Part shown: piece after piece, positions 1-42,708 of the stretch
Layout: each line of letters starts with the position of its first letter
Numbering within the stretch: position 1 is the first letter of the stretch
From: a virus
Reading direction: 5' to 3' (one strand)
DNA: 42,708 nt
IMG/VR virus record: IMGVR_UViG_3300036846_000868
Span: 1-42,708 of that record
The notes under the pieces: generated by a model
Seen by the model: only the letters and a program-made list of their open reading frames with translations
Database searches by the model: none
What the model was told of the DNA's origin: nothing
Translations under genes and position numbers: made by a program

Positions 1-144
1 GGGCAGCGTGTTGATCTCGAATGGCGTCGGCGCGGCGCCGTCGTGGGCCTCGTCGCTCACCCTGACCGGAAGTCTGACGGTCGGCGGCGCGCTCGCCTTC
101 AACGCGGCGAATCCGGTCGCGCATACGATCTACGGTACCGGGAC
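1..144. repeat. Terminal direct repeat, left copy (circular closure)
   Basis: Bases 1-144 match 42565-42708 at 143 of 144 positions. The single difference (G at 127, C at 42691) is a third-codon change, ACG to ACC, both threonine. Because the repeat lies inside one continuous tail-fibre reading frame, it is most simply the overlap of a circular or circularly permuted assembly. A physical terminal repeat is possible but less likely inside a coding region. Confidence 0.93.
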
Positions 145-883
145 GGGCGGACTCAATCTCTTCTTCTCCAATAACTCACCCGGCGGGGGAAACTACGCGA
201 CGATCTCGATTGGAAACGACGCGAATCTGAACCTTCTACAAATAGCGTCGTACTCGTCAACGTTCACCACGGCGGGGTTTTCACGCGCCAACGGATCGCT
301 GATTTCGGCGGGCGGCCCCGGGGGGTTGATCTTGCAGGCCACGTCGGGGCTCGAGTTGTGGACGGCCGGAGCGAAGTGGTGGACGATCAACACAGTCGGA
401 CATATCGTTGGTGGCACCAACGCTGCCGGCAGCACCTACACGCAGATTAACGGTGGCGGCGGGCTGATTTACTTGAGCAACGCGGGCGTCTCGACGGCCA
501 GTTGTCTCTTTTTCATCAACAACAACGGGATCGTCGGACAGATATTTACGAGCGGGAGCAATACGACGTTTGCGACGTCATCTGATGCCCGTCTCAAAAG
601 AGACCGGGGTCTCGCCCGTGATACCTCTGTGCTCGAAGCGACCGAGATTCACGAGTACGACTGGATCGTCGACGGCGCGCCCGGTCGCGGCGTGTTCTCG
701 CAAGATGCGCACAAGGTGTTACCCATCGCCAACATACCCGGGAGCGACGAGCGCGACGCCGATGGTCGGCTCGTGCGTCCGTGGTCGACCGACTACAGCA
801 AATACGTGCCTGATCTCATTGTCGGGTGGCAGCAACACGCGGCGCGAATCGCCGCGCTCGAAGCCGCCGTCGCGCGGGGGTGA
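2..883 (+). CDS. Tail fibre/spike, C-terminal part with S74 chaperone domain (continues from 42383)
   Basis: This is the C-terminal part of a receptor-binding tail fibre. Across the circular junction the gene starts at ATG 42383 and encodes 354 residues, of which about 63 are unique to the right end. The middle is a glycine-, serine- and asparagine-rich beta region typical of trimeric fibres. The last hundred residues hold the SSDARLKRD motif (codons at 578-604) and a downstream VFSQDAHKVLP-type segment, matching the Peptidase S74 intramolecular chaperone found on phage fibres and endosialidases. That domain trimerises the fibre and usually cuts itself off at the serine of the SD-R-K motif. 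A short coiled-coil-like tail (QQHAARIAALEAAVA) ends the protein. Family assignment rests on the motif; the receptor is unknown. Confidence 0.85.
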   Translation, partial: GSVLISNGVGAAPSWASSLTLTGSLTVGGALAFNAANPVAHTIYGTGTGGLNLFFSNNSPGGGNYATISIGNDANLNLLQIASYSSTFTTAGFSRANGSLISAGGPGGLILQATSGLELWTAGAKWWTINTVGHIVGGTNAAGSTYTQINGGGGLIYLSNAGVSTASCLFFINNNGIVGQIFTSGSNTTFATSSDARLKRDRGLARDTSVLEATEIHEYDWIVDGAPGRGVFSQDAHKVLPIANIPGSDERDADGRLVRPWSTDYSKYVPDLIVGWQQHAARIAALEAAVARG

Positions 884-886
884 TTC

Positions 887-1246
887 GTGGCGTTTGCGCG
901 CGTGCTCACGTTTGACGGGAACGGTCGCGGCCAACGGCGGTTTGAGATTGTCTACGCCGCGATCCTGCTCGGCGCGCCGAAGGGCGCCCGTGGGCTCGAA
1001 GCGATTCGACGCGAGGCGCGGATTCTCGACGCGCTCGACGCGATCAGTCTCGGCGACAGCGTGACCGGCTCGGCACCCGTCCCGGCGCGCATCGTGAACC
1101 CGGGCGCGCGCCTCGTGCTCGCGCAACCCGAGCTCGATCTCGTCGGTCGGTACCTTGAGGCCGTCGAATGGGCGCCCGTCGCGTCGCGCGATGTGATCGA
1201 CGCGGCCGATTGGGTGAGCGCCGCGGCGACGTCCGAGGAGCCGTAA
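887..1246 (+). CDS. Small tail-module protein, unknown function
   Basis: A 119-residue protein from a GTG start 3 bases after the tail-fibre stop; its stop abuts the ATG of the tail hub. It is soluble and alpha/beta in appearance, with no cysteines, signal peptide or membrane segment. Position between fibre and hub suggests a tail-tip accessory, chaperone or connector, but I recognise no family. Codon-position GC bias and end-to-end packing with its neighbours support it as a real gene. Confidence 0.7.
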   Translation: MAFARVLTFDGNGRGQRRFEIVYAAILLGAPKGARGLEAIRREARILDALDAISLGDSVTGSAPVPARIVNPGARLVLAQPELDLVGRYLEAVEWAPVASRDVIDAADWVSAAATSEEP

Positions 1247-4200
1247 ATGGGCGGCGCGTTTTACGCGCGTGCGTTTGACGGACGCGGATTTTTCGTTGGC
1301 GTCTTGCTCAACGCGACGGCGATTGCCGTCAGTGCGTCGGGCACGCTGAGCGCGCCGCAACCGCTCGATACGTCGGCAGCGATTCTCGTTGGCGTGACGG
1401 CGAGTTTGCGCGCACCCGTCACCCTCGCTGCGGCTCCGGGGATCACGCTCGCCACCGACGCCGATCTTCGGACGTTTACGGGGATCGCCGCCGCCGCCGG
1501 GATCGCGCTCAGTGTCGCGCCGCCCTTCCTGGCGCCCGCGCACATCTTCCTAAACAGTGGCGCTGGCGCCTTCTACGGTGTCGCCTTCTATTACCCGGCC
1601 TTCGGGTTCGGTCAGTCGTACGCCGGGATCAACGTCGCCAGTCATATCGAATTGACGGCGCCGATCATTTTCCGCGCCGACGTGGCCCAGATGTTCGTCA
1701 GCGCCAGGGGCCAAGTCAGCCTCAAACCGATCTTGGCGAGCGCGACCGGCATCGCCGTCGGCGTGGCGGCGAATCTCGTCGTGGTCGGCGTCTCGGGCTC
1801 GACGCCGATTCTCGTGATCGGCGGGCAACCGTGGACGGCGCGCGTCGGCTCGGCCGTCGTGCGCGACATGGTGAACGAACAAGTCAACACGTTCGAGTGC
1901 ATGATCGACGACCCCGCGTCGGCGCCTGTGCCCGGCAACGATCTACGACTCGGGCTCGGCTCGATTCTGCCCGCGCGCTTGATCTTCGGCGGCGTGATCC
2001 AAAGCGTCGACGACACGTTTACCCTCACGACGGATCATCCGTCGTGGCGCGTGCGCGCCGTCGATTACGGCGTCCTGCTCAATCGCCGACAAGTCTGGTG
2101 TACCTACACCAACGTGTCAGCGACGACGGCGGCGTTCGATCTGCTGGCCCGGTTTTCCAGCGGGTTTACCGGCACCCACATCGCCGTGGGGTTACCAGCG
2201 ATCACCCTCACGCTCGACGAGGTCAATCTGAGCGCGGCGTTTACCGAGCTGGCGAATTTGATCGGCGGGTACTGGTACGTCGACTACGCCAAAGACGTGC
2301 ATCTCTTCGTCAATGAAACCGATCCCGCGACCGATCCGCACCCGCTCGACGGGACGCCGCCCGCACCGCTCGCCGATCCGATTCTCACCATGCGGAGCGA
2401 TAACAGCCAACGCCGCACGCGGATTTTGGTCGTGGGCGTGAGTGTCAAACTGCTCGCGCCCGTACGCGCCAGCGACGGCCAGATCCCCATCGAGACGGCC
2501 GAGCCCTTCGCGGGCGCGGGTGCGATGGCGCAATTTGGGAGCGACGGCGCGCGCGTCGACTATACGAGTACGGCGCCCGGTGACGCGACCGGGATTCTGA
2601 CGGGTAACGTCACGAAGCCCGGCGCGGCGCCGAATCGGGATCTCGCCGTCGGCGTCGCCGGGCAACTCTCGGGGTGGTATCAGTGGGCCGTCGCGTTCGG
2701 GACGGGGAGCGGAGAAACGCCGGTCGGACCGCGCACGCCCGCGCTCTTTTGTCCCGCGTTTACTACGCCCGGCGCGCCGCCCGGCGTGGGCCCGACGGGG
2801 ATCGTCGGACCGCTGGCCGGTGGGTATTTCTGGGCCGTATCCTTCGTGACGACGCTCGGAGAAACCCTCGTCGGGCCCCTGGCCTATCGCAACGCGATTG
2901 GGATCACCCCCGGCGCGGCGAATTTGCTCGTGGGTCCGGCCGCGATCTCGCGTCTCTCGCCGGGTGCGTATACGTGGGTGGTGACGTTTCTCACGGCGTA
3001 CGGCGAAACGGGCGCGGGCCAAGGCGTCACGGCGACACTCGGCGACGTCGCGCCCCCCGTCGCGCCGTTTGTCGCGACAGCGGGTGGCTCTGGCCCGATC
3101 CCGATTGGTCTCGGCACGGGGTACCGCTGTACGTTCGTGTCGCAAGACGGCGAAACGGCGGGCGGACCTGGCGTGGGCTACACGCCGCCCGGATTCAGCG
3201 GGCCGCCGTGCTCCTATACGGGCATGTTTGCCCACGGCGGCGTCTACGGCGGGCCGTACTCGTACGCCGTGTCGATTGTCACGGCCAACGGCGAGTCGCC
3301 CCTGACGGGATCGTTCAACGTGGGCTCGGGATTTTTCACGGCATCCCCGCAAACCGCGCCGTCGTGGGTGGGCTCGCAGGACACCAACGGCCGGATCGTG
3401 CCCGGGTTCACGTACTACTGGGCGGCGAGCTTTTTTTCCGATGCGTACGGCGAGACGGGGCTCAGTTATTCGTACCAGTTGAACGTCGGCGGCGCGTCAC
3501 AGATCCGGTTGCTGTTCAGTGTGCCGGCGTTGCAGGGCGGCGCCGACGGGATCCGGATCTACCGCGCGCAAGCCAACGGCCCCTTTACGCTGAACGCGGA
3601 ATTTCGGCGCGCCAACTACCCGACGCAGTACTGGGATTTTCTCGGACAAGGCGAGCAAGGCGCGTCCTATCCGGTGCAATCGCAGAAGGCCGGGGTGATG
3701 GTGGCGCTGTCGCTCGGCGCGTCCGCCGAGGCTGGCGTGCTCGCGCGACGCCTCTATCGCACCAAGTCCGGGGGATCCGAGTGGTTTCTCGTCGGGGAAC
3801 TGCAATCGAATACGCAAGTGACGTTCTACGACGTCGCGTTTGATCAAAACCTCACGACGCGGAACCCGGTCACCGGCCTCGCCGGGCGGACGGCCTCGCT
3901 CACCGGGATTCCCATCGGACCGGTCGGGACGATTGCCCGGCGCATCTATCGCTACCGCACGGGCGCGTACTACCTCGTCGGCGATCTGAAAGACAACACG
4001 TCGACGACGTGGATCGACGCCGCGAACGACTCGGCGCTCTCGGTGACGTGTCCGGGGATCAACACGGCCGGGGCGCGGTACGCGAGCGCCGGACAACCCC
4101 TCGTGTTGATCCCGACGGGACCGCCCGGCGTCACCGGCCGACGCGTCTATCGGACGCCGGTCAACGGCGCGACGCCGCGCCTCGCGCTGGAGATTCCCGA

Positions 4201-5767
4201 CAACACGACGACGACGATCCTCGACAACGTGCCCGACGCGTCACTCGGCTCGGCCAGCGTGCCGCCGGTCAATACCGCTGGCGGCGAGCAAGTGCGCCTC
4301 ACGTCGATCCTGACGGGCCCGGCCGGTACCCTCGCGCGGCGCGTGTATCGCACAGTCGCAGGCGGCGTCGACCTCCGGCTCGTGCAGCAGATCAACGACA
4401 ACACGACGACGAGTGTCGTCGATGCCGTGGCGGATCGCGATCTCGGCGCCAACGGACCGCTTCAAGCGACGGCCGGCGCGTCGGCCGTCACGCTCACGAA
4501 TATTCCGCTGGGTCCCGGCGACGTATCGCGACGCCTCTTGTATCGCACGACCAGCGCGAAGGACGGTAGCGGCGGCGGCGATCTGCAGTACGTCGCCACC
4601 CTGAGCGACAACACGACGACGAGTTACACGGATACGCGCGGCGACGACGCGCTCGGCAAGGCGCCTGAGTCCACGTCGACCATCGGCGCGTTGGCCGGAC
4701 AAACGACGCTCGTGCTCTCCAGTGTCGCCGGGTTTCCGTCCGCTGGATGGGTGGACGTCGACGGACAATTGATTCGGTACACGGGGATCACTGGGACGAC
4801 GCTCACCGGGATCCCGGCGCTCCTCCCGGCCACGATCACGCGCGCGGCCGCCGTGGCGACGATTCTCGTCTACAGCCACGGGTGGGCGACGGGCGATACG
4901 ATTGTGGTGATCGGCGCGCAACAATCCGAATACAACGGCGCGCACGTGGTGACCGTGCTGGATCTCAACTGGGCCACGTTTCCCGTGAGCGGCACGCCGG
5001 TGACGCCGGCCACTCCGGCAGCGACGCGCGCGGCCACGATCACCCGGGATAGCGCGACCGCGACGATTGTGGTCCATAACCACGGGTGGCTCACGGGCAA
5101 CACGATCATCGTCGTGGGCGCGGCACAACCCGAGTACAACGGCGCGCACGTCGTGACGGTGGTCGATACCGACACGGCGCGGTATAGCGTGAGCGGTAGT
5201 CCGGCCACGCCCGCCACGCCGATCCCGGGCGGCGCGATTACGGCCGGTCTGAATACCGTGCTCGCTGGCCTGAGCGGCGCGATCACGCGCGCCGTCGACG
5301 GCGGCGCGACGGCCACCACGGTACCGATGCTCACGGGCGTGACGGGGCTCACGACGCCGCGGCTCGGCGGCGATAGTGTGGCGCTGTTTGTGGTCTGCAA
5401 CGATCTCGCGGCACAAGCCAACCTCGGAGCCGCGGAGGGCGGCGACGGGATTCACGAGGCGCCCGTGCGCGACGCGACGCTCACCACGATTGCCGCGTGT
5501 ACGGCGCGCGGCAACGCCGAGCTCAAGATGTGGGCGTGGCCGCAAGTCGAGATTACGTACGCGTCGCACGATCCGCTGACGCGTTCCGGCCGCACGATTC
5601 AAGTCAACCTGCCCGAACTCGGCATGGTCGCCACGCTGAAGATTCTCGAAGTCACCCTCGATGAAATCGGCGTGGCGAATCGGCTCTACCCCCGGTGCAC
5701 GGTGCGCGCCGCGTCGGCCAAGTTTACGTTGGAAGACCTCTTACGGCACGCAGTACTGGACGTCTAA
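1247..5767 (+). CDS. Giant tail hub/tip protein with inserted adhesion repeats
   Basis: A 1506-residue structural protein. Residues about 185-405 (ILVIGGQPW to the VSVKLLAPVR region) look like the baseplate-hub fold found after the tape measure in siphophages. Residues about 1398-1506 (DGIHEAPVRD, ARGNAELKMWAW, NLPELGMVATLKILEVT) look like the closing half of such a hub. Between the halves lie six Y-x-WAV-x-F...GET-x-x-G beta units, five RR-x-YR...DNTTT units and two HGW...EYNGAHVVTV units, nearly 1000 residues of probable beta-sandwich repeats. The N-terminal 185 residues are alanine/valine-rich and unassigned. It probably forms the tail tip and displays glycan-binding modules. Unlike most siphophages, the gene follows the fibre gene in the circular order. 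The hub call is by pattern, not search. Confidence 0.75.
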   Translation: MGGAFYARAFDGRGFFVGVLLNATAIAVSASGTLSAPQPLDTSAAILVGVTASLRAPVTLAAAPGITLATDADLRTFTGIAAAAGIALSVAPPFLAPAHIFLNSGAGAFYGVAFYYPAFGFGQSYAGINVASHIELTAPIIFRADVAQMFVSARGQVSLKPILASATGIAVGVAANLVVVGVSGSTPILVIGGQPWTARVGSAVVRDMVNEQVNTFECMIDDPASAPVPGNDLRLGLGSILPARLIFGGVIQSVDDTFTLTTDHPSWRVRAVDYGVLLNRRQVWCTYTNVSATTAAFDLLARFSSGFTGTHIAVGLPAITLTLDEVNLSAAFTELANLIGGYWYVDYAKDVHLFVNETDPATDPHPLDGTPPAPLADPILTMRSDNSQRRTRILVVGVSVKLLAPVRASDGQIPIETAEPFAGAGAMAQFGSDGARVDYTSTAPGDATGILTGNVTKPGAAPNRDLAVGVAGQLSGWYQWAVAFGTGSGETPVGPRTPALFCPAFTTPGAPPGVGPTGIVGPLAGGYFWAVSFVTTLGETLVGPLAYRNAIGITPGAANLLVGPAAISRLSPGAYTWVVTFLTAYGETGAGQGVTATLGDVAPPVAPFVATAGGSGPIPIGLGTGYRCTFVSQDGETAGGPGVGYTPPGFSGPPCSYTGMFAHGGVYGGPYSYAVSIVTANGESPLTGSFNVGSGFFTASPQTAPSWVGSQDTNGRIVPGFTYYWAASFFSDAYGETGLSYSYQLNVGGASQIRLLFSVPALQGGADGIRIYRAQANGPFTLNAEFRRANYPTQYWDFLGQGEQGASYPVQSQKAGVMVALSLGASAEAGVLARRLYRTKSGGSEWFLVGELQSNTQVTFYDVAFDQNLTTRNPVTGLAGRTASLTGIPIGPVGTIARRIYRYRTGAYYLVGDLKDNTSTTWIDAANDSALSVTCPGINTAGARYASAGQPLVLIPTGPPGVTGRRVYRTPVNGATPRLALEIPDNTTTTILDNVPDASLGSASVPPVNTAGGEQVRLTSILTGPAGTLARRVYRTVAGGVDLRLVQQINDNTTTSVVDAVADRDLGANGPLQATAGASAVTLTNIPLGPGDVSRRLLYRTTSAKDGSGGGDLQYVATLSDNTTTSYTDTRGDDALGKAPESTSTIGALAGQTTLVLSSVAGFPSAGWVDVDGQLIRYTGITGTTLTGIPALLPATITRAAAVATILVYSHGWATGDTIVVIGAQQSEYNGAHVVTVLDLNWATFPVSGTPVTPATPAATRAATITRDSATATIVVHNHGWLTGNTIIVVGAAQPEYNGAHVVTVVDTDTARYSVSGSPATPATPIPGGAITAGLNTVLAGLSGAITRAVDGGATATTVPMLTGVTGLTTPRLGGDSVALFVVCNDLAAQANLGAAEGGDGIHEAPVRDATLTTIAACTARGNAELKMWAWPQVEITYASHDPLTRSGRTIQVNLPELGMVATLKILEVTLDEIGVANRLYPRCTVRAASAKFTLEDLLRHAVLDV
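2674..3480 (+). repeat. Six tandem Y-x-WAV...GET-x-x-G beta repeats in the hub gene
   Basis: Six units start near 2674, 2822, 2960, 3119, 3248 and 3409, each with an aromatic-W-A-V strand and a GET/GES turn followed by glycine. Spacing is about 130-160 bases. The units are diverged at the DNA level, so this is an old protein-domain repeat rather than a recent duplication. Confidence 0.75.
3738..4660 (+). repeat. Five tandem RR-x-YR...DNTTT repeats in the hub gene
   Basis: Five units of about 65 residues carry an ARR-x-YRT strand and, about 25 residues later, a DNTTT (or variant) turn followed by an aspartate-rich end. The RR-x-YR positions lie near 3744, 3937, 4139, 4337 and 4528, giving a period of about 190-200 bases. 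They probably fold as small beta-sandwich adhesion modules. Confidence 0.8.
4832..5224 (+). repeat. Two tandem HGW...EYNGAHVVTV repeats in the hub gene
   Basis: Copies at about 4832-5020 and 5036-5224 share ATITR, HGW-x-TG, TI-x-V-x-GA-x-Q, EYNGAHVVTV and VSG-x-P-x-TPATP. This GHG-type, EYNG-containing unit is common in phage tail proteins. The two copies are the most similar repeats in the gene and look like the newest duplication. Confidence 0.8.
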
Positions 5768-5780
5768 CAGGAGGGTCGGC

Positions 5781-6056
5781 ATGACGATCAAAACGACCGT
5801 GGTCAGCAAGGACGGGGCGACGCTCGCCCGCGCGTACGTGTCGGCGAACATCCAGAATACCGGCGCGACGTTCACGCGCTTCACCGACGGGAACGGCTAC
5901 GCCGACGTCGCGCTCCTCGATGACGAGATCCCCGACGGCGCGCAGGTGACGTTTCTCGTGCAAGCCGACGGGTATACGACGCATGCCGAGTACCTGACCA
6001 TCCACGACGACGACGACGACCGGGAGGTGGTCGTCACCCTCAGCCCTTTCGTGTAA
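5781..6056 (+). CDS. Small Ig-like/carboxypeptidase-regulatory-like tail protein
   Basis: A 91-residue protein starting at ATG 5781, chosen because a strong AGGAGG site lies 7-8 bases upstream; a longer in-frame reading would run into the hub gene. The pattern of alternating strands (TTVVSKDGATLARAYVSA, GNGYADVAL, GAQVTFLVQADGYTT) resembles one transthyretin-like or carboxypeptidase-regulatory beta-sandwich domain. It ends with an aspartate-rich DDDDDRE segment before a last strand. Position after the hub suggests a decoration or tail-tip accessory that binds a surface polymer. Confidence 0.7.
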   Translation: MTIKTTVVSKDGATLARAYVSANIQNTGATFTRFTDGNGYADVALLDDEIPDGAQVTFLVQADGYTTHAEYLTIHDDDDDREVVVTLSPFV

Positions 6057-6079
6057 AGCGGCCCGTCCCGCCGCCGATT

Positions 6080-7060
6080 GTGCGGACGTTCCCGCCGGCG
6101 CCTGCGGGGACTTACGACTGCGTGTTGCCCTGGACCCCGCCGCACGAGCGCGACTATCTGCGCGGCGACTGGTGGGCGGTGCCGTGTCCGGGACTCCCCA
6201 CCGTCCCCGGGGGCCCGAGTGGTGGAAGCAGCGAACACCCCGAACGCGTTATCACCGGCTTGGACTACAAGTACGACCGCAAGCAGTGGTGGCCGCAGAT
6301 GGTCGACCGGCATCTCGAGCGCGGCTACACGCACTGGGGTCGCTGGGCGAGCAACGCGCTCTGGGATCCGGTCGGCGGCGATCCGAGCATCAATCGCTTC
6401 GTCGACGACTGCGGCACCCTGCACAAGCTGGGGATGAAGTACGTCGTCGTCTCGCTGGCGAGCAAGGTCTACGACCCGCGCGACATGACGCCGCAGCAGT
6501 ATCAGGATCGCATCGGCCCGCTGCTCGATGCGCTGCTCGCCGCGAAGGTCGTCGACGAAGTGATCCCCGGCTTCGAGTGGGACAGCTTCAACGTGCCCGG
6601 CCAGCCGACGCTCGATATCTTCAAGTGGGTCGGACAGACGGTCCACCCGCACGGCGTGAGCAACTGGGCGCACTTCTATCCGCACGTCACGGCGTGGTTC
6701 GCCGACGGCGACGAACGCGGGCGCTTCGGCTTCTGGGAGGATCTCAACACCGACATGGACGGCATCGACTATCAGGCCGACTCGTCGTGGGACGTGCCCG
6801 AGCTCCAGGCGCGCATGGTCGATACCCTCTGGACCTTTGGCGAGTGCGGGAACATCCACAAGTTCCGGCTCTGTGAGGATCAGGCGATCAAGCAGTTCAC
6901 CGGGGACCCGTGGGGGTCCGGGTCGGAGCACCCCAACGAAGACGACGGCAGCCAGCGCGGGTTCTACGCCGCCTGCACCGTCGACAACGTGAAGGGCACC
7001 GACGCGAAGGTCTGGGGCTACGGCAACGGCGGGATGAACGACGACGGGGGCTGGCTGTGA
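6080..7060 (+). CDS. Glycosidase-like (probable TIM-barrel) tail or lysis protein
   Basis: A 326-residue protein from GTG 6080, the first usable start in a frame that stays open upstream through a proline-rich stretch, so the true start is uncertain. Alternating helix/strand blocks (MKYVVVSL, DEVIPGFEWDSFN, SNWAHFYPH, DGIDYQAD) resemble the barrel of phage glycoside-hydrolase-like proteins. Acidic residues at strand ends (FEWDS, DGIDYQ) are candidate catalytic groups. No signal peptide is seen. It sits after the tail genes and directly before a lipoprotein (4-base GTGA overlap), so it may be a tail depolymerase or the unrecognised endolysin. Fold assignment is by appearance only. Confidence 0.5.
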   Translation: MRTFPPAPAGTYDCVLPWTPPHERDYLRGDWWAVPCPGLPTVPGGPSGGSSEHPERVITGLDYKYDRKQWWPQMVDRHLERGYTHWGRWASNALWDPVGGDPSINRFVDDCGTLHKLGMKYVVVSLASKVYDPRDMTPQQYQDRIGPLLDALLAAKVVDEVIPGFEWDSFNVPGQPTLDIFKWVGQTVHPHGVSNWAHFYPHVTAWFADGDERGRFGFWEDLNTDMDGIDYQADSSWDVPELQARMVDTLWTFGECGNIHKFRLCEDQAIKQFTGDPWGSGSEHPNEDDGSQRGFYAACTVDNVKGTDAKVWGYGNGGMNDDGGWL

Positions 7061-7287
7061 GACTCGCGCTCCTCGCGCTCGCGGCGGTCGCGGCGTGCGG
7101 GTGTCGCACGGGCGGGATCTACGACGAGCTGCAGGTCGAGGCAGGGATTCGCGCCTTGCATCCTCCGCCGAACATGAACTGCAAAGACGGGCGACCCGTG
7201 CGGTTGCTCGTCGGCTCGGCGTGCAACATGGGTATCTGCGGCTGGACCTGCGCCGACGACCGATGGGCTCCGGAGTTGAAGCCATAA
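7057..7287 (+). CDS. Small phage lipoprotein, cysteine-rich
   Basis: A 76-residue protein whose GTG start overlaps the stop of the preceding gene by 4 bases. It opens with a textbook lipoprotein signal: a positive first residue, a hydrophobic stretch (LALLALAAVAAC) and the lipobox VAAC, so cleavage would leave an N-terminal lipidated cysteine. The mature part has five further cysteines, probably disulphide-bonded, and ends with WAPELKP. It would be anchored in a cell membrane, not in the virion. Possible roles are an outer-membrane spanin subunit (Rz1 type), superinfection exclusion or receptor blocking. Its neighbour is a small membrane protein, which fits a lysis or exclusion pair. Confidence 0.7.
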   Translation: MRLALLALAAVAACGCRTGGIYDELQVEAGIRALHPPPNMNCKDGRPVRLLVGSACNMGICGWTCADDRWAPELKP

Positions 7288-7302
7288 CGGAGGGAGAAAC
7301 CG

Positions 7303-7455
7303 ATGGGGCTGCTCGAACTGCTGATCGTCGTGATTCTGATCCTCTGGTTGACGGGCGCGTTTATTGTTCCGGTCGGCGGGTCGCTCATCCACCTCCTCTT
7401 GGTCGTCGTGCTCGTGCTCGTGATCGTCCGCCTGCTTCAAGGTCGGTCGATTTAG
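7303..7455 (+). CDS. Small two-helix membrane protein, lmo0937/DUF5670-like
   Basis: A 50-residue protein with a clear GGAGGGA ribosome site before ATG 7303. It has two hydrophobic helices separated by a short GGSLIH turn and ends in RLLQGRSI. The order ILILWL, GG-x-x-IH, VVLVLVIVRL-x-QG is the hallmark of the lmo0937 (DUF5670) family of tiny bacterial membrane proteins of unknown function. In this phage it follows a lipoprotein and closes the plus-strand late block, where a holin would often be found, so a holin-like role is possible but unproven. Confidence 0.75.
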   Translation: MGLLELLIVVILILWLTGAFIVPVGGSLIHLLLVVVLVLVIVRLLQGRSI

Positions 7456-7530
7456 GGGCGTCTGGGCGACCGGACGCGTGGAAGGTCGATTCCCGAGGCT
7501 GCGAGCGCGTGTACGGGGCGATCCCGAAGG

Positions 7531-7544
7531 GGGTAGGGCTACCC
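7531..7544. terminator. Hairpin between convergent transcripts
   Basis: GGGTAGGGCTACCC is a 5-6 bp stem with a tiny loop lying exactly where the plus-strand late block meets the minus-strand operon. There is no U-run, so it is a weak bidirectional terminator candidate at best. It overlaps the last codons of the minus-strand gene. Confidence 0.35.
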
Positions 7545-8108
7545 TAGCCGACCCGCGCGCACCGCGCGGACGAGCGTTGTCGCGAGCGGACGCCACCGCG
7601 ACGGCTCCGTCCAGTCTTTCGAGAGCTGGTAGTAGTCGTCCTCGACGACCGTGATCACCAGCCGGGCGCGGTTGACGCCGACGAATTCCCGCTCGCGTGT
7701 GTTCGCGGGCCAATCGAAGAGGTCGGCGTCTTCGACCAAGATACCGTGCGCCGGTCGCCGGAACTGTCCGTGGTCGAGGTCGAGCAGCTTGCCGACGGTC
7801 GGCAGTTCAATCACCAGATGCCCACCCCAACTCGTCGCGCTCCGGAGGCCCTCGTTCGGGGCCATGAGGTGCCCACCGCGCGCGACCGCCGTCACCGGGT
7901 CGGCCCCTCGTAGGCGCGCCGCGATGTACTGCGCGTTGGCGAGCTTCATGTGCACGGCGCGGGGTTCGGCGGCGATGTCGAACGCGCGGAGCACGTCGAG
8001 CCCGACCGCCGTCGCCAGAATGCAGCGCCCGACACCCGGCTTGCAGTTGGCATCGAGCAGCGGCGGTGCGAAGCGGATCAGCCGGTCGAGGATTTTAGTC
8101 GTCGTCAT
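7539..8108 (-). CDS. Putative papain/transglutaminase-fold protein
   Basis: A 189-residue protein and the last gene of the minus-strand operon. The order of a cysteine at the start of a helix (RCILATAVGLDVL, Cys29), a GGHLVIEL strand (His97) and LLDLDHGQF (Asp110) resembles the Cys-His-Asp layout of a widespread bacterial hypothetical family with a cysteine-peptidase or transglutaminase-like fold. It is soluble, with no signal peptide. Its start ATG overlaps the preceding small gene by 14 bases, so it is translationally coupled. The function could be proteolysis, deamidation or cross-linking of a host target early in infection; this is inference from the residue pattern. Confidence 0.55.
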   Translation of the reverse strand: MTTTKILDRLIRFAPPLLDANCKPGVGRCILATAVGLDVLRAFDIAAEPRAVHMKLANAQYIAARLRGADPVTAVARGGHLMAPNEGLRSATSWGGHLVIELPTVGKLLDLDHGQFRRPAHGILVEDADLFDWPANTREREFVGVNRARLVITVVEDDYYQLSKDWTEPSRWRPLATTLVRAVRAGRLG

Positions 8109-8259
8109 GGGCGCGCGCGGTGAGCGTCAGCAACATCTGTTTCAACTCGCGCAGCTGGGTTTCGATATCGGTCAGGCGTTGCTCCACGGTGCGCCGATCC
8201 GTGGGCGCGGCCCCGAGTCGTTGGGCGCGGTCAAAGACGGTTTCGTTCTCATCAGTCAT
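8095..8259 (-). CDS. Small coiled-coil-type protein, unknown
   Basis: A 54-residue reading frame between two longer operon genes, overlapping both (ATGA-type overlap upstream, 14 bases downstream). It is acidic at the N-terminus and then a charged amphipathic helix (RTVEQRLTDIETQLRELKQML) with heptad-spaced leucines, so a short coiled coil is likely. No family is recognised. The coupling pattern, identical to its neighbours, supports it being translated. Confidence 0.6.
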   Translation of the reverse strand: MTDENETVFDRAQRLGAAPTDRRTVEQRLTDIETQLRELKQMLLTLTARAHDDD

Positions 8260-8828
8260 TCGGATCCCTTCATGACGGCGGCGATGATTCGACCCCCGTG
8301 GAGTGCGCGGAGACTGCGCGTACGTTCGCTGTCGGCGTCGATATCGGCCTCGGTGCGCTGCGGATTCAGGTCGGCGTAGGTATCGCCGGGTACGTGTAGC
8401 AGGCCTTCGGGTGACGTGCGCAGGATGCGCCCGGCGACGCGCTCGACTTCCTTCGCGAGCCGGACGAACGCGGTATCGCGCAGCCAGTACTCAGGCACGC
8501 AGCCGTGCATGCACGAGAGCGGCTTGACGAGCCCCCACGCGCGGCAGATGAACGGGCGCACCGCGTAGGCGCTGCAGCGATCCTCGGGCGTGAGATAGAC
8601 GCACCGCTCGCGCGGTATTTCCGTGTGGGCGCCGCCGTCGGCGAGAAGCCGGATTATCGTTCGCGGTTTGACGTGCGTCGTGAGTTGCAGACGCCGCGCT
8701 TCGAGCTCGCTCGCGATCACCGGGCCGCAGGCAATCGCACACCGCCCCTGACAGGCTATCGATGGCAGTAGCGCATACAGGCGATCCAACTCGGCGAAGG
8801 CCTTCGCGAGCTTCGCGGCTTTGCTCAT
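8256..8828 (-). CDS. YkgJ-like CxxCxxCC metal-chelating protein
   Basis: A 190-residue protein. Start ATG 8828 is chosen because it overlaps the upstream stop as ATGA; longer readings run antisense-like. Eight cysteines are arranged as C26-x3-C30-x3-C34, C76-x8-C85-x9-C95 and C106-x3-C110, with the phrase ERCVYLTPEDRCSAYAVRPFICRAWG. That is the signature of the YkgJ family of zinc- or iron-cluster-binding proteins. A helical lead segment and an arginine/glutamate-rich C-terminus flank the cluster. Biochemical role in phages is not known; metal sequestration or an oxidoreductase-like activity are possible. Confidence 0.8.
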   Translation of the reverse strand: MSKAAKLAKAFAELDRLYALLPSIACQGRCAIACGPVIASELEARRLQLTTHVKPRTIIRLLADGGAHTEIPRERCVYLTPEDRCSAYAVRPFICRAWGLVKPLSCMHGCVPEYWLRDTAFVRLAKEVERVAGRILRTSPEGLLHVPGDTYADLNPQRTEADIDADSERTRSLRALHGGRIIAAVMKGSE

Positions 8829-9019
8829 CGCGGCGGCACCACGAAGAGCGCGCCGCAGGTCTCGCACCGATACGTGCGTCCGCGTTTCATCATTTCGGGC
8901 AGCGTCCCGATGATCGGGACGACGGGTCGCCGCGTCGCGAGCGGTTCGGCCGGATCGACCCACACGTGGCGCGTGCAGTCGCGGCTCTCCTCGACCCGTT
9001 TGACCGCGCTGCCGATCAC
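8825..9019 (-). CDS. Small zinc-knuckle-type protein, unknown
   Basis: A 64-residue protein overlapping both neighbours by 4 bases. It carries CETCGALFVVPPR near the C-terminus, a CxxC half of a zinc ribbon, plus one earlier cysteine (RDCTRHVW) with a histidine that could complete a metal site. The middle holds a proline/valine stretch. It may bind nucleic acid or act as a metal-dependent partner of the YkgJ-like protein encoded next to it. Confidence 0.6.
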   Translation of the reverse strand: MIGSAVKRVEESRDCTRHVWVDPAEPLATRRPVVPIIGTLPEMMKRGRTYRCETCGALFVVPPR

Positions 9020-9333
9020 GGTTCCTCCTGTTCGTCTTCGATACCGTTCAATTCCTCGACGCTGGCGACGATGGCGACGCCGACCACGTAATCGATGGCG
9101 GCGCCGCCCGCCATGTGCAGCACGTGCGTCGCGAGCGCGTTCGGCGGGAGCTGCTCCCGCTTCCCGTCCTCGTTCACCACGAGATAGGCGACCCGCCCGA
9201 GCGGGTCGTCGGGCAGGCGAATCGCTTCGATGTAGCCGCCGACAGCGGTCTGCAGTTCGTGCAGGGTAAATGTCCGGCCATTAGCGGGCATCCACGGTCG
9301 GGTCGTGCCGTCAGGATCGAGGACGTGAGCCAT
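9016..9333 (-). CDS. DUF3846-like small protein
   Basis: A 105-residue protein, coupled by 4-base overlap to the gene after it and by a TGATG junction to the gene before. The run VGGYIEAIRLPDD, VVNEDGK and LPPNALATHVL, followed by a small-residue strand ending in a VVGVAIV segment, matches the shape of DUF3846, a phage-common family of unknown function. It ends in an acidic EDEQEEP tail. No membrane or signal segment. Confidence 0.7.
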   Translation of the reverse strand: MAHVLDPDGTTRPWMPANGRTFTLHELQTAVGGYIEAIRLPDDPLGRVAYLVVNEDGKREQLPPNALATHVLHMAGGAAIDYVVGVAIVASVEELNGIEDEQEEP

Positions 9334-9695
9334 CAGACAACGTACTCTTTCGCGGTGCGGATATAGCCCTGACCCTTCTTCTTCAAATAGCCGCGGCGCA
9401 CGAGCGAACCGAGGCCGACACCACCCATCGCCTGCGGTGTCGTCTGATTGAAGCTGGCGAGATACTCGGCCATCCGTTGCCGCCGCACCTTGACGGGCTC
9501 TGCTTTCGCGAGTTTGGTCTTGGTCTTCGCGCGGCGGTTCGCATCGAGCGCCAGCGCGTCGGCGAGCACGCCGTGCCCATTGCTCGCGGCCTTGGCCCGC
9601 GCCTCGCCCGTCAACAGTCCCAGCGTCGTTTCGAGCGCGAGGACGATCCCCTTGTGATGCGCGAGCATCTTCTGCAGTCGGTCTTCAGTGCTCAT
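9333..9695 (-). CDS. Putative winged-helix-type small DNA-binding protein
   Basis: A 120-residue protein starting at ATG 9695, 2 bases after the upstream stop; a longer reading would overlap that gene heavily and looks like shadow sequence. The N-terminal half is helical and basic (KTKTKLAKAEPVKVRRQRM). The C-terminal half has the layout helix, helix, LGSLVRRGYLKKKGQGYIRT, which resembles the recognition helix and wing of a winged-helix domain. A DNA-binding regulatory role in the left operon is plausible. No family name assigned. Confidence 0.6.
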   Translation of the reverse strand: MSTEDRLQKMLAHHKGIVLALETTLGLLTGEARAKAASNGHGVLADALALDANRRAKTKTKLAKAEPVKVRRQRMAEYLASFNQTTPQAMGGVGLGSLVRRGYLKKKGQGYIRTAKEYVV

Positions 9696-9697
9696 AC

Positions 9698-10174
9698 TCA
9701 GCCTGTCTTCGAGAAGCGCGCTAGCCGCAGACGGGATGTCTTCGACCGACGCGCGGGTTTCCGTGTGCGCTGCGCCGCGAGCGCCTCGCGGTGTTTGATC
9801 GTGGTGAAGGTGACGAGCGGGTGCGCCGCGTCCTTTTTCGCGTGCCGCTGCACCCATGCTTCGAGCGGCGCCTCGCCACCGATCCGCTTCAGCTCGAAGC
9901 AGGCGCCGAGGACCGCGAGCGCCACCGCGCCCAAACGCGGGAGCGCCAACGCCGACGGCGCGATCCGTTCGAAGAGGTCGCGCGTGTTACTGACGCGCAG
10001 GTACTCGTTGAGAATCGCCGACAGGTTCGCCGCGGCGACGTAGTTGAAACACTCTACGTGCGCGAGCGCCACGCGGTCGAAGGCATCGCTCCCGATGCGC
10101 AGCAGCGGCGCGCGCGCCCGGTCGTGCAACGTCTTCGACATGCCCGTGCCGAGGACACGTGCCGAATAATCCAT
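9698..10174 (-). CDS. First gene of the left operon, unknown
   Basis: A 158-residue protein starting at ATG 10174 with AGGAG 6 bases upstream. It is mostly helical: a central HVECFNYVAAANLSAILNEYL helix, a hydrophobic LGAVALAVLGACFEL helix, and a basic C-terminal tail (RTRKPARRSKTSRLRLARFSK) that could contact nucleic acid. No family recognised. It is the promoter-proximal gene of the 7539-10174 operon and has an operator-like sequence just upstream, so repressor control is likely. Confidence 0.65.
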   Translation of the reverse strand: MDYSARVLGTGMSKTLHDRARAPLLRIGSDAFDRVALAHVECFNYVAAANLSAILNEYLRVSNTRDLFERIAPSALALPRLGAVALAVLGACFELKRIGGEAPLEAWVQRHAKKDAAHPLVTFTTIKHREALAAQRTRKPARRSKTSRLRLARFSKTG

Positions 10175-10188
10175 AGTTCACTCCTATT

Positions 10189-10206
10189 CAATCCGAGTCG
10201 GGATAT
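10189..10206. promoter_or_regulatory. Repressor operator-like site upstream of the left operon
   Basis: CAATCCG-AGTC-GGGATAT has one perfect half-site (GGGATAT) and a degenerate partner at the same 4-base spacing as the perfect operator at 12401-12418. It lies 15-32 bases upstream of ATG 10174, where a repressor could block the left operon. Confidence 0.5.
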
Positions 10207-10330
10207 CGTCTTCGTTCGTAACTCTAAACGACGTCCGCTCTGGTTACTACCAGAAACCTAGTCGAGCTTGACGCCGCTGAAGAGCGACCGCTGTGTGGAG
10301 TTTTGTGAAGCGCGCGGGGTGGGGCAAAGC
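10207..10330. other. Non-coding spacer upstream of the left operon
   Basis: No gene is supported here. It contains CGTAACTCTAA at 10217-10227, an 11-mer that also occurs at 23235-23245 in the other large intergenic region. A promoter for the left operon must lie in the right-hand part of the 10175-10330 gap, but no convincing -35/-10 pair is visible. Confidence 0.5.
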
Positions 10331-10355
10331 TAACACCTTAAGTGAACACCTTAAG
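10331..10355. repeat. attP left-arm integrase sites (two direct repeats)
   Basis: TAACACCTTAAG at 10331-10342 and GAACACCTTAAG at 10344-10355 are direct repeats 13 bases apart. The same word recurs on the far side of the attachment core, as expected for arm-type binding sites of a tyrosine integrase. Confidence 0.65.
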
Positions 10356-10466
10356 GGTCGCGTAGGGGCGTTTTCTGACGGATTGTGACGCGTAGTGGCG
10401 GGAGACGTCCGGACCGAAAACGCGCGTTTTCGGCCCGTTTCTATTCAGTTTTCGAGCAATTGGGGC

Positions 10467-10510
10467 TGGTGTCCCCAACGGGATTCGAACCCGTGTTTTA
10501 GCCTTGAAAG
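10467..10510 (-). other. attP: attP core: 3' half of a tRNA-Glu(TTC) gene
   Basis: On the minus strand this reads, from the anticodon loop to the tail: loop CTTTCAA (anticodon TTC), stem half GGCTA, variable AAAC, T-arm ACGGG-TTCGAAT-CCCGT, acceptor half TGGGGAC, discriminator A, CCA. The matching 5' half is absent: the base before the loop does not continue the anticodon stem and no GTCCCCA acceptor half lies upstream. A half tRNA beside an integrase gene is the usual form of a phage attachment site, so integration should rebuild a host tRNA-Glu. Confidence 0.85.
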
Positions 10511-10531
10511 CGAAAACACACTGGCAGCTAA

Positions 10532-11770
10532 CTAACTCACCTGTCGAGACTTAGCGGTTTCTAACACCTTAGTGCGCATCCTTAAGGTGTTCGGTTTGAC
10601 CGTCACCGGCTTGACCAACCGGGCGCGCGCCTGTCGGCGCCGGGCAGCGAGCGAGGCCGAGAACGCCTCGGACGCCGCGGCGTCCACGTCGGCGTGCGCG
10701 CCCCGCGTATAGCGCGCCGTCATCGGCGAGCCTTCGGCATGGAGCCCGGCGCGCGCGACGGTCGCCTCGTCGGCGGTGAGCCGATAGAGCTCCGTCAGGT
10801 AGCTGTGACGCAGGTCGTAGGTATGCACGTCGGTGAGCCCGATGCTCGTCGCGGCGCGCTTGAACGAGACGTTCAGCGACGACACGGCGAAGGATCCGTA
10901 GGCGTCGGCGGCGTCGAACGCGCGCCACCAGACGAGGGCGTCCTCGTTCAACCGGAGCACCCGGCCGCTCGCGCCCCGTCCCTTGAAGCGCGGCCCGACG
11001 CTCAGCGTCCCCTCGCGCAGCGACAGGTCGATCCGCTTCACCTTCGCCACCATCCCCGGCGGGAGCCCGGTATACGCGATGACGCCCGCGCGCAGCTTCG
11101 AGAGATTGCGCTCGCGCGGCGCCCCCCGCTTGGTGTCGCGATAGTCGGGCATCGCCGCGAGCACGCGTTCGATGCGCAGGTAGTCGATGGCGCGAGGTGC
11201 TGCGTCCTCGGGGCGCGGCGGCAGCTTGGCGCCGTTGACCGGATTGGTCATGGTCGGCGCCATCTCGGCGAAGAAGGATTTGAGGCTCGTGCGCCGTTTG
11301 CGAATCGTCTCGATGCCGAGGATGCCGGACGTGTTGACGGGGGGCCGGCCCCGGCGCGGCCCCGGCGTCTCGGGCGACGGCGGCACGGGTTCCAGGCGCC
11401 ACCGATTCAGCACGCGCACGATGGCGTCGGTCGTAATCGCGCGCAGCGGCAGGTCGCGCCCGAGCGCCTGTACCCACAACTCGAGATGCGCCATCTTCTG
11501 CGTGATCGTCGGCTGGGCGGCGTGGCGTACGAGGTAGGTCGCCGCCAGATCCGCGAACGAGCCATCGACGATATCTGGGTCGCGCCCGCTGCGGCGTTTG
11601 ACTTCATCGCGGCGCCACTGCTGCATCTCGTCGTCGCTCGCCAGCGCGGAGAACGTCTCCCCGTACTGCACGCCGTCGACCTTCACGTACGCGTACTGTT
11701 TCTTGCCCTGCCAGCGAATCCCGATACGTGATCCGCGTCGTCGTCGTCGTTTCGTCGTCGTCTCGTCCAT
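10532..11770 (-). CDS. int: Tyrosine-recombinase integrase
   Basis: A 412-residue site-specific recombinase. Start ATG 11770 is preferred over a longer reading because AGGAG lies 6 bases upstream and the upstream repressor frame ends there. A basic N-terminus leads into an AP2/SAM-like arm-binding region and a core-binding domain (residues about 70-180). The catalytic domain has Lys263 (RFKGRG), YDLRHS with Arg321, LHAEG with His344 and the nucleophile Tyr354 (TARYTRG). The usual first arginine (TGLR) is a proline here (TGLPPG, Pro237) and the HxxR histidine is a tyrosine. Its stop lies 21 bases from the tRNA-derived attP core, the standard int-attP pairing. Confidence 0.93.
   Translation of the reverse strand: MDETTTKRRRRRGSRIGIRWQGKKQYAYVKVDGVQYGETFSALASDDEMQQWRRDEVKRRSGRDPDIVDGSFADLAATYLVRHAAQPTITQKMAHLELWVQALGRDLPLRAITTDAIVRVLNRWRLEPVPPSPETPGPRRGRPPVNTSGILGIETIRKRRTSLKSFFAEMAPTMTNPVNGAKLPPRPEDAAPRAIDYLRIERVLAAMPDYRDTKRGAPRERNLSKLRAGVIAYTGLPPGMVAKVKRIDLSLREGTLSVGPRFKGRGASGRVLRLNEDALVWWRAFDAADAYGSFAVSSLNVSFKRAATSIGLTDVHTYDLRHSYLTELYRLTADEATVARAGLHAEGSPMTARYTRGAHADVDAAASEAFSASLAARRRQARARLVKPVTVKPNTLRMRTKVLETAKSRQVS
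10562..10592. repeat. attP right-arm integrase sites (inverted pair)
   Basis: TAACACCTTAG at 10562-10572 and CCTTAAGGTGTTC at 10580-10592 form an inverted pair of the same word found at 10331-10355. They lie inside the 3' end of the integrase gene, on the other side of the core, completing a P-core-P' layout. Confidence 0.6.
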
Positions 11771-11818
11771 CTGGTCTCCTATGTGAGTTTGTCGAGTTTG
11801 GTGAGGCATTCCTGAAAT

Positions 11819-12391
11819 TTATCGATGACCGCTTTGCATAGCTCGGGGTGCGTCAGGATCAGCATTTCGAAGTGGTTCGCGAGGGGGGTCCACGTCCGCA
11901 GCAAGTTGTTCGACGACTTCACCGAGCGTGGCACGCACAATCTGCCGCACGCGACGGTCGAGCTCCGGGTCGGTGCTGTCGTAGGCGGCGAAGACGCGGT
12001 GTCGGTCGCCGGTTTGGACAAGCCGTTGTTCTCCTTGCTTCGCTTGAACGACAACACCGCTCTCGTCATGAAGCCTCCTGTGTAGCGCCGTCACCGCGCC
12101 GCCGTCCTGTTGAAATTCTTGGAACCACTTTTCGAGCAATTCGAGGCGCACCATCACCGACGGTTGATCAGTGGTCTCGACCCCAGAAAAAAATTCCACG
12201 AGTGATATTCCGAGCCCCTCGATGGCGCGCACGAATGTGTCAACCGACGGTCCCCCTTTCGTGTTGGTGAGCAGTTTGGAAATGGCTGTTTGTCCCGAGA
12301 GATCGCCCCGGCGGGCGACTTCCGTCTGCGTCAGGCCCGACTTTCTTAACAGCAACCGATAATGATCCCGTAGTGTCTGCCAGTTTTTCAT
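11819..12391 (-). CDS. XRE-family lysogeny repressor (CI-like), probable frameshift near the 3' end
   Basis: A 190-residue protein with an N-terminal helix-turn-helix (residues about 12-68: LRKSGLTQTEVARRGDLSG, SKLLTNTKGG, IEGLGISLVEFF), the shape of a phage repressor. The middle is helical and charged and no S24 self-cleaving peptidase domain is seen. After residue about 170 the frame turns into arginine/proline/aspartate-rich sequence, while removing one C from the C6 run at 11882-11887 gives an ordinary helical ending (ANHFEMLILTHPELCK...TKLDKLT) that stops at 11779, 8 bases before the integrase ATG. So the true end may be 11779. It is transcribed divergently from the Cro-like gene and its own -10 overlaps the operator at 12401-12418. 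Confidence 0.85.
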   Translation of the reverse strand: MKNWQTLRDHYRLLLRKSGLTQTEVARRGDLSGQTAISKLLTNTKGGPSVDTFVRAIEGLGISLVEFFSGVETTDQPSVMVRLELLEKWFQEFQQDGGAVTALHRRLHDESGVVVQAKQGEQRLVQTGDRHRVFAAYDSTDPELDRRVRQIVRATLGEVVEQLAADVDPPREPLRNADPDAPRAMQSGHR

Positions 12392-12397
12392 GGCCTA

Positions 12398-12403
12398 ATT
12401 ATA
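12398..12403 (-). promoter_or_regulatory. -10 box of the repressor promoter
   Basis: A perfect TATAAT on the minus strand ends 6 bases before the repressor ATG, so the transcript should be leaderless or nearly so. No good -35 is visible, which fits a promoter needing activation. It overlaps the palindromic operator. Confidence 0.6.
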
Positions 12404-12418
12404 TCCCAAGCGGGATAT
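12401..12418. promoter_or_regulatory. Perfect palindromic operator ATATCCC-N4-GGGATAT
   Basis: An exact 7-bp inverted repeat with spacer AAGC, 10-27 bases upstream of the repressor start. Its size and position suit dimeric XRE repressor or Cro binding and autoregulation of the repressor. Confidence 0.75.
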
Positions 12419-12432
12419 TCTCGTCTCTAGCA

Positions 12433-12471
12433 GGACCGTAAACCCTAAATTCCTAAAGAATTTAGCGGTCC
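12433..12471. promoter_or_regulatory. Nested inverted repeat in the switch region
   Basis: An outer arm GGACCG (12433-12438) pairs with CGGTCC (12466-12471) and an inner arm CTAAATT (12445-12451) pairs with AATTTAG (12459-12465). The element abuts the -35 of the Cro promoter. It may be a second regulator's operator or an RNA hairpin. Confidence 0.55.
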
Positions 12472-12500
12472 TTGACAACTATTCGAGAACGGTTTAACTA
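12472..12500 (+). promoter_or_regulatory. Early rightward promoter (Cro operon)
   Basis: TTGACA at 12472-12477, a 17-base spacer and TAACTA at 12495-12500. The start codon begins only 6 bases after the -10, so the mRNA is predicted to be leaderless. A TATCCCG half-site overlaps the -10. Confidence 0.75.
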
Positions 12501-12506
12501 TCCCGC

Positions 12507-12764
12507 ATGAAGCGACGGCACTTTTTGCGGACGCTCCGCCTCCGGCGCCACCTGACCCAGAAGGATCTGGAGCGCCTCACCAACCGGGAAGTGGCGCAGA
12601 ACACGATCTCGAAGCTCGAAAGCAACCCCGATGCGCATCCCGAATTTCAGACCGTGGTCGCCCTCGCGAAAGCGTTGAAGGTGTCCCCGGATCAAATCCG
12701 CTTCGGCCCGGATCCCGAGATCGGCCTGCGCCAGACCCGTACGCCGAGGGAGCTCGCGTCATGA
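12507..12764 (+). CDS. Cro-like XRE regulator
   Basis: An 85-residue helix-turn-helix protein (LRLRRHLTQKDLERLT, NTISKLESN, FQTVVALAKALKVSPDQI), the length and layout of phage Cro and small XRE regulators. It is the first gene of the long rightward operon and diverges from the repressor gene across a 115-base switch region. The ATG has no ribosome site because the predicted transcript begins at about the start codon. It overlaps the next gene by ATGA. Confidence 0.88.
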   Translation: MKRRHFLRTLRLRRHLTQKDLERLTNREVAQNTISKLESNPDAHPEFQTVVALAKALKVSPDQIRFGPDPEIGLRQTRTPRELAS

Positions 12765-12967
12765 GTCGCTGTTACACCATCCCCGAAGTCCTCGACCGCT
12801 TACAGATGGAGCGCCGCACGTTCGAGCGGCTGCGGCGGCGCGGGCAGTTGCCGTTTCTCGAAGAATTGCGGCCGCGTCTCGGACGCCGGGCGCGCTACCG
12901 CGCCGACCTGATCGACCAGTACCTCGACGGCCGCTGGCGCAGCGCCTCGCTGCTGAGGGCGCGGTGA
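12761..12967 (+). CDS. Excisionase-like HTH_17/MerR-type protein
   Basis: A 68-residue protein with YTIPEVLDRLQMERRTFERLRRRGQLPF, the winged-helix DNA-binding layout of phage excisionases and helix-turn-helix 17 proteins, and a C-terminal YRADLIDQYLDGRW. Coupled by ATGA to the Cro-like gene. It probably helps the integrase excise the prophage, or acts as a second early regulator; the two are not separable from sequence alone. Confidence 0.75.
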   Translation: MSRCYTIPEVLDRLQMERRTFERLRRRGQLPFLEELRPRLGRRARYRADLIDQYLDGRWRSASLLRAR

Positions 12968-13113
12968 TCGGGCTCGGCGTCGTCGGCGTCCTCACCGTCA
13001 TCGCGATTCTGTGGCGCATCGCGCTGGTACGGCGCGAGCGCGAGTGCGATCAGGTCAGCGCCGCGTGGCGCGACGAACATCTCCGGGAGCGCCGCGACGA
13101 CGCTACGAGGTAG
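12964..13113 (+). CDS. Tiny single-pass membrane protein
   Basis: A 49-residue frame starting at GTG, overlapping the preceding stop by 4 bases. It has one hydrophobic helix (residues 1-22, VIGLGVVGVLTVIAILWRIALV) followed by an arginine/glutamate-rich cytoplasmic tail. No family recognised. Early expression suggests superinfection exclusion or host take-over at the inner membrane. Confidence 0.6.
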   Translation: MIGLGVVGVLTVIAILWRIALVRRERECDQVSAAWRDEHLRERRDDATR

Positions 13114-13117
13114 TCCA

Positions 13118-13327
13118 ATGAGTTACAGCCCACCGTGCGGCCTCGTCGAATTCGTCCGGGTGCTTCAAGGGGTCTCGCCCGACGTGGCGACCGACCTGCT
13201 CCAGCGGGCGTTCGACAACGCGACCAGCGAAGCGGTGCTCGAAGCGATGCAGCGAGTTGCGAAGTACGAGCCGAACCCCGAAGCGCGGCTGCGTCTTATC
13301 GCGGTGGTGGGTGATGAGCCGCGCTGA
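13118..13327 (+). CDS. Small helical protein, unknown
   Basis: A 69-residue, mainly helical acidic protein (VEFVRVLQGVSPDVATDLLQRAF). It starts at ATG 13118, 4 bases after the previous stop, and overlaps the next gene by 14 bases. No recognised motif. Operon position and codon bias support it. Confidence 0.6.
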   Translation: MSYSPPCGLVEFVRVLQGVSPDVATDLLQRAFDNATSEAVLEAMQRVAKYEPNPEARLRLIAVVGDEPR

Positions 13328-13517
13328 CGACCGCCGCGCCGCGCAGGCCGACCTCGAACGCGAGTGGACACGCCAGCAGCAGGCGCGCCCGAACGAAGGC
13401 GATCCGCCGCCACCCGGCACCGTGATGTGTCCCGTCGGCCGGGGCGCGTGCGATTTCACCATGCGCGGCCGCGACGGGATTCGGCGCTGTTGGTACTGCG
13501 CGAGGCGGAAACCATGA
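13314..13517 (+). CDS. Small zinc-ribbon-like protein
   Basis: A 67-residue protein. ATG 13314 is chosen because it gives a standard overlap with the preceding gene. The C-terminal half carries four cysteines as CPVGRGAC...CWYC, a likely zinc-binding site, after a charged helical first half. Coupled by ATGA to the RecE-like nuclease that follows, so it may be a partner of the recombination genes. Confidence 0.6.
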   Translation: MSRADDRRAAQADLEREWTRQQQARPNEGDPPPPGTVMCPVGRGACDFTMRGRDGIRRCWYCARRKP

Positions 13518-14368
13518 CCGTCGATGCGCCTGGCATTTACCAACTCGATTGGCCGTCGTACCTCGCAGACCCCTGCCCCGCGCCCTCGTTGTCGTCGGGG
13601 ATCGCTGGCGTGCTCTGTCTTTCGTCCCCCGCGCACGCGCGTCACCAGCATCCCCGCTTGAATCCCGACTACGTGGGAGAACACGCGGGCGCCGCCGACA
13701 TCGGCACCGCTGCCCACGAGCTCCTCCTCGAAGGGACGGCGGCGCGCGTCGTCGTCGTGGATGCGGCCGACTGGCGGACCAACGCCGCCAAGGCGCAGCG
13801 CGACGAGGCGTACGCGACCGGGCGCATTCCGCTGCTCGCGCACGTCTGGACCGAGGCGCAGGCGATGGTCGCCGCGCTCCGTCCGCAACTCGAGCGCCAC
13901 CGTGACGGCGGCAAGGGCATGTTTCTCGACGGCGACGCGGAACAAACGTTGATCTGGATCGAGGACGGGGTGTGGTGCCGCGCGCGTCTCGACTGGCTGC
14001 GCGATGCCGACATCGACGACTACAAGACGACCAGCGGAAGTGCGAACCCCGACGACTGGACGCGCAACCTCTTTGCGAACGGCCAGGACATTCAGGTCGC
14101 GTGGTACCTGCGCGGCTACAAGGCGCTCACTGGGACCGAGGCGACGTTTCGCTTCGCCGTGCAGGAAACCTATCCACCGTACGCCGCATCCGTGATCAGC
14201 CTCGGGCCCGACGCCATGACGCTCGCCGAGAAGCGCGTGCTCTATGCGCTGGAGCTCTGGCGCGCGTGTCTCGATTCGAACGACTGGACCGGCTATCCGC
14301 GGCGCACGGCGTACGCCACGCTGCCGCCGTGGATCGAGTCGGCGTGGCTGGAAAAGGAGATGCGATGA
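13514..14368 (+). CDS. RecE-like PD-(D/E)XK exonuclease (DUF3799-type)
   Basis: A 284-residue nuclease. Start ATG 13514 overlaps the upstream stop by ATGA; the frame is open further upstream but without coding character. It has GTAAHELLLEG (His68), RARLDWL (Asp160), DIDDYKTT (Asp168/169, Lys171) and QDIQVAWYLRGY, the ordered motifs of the phage DUF3799/exodeoxyribonuclease VIII group. Such enzymes resect 5' ends at double-strand breaks to load a single-strand annealing protein. The Sak4-like ATPase at 16119 is the likely partner, giving the phage its own recombination pathway. Confidence 0.85.
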   Translation: MTVDAPGIYQLDWPSYLADPCPAPSLSSGIAGVLCLSSPAHARHQHPRLNPDYVGEHAGAADIGTAAHELLLEGTAARVVVVDAADWRTNAAKAQRDEAYATGRIPLLAHVWTEAQAMVAALRPQLERHRDGGKGMFLDGDAEQTLIWIEDGVWCRARLDWLRDADIDDYKTTSGSANPDDWTRNLFANGQDIQVAWYLRGYKALTGTEATFRFAVQETYPPYAASVISLGPDAMTLAEKRVLYALELWRACLDSNDWTGYPRRTAYATLPPWIESAWLEKEMR

Positions 14369-14625
14369 CGAGCAAGTTCGCCTCCGACGCTGAAGGAATG
14401 GTCCGTGTCGGTCGCGCCCTCGGCGCGCAGCCCGGGCGCGCGTTGCTGCTCGCTCGACTCGCGGAGCTCCCCGACGAAGCGTGGGCGTGGGTCGTCGTGT
14501 CTGCCGACCGGTCGATCTGGCCCGAGAGTCTCGACGGCTTTCAACGCAACAGCAAGGCCGCTATCGAGGCCGCGCGCTCCACCGCGCACGCGATGCTGAA
14601 TCCGCACGAAGAACCGGTGTTCTGA
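14365..14625 (+). CDS. Small protein in the recombination operon, unknown
   Basis: An 86-residue soluble protein coupled to both neighbours (ATGA at its start, TGATG at its end). The segments VRVGRALGAQPGRALLLARLAELPDEAWAWV and a helical C-terminus give no clear family. No cysteines or membrane segment. Context suggests an accessory to the nuclease/annealing genes. Confidence 0.6.
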   Translation: MTSKFASDAEGMVRVGRALGAQPGRALLLARLAELPDEAWAWVVVSADRSIWPESLDGFQRNSKAAIEAARSTAHAMLNPHEEPVF

Positions 14626-14879
14626 TGGTGCTTACGATCTATCAGGACACCCGGTATCCGGGCACCTGCCGGTCCTGCGGCGCCGTCATCGAATGGGCCC
14701 AACTCACGTCTGGCAAACGGATGCCCTTCGACAAGATCGTCCCGCTGCGCGAGCAACCGGTGCTCTTCGACGGCGACCGCCGCATCGAAGAGATCGACAC
14801 GGCGTCGAGCCCGACGCACTTTCAATCGTGCCCCGATGCGAGGGATTGGCGGCGGCGCCGCACGGGGGCACTGCGATGA
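14625..14879 (+). CDS. Small zinc-ribbon protein
   Basis: An 84-residue protein with CRSCGAVIEWAQLTSGKRMPFD followed later by HFQSCPDA, so CxxC plus His/Cys is a probable zinc site. This layout (CxxC, then a GKRMPFD loop and a late HFxxC) recurs in small phage proteins found near recombination or replication genes. ATG 14625 shares one base with the previous stop and the last codons overlap the next ATG. Confidence 0.65.
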   Translation: MVLTIYQDTRYPGTCRSCGAVIEWAQLTSGKRMPFDKIVPLREQPVLFDGDRRIEEIDTASSPTHFQSCPDARDWRRRRTGALR

Positions 14880-15223
14880 AGCTGCTCGAACATCCGTTGT
14901 GGCCGGCGATCCGTCCGTACGTCCGCGTCGAGACCTACGACCGCGACGGCGGCCACGCGCATCCGCGCCACCGGATTGAGCTCGATGACGTGGGGCGGCT
15001 GCGTCCGGTTCTCCTCGCTATCGAGGTGGAGTGCGCCGCGCAGTGTGGACGACTGATTCACCCGATCCGTGCCCGCTGGGGTGGGCGCGGGGGGTTGTTC
15101 GTCTCCGTCTCCTGCACGCTCGACGTGAACGTCGGCTGCGCGCGCGGGCCCCGGGCCCATGCCGAGTACGAACGCATCATCGAGGCGTGTGGCACGCGAC
15201 CGTTTCCACCGCTGTTCGCGTGA
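14876..15223 (+). CDS. Small cysteine-containing protein, unknown
   Basis: A 115-residue protein (start ATG 14876, ATGA overlap). It has CAAQCGRLIHPIRAR, then a strand FVSVSCTLDVNVGC; four spaced cysteines could bind metal. The C-terminus is helical (HAEYERIIEACG). No family recognised. It is the last gene of the densely packed first part of the rightward operon, followed by a 162-base gap. Confidence 0.6.
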   Translation: MKLLEHPLWPAIRPYVRVETYDRDGGHAHPRHRIELDDVGRLRPVLLAIEVECAAQCGRLIHPIRARWGGRGGLFVSVSCTLDVNVGCARGPRAHAEYERIIEACGTRPFPPLFA

Positions 15224-15385
15224 TGCCTGCGAGTCAAAACGTGTCAACAAAAAACCGTCACCCGGCATCGGCGCTCAAACAACACCATCGGCTTCCACCC
15301 GACCTCAAACGGGCGTCACCGCAGCAGTCGTGTCGGTCGCGAACTGAGGGGCGAGTGGAGAATGCTCTCGAAGGGAGCGAGAGCT

Positions 15386-15682
15386 ATGACACAGCAGCAG
15401 TACGAGAACTACTTGGCGTCGGACCGGTGGCAGATCATCGCGACGAAGGCAAAAGAGCGGGCGCACCACCAGTGCGCGCTGTGCTGGCGGCGACGCAGGC
15501 TCGAAGTACATCATCGGACGTACGAGCGCCTCGGCCACGAATGGGTGACCGACTTGGTAGTTCTGTGCTGGTGGTGCCACCGACTTCATCACGGCACCCT
15601 GAAGTCCAGCCGTCGCTGCAGCGACCAACAATTGCTGCTTCCATTTACACCGCTGATTCCGACGGGGCCCGACCTGAATTGA
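15386..15682 (+). CDS. HNH endonuclease
   Basis: A 98-residue HNH nuclease. ATG 15386 is preferred over one 24 bases upstream because a GGGAG site sits at suitable distance. It has CALC at residues 30-33, LEVHHRTY (His42/43) and LVVLCWWCHRLHH (Cys61, Cys64, His65, His68), the zinc-stabilised beta-beta-alpha-metal fold. It is preceded by a non-coding gap, and codon use in this and the next gene (more AGG, AGA, ATA, AAG) is less GC-biased than in neighbours. That suggests later acquisition, perhaps as a homing or mobile nuclease. Confidence 0.85.
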   Translation: MTQQQYENYLASDRWQIIATKAKERAHHQCALCWRRRRLEVHHRTYERLGHEWVTDLVVLCWWCHRLHHGTLKSSRRCSDQQLLLPFTPLIPTGPDLN

Positions 15683-15690
15683 GGTGTGCC

Positions 15691-16122
15691 ATGCGGTTGC
15701 GGTCCATCATGACCGTCGCGCAGGCGGCGAGGTACGTCGGCATAGGTGAGAAAGCACTCCGGCGAGAGATAGCGAAGGGCGTTCTCAAATCGCGGGCGGT
15801 GGGAGACAAGGGCCAGCGTGTGATCACACGCAGTCAATTGGAAGCGTGGGCGAGTGCGGACGCTGATATTGCCAAGAGCGTGATCGAGTCGTGGCCGTAC
15901 AAGCGGCTAGAGCTTTTGCTGCTGGGCCACGGGCTATCTGTGGAGTGGGATGGTAACCGACCAACTCTGCTCGGCGCACCCGATCTGGAAACGCTTCAAG
16001 AGCGCGAGCGAAAGGCGCGGAACGCCGAACGGATCGGAGTCTTTCTCTTGCAATTCATGATCGACAGAGGCTTGACCACTCGCGAGGAAGTGTCTGCCGA
16101 GTTTCGGGCGTGGAGAGCATGA
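15691..16122 (+). CDS. Helix-turn-helix DNA-binding protein
   Basis: A 143-residue protein with a GAGGTG site before ATG 15691. Residues about 7-55 (MTVAQAARYVGIGEKALRREIAKG, then VITRSQLEAW) form an excisionase/HTH_17-type DNA-binding domain. The rest is helical with a YKRLELLLLGHGLSVEWD segment and a C-terminal LQFMIDRGLTTREEV helix. It shares the atypical codon use of the HNH gene, so the two may have arrived together. Overlaps the ATPase gene by 4 bases. Confidence 0.75.
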   Translation: MRLRSIMTVAQAARYVGIGEKALRREIAKGVLKSRAVGDKGQRVITRSQLEAWASADADIAKSVIESWPYKRLELLLLGHGLSVEWDGNRPTLLGAPDLETLQERERKARNAERIGVFLLQFMIDRGLTTREEVSAEFRAWRA

Positions 16123-17087
16123 CGTTCACGTTTCGACCGGCCACGCGCGAGAACGTCGGCCTGCTGATCGGGCTCTCGGGTGGGAGCGGCAGCGGGAAGA
16201 CGTTCTCGGCGCTGCGACTCGCGCGCGGCATCGCGGGCGATTCGCCCTTCGCGGTGATCGACACCGAAGCGGGCCGAGCGAAGCACTACGCGGATCAATT
16301 CCGGTTCGACCACGGCGACCTGACGCCGCCGTTCACGCCCGACCGCTACGCCGAGGCCATCGCGGCCGCCGACGCGGCGAAGTATCCCGTCATCGTCGTC
16401 GACAGCACCTCGCACGAGTGGGCCGGCGAAGGCGGGATCCTCGACTGGCAGGAAGACGAGCTCCAGCGCATGGCGGGCGACGACTGGAAGAAGCGCGAGG
16501 CCTGCCGCATGGCGGCGTGGATCAAACCGAAGATGGCGCACAAGGCGATGGTGCAGCGGTTGCTGCAGGTGCGCAATCACCTGATTCTCTGCTTCCGCGC
16601 CGAACCGAAAATCGAGATGGTGCGCGGCGACAACGGCAAGATGGAAATTCGCGAGATGAAATCGCTCACCGGGCTCCACGGCTGGATGCCCATCTGCGAG
16701 AAAAACCTGCCCTACGAACTGACCATGAGCGTGCTGCTGATGGCCGACAAGCCGGGCGTCCCACAACCGATCAAACTGCAAGAACAACATCGGCATCTGC
16801 TGTCACTCGACCAGCCGATTACCGAGCACACGGGCGAGCTCCTCGCGGCCTGGGCGCGCGGCGTCGAACCGACGACGGTGGACGAGTGGAAGCGACGCAT
16901 CGCGACGGCGACGACGATCCCCGCGCTGCTCGCGGTCAACCGCGCGATCAAGGCCGCGAAGGGCACCCTGATGGCCGCGCAGCTCAAAGAGCTCCGCGTC
17001 GCCTACGACACGCAAGAGGCGGCGCTCAGCGGACCGAAGACCACGACCGATCCCCTGACGGCTGACGATATCCGCTTTTCCCGCTAA
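16119..17087 (+). CDS. Sak4-like AAA ATPase, single-strand annealing recombinase
   Basis: A 322-residue P-loop ATPase. ATG 16119 (ATGA overlap) is preferred over GTG 16110. Walker A is GGSGSGKT (residues 21-28), an acidic DTEAGRA follows, and Walker B is VIVVDS (91-96). The sequence GLSGGSGSGKTFSALRLARG with the later KMAHKAMVQRLLQVRNHLILCFRAEPK matches phage AAA_24/Sak4-type proteins, single-domain RecA-core relatives that promote strand annealing and usually work with an SSB and an exonuclease. The C-terminal 80 residues are a helical tail, perhaps for oligomerisation. No SSB gene is recognised in the window. Confidence 0.8.
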   Translation: MTFTFRPATRENVGLLIGLSGGSGSGKTFSALRLARGIAGDSPFAVIDTEAGRAKHYADQFRFDHGDLTPPFTPDRYAEAIAAADAAKYPVIVVDSTSHEWAGEGGILDWQEDELQRMAGDDWKKREACRMAAWIKPKMAHKAMVQRLLQVRNHLILCFRAEPKIEMVRGDNGKMEIREMKSLTGLHGWMPICEKNLPYELTMSVLLMADKPGVPQPIKLQEQHRHLLSLDQPITEHTGELLAAWARGVEPTTVDEWKRRIATATTIPALLAVNRAIKAAKGTLMAAQLKELRVAYDTQEAALSGPKTTTDPLTADDIRFSR

Positions 17088-17098
17088 CCGGAGGAGAC

Positions 17099-17299
17099 AT
17101 GGACAACAGCGTGCTCGACCACTTGATCAACGCCGTGCATGAGAAAATTCATTCGCTCGAAATCGCCCGCGATGAACTGATCGCGGAACGGGATTCACGA
17201 CTCAAGAAGCGCCCTGAACGCCTGCGCCGTCGCCGTCCACACCGAGACCTCGGCGGGGCGGCGCCGTCACCGCTGAAAACAGGAACGACCGACAAGTAG
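17099..17299 (+). CDS. Small basic coiled-coil protein
   Basis: A 66-residue protein with an excellent GGAGGAG site before ATG 17099. The first half is a heptad-bearing helix (LDHLINAVHEKIHSLEIARDEL), the second is arginine-rich and proline-containing, suited to nucleic-acid contact. No family recognised. Confidence 0.6.
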   Translation: MDNSVLDHLINAVHEKIHSLEIARDELIAERDSRLKKRPERLRRRRPHRDLGGAAPSPLKTGTTDK

Positions 17300-17310
17300 G
17301 GTCCCCGGTC

Positions 17311-17673
17311 ATGTGGGCGCGGCTGGACGACGAGCTTATCGATCACGCCAAGATTTTCGCGGCGGGCAAACGCGTCGGCGCCAACGGTCCCGCCATCGTG
17401 CTCGGGTTCTATGCCGTCAGCCTGATGTGGACGAACAAACACCTCACCGATGGGTACCTGCCCACGACCACGATTGAAGGCTTTCGCCATGTCGACAAAC
17501 CGCTCGCCATCGCTGACGCGCTTGTGCAGGCGGCTCTGTTCGAGAAGGTCGAAGGCGGCTTCAGGATTCACGACTTCGATGAGTGGAATCCCTCAGCGAA
17601 GGACATCAAACGGAAGCGGAAAGAGGACCGGGTGCGCAAGCAGCGCGACCGCGCCGCGAAGAACGGCAACTGA
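17311..17673 (+). CDS. Phage replisome-organiser-type protein (N-terminal domain)
   Basis: A 120-residue protein with the phage-common sequence style of replication initiator N-domains: DDELIDHAKIFAAGKRVGANGPAIVLGF, a TNKHLTDGYLP turn, then FEKVEGGFRIHDFDEWNPS. It ends in a very basic helix (KRKRKEDRVRKQRDR). This winged-helix layout is seen in proteins that precede DnaC/DnaB-loading functions. It is shorter than full initiators and no helicase loader follows, so the assignment to replication is tentative. Confidence 0.6.
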   Translation: MWARLDDELIDHAKIFAAGKRVGANGPAIVLGFYAVSLMWTNKHLTDGYLPTTTIEGFRHVDKPLAIADALVQAALFEKVEGGFRIHDFDEWNPSAKDIKRKRKEDRVRKQRDRAAKNGN

Positions 17674-17877
17674 ATAAATATGCATGGCACTGTTTATGCC
17701 GTCCGGCGCTTGTCCGCGTTTTGTCCGCGCGGATTCTTCAGCGCTCGCGCGCACCGGCGCGCGCGTCACGCGCGTGATCGCGATCCCGTACCAAGTAAGC
17801 GGCCCGTACCAAGGATCGGGGCGTCCGCCTTAGTACAACCAATTAGAGCAGGACGCTGCGCGTCCGAATGCTGAGAA
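17674..17877. other. Non-coding gap with palindromes and repeats, possible origin
   Basis: The 204 bases hold the perfect 12-bp palindrome TCACGCGCGTGA (17766-17777), the adjoining ATCGCGAT (17777-17784), and two direct copies of CCCGTACCAAG at 17785-17795 and 17803-17813, 18 bases apart. An ORF can be drawn through it but has no coding character. Position right after a replication-type gene makes an origin or regulatory role possible. Confidence 0.45.
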
Positions 17878-18333
17878 ATGGCAACAAAAACCGAAATGCA
17901 TCAGTGGCGACGCGGCGGCGGCGTGGTCGCGGCGGTCCTTCTGGAGCTTCTCAAGGTCGAGCGGTTCGACACCTACGGCGACCTCGCGGAAGCGCTGAAG
18001 GTCCGGTGCGCGACGCTCCGCATCCCGTACGACAGCGGCGTCATCTCGACGGCGATTGAGCAGGTCGAGGCGAGTCACGGACGGCTGGTCACATCGCGCC
18101 TGCCGCGCCGTCTAGTCGAGCGCGAACCGGAGCCGTCGCCCGCTCTCAACCCCGCGCAGCTCGCGACCCTGTTCGAGCGACTTGACATCGAGGTGAAGAC
18201 CATCGATCCGCCGAGCCGAGACGCCGCCGACGCCGCGCACGAAGCCAAGGTGCGTCTCCAGGCGAAAGTGTTCCAGCGCTGTCGCCCGAAGCGGCGACCG
18301 TTCCTCGAACGGCTCGCGGAGATTTTCTCGTGA
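17878..18333 (+). CDS. Unknown early protein
   Basis: A 151-residue protein starting at ATG 17878. A helical, hydrophobic segment near the N-terminus (VVAAVLLELLKVERF) is too short and charged to be a membrane anchor, followed by a DLAEALKVRCATLRIP helix-turn-helix-like part and a basic C-terminus (RCRPKRRPFLERLAEIF). A DNA-binding role is possible. It overlaps the next small gene by TGATG. Confidence 0.6.
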   Translation: MATKTEMHQWRRGGGVVAAVLLELLKVERFDTYGDLAEALKVRCATLRIPYDSGVISTAIEQVEASHGRLVTSRLPRRLVEREPEPSPALNPAQLATLFERLDIEVKTIDPPSRDAADAAHEAKVRLQAKVFQRCRPKRRPFLERLAEIFS

Positions 18334-18479
18334 TGTGGCGACACGCCATCGCCTTCGCGCTGTTGGTGCTCGCGCTCGGCCTCGCGATCAAGGCGAGCGT
18401 CGACCGGGACTCGCAGTGGACGCCGCTCGTCGTGGCCGTCGTCGGATTCTTGTTCCTCTGGTGGGCGGTGGAGCAGTGA
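18333..18479 (+). CDS. Tiny two-helix membrane protein
   Basis: A 48-residue protein with two hydrophobic helices (residues 5-19 and 31-46) joined by a short polar loop KASVDRDSQWTP. ATG 18333 shares a base with the upstream stop and its own stop shares a base with the next ATG, so it is coupled on both sides. Holin-like topology, but early-operon position argues more for an exclusion or membrane-modifying role. Confidence 0.65.
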   Translation: MWRHAIAFALLVLALGLAIKASVDRDSQWTPLVVAVVGFLFLWWAVEQ

Positions 18480-18766
18480 TGCGCACGTGGCGCCGCGTGG
18501 CGGTCTCGCGTCGTTGTGGTGGCTGCGGGCAGCAGATGCCGGTCTGGGCGCCGGCGCTGTTTATCGAGATGGTGCGCGGTACCCGAACCCTCACGTTCAT
18601 TCGGTGCGCGGTATGCGAAGGACCAGCGCCGTCCGACCTTCCGCCTGTCGTCGCGCGCCCGGGTATCTCGCCGAGTCAACTCTATCGTGTCGGACAACTG
18701 GTGCTCGGGGGCCCGGATTGGAAACAGCGCGCGGCCGCCGAACGCGAACCCGGCGAGGAAGGATGA
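18479..18766 (+). CDS. Double-CxxC zinc-ribbon protein
   Basis: A 95-residue protein with CGGCGQQM near residue 13 and RCAVCEGP near residue 43, two CxxC knuckles forming a compact zinc ribbon, followed by a proline-rich linker and a C-terminal helix. Starts at ATG 18479 (one-base overlap) and ends over the next ATG. Probably a nucleic-acid or protein adaptor; function unknown. Confidence 0.65.
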   Translation: MRTWRRVAVSRRCGGCGQQMPVWAPALFIEMVRGTRTLTFIRCAVCEGPAPSDLPPVVARPGISPSQLYRVGQLVLGGPDWKQRAAAEREPGEEG

Positions 18767-18993
18767 CGCGCAAACAGCGACTTTGGTTCGCGACAGAGGC
18801 GGGTCGGCTCCTGGCACAGACGCACTCGCGAGAGCAGATCGCAGAGCTACACCGACGCTGGGAAGCCAGCGGTGGGTGGTCCAAGATTATCGCTGACGCC
18901 CGCGTCACTCGGGCCGGAGCTCGGGCAGTCCATAGACGGATGAAGCGAGAGACGATGGCAAAAAAAACGAAGAGGACAAAACGAACGCGATGA
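18763..18993 (+). CDS. Small basic HTH-like protein
   Basis: A 76-residue protein, strongly basic at the C-terminus (a run of lysine/arginine/threonine such as KKTKRTKRTR). SREQIAELHRRWEASGGWSK may be a helix-turn-helix. Codon use is less GC-biased than in neighbours. ATGA overlaps at both ends link it to the zinc-ribbon gene and RusA. Confidence 0.6.
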   Translation: MTRKQRLWFATEAGRLLAQTHSREQIAELHRRWEASGGWSKIIADARVTRAGARAVHRRMKRETMAKKTKRTKRTR

Positions 18994-19487
18994 CGTTAGC
19001 GTTCACCGTCTACGGCGTGCCGCAGCCGAAGGGCAATATCTCGGCGTTCGTCCGCGAGATCAAGGGCATGAAGGTCGCCATCGCGACCGAGCGCAACCGG
19101 TCCGTCAAGGGCTGGTCGCAGCTCGTCGCGCAGACCGCGAGTGACGCGCTCGCCGGGCTCCCGCCGAAGGATCGCGTGATGCTCGACGGGCCCGTTCGCC
19201 TGACGGCAGCGTTCTACCTGCCGCGCCCGAAGCATCTGCGGCAGAAACCCGCCGCGCATCTCACCACGCCCGACTGGGACAAACTCGCACGCGCCATCGG
19301 CGATGCATTGAGCCAGGTGATCTACGAAGACGACAAGCAAATCGTCGAAGCGGTCATCGGCAAGTTCTACGCCGAGGCCGGCGCGCCGCCGCGCGTCGAT
19401 GTGCGCGTCGAGTCGACCAGCGGACTGAAGCTCGCGCCGTTGCCCCCCGCACCGATGCCGCTCTTCGAGGACGAACCCCATGCCTGA
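18990..19487 (+). CDS. rusA: RusA-type Holliday-junction resolvase
   Basis: A 165-residue endonuclease. It shows the RusA order: FTVYGVPQPKGN at the start, then VRLTAAFYLPRP, and TPDWDKLARAIGDALSQVIYEDD, where Asp95, Asp97 and the later acidic pair bind the catalytic metal. RusA cuts four-way junctions, here probably to resolve recombination intermediates or trim branched DNA before packaging. Fits with the RecE-like and Sak4-like genes upstream. Confidence 0.92.
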   Translation: MTLAFTVYGVPQPKGNISAFVREIKGMKVAIATERNRSVKGWSQLVAQTASDALAGLPPKDRVMLDGPVRLTAAFYLPRPKHLRQKPAAHLTTPDWDKLARAIGDALSQVIYEDDKQIVEAVIGKFYAEAGAPPRVDVRVESTSGLKLAPLPPAPMPLFEDEPHA

Positions 19488-19785
19488 CAGCTATCGCGAC
19501 GGCATCGGAGCATGGCGGTGTTTGATCTGTCTTCAGCTTCAGCCGTGCGACTGTCCGTATCACCGAGAACAGAAGGCGCCGCTCGCGACGGGCGAGTTAG
19601 TGTGGTACCTCCAGACGCAGCGCGGCGGCTACGGCTATCAGCAGCGCGTGCCCGGTGTCTACGTGCGGCCCGGTAGCGCGCGCGTGCAAATCGAAGTGCT
19701 CAAGCGCGATGGATCGCGCGCGCGGATCTGGGTCGCGCGCAAGAATCTGATTCCGCGCGGGCCGGACGAAGGTATCCGATGGTGA
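19480..19785 (+). CDS. Small zinc/KOW-like protein, unknown
   Basis: A 101-residue protein. WRCLICLQLQPCDC near the N-terminus offers four cysteines for a zinc site; the C-terminal half (GELVWYLQTQRGG, RVQIEVLKRDGSRARIWVARKNLIP) reads like a small SH3/KOW-type barrel. Overlaps RusA by 8 bases and the next gene by 7. Function unknown. Confidence 0.6.
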   Translation: MPDSYRDGIGAWRCLICLQLQPCDCPYHREQKAPLATGELVWYLQTQRGGYGYQQRVPGVYVRPGSARVQIEVLKRDGSRARIWVARKNLIPRGPDEGIRW

Positions 19786-20117
19786 AGAAAACGCCGCGCC
19801 GCTACACCGTCACCGTACGCGGCGACCAATCGACGCGTATCACGCTTGAGGAACGACCGATGTACACGATTGACCTCGACCTCGCGACCGTCGAGGCACT
19901 CGAACAAGGTCTGTGCCCCGAGAAGCTCGCGCAGCTCGCTCACGATTTATTGCGGTGGCGCCGCGAGGCGCTGCGCGCAACCACCTCGCCACGCTCCTAT
20001 CCCGAGCAGAAAGGATCCCCATCATGCGCTGGTTCGACTCCGACCGCGTCGGCCTCTACCTCGATCACATCGACCACCGTGTCGAAGCGACGAAAGACGG
20101 GAAAGAAATCAAGATGA
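19779..20117 (+). CDS. Small protein, unknown; long overlap with the next gene
   Basis: A 112-residue frame. The first 80 residues look like an ordinary protein (RYTVTVRGDQSTRITLEER, then a LDLATVEALEQGLCPEKLAQLAHDLL helix). The last 30 are serine/threonine/lysine-rich and overlap the next gene by 94 bases, so the end may be shadow sequence created by a shifted frame, or a genuine overlap. Confidence 0.5.
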   Translation: MVKKTPRRYTVTVRGDQSTRITLEERPMYTIDLDLATVEALEQGLCPEKLAQLAHDLLRWRREALRATTSPRSYPEQKGSPSCAGSTPTASASTSITSTTVSKRRKTGKKSR

Positions 20118-20605
20118 TCGACCTGACACTCCGCCTACAGCCGTTCACGCCGGCGCTCGCCGTTGCGCTCGATGAAGATGTGCGCGCGATGCTCTTCACG
20201 ATGACCGAGGGCGAGCCGAAACCCAAAATCAAGTCGATGGAGTTTCGGTTGCCGTGCGAGCGGCAGCAGATGATCGTGCAACTCGTGCCCGAGGACGATT
20301 CGACCGCCGCGCGCACGTTCCTCGATGTCGAGATTACTGCGCCGCGCGCGCGCACCGAGAAGGGCGTGGACGGCTATGGGTTCGTGTTCTACGCGAGCTT
20401 CGGCCCCGTCTCGAAGGAAGAGCTCGAATACATCTGCACGTGGTACACGCAGCAGCGATTCGTCACCTTCGCCCAGCAGGAGCCGAGCCTCGACTTCGGG
20501 GAGCAGCCCGCGACCAACGTCGCACAGCACACGCCGCGGCGTCGCCGGAGCGTGTCTGACATGACCGGCGACACGATCCGCGACGGCGTTCAGGCCGAAC
20601 ACTAA
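20024..20605 (+). CDS. Unknown beta-rich early protein
   Basis: A 193-residue protein. ATG 20024 is chosen for the AAAGGA site upstream and because earlier codons are arginine/alanine-rich shadow. Regular strands (DRVGLYLDHIDHRV, IKMIDLTLRLQPF, KSMEFRLPCERQQMIVQLVP, RTFLDVEITAP, YGFVFYASFG) suggest a beta-sandwich or OB-like core, then an acidic tail with QQEPSLDFGEQ. An acidic tail after a beta core is also seen in SSB-like proteins, so it is a candidate for the missing partner of the Sak4-like ATPase; this is speculation. Confidence 0.55.
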   Translation: MRWFDSDRVGLYLDHIDHRVEATKDGKEIKMIDLTLRLQPFTPALAVALDEDVRAMLFTMTEGEPKPKIKSMEFRLPCERQQMIVQLVPEDDSTAARTFLDVEITAPRARTEKGVDGYGFVFYASFGPVSKEELEYICTWYTQQRFVTFAQQEPSLDFGEQPATNVAQHTPRRRRSVSDMTGDTIRDGVQAEH

Positions 20606-20616
20606 AAGGGCACACC

Positions 20617-22008
20617 ATGAGACATCGACAAACCGATCCCGTCGGTCAAGCGCTCGCCGCCGTCGAAGCCACGCTCCGCGTGCATACTGGCGCCGTCGTG
20701 CATCTGCGCGATGTGTATGACGCGAGCCAGCCGATCCCGCCCGATGATCGGGTCATCACCGTCCACGCGGGCGAAGACCTGCGCGGCATTCTGGAGCAGG
20801 CGCCAGCGGGCGCGGTCGTCGAGTGCGAACCGGCCACGTTTGAAGGGCCGTTCATCCTAACCAAAGCGGTTACGCTGCGCTCCACGACCATGCCCGACGG
20901 TCGTGCGGGGCTCGACATGCCGGTGTGGCTCACGTCGAACGCCGAGGACACGGTTAGCCTGCGCGGACCCGATCAGCGGCTCCTCGGGGTCGGAATCAAG
21001 AACACGAACCCCGATTACCAGCACCTCGCGATCACGCGAGAAGCGACGCGCACGCTGGTCGATCAGGTGTCGTGCCTCGGCGATCCGGTCTACGGCGGAC
21101 GGCGCGGCATCCGACCCGAAGGTACCGGCGTGATCATCCGGCGCTGCTACGTCGACTACATCGGCCGGCCGGGGCTCGAGACGCAGGCGATCTGCGGCGT
21201 CGTCGGTGGCCGCAACATCCTGATCGATGACAGCCATCTCGCGGGCGCGGCCGAAGCGGTTATGTTCGGCGGCGGCGACACGCCGTCATCCGACTTGACG
21301 CCGACCAACATTCGGATCACGCGCAGCACGCTCACGAAGCGGCCCGAGTGGTTCCAAATGGGCTGGCAAATCAAAAACGTCTTCGAGTTGAAAAACGCGC
21401 GCGGCGTCTACGTCGGTGACACCGTGATGCTGTACGCCGGGATGGCGGAAGGACAGGGCGCGTTCGATCAGGTCTACACCCCACGCAATCAGGACGGCGG
21501 ATCGCCGTGGGCGTGCGTCGAGGACGTGCTCATTGAGCGGTGTCGCTGCGAGATCGCGGGCGGCTGCCTCTCCCTAATGGGCAGCGACTACATGCACAAG
21601 AGCGAGATGCTGCGGAACATTACGATCCGCGACGTGTTGTTCGACCAGATCGATCCGTGGGGCATCACCGGAGGCAGCGGGAATTGCATCTATCTGCAGC
21701 GGGCGCCCGAGCATGTGACCATCGAGCGCGTGACGATTCGCGGCCAGCATCTCAACGCGGCGCTCTACTTCGGCCCCGACATGCCCCCGCCGTGGTGCGT
21801 GCTGCGCGACATCGTGGTGCCGCCAGAGTTCACCAACCAGCACGAGAACGATCCGTATCTGTGGAAGATCGACGGCGGCGGGCAGGGCGAGGCCGCCGTG
21901 CGCGCCTTCTGCACGTTCCCCGACGACCCGACGAAAAACATCGTCATCGAACGCGTCGGCACGCCCGACGCGGCCGGGGCAAGTGGGTATCCGGGAGAGA
22001 ATCGATGA
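20617..22008 (+). CDS. Right-handed parallel beta-helix protein
   Basis: A 463-residue protein with repeated short strands ending in N/D turns (GVIIRRCYVDYIG, NILIDDSHLAGA, NIRITRSTLTKR, VLIERCRCEIAGG, ITIRDVLFDQI, VTIERVTIRGQHL), the rung pattern of pectate-lyase-like helices. The phrases AVMFGGGDTPSSDLTPTNI and VFELKNARGVYVGD...TPRNQDG recall beta-helix proteins I associate with soil bacteria such as Acidobacteria. No signal peptide. Its place between an early unknown gene and a cold-shock gene, far from the tail genes, is unusual. It could be a spike, a polysaccharide-active enzyme or a cargo gene. Catalytic residues are not evident. Confidence 0.75.
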   Translation: MRHRQTDPVGQALAAVEATLRVHTGAVVHLRDVYDASQPIPPDDRVITVHAGEDLRGILEQAPAGAVVECEPATFEGPFILTKAVTLRSTTMPDGRAGLDMPVWLTSNAEDTVSLRGPDQRLLGVGIKNTNPDYQHLAITREATRTLVDQVSCLGDPVYGGRRGIRPEGTGVIIRRCYVDYIGRPGLETQAICGVVGGRNILIDDSHLAGAAEAVMFGGGDTPSSDLTPTNIRITRSTLTKRPEWFQMGWQIKNVFELKNARGVYVGDTVMLYAGMAEGQGAFDQVYTPRNQDGGSPWACVEDVLIERCRCEIAGGCLSLMGSDYMHKSEMLRNITIRDVLFDQIDPWGITGGSGNCIYLQRAPEHVTIERVTIRGQHLNAALYFGPDMPPPWCVLRDIVVPPEFTNQHENDPYLWKIDGGGQGEAAVRAFCTFPDDPTKNIVIERVGTPDAAGASGYPGENR

Positions 22009-22208
22009 CTGGCACGATCAAGTCGCTCAACGCACGGAAGGGATTCGGGTTCATTCGCGGCCTGGACTCCGTCGAGTACTTCTTCCATCGCAGCTCGCTG
22101 CAGAACGGACGCATCGAGGAGCTCGTCGAGGGACGTACGACCGTGACGTTCAAGTTCAGCCATGGGATGAAAGGGCCGCGCGCCGACGAGGTGTGGGTCG
22201 AGAAGTGA
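22005..22208 (+). CDS. csp: Cold-shock-domain protein
   Basis: A 67-residue single cold-shock domain: GTIKSLNARKGFGFI (RNP1 KGFGFI), EYFFHRSSL (RNP2-like) and a final strand ADEVWVEK. Start ATG 22005 overlaps the beta-helix stop by 4 bases. These OB-fold proteins bind single-stranded RNA or DNA; in phages they may melt mRNA structure in a GC-rich genome or antagonise host regulation. Confidence 0.9.
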   Translation: MTGTIKSLNARKGFGFIRGLDSVEYFFHRSSLQNGRIEELVEGRTTVTFKFSHGMKGPRADEVWVEK

Positions 22209-22411
22209 TGAATGACGTGGACACATTGATCGCCATGCTATCGCGCGCGGGTGTGCCGCACCGCGTGACTGTAGAGGACGGCTGTACCAACATCGAAATC
22301 GAAGCGGACGGCGTATCGGATACCGGGCCGCTCACCGGCTACAGCGGGTTCACCGCGACGTTCGAATTTGATCGCGTTGGGTTGCTGCGATGCGTCGGGA
22401 TTTGGGAGTAA
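22208..22411 (+). CDS. Small acidic protein, unknown
   Basis: A 67-residue protein joined to the cold-shock gene by a TGATG junction. An amphipathic helix (VDTLIAMLSRAG) is followed by alternating strands (HRVTVEDGCTNIEIEADG, FTATFEFDRVGLLRCVGIW). It has the look of a single small alpha/beta domain. Codon use is somewhat less GC-rich than neighbours. No family recognised. Confidence 0.6.
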   Translation: MNDVDTLIAMLSRAGVPHRVTVEDGCTNIEIEADGVSDTGPLTGYSGFTATFEFDRVGLLRCVGIWE

Positions 22412-22478
22412 TCGAACAGGGCGCACTTCTGGTTTTTACGCCTCAAACGGGGTCGCGAAACCGGAAGTTCGAGCGGCG

Positions 22479-22877
22479 ATGATGCGCGTGCGCACCCGCA
22501 TCGGCCCGTCCGACATTCAGGGACTCGGCCTGTTTGCGCTGCAGCCGATCACTAAGGGCCAGACCGTGTGGGAGCTCGACGAGGATCTCGACCGCGTGTT
22601 GACCTACGCCGAGTATCGACGGCACCCGCCACTGGTCCGGCGCTGGATGAACCGGTTCGTGTATCAGAGCCGCACGTCGCGGGTCATCATCTTCTACAGC
22701 GACGACGCGCGGTTTATCAATCACCAACCGGTGGCCGTCGCGACGGTGCGCAGCATTCCGGACCGACTGAAGGTGGCGATCCGGGATATCGCGGTGGGGG
22801 AAGAGTTGACCGAGGACTACGACATCATCGAGCGCCCGCATTGGCATCCGTACACGCGCGCGGCCGAAGGACGGTGA
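22479..22877 (+). CDS. SET-domain protein, putative lysine methyltransferase
   Basis: A 132-residue protein with SDIQGLGLFALQPITKGQTVWEL (the GxG SAM-binding turn), DDARFINHQ (the NH motif, with Gln instead of the usual Ser), and IAVGEELTEDYD (the GEELT-DY strand-knot that houses the catalytic tyrosine). Order and length match small SET domains lacking separate pre- and post-SET zinc parts. Family members transfer methyl groups to lysine side chains. The likely target here would be a host or phage nucleoid, ribosomal or regulatory protein. ATG 22479 or 22482 could be the start. It overlaps the HNH gene that follows. Confidence 0.8.
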   Translation: MMRVRTRIGPSDIQGLGLFALQPITKGQTVWELDEDLDRVLTYAEYRRHPPLVRRWMNRFVYQSRTSRVIIFYSDDARFINHQPVAVATVRSIPDRLKVAIRDIAVGEELTEDYDIIERPHWHPYTRAAEGR

Positions 22878-23212
22878 TGTCGCTCGCGCAGTCGTGTCCA
22901 CACCCACACTGTGGTCGAGCCGTCGTACGGGAGGGACGCTGCGCCCGACACCAGCGCCCGAGCGCGGCCGCGCGCGGCTACGGCGGCGAGTGGACGGCGG
23001 TTGCCCGCGCGTGGGTTCGAGCGCATCCGTGGTGTGGCGAGCGGCTCGACGGTCGGCTCTACGCCGAGCATAGCCTCTGTGTGCAGCAGGGCGAACGCGT
23101 GCGCGCGCGGATCGCGGATCACATCCGGTCGCTGGCGCGTGACGGCGCGCGGCTCGACCCGGCCAACCTCCAATCACTGTGCGTCAGGTGCAACCGGGTG
23201 AAGGGAGGATGA
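22877..23212 (+). CDS. HNH endonuclease with N-terminal zinc knuckle
   Basis: A 111-residue protein. The N-terminal part has CPHPHCGR...CARHQ, a likely zinc site typical of phage HNH proteins; the C-terminal part has ADHIRSLARDGARLDPANLQ followed by LCVRCNRVKGG, the HNH metal-finger with His82, Asn97 and Asn106. Small HNH proteins of this type are often needed for terminase cleavage, although this one is 7 kb from the terminase. Coupled to the SET gene by TGATG. Confidence 0.85.
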   Translation: MSLAQSCPHPHCGRAVVREGRCARHQRPSAAARGYGGEWTAVARAWVRAHPWCGERLDGRLYAEHSLCVQQGERVRARIADHIRSLARDGARLDPANLQSLCVRCNRVKGG

Positions 23213-23610
23213 GCTCTCGTACGCGTCGAGCGCGCGTAACTCTAACGAAGCGAACGACTTACGGTCGATTCCGCTATCGTATAGTAACGAAACGAGTTAC
23301 GACGAACGTCGCTAAGTCGAATCGAGAGAACGACTTACATGACTTGCGCCGGGTGGGGGGGATGCAAATCGCTGGAACCGCAACGGCGTCCGCAACCGTC
23401 CCGAGGTCGCTCACGTGCCCGCGAAATTCGGTAGGGGGTCGTTACAACCGGCTGCAAGGCGCTGCCGCGCGTTGTCGGAGGGGGGGGGTATATACCCCTA
23501 GCCGAACGTCGGGATCGCCTCGTACAGCGAACGGCAGGCTCGTTTCCAGCCGTTTGCGACTCGGTTCGGAGGGACGCCATGGAGCTCGGGCTGAAAAGTC
23601 GCCTCGATGA
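23209..23610 (+). CDS. Doubtful basic ORF after the HNH gene
   Basis: An in-frame ATG overlaps the HNH stop as ATGA, the usual coupling here, and the first 45 codons give a very basic protein (RTRRARVTLTKRTTYGRFRYR). After that the sequence has no coding character and runs 32 bases into the next gene. The DNA also carries regularly spaced repeats, so I think regulation is the more likely use. Confidence 0.2.
   Translation: MSSRTRRARVTLTKRTTYGRFRYRIVTKRVTTNVAKSNRENDLHDLRRVGGMQIAGTATASATVPRSLTCPRNSVGGRYNRLQGAAARCRRGGVYTPSRTSGSPRTANGRLVSSRLRLGSEGRHGARAEKSPR
23253..23338 (+). repeat. Three AACGA(C/G)TTAC repeats at 38-base spacing
   Basis: Copies at 23253-23262, 23291-23300 and 23329-23338. The 38-base interval is not a multiple of 3, arguing against a protein repeat, and is between 3.5 and 4 helical turns. 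The units resemble binding sites for a regulator or initiator. Confidence 0.7.
23485..23498. promoter_or_regulatory. Perfect 14-bp palindrome GGGGTATATACCCC
   Basis: A perfect palindrome at the end of a 9-G run, about 80 bases upstream of the PAPS-reductase-like gene. It could be an operator; the lack of a loop and U-run argues against a terminator. Confidence 0.5.
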
Positions 23611-24409
23611 TCAAGAACCGTGGCAGCGGTGCGCCGCGACCGCGTTGGACACCATCGACCGGGCGGCGTTCGACGACAAGGTGGCGCGGCTCATCGACGA
23701 GGTGCGTCAGGTCGCCAAGACGCAACGCGTCGGGTACGGCTGGTCCGGGGGGAAGGACTCGCAGGCGCTTCGCTGGATCATGGAGCAGGCCGGGGTCGAG
23801 CGGTCGGTGCTCGGCGTGACGCCCGACTTGGAATTTCCGGCGATGGTGCAGTGGTACGCGGCGCACATGCCGGAGGGCTGCGACGTGATCGAGCAACCGG
23901 CGTTCGATATGCGCTGGATCCGGGCCAACCCCGAGATGTTGTTTCCACGTGGAACACGGGGTACGGAGTGGTTCGGGGTCGCGCGGCGCTCGTGGCGGCA
24001 GTTCGCCAAATACGAACGGCTCCACGTGCTCGTGCTCGGCCGGCGTCGGAAGGACGACAACTACATCGGGCCCCCGGGCACCGACCGCTATCTCGACCGC
24101 GAGGGCGTGCTGCGCTGGTCGCCGCTCGGGCTGTGGACGCACGAAGAAGTCTTCGCGCTCATCGCGCAACAGCAGCTCGCGATGCCGCCGTGCTACGACT
24201 GGCCGCGCGGCTACGTAACGGGGACCGGCGCCTGGGCGTCGCGTGACGCCGTGTGGCAGAAGACGACGACCGACCCCGACCACCAACTGGCGCTCGACCG
24301 CGACCACGGCTTCGCGGAATGCTGGGCGATTGACGCCGACACAATTCGCGCAGCCGCCGACCGGCTCCCCGCCGCGCGCGAGTGGATGCAGCGACACGAA
24401 AAGGAGTGA
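23579..24409 (+). CDS. PAPS-reductase-like (adenine nucleotide alpha-hydrolase) protein
   Basis: A 276-residue protein with the PP-loop GWSGGKDSQALRW (SGGKDS at residues 56-61), then the VTPDLEFPAMVQWYAAHMPEG and LWTHEEVFALI blocks of the phosphoadenosine-phosphosulfate reductase superfamily. The classical C-terminal ECGLH cysteine is not found, so it is unlikely to reduce PAPS; activation of a substrate by adenylation, as in DndC-type or tRNA-thiolation enzymes, is more plausible. First gene of the 23579-28145 operon, after a regulatory-looking gap. Confidence 0.85.
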   Translation: MELGLKSRLDDQEPWQRCAATALDTIDRAAFDDKVARLIDEVRQVAKTQRVGYGWSGGKDSQALRWIMEQAGVERSVLGVTPDLEFPAMVQWYAAHMPEGCDVIEQPAFDMRWIRANPEMLFPRGTRGTEWFGVARRSWRQFAKYERLHVLVLGRRRKDDNYIGPPGTDRYLDREGVLRWSPLGLWTHEEVFALIAQQQLAMPPCYDWPRGYVTGTGAWASRDAVWQKTTTDPDHQLALDRDHGFAECWAIDADTIRAAADRLPAAREWMQRHEKE

Positions 24410-24411
24410 CG

Positions 24412-25077
24412 ATGACGAAGCCCACACCGACGACGACGACGACCACGGTTGACCAACTCAAGCCCGACCCGCACAACCGCCGCCGCCACACGCCGCGCAA
24501 TCTCGAGATGATCGGGGCGTCGCTCAAGGACGTCGGCGCCGCGCGCTCGATTGTGATTGACGAACACGACGAGGTCCTCGCGGGCAACGGCGTGCTCGAA
24601 GCGGCGCCGGGCGCGGGTATCTCGAAGGTGCAGATTGTCGAGGTCGAGGGCGACACGATCATCGCGGTGCGCCGCCGGGGACTCACCGACGCGCAAAAGC
24701 GCAACCTCGCGCTGTTCGACAACCGCGCGGCGGAGCTCGCCGAGTGGAATATCGACCAACTCGACGCCGATAAGCAGGCGGGGATCGACCTGAAGCCCTT
24801 CTGGACGCCCGAGGAGCTCGACGCGCTCGCCTCGAACGCGTCCGCTAACGACATCGTGCGCGCCGCGGCCGAGCCCGGAACCGAGCCCGAGGGCACGGCG
24901 GCGGTGACGACGGGCGACTTTCAGACGTTCTCGTGTCCGTTGACGGTCGATCAGGAGCGGACCGTGCGCGCCGCCTTGCGCGCCGCGCGGCGCATCTACT
25001 CGGTGACGACGGCCGGCGACGCGCTCACCAAGGCGCTCGAAGCGTGGAGCCTCGCCGCCGAAGCGAGCCACGCGTGA
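24412..25077 (+). CDS. ParB/Srx-fold nuclease-like protein
   Basis: A 221-residue protein starting at ATG 24412 with AAGGAG upstream. Residues 13-65 (VDQLKPDPHNRRRHTPRNLEMI, then VLAGNGVLEAA) match the ParB N-terminal/sulfiredoxin-like domain, with the GNG taking the place of the G-E/H-R nucleotide-binding turn. A helical middle (TDAQKRNLALFDNRAAELAEW) resembles ParB-like proteins next to phage DNA methyltransferases. The C-terminus is alanine-rich and helical. It lies between two PAPS-reductase-like genes and overlaps the second by GTGA. Confidence 0.85.
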   Translation: MTKPTPTTTTTTVDQLKPDPHNRRRHTPRNLEMIGASLKDVGAARSIVIDEHDEVLAGNGVLEAAPGAGISKVQIVEVEGDTIIAVRRRGLTDAQKRNLALFDNRAAELAEWNIDQLDADKQAGIDLKPFWTPEELDALASNASANDIVRAAAEPGTEPEGTAAVTTGDFQTFSCPLTVDQERTVRAALRAARRIYSVTTAGDALTKALEAWSLAAEASHA

Positions 25078-26228
25078 AAGCGATCATCCATAAGAAGCAC
25101 ACCGTCGACCGAAGCTGTCTGGAGCTCGCCCGCGAGCGTATCGCGTACCTCTTCGAGCACTTCGATCACGTCGTCGTGGCGTTCTCGGGCGGCAAGGATT
25201 CGACCGTCTGTCTCAACCTCGCGCTCGAACAGGCGCGCGCGCTGGGTCGGTTGCCGCTCGACGTGTACTCGTTCGATGAAGAGGCGATCCCGCCGGAGAC
25301 CGTCGACTACATGACGCGCGTCGCTGCGAACCCCGAGATTCGGTTCCGTTGGTTCTGTGTCCCCATCGAACATCGTAACGCCTGCTCCACGACCTCGACC
25401 TACTGGTACCCGTGGGAGCCCGAGGCGCGCGACCGCTGGGTCCGCGAGCTCCCGCCGACGGCGATTACCGACTACCCGGGGTTCACGCGCGCCGGGATTC
25501 GCGAGCAGATGCCCGCGATTTTCACCGCCGCCGACGGTACGCTCGCCAACATCATGGGCATCCGGGCGCTCGAAAGCCTCTCGCGCTACAGCGCCATCGC
25601 GATGAAGACCGGATTCCTCGCGTTCATGTCGCAGGCAGTCCTGCCGTACGGCAAGAACGCGTACCCGATCTACGACTGGACGTTGGAAGATGTGTGGCTC
25701 GCGCCGCTGCAACAGGGCTGGGACTACAACCGCGCCTACGACGTGATGGAAGCGTGCGGCGTCGCCCGCTTCGATCAGCGGTGCGCGCCCCCGTACGGCG
25801 AGCAGTCTATCCGGCGGCTCTTCACCTACAAGCTCTGTTGGCCGCACCTGTGGCAGAAGATGGTCGACCGTGTGCCAGGCGCCGCGACCGGCGCGCGCTA
25901 CGGACGGACCGACCTTTACGGCGTCGGCATCGAGAAGGACGACCTACCCGACGGCCTGACGTGGCGCGAGTGGACGATGGAAACGCTGCGGCTACTGCCG
26001 CCCGACAACCGGCGCGAAGCGGCCGGCGCGATCAAGGTCGGCATCAGCATCCATCGCAACCGCGCGGGCGCGACGACGCCGATTCCCGACGCCGTGCCGC
26101 ACCCGGTGTCCGGGTTCTGCTGGAAGACGCTGTACCTGCCCGCGAAGGTGGGCGGCAACAAGTTCGGGCGCATCTCGCAGAAAATCGCCAACCGCGCCAT
26201 CAAGGAGCGCCGCAAACATGGGCACTGA
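25074..26228 (+). CDS. ibrA-like: IbrA-like PAPS-reductase family protein (DUF3440-type)
   Basis: A 384-residue protein from a GTG that overlaps the preceding stop. SGGKDS lies at residues 38-43 (VVVAFSGGKDSTVCLNLALEQ), followed by FDEEAIPPETVDYM and FRWFCVPIEHRNACS. These phrases are characteristic of IbrA, the PAPS-reductase-like half of the IbrA/IbrB pair first described from an E. coli prophage-associated locus that activates Eib surface proteins. The C-terminal 100 residues (YGRTDLYGVGIEKDD...GFCWKTLYLPAKVGG) are an added domain, basic at the end. It is directly coupled to the IbrB-like gene. Confidence 0.87.
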   Translation: MKAIIHKKHTVDRSCLELARERIAYLFEHFDHVVVAFSGGKDSTVCLNLALEQARALGRLPLDVYSFDEEAIPPETVDYMTRVAANPEIRFRWFCVPIEHRNACSTTSTYWYPWEPEARDRWVRELPPTAITDYPGFTRAGIREQMPAIFTAADGTLANIMGIRALESLSRYSAIAMKTGFLAFMSQAVLPYGKNAYPIYDWTLEDVWLAPLQQGWDYNRAYDVMEACGVARFDQRCAPPYGEQSIRRLFTYKLCWPHLWQKMVDRVPGAATGARYGRTDLYGVGIEKDDLPDGLTWREWTMETLRLLPPDNRREAAGAIKVGISIHRNRAGATTPIPDAVPHPVSGFCWKTLYLPAKVGGNKFGRISQKIANRAIKERRKHGH

Positions 26229-26739
26229 CGGTCAGCCGATCAGCCGCGTCGAATGGGTGCCGGTAGACTCGCTCGCCGCCAACGACTACAACCCGAACAT
26301 GCAGCCGCCTCCGGAGTTTCGACTCCTGAAGATCAGCCTGCTCGAAGACGGGTGGACGCAGCCCATCGTCGTCTTCGATGACGGGAGCGGCGCGAAGCCC
26401 ATCATCGTCGACGGCGAGCATCGCTGGCGCGTCGTCCGCGAAGACGCCGATATCCGCGCGCGGACCGAGGGCCTCGTGCCCATCGTTCGAATCGTCAAGG
26501 AGCGGCGACACTTGATGATGTCCACGATTCGGCACAACCGCGCGCGCGGCGAACACACCGTCAAGCAGATGGCCGGCATCGTGCGCGAGCTCCTCGAAGC
26601 CGGGGAAGCGGTGGACGATATCTGCTTCCTGATGCAGATGGAGGTGGAAGAGGTCGAGCGGCTCGCCGACAGCGCCGGGATGCCGACGCGCGTCACCCGG
26701 GGGCTCAGCGACTACTCGAAAGGATGGGAACCGCGATGA
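26218..26739 (+). CDS. ibrB-like: IbrB-like ParB-domain protein
   Basis: A 173-residue protein with AAGGAG-type site before ATG 26218, overlapping IbrA by 11 bases. VEWVPVDSLAANDYNPN, SLLEDGWTQPIVV and IIVDGEHRWRVV (residues 11-72) form a compact ParB-type domain; IbrB proteins have this same order. HNRARGEHTVKQMAGIVREL then gives a helix-turn-helix-like part. Together with IbrA it is the second PAPS-like plus ParB-like pair in the operon. Confidence 0.87.
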   Translation: MGTDGQPISRVEWVPVDSLAANDYNPNMQPPPEFRLLKISLLEDGWTQPIVVFDDGSGAKPIIVDGEHRWRVVREDADIRARTEGLVPIVRIVKERRHLMMSTIRHNRARGEHTVKQMAGIVRELLEAGEAVDDICFLMQMEVEEVERLADSAGMPTRVTRGLSDYSKGWEPR

Positions 26740-28145
26740 ATCCCGACCACGTACGGGCCGTTCGCACCGCCGCGCAGTGCGTGACGCGCGATCTGTCGCT
26801 GGCGCTCATCGAGCAGCAGACACAGGAGGCCATTACTGCGACCGGGCGCGGGCTCGATCTGGCCGACGCCGACTTGTCGAATCTGGATTGTCGCGGGTTC
26901 AACCTGTCCTACGCCACGCTCAACCGCGCCGCGCTGCACGGCAGCAAGTTCGACGAGGCGGACCTGACCGCCGCGACGCTCATTTGTCCGGGGCTCGAGC
27001 GGACCTCCTTTCGGCGGGCGAACCTGCGCGGCGTCTACGTCCACGCGCTGGCCGCGCAAGTCTGCAACTTCGATGAGGCGAATCTCGATGCGATGCTCGA
27101 TGGCACTGGCTCGCTCTTCCACGGGTGCTCGATGAAAGGTACGTCGCTCGTCGGCGCGCGGCTGGCCGGCGCGACGTTCTATCAGTGCGACCTGAGCCGC
27201 GCGCATCTGTCGGGCGCGACGCTCCAAGGTGCCACGATCAACGAGTGCGTAATGACGAGCGCCGATCTGGATCGCACGGACGTCTCGCAGCTCACGATCA
27301 CGAAGTGCGTCATGACGTCCGTCTCGCTGGCGTGCGCGGCTGGCGACGGACTCGTCATCCAGCGACCGACAGCGGCGACGAATCTGACACTGACCGGCGC
27401 GTCGCTGCCCGGTCTTCGACTCGCCCATGTACGCACGCGCGGCCTCGTGGCGCTCGACCTCGCGGCCACCAACCTCGACATGGAGGATTGCTGGTGTAGA
27501 GATGCGACGTTTCATCGCGCGTCCCTCGGTAACGCGCGTATGGTGCATTGCACGTTCGAGACAACAACCTTCGAGAACGCCAAGCTAACGGGCGCGCAAC
27601 TGCGTAGCTGCGTCTTCGCGCGCGTCACGTTTGAGCGCGCCGACGGCGAGAATCTCAGCGCGGTCGAGACGTCGATGATTGCAGCGAATCTGACTAATTT
27701 CGCGGGACGCGCGGCCGTCTTCCGCGACTGCGACCTCACCGACGCGAACCTCTCGGGCGCGTATCTATACCGCGCGATGCTGACCGGCGATCCGCCCGCC
27801 GCCATGTCGCTCGTGCGCGCCTCGCTCAACGGCGCGAATCTCGTGCAGGCGTATATCGCCGCCGACTGTAGCCACGGCGATTGGCGCGGCGCGAAGTGCG
27901 CGTACGCGCGGCTGAATCAGGCGACGTTTCGGCGCGCGGACTTGTCCGGGGCGGGACTCTACGAGGCCTCGCTCGTTAAGACCAACTTCACCGACGCGCG
28001 CCTCGTGGGGGTACAGCCGCCGTTTTTTGCCGACCGCTGCGCCGGACTCGAAGCGGCGCTCTACGTGGTCGGCGCGCAGGCCGCGCTCGACTGTGTGCAG
28101 CGGGGGAAGGCGGTGACGAGTGTGGGAAGCTCGGGGTCGACGTGA
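26736..28145 (+). CDS. Pentapeptide-repeat protein
   Basis: A 469-residue protein built largely of A(D/N)LXX-type repeats (ADLSNLDCRGFNLSYATLNR, ANLRGVYVHA, ADLSGAGLYEASLVKTNF and many more), which fold as a right-handed quadrilateral beta-helix. Start ATG 26736 overlaps the IbrB stop as ATGA. Family members such as Qnr and MfpA mimic DNA and protect or inhibit gyrase; many others have no known role. Two or three less regular stretches interrupt the coil. Being the last gene of the PAPS/ParB operon, it may shield DNA or a topoisomerase, but no partner is shown by sequence. Confidence 0.88.
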   Translation: MNPDHVRAVRTAAQCVTRDLSLALIEQQTQEAITATGRGLDLADADLSNLDCRGFNLSYATLNRAALHGSKFDEADLTAATLICPGLERTSFRRANLRGVYVHALAAQVCNFDEANLDAMLDGTGSLFHGCSMKGTSLVGARLAGATFYQCDLSRAHLSGATLQGATINECVMTSADLDRTDVSQLTITKCVMTSVSLACAAGDGLVIQRPTAATNLTLTGASLPGLRLAHVRTRGLVALDLAATNLDMEDCWCRDATFHRASLGNARMVHCTFETTTFENAKLTGAQLRSCVFARVTFERADGENLSAVETSMIAANLTNFAGRAAVFRDCDLTDANLSGAYLYRAMLTGDPPAAMSLVRASLNGANLVQAYIAADCSHGDWRGAKCAYARLNQATFRRADLSGAGLYEASLVKTNFTDARLVGVQPPFFADRCAGLEAALYVVGAQAALDCVQRGKAVTSVGSSGST

Positions 28146-28156
28146 GGGGAGGGGAA

Positions 28157-28181
28157 CCGGTGACGCGCGGGGCGCCACCGG
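28157..28181. terminator. Hairpin between convergent operons
   Basis: CCGGTG (28157-28162) pairs with CACCGG across a GC-rich centre, between the stop of the pentapeptide gene and the minus-strand island. There is no T-run, so Rho-independent termination is uncertain. Confidence 0.5.
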
Positions 28182-28194
28182 CTGAGAGGGATGA

Positions 28195-28431
28195 TTACTT
28201 GTCGGCGGGTTTCTGCCAGCGCCACGTGACGCCGGAGCAGGTCGCGTCGAGTCGGGCGTCTTTGTGACCGCCGTGGACGGGTTCGCCGCACGTGGTGCAG
28301 ACGCGTCCGGGGCGTCCCCCGCGCTTCGCGTTCGCGCGACGGGCCCGATGCTGCGCTTTGGTGCCAGCCTGTCCGCCGAGCCGCCCGAGGGCGACGGCGG
28401 CGGCGTTGGGTTTCGGTCGTTTGTTGGTCAT
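28195..28431 (-). CDS. Small basic zinc-finger protein
   Basis: A 78-residue protein: a basic helical N-terminus (AAAVALGRLGGQAGTKAQHR, RRANAKRGGRPGR) followed by CTTCGEPVHGG and DATCSG, a probable zinc knuckle. The AAVALGRLGGxxG and KRGGRPG phrases recur in many small bacterial and phage proteins of unknown role. Last gene of the minus-strand island. Confidence 0.7.
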   Translation of the reverse strand: MTNKRPKPNAAAVALGRLGGQAGTKAQHRARRANAKRGGRPGRVCTTCGEPVHGGHKDARLDATCSGVTWRWQKPADK

Positions 28432-28476
28432 GGGTTTAGCCTATCATCCGAGCCGCTCTGGATTCGAGAGGGAACA

Positions 28477-28617
28477 CTAACCACGATTCGTCCATCCGGG
28501 CCTCGCTCCGAGCTCGCGTCCGCGTTGGCGCCGCTTCTGACTCGCGAGACACTCGATTACGACGCGGCGAACCAAGACCACGACGAACAACAGCGACAAC
28601 GGCAAAAATATGATCAT
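28477..28617 (-). CDS. Tiny membrane protein
   Basis: A 46-residue frame starting 3 bases after the DUF3768 stop. One hydrophobic helix (MIIFLPLSLLFVVVLVRRVV) is followed by a strongly basic cytoplasmic tail (ASQKRRQRGRELGARPG). No family recognised. Spacing and orientation fit the island. Confidence 0.5.
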   Translation of the reverse strand: MIIFLPLSLLFVVVLVRRVVIECLASQKRRQRGRELGARPGWTNRG

Positions 28618-28620
28618 GGG

Positions 28621-28968
28621 TCAGTACTCCGTAGCAAACATGATGGTCAGGACGCGGTAGCAGGATGCCGCCGGGTCGTCGGCGCCGTAGGTGAGCGAGT
28701 CGTCCGCGTAGTAGTCGATTTTCCAGAGGATGCGCTCGCCGTCGACGTCGAGGCCGGCGCAGTCGTGCTCCCCGTAGGGATCGTTGTCGGTCGTGAAGTC
28801 GGTGAACCGCACGACGGCCCCGAGAATCGCTCCGAGGCGCTCCGACGAGAGACCCGCGATGCCGCTGGTCATAACGACCCGGCCGCGCACCGGGCTCCCC
28901 ATGCTGAGGGTCTGTCGGAAGGCGTCGTTGAGCGGCGCCAGGACCGAGGGACGAGAGGGACGCGCCAT
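28621..28968 (-). CDS. DUF3768-family protein
   Basis: A 115-residue protein with VVMTSGIAGLSSERLGAIL, VRFTDFTTDNDPYGEHDCAGL, ERILWKIDYYAD and SCYRVLTIMFATEY, the full conserved series of DUF3768, a family of unknown function frequent in alpha-proteobacteria and their plasmids and phages. The conserved DNDPxGEHD and WKIDYY blocks are intact. It begins directly after the upstream stop. Confidence 0.9.
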   Translation of the reverse strand: MARPSRPSVLAPLNDAFRQTLSMGSPVRGRVVMTSGIAGLSSERLGAILGAVVRFTDFTTDNDPYGEHDCAGLDVDGERILWKIDYYADDSLTYGADDPAASCYRVLTIMFATEY

Positions 28969-29160
28969 CTAGCGGGCTCCCTTCGTCTCGGCGGCAATCG
29001 CCGCGCGGCGCTTGTCCTGCTCGGCGGCGAGACGCTCCGCGATGGGGAGCGCCTCGGTAAGCAGGTCGAGGAACGCGGGCTCGCTGATCCGGTGCTCGAT
29101 GGTGTCGATGACGACCACGACGGAGCTCCCGGCGCGATAGATGCGATTGTTCCGTCCCAT
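28969..29160 (-). CDS. Small protein, unknown
   Basis: A 63-residue protein. A first strand pair (RIYRAGSSVVVVIDTIEHRI) is followed by a helix (FLDLLTEALPIAERLAAEQDKRRAA). Its stop adjoins the DUF3768 ATG. No family recognised. Confidence 0.6.
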   Translation of the reverse strand: MGRNNRIYRAGSSVVVVIDTIEHRISEPAFLDLLTEALPIAERLAAEQDKRRAAIAAETKGAR

Positions 29161-29235
29161 CTACCGACCCTCGGGAATGCGCGCGAGCGCCGCGTTGATG
29201 TTCGCGTGGATGGCGACCGACTGACTCCGCGTCAT
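29161..29235 (-). CDS. Possible 24-residue leader-sized ORF
   Basis: MTRSQSVAIHANINAALARI and four more residues, with an ATGA overlap with the upstream gene and a stop directly before the next gene's ATG. The perfect fit between neighbours suggests translation, but a peptide this short cannot be assigned. Confidence 0.35.
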   Translation of the reverse strand: MTRSQSVAIHANINAALARIPEGR

Positions 29236-29540
29236 CGGTCACCGGACTCGGCGACCGAGCGCAGCAGGCGCGCCGCGGCTCGGAGCTGCCGCGCGGCGTC
29301 GAGGAGCACGGTGTCGGGCGGCGGCTCCGTGTCGCCCTCTCGGTCGCGCGTGTCGAAGTCGGGACGCATCGGCTCGTCGGGCTCCGTCGCTTGCTGGCCC
29401 GAGAAGTCGTGCGTCGGCTCGCCGATGACGCCTTCCTCGCCGCCGTCCCCGTGGCACTCGCACCGGCACCCCTCGGTGACGACGGCGACCTCGCACTCGC
29501 AACACTCGCGGTATTTGATTTCGGTGGTCTTCGTGTTCAT
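29232..29540 (-). CDS. Cysteine-rich acidic protein, unknown
   Basis: A 102-residue protein starting at ATG 29540 with AGGAG upstream; longer readings are shadow. YRECCECEVAVVTEGCRCECHGDG offers six cysteines and a histidine for metal binding, followed by an acidic, proline-rich middle and an amphipathic helix (DAARQLRAAARLLRSVA). Codon use is GC-rich. Confidence 0.6.
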   Translation of the reverse strand: MNTKTTEIKYRECCECEVAVVTEGCRCECHGDGGEEGVIGEPTHDFSGQQATEPDEPMRPDFDTRDREGDTEPPPDTVLLDAARQLRAAARLLRSVAESGDR

Positions 29541-29592
29541 GTGCTCTCCTGATGTGGAAAAAAGTGGGAGCGGACGAGCCGCTCCCCGCTGG

Positions 29593-30015
29593 TTACTTCT
29601 GCTTCCGGTTGAGCACGTAGGTGTTGTAGTTCTGGGCGGTCTCGACGCGGGTCGCGCACGCCTTCTCGTTGAGGCACTCGGGGTAGAACGGGTCGTTGAA
29701 GCGGCCGCACTTCGGGCACCGGCCATCCGTCTCGGGACGGGTGCGCTTGGTCACCTTGGGAACCGTCAGCGCGGCGTCGATACGCTTCGGGTCGCGAAGT
29801 GTCTCCTCGGTGTCGCGGAGCGACTTGCCGCGCTGCCGCTTGCCCGTCGCGTTCACGCTGAGGTCACCCTTGGCCTCCGCCGCGGGGTCGGGCGCGGCGA
29901 CGTTCACGCCCGGAGGAACGAACTGCGAGTTGCCCACTGGACCGCGCGTGGCGGGTTGAACCGTGTGGTTTCGAATCACCTTGGTCGTCGTCTTGGTCGT
30001 CTTCGCTGTCGCCAT
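29593..30015 (-). CDS. Zinc-ribbon protein, first gene of the minus-strand island
   Basis: A 140-residue protein. The N-terminal 80 residues are lysine/threonine/proline-rich and probably disordered (KTTKTTTKVIRN); the C-terminal part holds RCPKCGRFNDPFYPECLNEKAC, a zinc ribbon. A downstream Y-rich tail ends in VLNRKQK. It starts at ATG 30015 and is transcribed away from the terminase genes. Function unknown. Confidence 0.65.
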   Translation of the reverse strand: MATAKTTKTTTKVIRNHTVQPATRGPVGNSQFVPPGVNVAAPDPAAEAKGDLSVNATGKRQRGKSLRDTEETLRDPKRIDAALTVPKVTKRTRPETDGRCPKCGRFNDPFYPECLNEKACATRVETAQNYNTYVLNRKQK

Positions 30016-30068
30016 GTTGCTTCGTCTCTCTCTCGTGTGTCGGACGCTGAATGCGTCATCGACCGACC

Positions 30069-30080
30069 TATAGTATATAC
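30069..30080. promoter_or_regulatory. AT-rich box between divergent operons, possible -10
   Basis: TATAGTATATAC is the only AT-rich box in the gap between the minus-strand island and the terminase genes. It reads as TATAGT on plus and TATACT on minus, but neither direction has a good -35. Confidence 0.35.
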
Positions 30081-30093
30081 CAGAGCGGTCGGG

Positions 30094-30164
30094 AAAAACA
30101 GCGAAACCGGAGCGGAGCGAAAACGGTCGAAAACGCGAGCAAAACTAGGCGAAACCGAGCGAAA
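30094..30164. promoter_or_regulatory. Phased A-tract array (predicted bent DNA) before the terminase
   Basis: Seven A-runs of 3-5 bases at about 30094, 30104, 30120, 30130, 30141, 30152 and 30162 are mostly 10-11 bases apart, one helical turn, in an otherwise GC-rich genome. Helically phased A-tracts bend DNA. The element lies 13 bases before terS, where pac or cos-type terminase-binding sites often occur. Confidence 0.6.
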
Positions 30165-30176
30165 GTCATCGGGCGT

Positions 30177-30668
30177 ATGAGAGGACGCAAACCCCTGCCG
30201 ACCGCGCGGAAGCGCCTCGAAGGGAACCCGGGGAAACGGCGGCTGAACGAAGCGGAGCCCGAGACGCCCCGCGTCGACACGTCGTTTGATACGCCGCCGA
30301 CCGAGCTCGCCGGATTCGCGGGAGCGTGTGTCGAATGGGTCCGGGTCGCCCCGATGCTGCGCGCAGCGCGCGTCGTCACCGAAGCGGATCGTGCGGCGCT
30401 CATCGCGTTGTGTTTGGAGTGGGATCGCTACCTCTCGGCGATGCGACAGGTCGAGCGCGCCGGGATGGTCGTCAAGTCGCCCAGCGGGTACCCGATGACC
30501 AACCCGTATCTCGCGATTGCGAATCGCGCGCTGGCGTCCTGTGGGAAGCTCTGGCCCGAGCTCGGGCTGACGCCGTCTAGTCGCTCGCGACTCAAGGTCG
30601 AAGGGCCCGGTCCCGAGGGCGATGCGTTCAGCGAGTTCGATGAACCCCCGACGACGGCCACGCACTGA
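30177..30668 (+). CDS. terS: Terminase small subunit (P27 family)
   Basis: A 163-residue protein opening with MRGRKPLPTARKRLEGNPGK and RRLNEAEP, the signature start of P27-type small terminases (GRKP...LxGNPGKR). A helical body (ADRAALIALCLEWDRYLSAMRQVER, then YPMTNPYLAIANRALASC) and a variable tail follow. It recognises the packaging start site and delivers the large subunit. Longer readings begin inside the A-tract region and lack coding character. Its stop overlaps the proposed CTG start of the large subunit. Confidence 0.92.
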   Translation: MRGRKPLPTARKRLEGNPGKRRLNEAEPETPRVDTSFDTPPTELAGFAGACVEWVRVAPMLRAARVVTEADRAALIALCLEWDRYLSAMRQVERAGMVVKSPSGYPMTNPYLAIANRALASCGKLWPELGLTPSSRSRLKVEGPGPEGDAFSEFDEPPTTATH

Positions 30669-32335
30669 GGTGCTGCACGAATCCCCTCGATGCCTACGCC
30701 CAAGACGTTGTTACCGGTCGCACGCCCGCAGGCAAATATCATCGGCTGGCCTGTCAGCGTCACCTCGACGACCGTCGACGCGAGCGCGAGGGCTGGCGCT
30801 ACCGGTTCGACTACTGGCGCGCGGAACGGTTCTTCCGCTTCGCGTCCCTGCTGAAACACTACAAGGGGCGCGAGTGGGCGAATCAGCACATCCGCCTGCA
30901 GCCGCACCAGCAATTCCGGCTCGGCTCGGTGTTCGCGTGGGTCGACTACGCGACGGAGCTCCGCCGCTTCCGCACGGCGTACAACGAGGTACCGCGCAAG
31001 AACGGCAAGAGTCTCGAAGCGGCCATCGTGGCGCTCTATGTGACCTTCTTCGACGGCGAACCCGGCGCCGAGGGGTACTGCGTTGCGACCAAACGCGAGC
31101 AGGCCAAGATTGTGTTCAACGACTGCAAAAAGCTGGTCGAGTCGAGCGGGCTGCGCTCCCGTATCGAAGTCTTCATGGCGAATCTGGATTGGGAGCGTAC
31201 GGCGTCGAAGCTCGAACCGCTGGGCGCGGACAAGGATTCGACCGACGGACTCAACCCGAATCTGGTCACCATCGACGAAGCGCACGCGATGAAGGACCGG
31301 GGCATGATCGACGTGATGGAGACGGCGACCGGCGCGCGGCTCCAACCCCTCATCAACTGGATCACGACAGCAGGCAACGATCCGGTCACCCCGTGCGGCG
31401 ACCAGCATCGCTATGCGTGCAGCGTGCTCGAGCGGCTCTTTGACGATGAAACCTTCTTCGCCTTCATCGCCCACGCTGATCCCGAGGATGACTGGAAGGA
31501 GGAGAGCACCTGGCGCAAGGCCAATCCCAACTACGGCGTGTCGATCAATCCCGAGGACCTCGCGGCGCTCGCCGCCAAGGCGATCAACATGCCGCCTGCC
31601 GCTGCCGCGTTCAAACAAAAGCGGCTCAACCTGTGGGTGAATGCGTTCTCGCCGTGGCTCTCGCTCGATGGCTGGCGCAAGGGCCAGACGACGTGGACCG
31701 CCGAGGACATGCGCGGCGAGCCGTGCTGGGTCGGCATCGACCTGTCCTCGAAGATTGACCTGACGGCGGTCGCCGTGGTCTTCCCGCCGACCGAGACGCG
31801 CGACACGTGGCGGGTACTCGCGTGGTGTCTGACGCCGTTCGATACCCTCGAAGAGCGAGCCCACCGGGATCGCGCGCCGTACGGACTGTGGGTGCAGCGC
31901 GGCTACTTGCAGACCAACCCCGGCAACCGGATCGATCAGGACGTGGTGCGGGAGCTCGTCGAGCGCGCCGCCGACCTGTTCGACGTTCAGAGCATCGGGA
32001 TCGATCCGTGGAACGCGGGCAACTTAGTCCAAGACCTGAGCGACCGGTTCGAGGTGGTCGAAATTCCGCAAACGCTGCCGCAGATGACGCAGCCTGCGAA
32101 AGACTTCGAGGCCGATGTCCTCGACGGGCTCATCGATGCCGGCGGGAACGAACTCATGGCGTGGTGCATCTCGAACGCCGTCGTCCAGCGCGACGAGAAG
32201 GACAACCTGTACCCGACGAAGCGGCGCAGTCGAGGCAGGATCGATCCGGTGATCGCCACGCTGCTCGCGCGGAAGCTCGCGATGCGACCGGGCGACCAAC
32301 CGGCCGAAGACCCGGATCTGGTCGTCGGTGCCTAA
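30665..32335 (+). CDS. terL: Terminase large subunit, probable CTG start
   Basis: A 556-residue motor if read from CTG 30665. The conserved N-terminus (NPLDAYAQDVVTGRTPAGKY, then LACQRHLDD) lies in an open frame with no ATG, GTG or TTG until GTG 30929, which would delete about 88 conserved residues. CTG 30665 overlaps the terS stop as CTGA, like the ATGA couplings elsewhere. ATPase: EVPRKNGKS (Walker A, residues 108-116) and LVTIDEAH (Walker B). Nuclease: WVGIDLSSKIDLTAVAVV and IGIDPWNAG supply metal-binding aspartates, with RIDPVIATLL near the end. This is the HK97-type Terminase_1 family, which cuts and pumps DNA into the prohead. Confidence 0.92.
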   Translation: MRCCTNPLDAYAQDVVTGRTPAGKYHRLACQRHLDDRRREREGWRYRFDYWRAERFFRFASLLKHYKGREWANQHIRLQPHQQFRLGSVFAWVDYATELRRFRTAYNEVPRKNGKSLEAAIVALYVTFFDGEPGAEGYCVATKREQAKIVFNDCKKLVESSGLRSRIEVFMANLDWERTASKLEPLGADKDSTDGLNPNLVTIDEAHAMKDRGMIDVMETATGARLQPLINWITTAGNDPVTPCGDQHRYACSVLERLFDDETFFAFIAHADPEDDWKEESTWRKANPNYGVSINPEDLAALAAKAINMPPAAAAFKQKRLNLWVNAFSPWLSLDGWRKGQTTWTAEDMRGEPCWVGIDLSSKIDLTAVAVVFPPTETRDTWRVLAWCLTPFDTLEERAHRDRAPYGLWVQRGYLQTNPGNRIDQDVVRELVERAADLFDVQSIGIDPWNAGNLVQDLSDRFEVVEIPQTLPQMTQPAKDFEADVLDGLIDAGGNELMAWCISNAVVQRDEKDNLYPTKRRSRGRIDPVIATLLARKLAMRPGDQPAEDPDLVVGA

Positions 32336-32347
32336 ATCGTTACGTTC

Positions 32348-32377
32348 TTGACAATCATCTCCGCGTATGCTTAGGGA
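32348..32377 (+). promoter_or_regulatory. Possible promoter of the ribbon-helix-helix gene
   Basis: TTGACA at 32348-32353 with an 18-base gap to a weak TAGGGA at 32372-32377. The next ATG starts 6 bases downstream, the same geometry as the Cro promoter, so another leaderless transcript is possible. Confidence 0.4.
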
Positions 32378-32383
32378 CAACCG

Positions 32384-32590
32384 ATGAAAGGACGGCGCGC
32401 GATGAAGTCCTCCAACCCGAATGGACGCCCGCCGCTGGATCGCAACGACAAGTCACACTTCGTGACGGTCGGTCTTCCCGGCCGCGTCTTCGATGCGCTC
32501 GATGCCGAAGCGCGCCGGACCGGCACCAACGTGCCGACCGTGATTCGTCAACGGGTCATGCGCGATCCCGACGCCACCGACGACGAGTGA
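32384..32590 (+). CDS. Ribbon-helix-helix (CopG/Arc-type) protein
   Basis: A 68-residue protein: a basic, proline-containing start, then FVTVGLPGRVFDALDAEARRTGTNVPTVIRQRV, the strand-helix-helix of an Arc/CopG DNA-binding dimer. The start may be ATG 32384 (leaderless) or ATG 32402 (with AAGGA upstream). It follows the terminase and may autoregulate or adjust late transcription. Confidence 0.75.
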   Translation: MKGRRAMKSSNPNGRPPLDRNDKSHFVTVGLPGRVFDALDAEARRTGTNVPTVIRQRVMRDPDATDDE

Positions 32591-32592
32591 CA

Positions 32593-32630
32593 CCCGACCG
32601 GGGTTTTCATTCGAAAACTTCTCAGTCGGG
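32593..32630. terminator. Nested hairpin after the ribbon-helix-helix gene
   Basis: Outer stem CCCGAC/GTCGGG (32593-32598 with 32625-32630) encloses an inner GTTTTC-ATTC-GAAAAC hairpin (32603-32618). It may terminate the short transcript or act as an operator; there is no following T-run. Confidence 0.45.
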
Positions 32631-32697
32631 CTGAGACGCCGCATCATCGCCGACACCTGTGATCTGGTGGCGGCAACCTCCGTGCCTACGACGGCTC

Positions 32698-32880
32698 GTG
32701 ATCGTCAACCTCAAAGACGATCCGACAACTGCCATCAAGGGCGCACTCTGGGAAACGAAGGGACCGTGGCTCGTGCTGCGCGCCGCGGCGCTCCTCAAAC
32801 CGAGCGTCGAGCCCGCTCCGCTCGACGGTGACGCCGTCGTCCACACCACCAACGTCGCCTTTCTGCAGGTGTTGCCCTAG
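32698..32880 (+). CDS. Conserved small protein preceding the portal
   Basis: A 60-residue protein from GTG 32698; a longer reading from 32659 lacks coding character. VIVNLKDDPTTAIKGALW, LVLRAAALLKPS and VVHTTNVAFLQVLP form a small beta-barrel-like pattern. Short proteins of this shape often directly precede phage portals. Its stop overlaps the portal GTG by one base. Role unknown. Confidence 0.7.
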   Translation: MIVNLKDDPTTAIKGALWETKGPWLVLRAAALLKPSVEPAPLDGDAVVHTTNVAFLQVLP

Positions 32881-34406
32881 TGGCTATCGTGCAGAGTCTC
32901 GGCGCCTTGAAATCGTACGGCGGCGAAGGACTGCCGGCCGGCGTCCTGCACTCGGCGAGCGCGGGCGGCGCCCCGTGGGCGCGACTGCAGACGGCCTACG
33001 CGACCATCTACGCCACGAATCCGAACGTGCGGACGATGGTCGATTTTCTCAGTCGCAACATCGCGCAGCTCGGCATCGGCGTCTTCCGGCGCGTCTCGGA
33101 CACGGATCGCGAGCGCCTCTATGACCACGATGTCGCGCGCTGGCTCGCGCATCCGAACTCGGCGACGACGCGCTACCGGCTGATCGAGAGTCTCATCGCG
33201 GACCTCGGGATCTATTTCAACGCCTACTGGCTGAAGGTGCGAAGTCAGGAGCAGGGGCGATTGCGAGTGCGACTCGTCCGACTCCCGCCCCAGCAACTCA
33301 CCACCTACGGCGGCCTGCTGCCGCGCGCCTTTACGTGGTACGGCAACGCCGGTGGGCAACAGATCGATATCGTTCCGGCCGATCTGGTCGTCTTCGGCGG
33401 CTACAACGCGCTCGATCCGATCATCGGCCTCTCGCCGCTCGAAACGCTGCGCCGCTTGCTACAGGAGGATTACGCCGCGGCGCTCTATCGCGAAGCCTAC
33501 TGGCGCAACGCGGGTCGCATGGAAGGCGTGATCCAACGTCCGAAGGACGCGCCGCGCTGGACGACCGAGCAAAAACAGGCGTGGCGCACACAATGGCAAC
33601 AGCGATTCGCCGGTCCCGAGAACGCGGGCATGGTCCCGGTGCTCGAGGATTCGATGACGTGGGTCAACACGTCGCACAGTGCGCGGGACTCCGAGTATCT
33701 TCAAGCGCGCAAGCTGTCGCGCGAGGAGTGCGCGTCGGCGTATCACATCCCGCCGCCGATGGTGGGCATCCTCGATCACGCGACGTTCTCGAATATCAAA
33801 GAGCAACACAAGCAGCTGTACGCGGACACGCTCGGCCCGTGGCTCGAAATGGTGCAGGAGGAGCTCGAAGCGCAGTTGCTTCCCGAATCGTCCGACGCCA
33901 CCGACGTCTATATCGAGTTCAACATCGCGGCCAAGCTAGCGGGCAGCTTCGAGGAGCAGGCGACCGCGCTCAATCTCTCCATCGGGCGTCCGTTCATGAC
34001 GGCCAACGAAGGGCGCGCCCGGTTGAACCTGCCCTCGATGAAGGACGACCCAAGCGCCGACCAGCTCGCCGCGCAGCAGGGCGGGCCCGCCGCGTCCGAG
34101 CCGACGCTGGGACCGACGCACGCCTCGGTGATCGACATGATGCCGTACGCCGTCGAGCGCGTGACGCGTGAGCATCTCCAGCGGCAGCGTGACCGGCTGG
34201 CGCGCATTCCCGAAGCGCAACGCGCCGAGGCGCTCAACTTTCCGCGCTGCCATCGGGAGCTTGTCGCCGACCTCGCACACCATCTGCCGCCCGCGCAGGC
34301 CGACTCGTTCGCGACGACGGTGACGGCGACCACGTATTTGCTGTTGGAGCGCGGCGGCGATCCCTTCGCCGCCTCGCGGGAGCTTCCCCCATGTCTGAAT
34401 TCGTAA
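32880..34406 (+). CDS. Portal protein (HK97 family)
   Basis: A 508-residue portal from GTG 32880. Key segments: TNPNVRTMVDFLSRNIAQLG, VARWLAHPNSATTRYRLIESL, LVVFGGYNALDPIIGLSPLE, and the clip/stem-like YHIPPPMVGILDHATFSNIKEQ. These are the standard order of Phage_portal (PF04860-type) proteins. Twelve copies form the ring through which DNA enters and to which the connector attaches. The C-terminal 100 residues are variable. It overlaps the protease gene by 16 bases. Confidence 0.93.
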   Translation: MAIVQSLGALKSYGGEGLPAGVLHSASAGGAPWARLQTAYATIYATNPNVRTMVDFLSRNIAQLGIGVFRRVSDTDRERLYDHDVARWLAHPNSATTRYRLIESLIADLGIYFNAYWLKVRSQEQGRLRVRLVRLPPQQLTTYGGLLPRAFTWYGNAGGQQIDIVPADLVVFGGYNALDPIIGLSPLETLRRLLQEDYAAALYREAYWRNAGRMEGVIQRPKDAPRWTTEQKQAWRTQWQQRFAGPENAGMVPVLEDSMTWVNTSHSARDSEYLQARKLSREECASAYHIPPPMVGILDHATFSNIKEQHKQLYADTLGPWLEMVQEELEAQLLPESSDATDVYIEFNIAAKLAGSFEEQATALNLSIGRPFMTANEGRARLNLPSMKDDPSADQLAAQQGGPAASEPTLGPTHASVIDMMPYAVERVTREHLQRQRDRLARIPEAQRAEALNFPRCHRELVADLAHHLPPAQADSFATTVTATTYLLLERGGDPFAASRELPPCLNS

Positions 34407-35377
34407 CCGGCTCGTTGGATCGCGTGCTCGCGTTCACGCTCGAACATCCGTGGGCGCTGACGGGCGAGATGCGCACCGTCGTGGCGGAGATTCTCGCGCG
34501 GCACATCGCGGGACACCACGCGACCGACGAGGAGCTCAGCGCCGCCGTCGCCGCGCGCCGGCCGAAGGTGACGGGCTCGGGCGGTGTGCACGTCATCCCG
34601 ATTCACGGCGTGATCTCGCCGCGCATGAACATGCTGACGAACATGTCGGGCGGTACGACCGCCGAGGGGATTACCGAGGATCTTCACGCAGCGGTCGCCG
34701 CTAATCCGCGCGCCATCGTGCTCGACATCGACTCGCCCGGAGGCAACGTCGCAGGCATTCACGAAGTCGCCCGCGAAGTGTTGGCCGCGCGCGCCAAGGT
34801 GCCCGTCGTCGCCGTCTCGAATCACCTGATGGGATCGGCCGCGTATTGGATCGGATCGGGCGCCACCGAAATCGTCGGCTCGCCGTCGTCGCTCGTCGGC
34901 GGCGTGGGCGTCTACACGCTCTACAACGACATCTCGGCGGCGCTCGACAAGATGGGCATCAAGCGGACGCTCATCGCGGGCGGGGGCGCCTACAAGGGCG
35001 AGGGCGCCGACGGCGGCGCGCTCACCGACGAGGCCCTGCTGCACCGGAAAGGGATTGTCGAAGGCTTCGCCACGCAGTTTTTGACCGACGTCGCGGCGGG
35101 CCGCGGCTCGGATGTCGCCACCGTGCGCGACACCTACGGACAAGGGCGGGTCTTCCGCGCACCCGAGGCGCTGCGCGCCGGGATGATCAATCGCATCGCG
35201 ACGCTCTCCGACACGATCACGCGACTGGGCGGCAGTGTCGCCGCGCCTGCGCCCGTCGCCGCTCTCACGACACCGGATGTCACGGCCCAGGAGCCTGTAC
35301 CGGCCACGGCCCAGGAACACGCGGCGTTCGTCGAGGAGCAACTCGCGCTGACGCGGCAGCTATACGCACTGGAGTGA
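34391..35377 (+). CDS. Prohead maturation protease (S49/SppA-like)
   Basis: A 328-residue serine protease. HVIPIHGVISPRMN, VLDIDSPGGNV (residues 111-120), NHLMGSAAYWIGSGA with Ser149 as nucleophile, and AGGGAYKGEGA with Lys202 give the Ser-Lys dyad of ClpP-crotonase-fold S49 peptidases. It would cleave scaffold or capsid delta-domain during head maturation. The C-terminal APVAALTTP...EHAAFVEEQLALTRQLYALE tail could serve as scaffold. Sits between portal and capsid genes, the usual place. Confidence 0.9.
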   Translation: MSEFVTGSLDRVLAFTLEHPWALTGEMRTVVAEILARHIAGHHATDEELSAAVAARRPKVTGSGGVHVIPIHGVISPRMNMLTNMSGGTTAEGITEDLHAAVAANPRAIVLDIDSPGGNVAGIHEVAREVLAARAKVPVVAVSNHLMGSAAYWIGSGATEIVGSPSSLVGGVGVYTLYNDISAALDKMGIKRTLIAGGGAYKGEGADGGALTDEALLHRKGIVEGFATQFLTDVAAGRGSDVATVRDTYGQGRVFRAPEALRAGMINRIATLSDTITRLGGSVAAPAPVAALTTPDVTAQEPVPATAQEHAAFVEEQLALTRQLYALE

Positions 35378-35381
35378 CCCC

Positions 35382-36680
35382 ATGAACGTCGCGCAATTGG
35401 AAACGGACCTGCGGGCGAAAAAGGCCGCGGCTCGGACGCTCATCGACAACACGGCGCGCGCGTGTCAGGCACACGTCGTCACGCCCGCGACGGCCACGAC
35501 GCCCGCCGTGACTGGACGCATCATGACCGCCGAAGAGAAAGGCGCGATCCAAGCCGTGCTCGATGAATGCAGCACGATTCAGGGCCAGCTCGATGCGGCG
35601 CAGGGCGATGCCGCGTTCCTCGCGCGGATTTCGCAGTTCAATGGCGATGTCGCCGGGGGTGCGGCCGCCGCCGCCGTTACCTCGATGGAGCGCCGCAACA
35701 TCGGTCAACAGTTTGTCCACAACGCCGACGTGCAGCAATTCCTGCGCGCAGGCGGGCATCGGCGCAACGGCGCCTGGGCGACGCCGTCGGTCGAGTGCTT
35801 CGGCCCGTTGCACGCGACCACACTCACGGAAGACCCGGCATCGGGCGGGAAGCTGATCATCCCGCAGTACTTGCCCGGCATCGTGTCGACGCTGTTCAAG
35901 CGACTGCTGGTGTCAGACCTCATGGCCTCGGGCACCGCGACGTCGAACGCCATCATCTACATGGTGGAAACGGCGTTCACCAACGCGGCGGCGACGGTCG
36001 CTGAAGGCGCAGCGAAACCGGAAAGCGCGTTGGTCTTCGATCAGCACACCGACCCCGTGTCCAAGATCGCGCACTGGTTGCCGGTCACCGAGGAGCTCCT
36101 TGAAGATGTGGCCGCGATTGAAAGCTACATCAACGCGCGACTCACGCTCGGTGTGCAGTTGGCCGAGGAAGACCAGTTGCTCAATGGCAACGGCACGCCG
36201 CCCAACATCATGGGCGTCATGAATCGTCCGGGTCTGGCGACCGCCGTCGTACGCAACGGCGCCGCGACTCCACCCGAGACGAACGTCGATGCGGTCCTGC
36301 GCCAGATCACCGCGATTGCGACGACAGCGTTCGTCTATCCCGACGGTGTCGTGATGAACCCCGCGAACTGGTTCACGGTCGCCACCTCGAAGTCCACGAC
36401 AGGCGAGTATCTCGGCGGCGGACCATTCGCGTCGCTGCCGAACACGTCCATCTGGGGCACGCCGGTTGCGGTCACTCCGTCGATTGTCGCCAACACGGCG
36501 CTCGTCGGCGCTTTCGGCACGATGTCGCAGGTCTTCCGCAAGGGCGGGATCAGAATAGAGGCCTCAAATTCTCACCAGGACTTCTTCATCAAGAACTTGG
36601 TGGCAATCCGCGCGGAGGAGCGCCTCGCGCTGGCCGTCTATCGTCCGGGCGCCTTCGGCAAGGTCACTGGGCTGAACTAA
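35382..36680 (+). CDS. Major capsid protein (HK97 fold)
   Basis: A 432-residue protein. The first about 100 residues are helical and charged, resembling the removable delta domain of HK97 gp5. The fold region starts with GPLHATTLTEDPASGGKLIIPQ and contains the E-loop/spine helix region (PVSKIAHWLPVTEELLEDVAAIESYINARLTLGVQLAEEDQ), then NGNGTPPNIMGVMNRPGLAT and the C-terminal FGTMSQVFRKGGIRIEASN plus FIKNLVAIRAEERLALAVYRP. This is the PF05065-type order. It starts 4 bases after the protease stop. Confidence 0.95.
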   Translation: MNVAQLETDLRAKKAAARTLIDNTARACQAHVVTPATATTPAVTGRIMTAEEKGAIQAVLDECSTIQGQLDAAQGDAAFLARISQFNGDVAGGAAAAAVTSMERRNIGQQFVHNADVQQFLRAGGHRRNGAWATPSVECFGPLHATTLTEDPASGGKLIIPQYLPGIVSTLFKRLLVSDLMASGTATSNAIIYMVETAFTNAAATVAEGAAKPESALVFDQHTDPVSKIAHWLPVTEELLEDVAAIESYINARLTLGVQLAEEDQLLNGNGTPPNIMGVMNRPGLATAVVRNGAATPPETNVDAVLRQITAIATTAFVYPDGVVMNPANWFTVATSKSTTGEYLGGGPFASLPNTSIWGTPVAVTPSIVANTALVGAFGTMSQVFRKGGIRIEASNSHQDFFIKNLVAIRAEERLALAVYRPGAFGKVTGLN

Positions 36681-36733
36681 ACCACCTCGGTGCGTCGTCG
36701 TCGCGGCGGCGCACCGTTCGATAGGAGTCACCG

Positions 36734-37069
36734 ATGGAAGAAGTTACTGCGCAAGCCGCCGCACCACCTCCGGGCTGGAGCAACAGCCCGCCCGATGACG
36801 GTATCTCCTCGACCGAAGGACCGCCGACGCCTATCGACACGACGATCCCGGGCTGGAGTAACAACGGACCCGCCGCGACCGGCGCGACGGCGGGCACCCC
36901 GGGGACGTGGACGCCGGCCGGGGCCGAAGCGCCCGACGAGTTCACCACGATGGACACCGTCACGGCCTCGCCCGCGACGGCGTGGACGACCGGCGAGTAC
37001 GTCGTACTGGGTGACGGTACCTTCGCGAACTGGGCCGGCGCGGCGTGGCAATCGGGAGTCGCCCCGTGA
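36734..37069 (+). CDS. Putative head decoration or Ig-like protein
   Basis: A 111-residue protein with GGAG upstream of ATG 36734. The first half is proline/glycine-rich with two PGWSN units; the second (GTPGTWTPAGAEAPDEF, TVTASPATAWTTGEYVVLGDGTFANWAG) has a W-T-GEYV..W.G pattern seen in small beta-domains of phage decoration and minor capsid proteins. Position right after the capsid gene supports a decoration role. Confidence 0.6.
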   Translation: MEEVTAQAAAPPPGWSNSPPDDGISSTEGPPTPIDTTIPGWSNNGPAATGATAGTPGTWTPAGAEAPDEFTTMDTVTASPATAWTTGEYVVLGDGTFANWAGAAWQSGVAP

Positions 37070-37323
37070 ATTGGTGGTTCGATCCGGGGCCGTGTCCCGT
37101 GGACGACGCGCCGCATACGGGCTGTACGAGCGCCGACTATCACGGGACGCCTAACCCGACGAACAAGCGGATCGTGATTGAGCAAACGCCGATGCGTGAT
37201 GCACAACTCGCCGCGAGTCGGCCGCTGATTGGTCCGCCGCCACCCGACCGCGTGGTGACGTTACAGCCGGGCGAGTTCACGACCGGCACGTATCGGCGGC
37301 CGCGTCGGAGAAGTCATGGATAG
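37066..37323 (+). CDS. Small head-region protein, unknown
   Basis: An 85-residue, proline-rich protein from GTG 37066 (GTGA overlap with the preceding gene). NWWFDPGPCPVDDAPHTGC carries two cysteines; the C-terminus is arginine-rich (YRRPRRRSHG). It overlaps the next gene by 8 bases. Probably a virion minor protein or connector accessory. Confidence 0.6.
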   Translation: MNWWFDPGPCPVDDAPHTGCTSADYHGTPNPTNKRIVIEQTPMRDAQLAASRPLIGPPPPDRVVTLQPGEFTTGTYRRPRRRSHG

Positions 37324-37978
37324 CTGGTGGGACTTCTGGGGGCCGGACACGGGCGTCTGGACGCCGCCGGTCGTAAGCGTCGGCGATCCGGTGCGCGTCG
37401 TGAAGACGCCGCCCGTCGCCGAGCCGCTCACGCTCCCCGAGGCGAAGCTCCGCGCCGGACTGGACTGGCTGGACGGCGATCCGCGCGATGCGCAAATGAA
37501 CGACTTCATCGCGGCCGCGCGGGCGTATGTGGAGCGCCGCATCGATAGCGCGATTCCCGCGCAGACGCACACGCTGTACTACGATGGCGCGGCGATCAGC
37601 ATCGGGGCGGTGCTGCAACTGCCGACGCTTCCGCTCGTCAGCGTCGAGACGATTGCGAGCACCGATACCGCGAACGTCGAGACCGTGCTCGACCCCGTCG
37701 CCTATACGGTGCAGCGCGGCCCCGGCATCATCACGTTCGTCGGCCCGCTGCCCTCGGATGTGCGGACCTACGAAGGCTGGCGCGTCGCCGTGACGGTCGG
37801 CACCGACATCGCCGACCTCGACCCGGAGCTCGTACAGGTCGTCGGGCTGCTGCTCGCGCACTACGCGACGGCGGGACGTGATCTGGTCACGCTGGGCGGA
37901 TCGCGCGTGGGCGCCGTCGAGATTCCGCAGGGCTTCGAGGCCGCGCTCGCGCCCTTCGTCCCGCAGGAGATACCCTGA
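37316..37978 (+). CDS. Head-tail connector (HK97 gp6-like)
   Basis: A 220-residue protein. LTLPEAKLRAGLDWLDGDPRD and QMNDFIAAARAYVERRID are the helical start of gp6-type adaptor proteins; the middle holds beta strands with VQRGPGIITFVGPLP, and the end VVGLLLAHYATAGRD-type helix fits the ring adaptor. It is the first of four consecutive neck genes. Confidence 0.85.
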   Translation: MDSWWDFWGPDTGVWTPPVVSVGDPVRVVKTPPVAEPLTLPEAKLRAGLDWLDGDPRDAQMNDFIAAARAYVERRIDSAIPAQTHTLYYDGAAISIGAVLQLPTLPLVSVETIASTDTANVETVLDPVAYTVQRGPGIITFVGPLPSDVRTYEGWRVAVTVGTDIADLDPELVQVVGLLLAHYATAGRDLVTLGGSRVGAVEIPQGFEAALAPFVPQEIP

Positions 37979-38343
37979 TGATTGGCGTGCAAACGCCGAA
38001 CTCCGCCCGGATTCAGCGCGTCTCGCTCGATGCGCCGGGTCCGCCCGTCTCCGATGGCGACGGCGGATTCACGCAAACGTATGCGCCGCTGACGCCTCCG
38101 GCCCTTTGGGGCGAGATCAAACCGGCGACCGTGCGCGATATCGAGCAGCTCGCGTCCGGTACCGTGCTCTCGGCGGCGACGCTCCTCGTCTTCGTGCCCT
38201 TCCATCCCGACGTCACGACGCAAACACGCGTCACGTGGACCGACAACGCCAAGCGTTCGCATACGGCAAACGTGGTCGGCCTCGTCAACGTCGACGAACG
38301 CTGCCGCGAGCTCGTGCTGGGCGTCGTCGAGGTCGTGCCATGA
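37978..38343 (+). CDS. Head closure protein (phage head-tail joining family)
   Basis: A 121-residue beta-rich protein: RIQRVSLDAPGPPVSDGDGG, ALWGEIKPATVRDIEQLASG, then VTTQTRVTWTDNAKRSHTAN and a LVLGVVEVVP end. This is the stopper/head-closure shape that follows gp6-type connectors. Overlaps both neighbours by one or four bases. Confidence 0.85.
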   Translation: MIGVQTPNSARIQRVSLDAPGPPVSDGDGGFTQTYAPLTPPALWGEIKPATVRDIEQLASGTVLSAATLLVFVPFHPDVTTQTRVTWTDNAKRSHTANVVGLVNVDERCRELVLGVVEVVP

Positions 38344-38771
38344 ATCGGTTGTACTTCGAAGGCCTCGACCTTGAGGAATGGGCCCGGTTTCCCGAGACGG
38401 TACTGCAGGAGGCCGAGAGCATCGTGACCGAGCACGTCGTCGGCGCGCAAGCCGACATCGCGGCCGCGTATCCACCCGAGGCATCGGCCCTCGCGGCGCC
38501 GCTCGAGCACACCGTCGACGTGGAAACGGACAACCTTCGGATTATTGCGAATGTCCGGAATCCGCACCCGCTCGCGTGGATCTACGACCACGGCACGATG
38601 GTGCGTCACACCGAAGCGGGCATCAACCGCGGCGCCGAAGGTCCGCGTCACGTGTTCATCCCGCGCGCCTACGAGTGGGCGCGTCGTCAGTACCTCGCGT
38701 TGTCGAAGATGTTAGAGGAGCGCGGGTTTCGCGTGTCCGGCGTGATGGACGACGGGGATGTCATTGGCTGA
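38340..38771 (+). CDS. HK97 gp10-like neck/tail-completion protein
   Basis: A 143-residue protein with a helical start (EEWARFPETVLQEAESIVTEH) and the HPLAWIYDHGTMVRHTEAGI, RHVFIPRAYEWARRQYLALSKML order common in gp10-type minor tail proteins, which often show VEYGTxxM and RPFLxPA in the same places. Start ATG 38340 overlaps the previous stop by ATGA. Confidence 0.8.
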   Translation: MNRLYFEGLDLEEWARFPETVLQEAESIVTEHVVGAQADIAAAYPPEASALAAPLEHTVDVETDNLRIIANVRNPHPLAWIYDHGTMVRHTEAGINRGAEGPRHVFIPRAYEWARRQYLALSKMLEERGFRVSGVMDDGDVIG

Positions 38772-39213
38772 TTCGAGCGCCATTGAACGGGCCTTGCTGG
38801 ACTATCTCAGCGCCGACGCGACGCTGACGGGACTGATGCCCGGTGGGGTCTGGTATCAGGTCGCGCCGGCCAACCTGACGCAGTTCGTGGTCGTCGCGAT
38901 AGCGGACGGGAACGACCAACCCATGTTCGGCGGACGCGCGTGGGAGTCGATGTTGTATCTCGTGAAGGCCGTCGAACTCTCGACGCCGGCAGCCCCTCGT
39001 CACAATGCGCGGGCAGCGGGCGACCGGATCGATGCGCTGCTGGATCCGCAACCGCCTGCGCCGCCTGCGGCCCTGACGATCACGGGGTACGGCGTGATGT
39101 TGCTAGAACGCGAAGGGCGCCGCGTCTGGGATGTCGAGCCCCAGACCAACGACGCCACGCTGAAGTGGACGCACTGTGGCGCCCGCTATCGCATCTGGGC
39201 CGAACCCGACTAA
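38758..39213 (+). CDS. Tail terminator/completion protein (DUF3168-like)
   Basis: A 151-residue protein: IERALLDYLSADATLTGLMPGGVWY, then FVVVAIADGN, a strand-helix order (YLVKAVEL, NARAAGDRIDALLD) and RRVWDVEP, WTHCGARYRIW at the end. This matches tail terminator proteins that cap the tail tube. It overlaps the previous gene by 14 bases. Confidence 0.82.
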   Translation: MSLADSSAIERALLDYLSADATLTGLMPGGVWYQVAPANLTQFVVVAIADGNDQPMFGGRAWESMLYLVKAVELSTPAAPRHNARAAGDRIDALLDPQPPAPPAALTITGYGVMLLEREGRRVWDVEPQTNDATLKWTHCGARYRIWAEPD

Positions 39214-39229
39214 CGAGAGGAGTGAGCAC

Positions 39230-39640
39230 ATGTCAGCCACCGACCGGCATCATGGAAAAGGCGGCGTCGTCGAAATGGACGTCACCGGAGGCGCGACGCC
39301 CATCGCCGTTGCGTCCCTCGACTACTGGGATCTCGATATGACCACCCAGAAGGTCAAAGTGACGGCGTTCGAAGACCCCAACGAGGTCTACGTCATCGGG
39401 AGACCGGATATCAAGGGCAGCTACAAAGGCTGGTACGACTCCGTGGACGGCATGGTGCTCTTCGCGGCGATTCAAAGCGCCGTCGCGCCCGCGCTGAAGC
39501 TCCTGCCGGTCAAAACGGACACGACGAAATCGTTCTCGGGCAAGGGCTGGATGGACGGCAAAATCACCGTCGATTCCAACGGGGGCGTCGCGATGAATGG
39601 GACGTTCGTCGCCGCAGGCCCGTGGACGCTGCCCTCGTAG
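39230..39640 (+). CDS. Major tail tube protein
   Basis: A 136-residue protein with AGGAG 5 bases before ATG 39230. DYWDLDMTTQKVKVTAFED, RPDIKGSYKGWYDSVDG and KITVDSNGGVAMNGTFVAAGPW show the alternating strands of tube-forming proteins. Its small size, position after the terminator and before the frameshifted chaperones, and the WYDS loop fit the tube role. Confidence 0.8.
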   Translation: MSATDRHHGKGGVVEMDVTGGATPIAVASLDYWDLDMTTQKVKVTAFEDPNEVYVIGRPDIKGSYKGWYDSVDGMVLFAAIQSAVAPALKLLPVKTDTTKSFSGKGWMDGKITVDSNGGVAMNGTFVAAGPWTLPS

Positions 39641-39644
39641 TCGT

Positions 39645-39938
39645 GTGGTTGTCTTTCCGTCGGTCATCGAGGGCGTGGTCGCCGAGGTTCGGTGGTCGCA
39701 TTACACGGCCGCCGCGATCAACGGCTATCAGCTGACGTGGAAGCGAGATGTCCGTCGCTGGCAGCTCTCGGCGACTGTCGTCCTCGCCGACGCGTTCAAG
39801 ATCGCGCAACGACCGTTGATCTTTGTCGCCCGTGTCCGTAACGCCGATTGGGAGTTCGAGATTCTTTCATTTGATTTACCGGGACTGCGCGGTCCGTTGA
39901 CCGCCCGGCTCGGTCTACCGAGGACCCTGCGCCGATGA
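39645..39938 (+). CDS. Small tail protein, unknown
   Basis: A 97-residue protein starting at GTG 39645, 4 bases after the tube stop. It is beta-rich (GVVAEVRWSHYTAAAINGYQLTWKRDV, then LSATVVLADAFKIAQRP, FVARVRN). No family recognised. It overlaps the chaperone start by 4 bases, so it is probably a tail assembly factor or minor tail protein. Confidence 0.65.
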   Translation: MVVFPSVIEGVVAEVRWSHYTAAAINGYQLTWKRDVRRWQLSATVVLADAFKIAQRPLIFVARVRNADWEFEILSFDLPGLRGPLTARLGLPRTLRR

Positions 39939-40444
39939 GTACTACGCTGCCGCCCGGCTGGCGCTTCGTGCAGCCCGAGACGCGACGATTGGATCTGACC
40001 GAGGGTGATTGGATCCTCGTCACCAAGCGGCTGACGGCGGGCGAGCGCAACAAACACTACCAACGCCAGTACATCATCACCGCCGATGGCACCCTCGCGC
40101 CGAATGTCGTCATGCGCGCGGGCCTCTCGATGATCCTCGCCTACCTGCTGGACTGGAATCTGACCGACGCCACGGGGCGCATCGTGCCGTTACGCGGATT
40201 GAACGGCGACGATCCCCTCGTCATGGCGACGTCGGCGCTCGACCAGCTCGACCCCGCGTCGTTCGACGAAGTGCTCCAAGCCATCAAGCGGCACGAGCTC
40301 GAGATGATCGCGGAGCGGATCGCCGAAAAAAAAACCCGTCTTGGCGTGCCACCATCGTTCGCGACCTCGCCATCGCCCGACGCTATCACTGGCCCTACGA
40401 GTACGTCGCCGGACTCGATGCTGATGTCTATACCGTCATCTTAG
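39935..40444 (+). CDS. Tail assembly chaperone, zero-frame product (gpG-like)
   Basis: A 169-residue protein between tube and tape measure. The N-terminal 130 residues are an ordinary domain; after the A9 run at 40326-40334 the frame becomes threonine/serine/proline-rich (LGVPPSFATSPSPDAITGPT), typical of the shorter frame product. It would bind the tape measure and recruit tube subunits. Confidence 0.82.
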   Translation: MSTTLPPGWRFVQPETRRLDLTEGDWILVTKRLTAGERNKHYQRQYIITADGTLAPNVVMRAGLSMILAYLLDWNLTDATGRIVPLRGLNGDDPLVMATSALDQLDPASFDEVLQAIKRHELEMIAERIAEKKTRLGVPPSFATSPSPDAITGPTSTSPDSMLMSIPSS

Positions 40445-40473
40445 AGGACATGATTCGCGAAGCTGCCGAGTAA
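39935..40473 (+). CDS. Tail assembly chaperone, -1 frameshift fusion (gpGT-like)
   Basis: Codons GAA-AAA-AAA-ACC contain the heptamer A_AAA_AAA at 40327-40333. A -1 slip continues as NPSWRATIVRDLAIARRYHWPYEY, then VAGLDADVYTVILEDMIREAAE and a stop at 40473, giving about 179 residues. The W-R-x-RDLAIA...W.YEY...D..LIE style is that of the T part of G-T fusions. Slippage is normally a few percent and the ratio of the two forms is needed for tail assembly. Confidence 0.85.
40326..40334 (+). promoter_or_regulatory. A9 slippery sequence for -1 frameshifting
   Basis: Nine consecutive adenines in the zero frame GAA-AAA-AAA-ACC, a strong bacterial slippery site, placed where lambda-type tail chaperones shift. 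No obvious Shine-Dalgarno-like stimulator was noted. Confidence 0.85.
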
Positions 40474-40479
40474 CCGCAC

Positions 40480-41922
40480 ATGGCTGTCACCGGAAAATTC
40501 GACGCCGATTTCGGAGACTTCAAGACGGAAGTCGACGAATCGACGGCCCGACTGAAAGCGATGGAAGTCCAGGCCGATGCCGTGGGCGCGGCTGTCGATA
40601 AGGCGCTCGCCCCCAAGGGCGGCGGGGGCAGTGCGCTCGACGCCGTGAGCGGCGCGCTAGGCAACATCAACGCGGCGGCGACGACGACGACCACGGCACT
40701 CGGCGGGCTCGCAGCCGCCAACGAAACCGTCGCCGCCAGTGGCATGACTGTCGTGTCGACCGCCGAAATGGAAGCGGCCGGATTTCTGACGCTCCAAGGG
40801 CAGACCGCGGCGACCATCACGGAAGTCGTCTCGGCGGCGGGCGCGGTGGAGCTCCTCGGCTCCGCGTTCATCGGGTGGAAAATCGGTCGGGCCGTCTCCG
40901 ACATGTTCGACCTCGATAACGTGATCGGTAAGGCGACGGCGTCGCTGCTCGGAATGGGCAACGTGGCGAAAGAGACGGCCGGCGCCGTCGGCGACACGCT
41001 CGCGAAGGCCTCGGACGCGGCGGGCTACAGTGTGACCAACCTCTCCGAAGCGGTCAACATCCTCACCGAGAAGAATCTGGAGCGGTTGAAAACGACGCTG
41101 CAGGGGACCGCCACCGCGGCCTCTGACCGAGCGTTTTACGAATGGGCGAAACAAATCGAACAACTCACGCAGGCCGGAGTGATTCCGCAACTGACGAAGG
41201 ACCTCGACTCGCAAGCGTTCACCGTGAAAGAACTCGCCGGGCGGTACGGAGGCGCGGGGTTGACGGGGGCGATTCAGGAGTACGCCCGCGAGCTCGCCAA
41301 ACAACGCGCGACCGAGAAAGCCGCCGATACCGAGCACGCCGATTTTCTGAAAGAGGTCCAGCAGATCCTCAAGGACCAAGACGCCGAGAAAAACAAACAG
41401 GAGACGCTCGACGCGAAGGTCCGCGAGCTCGAACGCAATCACATTTCGACCATGAGTGCGGGGTTGCTCGGGCTGAGTCGGCAGGAGCAGGAGTCGTCCC
41501 AAAAGGACATGGAAGCGACGGTCAAACAGATCATCGCGCACGAGAAGCTGGTCGCGACGCTCAAGGAAGAAGTCACCGCCGCGACGGCGCTCAATACGGC
41601 GCGCACGATGGGGCCGACGACGCCCGACGCGGCCGGGGATGCCGCGAGCCGACGCGACGCCGCGCTCGGGCGGATCGCCGAGCAACAGAAAAAAGCGCCC
41701 GAGGTGGATCTCACGCAGTTGATCGTCGATGCGTGGTTCAAATTCGATGAACAGGTTGGGGCGCGAGCGCCGCTGGCGGGCGGTGGAGGAGGGACGTCTC
41801 CCACCGTCAACATGAACGTGAGCGGCGTCTTCGATATGACGACCGTGCGGCAGATGACCGACGCGATCTCGGCTGAACTCATGCGGCGCACGGGCGCTGA
41901 CCGCTATCTTCCGGCACGCTGA
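40480..41922 (+). CDS. Tape measure protein
   Basis: A 480-residue protein, short for the family. The N-terminus (KFDADFGDFKTEVDESTARLKAMEVQADAV) is a coiled coil; a hydrophobic stretch near residues 95-150 (TITEVVSAAGAVELLGSAFIGWKIG) may act in membrane passage; the rest is long helices with heptads (KEVQQILKDQDAEKNKQETLDAKVRELERN). The C-terminal end is small-residue-rich with TSPTVNMNVSGVFDMTTVRQMTD. At about 1.5 angstrom per residue the tail would be about 70 nm. It starts 6 bases after the chaperone fusion stop. Confidence 0.88.
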   Translation: MAVTGKFDADFGDFKTEVDESTARLKAMEVQADAVGAAVDKALAPKGGGGSALDAVSGALGNINAAATTTTTALGGLAAANETVAASGMTVVSTAEMEAAGFLTLQGQTAATITEVVSAAGAVELLGSAFIGWKIGRAVSDMFDLDNVIGKATASLLGMGNVAKETAGAVGDTLAKASDAAGYSVTNLSEAVNILTEKNLERLKTTLQGTATAASDRAFYEWAKQIEQLTQAGVIPQLTKDLDSQAFTVKELAGRYGGAGLTGAIQEYARELAKQRATEKAADTEHADFLKEVQQILKDQDAEKNKQETLDAKVRELERNHISTMSAGLLGLSRQEQESSQKDMEATVKQIIAHEKLVATLKEEVTAATALNTARTMGPTTPDAAGDAASRRDAALGRIAEQQKKAPEVDLTQLIVDAWFKFDEQVGARAPLAGGGGGTSPTVNMNVSGVFDMTTVRQMTDAISAELMRRTGADRYLPAR

Positions 41923-41937
41923 AGAAAGGATCCGACG

Positions 41938-42378
41938 ATGGGGGCCGCACAAGCAACCGACTACTTGGAGAACCTGTTTATCGATCACCTGTTTCGAACG
42001 CGCACGTGGGCGAAACCCGCCGCGCTCTGGATGGCGCTCTTCACCGCCGCGCCGACCGACGCCGGGGGCGGGACGGAAGTCTCGGGCGGCGCGTACGCGC
42101 GGGTGAATCTCCCGCCGCTCGATACCAATTGGAACGCGACGCAAGGCGGGACGTCGGGCAACAGTAGCGGATCGGGCGGGAACACGGCCAACGCCCTCGC
42201 GATTGTGTTTCCGGCGCCATCGGCCAATTGGGGCACGGTGACCCACTTCGCGATCATGGACGCGGCGACGGGGGGCAACATGCTCGTGTGGGACGTGCTG
42301 ACGGTTCCGCGCACGATTATCAGCGGGGATCCGGCGCCGTCGTTTGCCATCGGCGCGCTCGCCGTCACCATCGGATAA
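41938..42378 (+). CDS. Tail fibre/tip protein (gp-like small beta protein)
   Basis: A 146-residue protein with AAGGA before ATG 41938. LENLFIDHLFRTRTWAKPAALWMALFTAAPTDAGGG, EVSGGAYARVNL and FAIMDAATGGNMLVWDVLT are the phrases of small phage tail-fibre proteins that follow the tape measure. A single beta domain, it probably joins fibre to tip. Confidence 0.82.
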   Translation: MGAAQATDYLENLFIDHLFRTRTWAKPAALWMALFTAAPTDAGGGTEVSGGAYARVNLPPLDTNWNATQGGTSGNSSGSGGNTANALAIVFPAPSANWGTVTHFAIMDAATGGNMLVWDVLTVPRTIISGDPAPSFAIGALAVTIG

Positions 42379-42382
42379 CGCC

Positions 42383-42708
42383 ATGGCGCAACTAGTCAAA
42401 CATCTCAAGAACAGCACCATCGCGGACGGGCCCGATCCAAATCAGGTTAACCCGTCGGACTGGAATGCGGCCCACGTGTTCTCGGGCGGCGCGCTCGGCG
42501 GATTGCTGATGCGCGACACCGGGGACGCGACGTACGGCGCGTCGTGGCTCGCGAGCGTCGCGGCGGGCAGCGTGTTGATCTCGAATGGCGTCGGCGCGGC
42601 GCCGTCGTGGGCCTCGTCGCTCACCCTGACCGGAAGTCTGACGGTCGGCGGCGCGCTCGCCTTCAACGCGGCGAATCCGGTCGCGCATACCATCTACGGT
42701 ACCGGGAC
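42383..42708 (+). CDS. Tail fibre, N-terminal part (continues at position 2)
   Basis: ATG 42383 opens MAQLVKHLKNSTIADGPDPN and QVNPSDWNAAHVFSGG, the usual N-terminal phage-attachment start of tail fibres (the NPSDWNAxHxFSG phrase). The frame stays open to the end of the window and matches the frame of 2-883, with a 144-base overlap between the two ends. The complete protein is 354 residues. It begins 4 bases after the preceding stop. Confidence 0.85.
   Translation, partial: MAQLVKHLKNSTIADGPDPNQVNPSDWNAAHVFSGGALGGLLMRDTGDATYGASWLASVAAGSVLISNGVGAAPSWASSLTLTGSLTVGGALAFNAANPVAHTIYGTG
42565..42708. repeat. Terminal direct repeat, right copy
   Basis: Matches 1-144 except for C at 42691 in place of G at 127. 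See the left copy. The synonymous difference suggests real sequence variation in the sampled population or a base-call error. Confidence 0.93.

Follow-up and report, generated by a model that had tools for sequence, protein, structure and literature searches.

Sites that attach at a tRNA anticodon loop and carry a 3' tDNA fragment form a large known class (Islander subsite A, PMC4383910), and mycobacteriophage attPs have a common core of 30-45 bp that contains the 3' half of a tRNA and is flanked by pairs of putative arm-type sites (PMC10865867). The locus considered here resembles both. Like the members of subsite A, it has a 3' fragment that runs from the anticodon loop to the end of the tRNA, an adjoining tyrosine integrase and an attP of about 250 bp; it differs in that the host appears to be an uncultured order of Acidobacteriota and in that its discriminator base is unlike that of the hosts. 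With the mycobacteriophage sites it shares the tRNA 3'-half core and the paired putative arm sites, although its arm words and slots are specific to this phage's own family. As with heterobivalent integrases of the lambda type, apparent arm-type sites lie on both sides of the core and are distinct from the putative core sites. In short, this is an ordinary kind of attP, a fresh case of the anticodon-loop tRNA class; less ordinary are arm slots that stay fixed as their words change, and the integrase family to which they belong.

We are highly confident that the site serves a temperate tailed phage as its attP, for integration at the anticodon loop of tRNA-Glu(TTC) by means of an integrase acting on paired arms. 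The anatomy of the site, its match to host genes and the arm geometry conserved among relatives can be read directly, and the fold of the integrase is seen in a structural model; binding of the arm words by the integrase, the place of strand cleavage and the integration of this phage at this gene are inferred. In the proposed mechanism, the N-terminal domain of the integrase would hold the arms at the paired sites while the enzyme would cleave the core where it encodes the anticodon loop of tRNA-Glu(TTC). At one junction, recombination would rebuild a complete tRNA from the host 5' half and the phage 3' half; the 3' half native to the host would end up at the other, beside int. The features are as follows, in coordinates of the window (the whole stretch analysed, 42,708 nucleotides):

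1 to 144, no strand: terminal repeat, 143 of 144 bases identical to 42565-42708
10331 to 10342, minus strand: putative distal arm site of P', CTTAAGGTGTTA, slot about +169
10344 to 10355, minus strand: putative proximal arm site of P', CTTAAGGTGTTC, slot about +156
10414 to 10433, no strand: perfect 20-base palindrome CCGAAAACGCGCGTTTTCGG, between the core and the P' arm
10467 to 10510, minus strand: core, the 3' half of tRNA-Glu(TTC) from loop base C32 (10510) to CCA (10467)
10493 to 10519, minus strand: dyad GTGTTTT-13-AAAACAC centred on the anticodon loop, read from the sequence
10532 to 11809, minus strand: tyrosine integrase (int), 425 aa, with a three-strand N-terminal domain (31-54) and core-binding and catalytic domains
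10561 to 10573, minus strand: putative proximal arm site of P, ACTAAGGTGTTAG, an imperfect word, inside int
(slot about -61)
10579 to 10592, no strand: putative distal arm site of P, inside int; the exact inverted word GAACACCTTAAGG on the minus strand overlaps the usual slot at -73
11819 to 12391, minus strand: HTH_3 protein, likely the phage repressor, upstream of int

An earlier note on this DNA had placed a 3' half of tRNA-Glu(TTC), without a 5' half, 21 bases from the int stop, and these positions are confirmed: CTTTCAAGGCTAAAACACGGGTTCGAATCCCGTTGGGGACACCA is the minus-strand sequence of 10467-10510, a gap of 21 bases separates it from the int stop, which ends at 10532, and ARAGORN finds no complete tRNA in the window. 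The note's 44-base core identical to the host has to be shortened, however. Exact identity with host genes covers 40 bases (10471-10510) and is followed, after a single mismatch, by CCA; the mismatch falls at tRNA position 73 (10470), with A in the phage against G in all host matches. At the other end, identity begins at the anticodon-loop base C32, both in this phage and in 13 relatives. In several of these relatives it stops at G73 and no CCA follows, so that these attPs can do without an encoded CCA. The dyad centred on the loop, only the right half of which is common to the host tRNA, is a candidate pair of core-binding sites. Relatives have in common an A+T-rich stretch and a GGGCCTGAA-like motif at about +55 to +90 from the core, and in the attP of L053 the core is preceded by some 10 bases retained from the host 5' half (GGACGTGGCC). 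The interval between core and P', with the palindrome here and the A+T-rich stretch and motif in relatives, may possibly accommodate a DNA-bending protein.

That the core could point to a host was borne out, as far as a likely host is concerned. When a 39-base pattern of the tRNA half was run against the genome collection it hit seven contigs, each with a complete tRNA-Glu(TTC), six of them from Acidobacteriota and one labelled Deltaproteobacteria; the exact 39-base core had no match in IMG/VR. In Vicinamibacterales, the order to which one of the seven belongs, 38 of 162 genomes match the core with at most two mismatches, all with G73. The search proposed earlier, for bacterial tRNA-Glu genes identical over 10467-10510, does recover host genes, albeit with 40 identical bases rather than 44. 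The matches make Vicinamibacterales (Acidobacteriota) the likely host, and this soil phage probably inserts into the glutamate-tRNA gene of an uncultured member of that phylum.

In the genomes searched, no lysogen turned up in which this integrase lies in an element bounded by both tRNA-Glu junctions. One genome (G515), in which an integrated tRNA-Glu element was sought, contained only a half tRNA, with a flank that matched no other tRNA-Glu flank, and none of 396 genomes had the usual pair of arm words after a complete tRNA-Glu; note that the latter pattern is blind to this phage's own word. Two further candidates were set aside. In G437, a related integrase lies next to a half tRNA-Arg that has the core plus 140 bp in common with a complete tRNA-Arg, an ambiguous case that we do not take as proof. 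A single provirus record in IMG/VR carries a copy of the tRNA-Glu core at both sampled places of the same contig (L150 at the contig start, L154 at 14898), the first of them immediately followed by a different integrase; the integrase is distant and the layout another one, and the record provides no evidence for this phage's family.

A displaced half tRNA beside int is also how an attR looks, which raises the alternative that the window is a prophage end in which the half tRNA and everything to the left of it are host DNA. One locus in a Vicinamibacterales genome (L109) does have an int and a half tRNA and no P' repeats. Here, by contrast, repeats beyond the core carry the same word as P, the ends of the record repeat and a tail gene spans them, and A73 is foreign to the hosts, all of which makes this alternative extremely improbable. 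As its letters read, the record is a complete phage genome, circularly closed or redundant, and the window encodes the phage families portal, terminase, protease, capsid, head-tail adaptor and RusA. Because of the terminal repeat, the tail-fibre frame that runs across the record ends and the phage structural genes, both arms belong to the phage and the site is internal, an attP rather than the end of a prophage. The window further holds, upstream of the terminase, a 473-aa pentapeptide-repeat protein (26724-28145), and at 15031-16122 a 363-aa frame that weakly matches PHROG 66 (E 2.5e-6; excisionase and transcriptional regulator); distant from int, this frame is a candidate Xis.

As for the arms, a word in four copies had been claimed. 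Three copies of AACACCTTAAG are indeed exact, at 10332-10342(+), 10345-10355(+) and 10581-10591(-), but the fourth, at 10563-10573, is imperfect (AACACCTTAGT). With up to two mismatches allowed, 1.77 matches are expected in the whole 42.7 kb and seven are found, four of them within the 262-base site. In the proposed arrangement, a direct pair on the left and an inverted pair on the right, the exact inverted copy is the one at 10581-10591; the arm sites of relatives are pairs of direct repeats. The P' pair and the proximal P site agree with the relatives' slots; the distal P word is inverted, unlike theirs. Owing to the palindromic CTTAAG, the distal P slot also holds a degenerate direct reading, TTAAGGATG, that overlaps the inverted word; as far as the sequence goes, either of them could be the site in use.

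Relatives put these slots into perspective. A first search returned L009 and L010, with 50% and 40% identity in the alignment and the same half tRNA after int; an alignment search extended this to 61 viral loci, and an order-level genome search added more distant ones. The P-core-P' layout read from this one phage recurs: in 13 related phages a homologous integrase has a tRNA-Glu 3' half nearby, and most of these phages show repeat pairs in the same slots. We brought the 14 tRNA-Glu attPs, this phage included, into one orientation and counted positions from C32. Most relatives have direct-repeat pairs near -73/-60 (spacing 13 bp) and +158/+170 (spacing 12 bp). Across 16 loci (the 14 attPs plus L105 and L109), the offset pair (-73,-60) is alike in 12, and the best pairs are all arm slots, while nearly all of the roughly 259,000 offset pairs are alike in one locus or in none. 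The words themselves vary from phage to phage, from AAAGTTACCAA, AAGTTGTCCC and GAACCTGCCCG through to AAGGTGTTAG in this phage, with positions that barely shift.

L009 has 320 bases between the end of int and the core, yet its P' pair occupies the usual slots; its P pair is weak. The cassette is inverted relative to int in L061 and L051, both of which keep the P' slots and the former the P slots as well; L059 and L087 likewise have an inverted tRNA-Glu cassette, with weaker repeats. On these comparisons, the arm slots follow the core and not the int gene. Relatives that carry halves of tRNA-Gly or tRNA-Arg also have pairs 12-13 bp apart, and in several of the tRNA-Arg ones the P' pair is closer to the core.

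Might the AACACCTTAAG words instead be operators for a repressor or excisionase? They are short and partly palindromic (CTTAAG), and an HTH_3 gene lies upstream of int. However, phages that differ in their words keep the slots at set distances from the core, even where int is far away or inverted, and the distance between words follows the N-terminal domain of the integrase. We consider operators improbable and integrase arm sites the better reading. The correlation of arm-word distance with N-terminal-domain distance (partial r 0.34, permutation p 0.007, n=12 phages) is only suggestive of co-variation between the two.

The integrase itself is likely to have the lambda fold with an arm-binding N-terminal domain. 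An AlphaFold2 model (from 52 sequences; mean pLDDT 87.6) has an N-terminus of three strands and a helix, and with VIA-align the top solved structure is lambda Int (Z 18), with which the modelled protein would share arm-binding, core-binding and catalytic domains; it differs from lambda Int in its low identity (15-16%), a displaced Arg I and an attB that is a tRNA gene. Aligned to XerD, the Arg of TGLR is replaced by Pro250 (TGLP), leaving the protein without the canonical Arg I of that motif, and the first His by Tyr331; R334, H357 and Y367 are present. Arg I is absent from this integrase and 60 relatives, and R274 and K276 are invariant in all 61. R274 sits two residues before the conserved Lys K276 (R-x-K); the invariance of the two suggests a displaced catalytic arginine, with R274 as the candidate substitute. 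In a quick tree the Arg I-less sequences cluster and two changes are needed; they may have a single origin. An apparently perfect swap between Arg I and a hairpin Arg (Fisher p 2e-19) was discarded as dependent on the alignment and on common ancestry. When the alignment is anchored on the Lys, a clade of ten sequences that keep Arg I also has R-x-K, and we consequently claim only the invariance of R274 and K276 among the 61 Arg-less sequences.

Along with the negative lysogen search, four points count against the attP reading: A73 against the hosts' G73, the missing canonical Arg I, the imperfect fourth arm copy and the inverted distal P copy. The first three would also fit an inactive integrase and an attP that is a relic. 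Yet the reading frame of the integrase is open, the 61 sequences that lack Arg I are diverse and all keep R274 and K276, and most of the close Arg I-less relatives have intact attPs. We judge a relic to be very improbable and retain the view of a working attP.

A first catalytic Arg away from its usual place has precedents. In the CTnDOT integrase a different arginine fills this role, while the IntDes integrases, reported only from Desulfovibrio and without a function, have a shifted Arg I and Tyr for the first His (PMC8138268). This integrase resembles both subgroups in the first respect and, by the traits described, IntDes in its Tyr331, a likeness that does not imply kinship. It has no protein match at E 1e-5 among 50,697 GenBank phage records, and a full-text literature search for attP sites of Acidobacteria prophages returned only a general genomic-island database. 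We tentatively suggest, at somewhat less than even confidence, that the integrases of these soil phages form a large and undescribed family, marked by a displaced catalytic Arg, arm slots fixed almost to the base, and words that diverge with the N-terminal domain. If true, this would suggest a role for IntDes-type recombinases and offer a natural series from which arm-site specificity might be read. The results link this uncultured soil phage, together with some 15-20 relatives that make up its family, to Vicinamibacterales, and the family forms a comparison set in which arm-site sequence varies at fixed position, so that site choice by the N-terminal domain could become readable from sequence.

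Related integrases that keep Arg I are found in L139, L143 and L140, each with a complete tRNA-Arg gene after int; in L139 and L143 arm-like pairs flank the tRNA-Arg on either side, and in L140 they occur only towards int.

What the first reader, a model, noticed from the sequence alone, without database searches (positions are those of the whole stretch)
23579..26739. Two successive PAPS-reductase-like + ParB-like pairs, the second an IbrA/IbrB pair
Four coupled genes alternate as PP-loop (SGGKDS) protein, ParB-domain protein, IbrA-like SGGKDS protein, IbrB-like ParB protein. Known: IbrA/IbrB were described as activators of Eib surface proteins in an E. coli prophage-associated locus, and PP-loop plus ParB-like partners occur in DNA phosphorothioation systems (DndC, DndB; SspD, SspB). 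Seen: both pairs are intact and tightly overlapped, and the first PP-loop protein lacks an ECGLH-type end. Inference: the operon might activate and transfer sulfur or adenylate to nucleic acid, modify host or phage DNA, or alter host surface gene expression. A duplicated pair in one operon makes a two-step or two-substrate system likely.
Basis: partly seen in the sequence, partly recalled or inferred. Interest (0 to 1): 0.78.

Follow-up and report, generated by a model that had tools for sequence, protein, structure and literature searches.

The report
Conserved four-gene phage operon around IbrA/IbrB
Four neighbouring genes in this bacterial virus form a co-inherited operon, found in many unrelated viruses together with small-molecule transport or metabolism genes, and it most likely makes an unknown chemical change to DNA; I found no description of it as a system.

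Summary
Four intact, overlapping genes lie at 23579-26739: PP1 (PP-loop), ParB1, IbrA (PP-loop + DUF3440), IbrB (ParB fold). They are a real unit: 122 of 128 PP1 homologue loci with enough flank also carry ParB1, IbrA and IbrB, in this order in 107 of 125, beside at least six different terminase clusters. It is not a duplicated pair: PP1 and IbrA are different PP-loop families, and sets without PP1 exist. The hierarchy is nested: IbrA-IbrB core, then ParB1, then optional PP1. New here: in relatives the set is usually joined by one of several alternative small-molecule genes: an SSS-type symporter (74-75 of 76 viral loci of this subfamily carry ParB1, IbrA, IbrB), a two-domain cupin (68 of 68 carry IbrA), or cupin plus glutamine amidotransferase. 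The window lacks these. The PAPS-reductase cysteine motif is absent (0/151, 0/228), the DndC model is not met, and 0/40 records encode a cysteine-desulfurase-family gene, so sulfate reduction is very unlikely and phosphorothioation unlikely. Best reading (about 0.45): ATP-driven adenylation chemistry on phage DNA, guided by ParB-fold NTPases. Chemistry and target are inferred. The gene families are known; the system appears undescribed.

The parts
23213..23578 (+). Gap upstream of PP1, between an HNH gene and PP1; probable leader of the operon, with a GGAGGG ribosome-binding-like sequence just before the ATG. No sigma-70-like site found.
23579..24409 (+). PP1: PP-loop protein (276 aa), PAPS-reductase-like fold, phrog_424-related; WSGGKDS and GRRxxD motifs; no ECGLH cysteine
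   Evidence: AF2 mean pLDDT 90.8; Foldseek: PAPS/APS reductases, TtuA, GMP synthetase, FAD synthase
24406..25077 (+). ParB1: ParB/sulfiredoxin-fold protein (223 aa from GTG 24406; ATG 24412 also possible), phrog_620-like, related to the ParB domain of phage DNA methyltransferases (phrog_498); AGNG in place of DGxHR
25074..26228 (+). IbrA: PP-loop protein (384 aa), PAPS_reduct + DUF3440; FSGGKDS, DEE, GIRALESLSR; one nearly invariant cysteine (C95)
   Evidence: (closest solved sequences: CysD, FAD synthase)
26218..26739 (+). IbrB: ParB-fold protein (173 aa) with intact DGxHR (DGEHR) and HNRARGxH motifs
26736..28145 (+). Pentapeptide-repeat protein, 4-nt overlap with the IbrB stop; not conserved at this place in the relatives, so probably a window-specific rider

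Best explanation
The four genes are one co-inherited phage operon, an expanded form of the IbrA-IbrB pair. Most likely it chemically modifies the phage's own DNA late in infection, before packaging. Proposed steps. (1) IbrA, and where present PP1, use ATP and their PP-loop to adenylate either an oxygen of the target or an acid/anion donor. (2) IbrB, a ParB/sulfiredoxin-fold NTPase with an intact DGxHR site, and ParB1, which lacks that motif, bind or scan DNA and couple NTP use to the transfer. (3) A nucleophile or small group replaces AMP. In relatives, alternative genes beside the cassette (symporter; cupins; glutamine amidotransferase; dehydrogenases) would import or prepare that group. The window encodes none of these and would draw on the host pool. 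Shown: gene content, order, intact motifs, predicted folds of PP1 and IbrA, co-inheritance, alternative companions. Inferred: DNA as the target, adenylation of target or donor, the donor role of the companions, timing.
For: Co-inheritance: 122/128 PP1 loci carry all three others; order kept in 107/125 beside at least six TerL clusters; the PP1 set has 63 sequences after 70% dereplication. Reciprocal: IbrA loci 46/46 with IbrB; viral SSS-symporter loci 74 IbrA, 75 IbrB, 74 ParB1 of 76; viral bicupin loci 68 IbrA, 66 IbrB, 61 ParB1 of 68. DNA link: a TerL cluster lies within 5 kb downstream in 103/111, median 876 bp; ParB1 and IbrB resemble the ParB domain of phage DNA methyltransferases (phrog_498, E 3e-20 and 3e-13); in IbrA-IbrB-only phages an SNF2-type helicase often sits directly upstream of IbrA; Fusobacterium phage phiFN37 carries IbrA-IbrB-helicase and, nearby, a ParB gene overlapping one annotated as queuine tRNA-ribosyltransferase. 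Chemistry: PP1 and IbrA folds match adenylate-forming PP-loop enzymes; IbrA keeps GxRxxESxxR in 225/228; IbrB keeps DGxHR in 220/220; actinobacterial-type loci put a class-II glutamine amidotransferase between PP1 and IbrA. Precedent: PMC12783734 shows a phage pathway in which an asparagine-synthetase-like ligase amidates a modified cytosine in DNA, with ParB-domain genes common in such contigs.
Against: No modified nucleoside has been measured. No gene for a pre-modified base is consistently present (thymidylate synthase 0/40, C5-methylase 5/40 above cut-off, N6/N4-methylase 1/40). The window lacks the transporter, cupin and amidotransferase. Transporter, cupin and dehydrogenases equally suit a metabolic role. 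ParB fold alone does not prove DNA binding. Neither PP1 nor IbrA has a close homologue of solved structure.
Confidence: 0.45

Rival explanations
1. Metabolic cargo: the cassette and its transporter/cupin/dehydrogenase companions scavenge or activate a small molecule (organic acid, urea-like compound, sugar acid) for the infected cell or lysogen; the ParB-fold proteins act as small-molecule kinases like SerK or sulfiredoxin, not on DNA.
For: SSS symporter directly upstream of PP1 in 91/126 and another unnamed protein (c35) in 11; PP1 start within 30 nt of the symporter stop in 57/62; the symporter's closest solved relative is the urea transporter DUR3; L005, a close relative of the window, has a 3-dehydro-L-gulonate 2-dehydrogenase-like gene between PP1 and ParB1; TctC solute receptor in L091-L093; aldehyde dehydrogenase in actinobacterial-type loci. 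Published annotations call these genes host metabolism (PMC11318856).
Against: The companion chemistry differs between phages while ParB1-IbrA-IbrB stays; position at the packaging genes; SNF2 helicases in place of the metabolic genes in other IbrA-IbrB phages; the window has no such companion.
Confidence: 0.22
2. Phosphorothioation-like system: PP1/IbrA insert sulfur into DNA, as DndC does, with ParB-fold partners like DndB.
For: Weak DndC/BrxP profile hits of IbrA, for DndC around the PP-loop only; one nearly invariant cysteine, C95, in IbrA (97%); ParB-like ATPases accompany Dnd systems (PMC12839542).
Against: DndC model scores 20 bits against a cut-off of 290; no invariant cysteine in PP1; no cysteine-desulfurase-family gene in 40 records incl. 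the window, although a host enzyme could serve.
Confidence: 0.1
3. Regulator: as proposed for the E. coli IbrA/IbrB pair, the proteins activate expression of host or prophage surface genes.
For: The pair is homologous to that annotated IbrA/IbrB in Escherichia phage PhiR5_2 (31% over 349 and 39% over 168 residues); the E. coli pair was reported to activate prophage eib genes (title of Sandt et al. 2002, seen in a reference list).
Against: Conserved enzyme motifs in nearly all members; association with metabolic genes and helicases; any regulatory effect could be secondary to a nucleic-acid modification.
Confidence: 0.1
4. RNA (tRNA) modification or an anti-defence nucleotide-altering enzyme set rather than DNA.
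For: Foldseek neighbours include tRNA thiolases and TilS.
Against: Same fold, low identity; ParB fold, SNF2 helicase and terminase neighbours point to DNA; no dedicated RNA-binding domain found.
Confidence: 0.1

Closest known systems
IbrA/IbrB pair (COG3969/DUF3440 PP-loop + ParB-like), E. coli and many phages
   Same: Genes three and four are homologous, in the same order and overlapping (31% and 39% identity to the pair annotated in Escherichia phage PhiR5_2)
   Different: Here the pair is embedded with ParB1 and PP1; no surface-gene target known; the E. coli phage pair has neither ParB1 nor PP1 among the annotated features shown around it
CmoX/CmoY phage cytosine hypermodification (PMC12783734)
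   Same: A phage-encoded adenylate-forming (asparagine-synthetase-like) ligase, ParB-domain genes in many contigs, some ligases with a glutamine-amidase domain; acts on phage DNA
   Different: PP1 and IbrA give no asparagine-synthetase Pfam hit; no C5 (carboxy)methyltransferase in the window, C5-methylase above cut-off in only 5/40 records
Dnd/BREX type 4 DNA phosphorothioation (DndC, BrxP; DndB)
   Same: PAPS-reductase-like PP-loop protein plus ParB-fold protein
   Different: DndC model not met, no cysteine desulfurase family gene in 40 records
Dpd 7-deazaguanine DNA system (DpdA TGT + DpdB ParB-like ATPase)
   Same: Logic of a base-modifying enzyme with a ParB-like ATPase partner
   Different: No TGT gene identified in the window; PP-loop enzymes instead
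CysH (PAPS reductase) / CysD (ATP sulfurylase)
   Same: Fold and PP-loop; the IbrA profile is closest to CysD and FAD synthase among solved sequences
   Different: No ECGLH cysteine; extra C-terminal DUF3440; ParB partners

Membership tests
IbrA/IbrB | DUF3440-type PP-loop protein above family cut-off | tested here: met
   DUF3440 51.6 bits vs 25; PAPS_reduct 36 vs 22.5
IbrA/IbrB | Adjacent ParB-fold partner with DGxHR | tested here: met
   ParB_N 30.3 vs 26.3 bits; DGEHR; 220/220 family members keep DGxHR
IbrA/IbrB | Activation of prophage surface (eib) genes | not testable with these tools
   needs transcription experiments
PAPS reductase (CysH) | PP-loop and CysH-like fold | tested here: met
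   SGGKDS; AF2 + Foldseek
PAPS reductase (CysH) | C-terminal catalytic cysteine in ECGLH | tested here: not met
   0/151 PP1 and 0/228 IbrA homologues; absent in both window proteins
DndC phosphorothioation | DndC equivalog model above cut-off | tested here: not met
   TIGR03183 20 bits vs 290.4 for IbrA; PP1 no hit
DndC phosphorothioation | Encoded sulfur supply (cysteine desulfurase) | tested here: inconclusive
   PF00266 0/40 records incl. window; a host enzyme could serve
ParB chromosome/plasmid partition | Curated ParB family model (e.g. TIGR00180) match | tested here: not met
   No NCBIfam family at E <= 0.001 for ParB1 or IbrB
ParB chromosome/plasmid partition | ParA partner next to the gene | not tested
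   No ParA was named among neighbours, but no dedicated ParA search was run
CmoX/CmoY hypermodification | C5 cytosine (carboxy)methyltransferase | tested here: not met
   PF00145 absent in window; above cut-off in 5/40 records
CmoX/CmoY hypermodification | Asparagine-synthetase-like ligase | tested here: not met
   Pfam gives only PAPS_reduct/DUF3440
CmoX/CmoY hypermodification | Accompanying ParBc-domain protein | tested here: met
   IbrB PF02195
Phage DNA hypermodification in general | Non-canonical nucleoside in virion DNA | not testable with these tools
   needs LC-MS or native sequencing

The most novel reading that the evidence does not exclude
A new, widespread class of phage DNA hypermodification built on an IbrA-IbrB-ParB1(-PP1) adenylation core acting on ordinary bases, in which each phage brings its own module for the attached group, in many gut phages a symporter that imports the precursor from outside the cell. 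That would be a DNA modification whose chemistry depends on an imported metabolite.
Probability: 0.22. Interest if true: 0.87.

Novelty: new variant of a known kind. Interest (0 to 1): 0.62.

Why it matters
These genes are routinely annotated one by one as 'PAPS reductase' auxiliary metabolic genes and 'ParB partition' proteins. The data say both labels are probably wrong and that they belong to one operon in phages and prophages of gut Clostridia, Bacteroidetes, actinobacteria and others. A phage operon that couples adenylating enzymes, ParB-fold NTPases and a dedicated symporter or cupin has no described counterpart in the papers searched. If it modifies DNA, it is a new route around restriction and a new source of DNA-modifying enzymes. 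If it is metabolic, it overturns the assumption that such phage genes serve sulfate assimilation. Either way it makes the old puzzle of what IbrA/IbrB does testable, because isolates carrying the full set exist in culture collections.

Tried and rejected
Duplicate-pair reading: rejected; profile comparison of PP1 and IbrA aligns only 88 columns, and ParB1/IbrB are related only at fold level. Sulfate-assimilation AMG: rejected for lack of the CysH cysteine motif. Mirror-tree correlation: core genes correlate at 0.73-0.93, but terminase and portal genes correlate about as well in most comparisons, so it does not discriminate; retention beside different terminase clusters was used instead. Search for a pre-modified base pathway (PF00145, PF00303, PF01555): nothing consistent, and no matched control of phages without the cassette. 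Cupin by sequence profile against PDB: only weak generic cupins. NCBIfam for cupins and amidotransferase: no hit. Rfam, tRNA, promoter and terminator scans: nothing. Paper searches found no description of the four-gene set. Iyer et al. 2013 (NAR) is not held.
Full report
What is there. The window is a 42,708-base virus record of 66% G+C. Its first and last 144 bases match at 143 of 144 positions, so it is probably a complete, circularly permuted genome. Four genes on the + strand at 23579-26739 are intact and overlap by 4, 4 and 11 nt: PP1 (276 aa), ParB1 (223 aa), IbrA (384 aa), IbrB (173 aa). A pentapeptide-repeat gene overlaps the IbrB stop by 4 nt, so the overlapping run continues into it. 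Upstream lies a 366-bp gap after an HNH gene. In this genome the terminase small and large subunit genes start at 30051 and about 30.9 kb.

Families. PP1 is a weak PAPS_reduct match, IbrA is PAPS_reduct plus DUF3440, IbrB is ParB_N, and ParB1 is seen only by phage ParB profiles. No curated NCBIfam cut-off is met by any of the four. Predicted structures of PP1 (mean pLDDT 90.8) and IbrA (88.7) are PP-loop folds; nearest solved structures are PAPS/APS reductases, FAD synthase, TtuA and GMP synthetase for PP1, and CysH, FAD synthase and CysD for IbrA. By sequence profile IbrA is closest to CysD and FAD synthase, which are adenylyltransferases. The PP-loop is conserved (PP1 148/151, IbrA 220/228 with S[GA]GKD[ST]); IbrB keeps DGxHR in 220/220; ParB1 never has it. 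The ECGLH catalytic motif of PAPS reductase is in 0/151 PP1 and 0/228 IbrA proteins, and PP1 has no invariant cysteine.

Is it a unit? Searching public viral and genome contigs with PP1 gave 142 loci. Of 128 with at least 3.5 kb downstream, 122 carry ParB1, IbrA and IbrB nearby. The order PP1-ParB1-IbrA-IbrB holds in 107 of 125 sets; seven more are PP1-ParB1-IbrB-IbrA (those with a named host are Bacteroidetes contigs, e.g. L208-L211) and six ParB1-PP1-IbrA-IbrB. The sets lie next to at least six distinct terminase clusters, so the operon is kept while the packaging module differs. PP1 comprises 63 sequences after 70% dereplication, so redundancy does not explain this. The genome hits are mostly Clostridia, with Bacteroidetes and actinobacteria. 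A TerL cluster lies downstream within 5 kb in 103 of 111, median 876 bp.

It is nested, not duplicated. Searching with IbrA, IbrB was present in 46 of 46 loci with enough flank, ParB1 in 26 and PP1 in 5 (flank limited to 6 kb). Sixteen viral loci read symporter-ParB1-IbrA-IbrB; in those inspected there is no gene where PP1 would be. Thus IbrA-IbrB is the invariant pair, ParB1 joins it in a large subset, and PP1 is an addition seen almost only with the other three. PP1 and IbrA align as profiles over only 88 columns.

The unexpected companions. Clustering neighbours and scanning them showed alternative small-molecule genes. (a) A sodium:solute symporter directly upstream of PP1 in 91 of 126 loci, and another protein of unknown family (c35, no Pfam hit, membrane-like by eye) in 11; the PP1 start lies within 30 nt of the symporter stop in 57 of 62. 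The symporter's best solved relative is the urea transporter DUR3; no curated subfamily cut-off is met, so its substrate is unknown. (b) A two-domain cupin with an almost invariant HTHP core between ParB1 and IbrA. (c) In actinobacterial-type loci a single cupin and a class-II glutamine amidotransferase, in some an aldehyde dehydrogenase. (d) In L005, whose PP1 is 58-60% identical to the window's, an Ldh_2 dehydrogenase close to 3-dehydro-L-gulonate 2-dehydrogenase (311.6 vs 316 cut-off), and a SET-domain protein as in the window. (e) A TctC solute receptor in L091-L093. Reciprocal searches show how tight this is: of 76 viral loci of the symporter subfamily with room downstream, 74 have IbrA, 75 IbrB and 74 ParB1; of 68 bicupin loci, all have IbrA, 66 IbrB and 61 ParB1. 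Symporter and bicupin were not found together in one locus. The window itself has none of them.

Other contexts of IbrA-IbrB. Phages without ParB1/PP1 often have an SNF2-type helicase directly upstream of IbrA, and some a GNAT acetyltransferase between IbrA and IbrB. Fusobacterium phage phiFN37 has IbrA-IbrB-helicase and, about 3 kb on, a ParB gene overlapping one annotated as queuine tRNA-ribosyltransferase (Pfam did not confirm the fragment read here). Mycobacterium phage GlenHope has ParB, two small genes, PAPS-like, ParB, terminase at its left end.

How it most likely works. PP-loop enzymes make an adenylated intermediate (established knowledge of the superfamily). ParB-fold proteins bind and use NTPs, not only CTP (PMC12704722), and ParB-like ATPases accompany DNA-modification systems (DndB, DpdB; PMC12839542). 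A published phage pathway uses an asparagine-synthetase-like ligase to amidate carboxymethylcytosine in DNA, with ParB-domain genes in many contigs and glutamine-amidase versions (PMC12783734). The simplest joint reading is adenylation-driven modification of phage DNA, with ParB1/IbrB as NTP-dependent DNA-handling partners and the companion genes as donor supply. No pre-modified base pathway is consistently present: thymidylate synthase 0/40, C5-methylase above cut-off 5/40, N6/N4-methylase 1/40, so an ordinary base would be the substrate. DNA as target is an inference; a purely metabolic role is the strongest rival.

What it is not, on tests. Not a PAPS reductase (cysteine motif absent), not DndC (20 vs 290 bits), and no cysteine desulfurase family gene in 40 records. 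Neither ParB protein matches a curated partition-ParB model.

Known or new. IbrA/IbrB and the single families are known; a 2024 study lists phrog_424 and phrog_2302 genes as orfs 40 and 42 of a Clostridium clostridioforme prophage and files them under host metabolism (PMC11318856). In eight searches of the open library I found no description of the four-gene set or of its symporter and cupin companions; subscription papers and preprints were not searchable, so novelty is not proved.

Limits. Gene calls in relatives are mechanical ORFs with profiles seeded from the window and iterated; thresholds were 40-100 bits. Loci from capped searches are the best 80 per query, not a census. Flank limits undercount. 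No matched control set of phages was available for the methylase counts.

Noticed in passing
window 1-144 and 42565-42708: Ends match at 143 of 144 bases: the record is probably a complete circular or circularly permuted genome.
   Followed up: partly
window 22479-22877: SET-domain protein (Pfam SET 39 bits) upstream of the operon; the relative L005 carries a SET protein (45 bits) beside its ParB1. Unusual in a phage.
   Followed up: partly
window 26736-28145: Long pentapeptide-repeat protein whose start overlaps the IbrB stop; absent at this place in the relatives. Could be a DNA mimic.
   Followed up: no
window 22002-22208: Cold-shock-domain protein upstream of the SET gene.
   Followed up: no
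window 20617-22008: 463-aa protein that reads like a beta-helix/pectate-lyase repeat, lying among DNA-metabolism genes; no Pfam hit.
   Followed up: no
L142 7309-7722; also L147, L154, L159, L161: GNAT acetyltransferase gene inserted between IbrA and IbrB in several phages.
   Followed up: partly
L231 (Fusobacterium phage phiFN37) 4998-10993: IbrA-IbrB-helicase followed nearby by a ParB gene overlapping one annotated as queuine tRNA-ribosyltransferase.
   Followed up: partly
L011 11358-15543: Three consecutive IbrA-family genes in one actinobacterial-type locus (two in L006 and L029).
   Followed up: no
40 virus records with the cassette: N6/N4 DNA methylase (PF01555) found in only 1 of 40, which seems low for phages; no matched control was run.
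   Followed up: no
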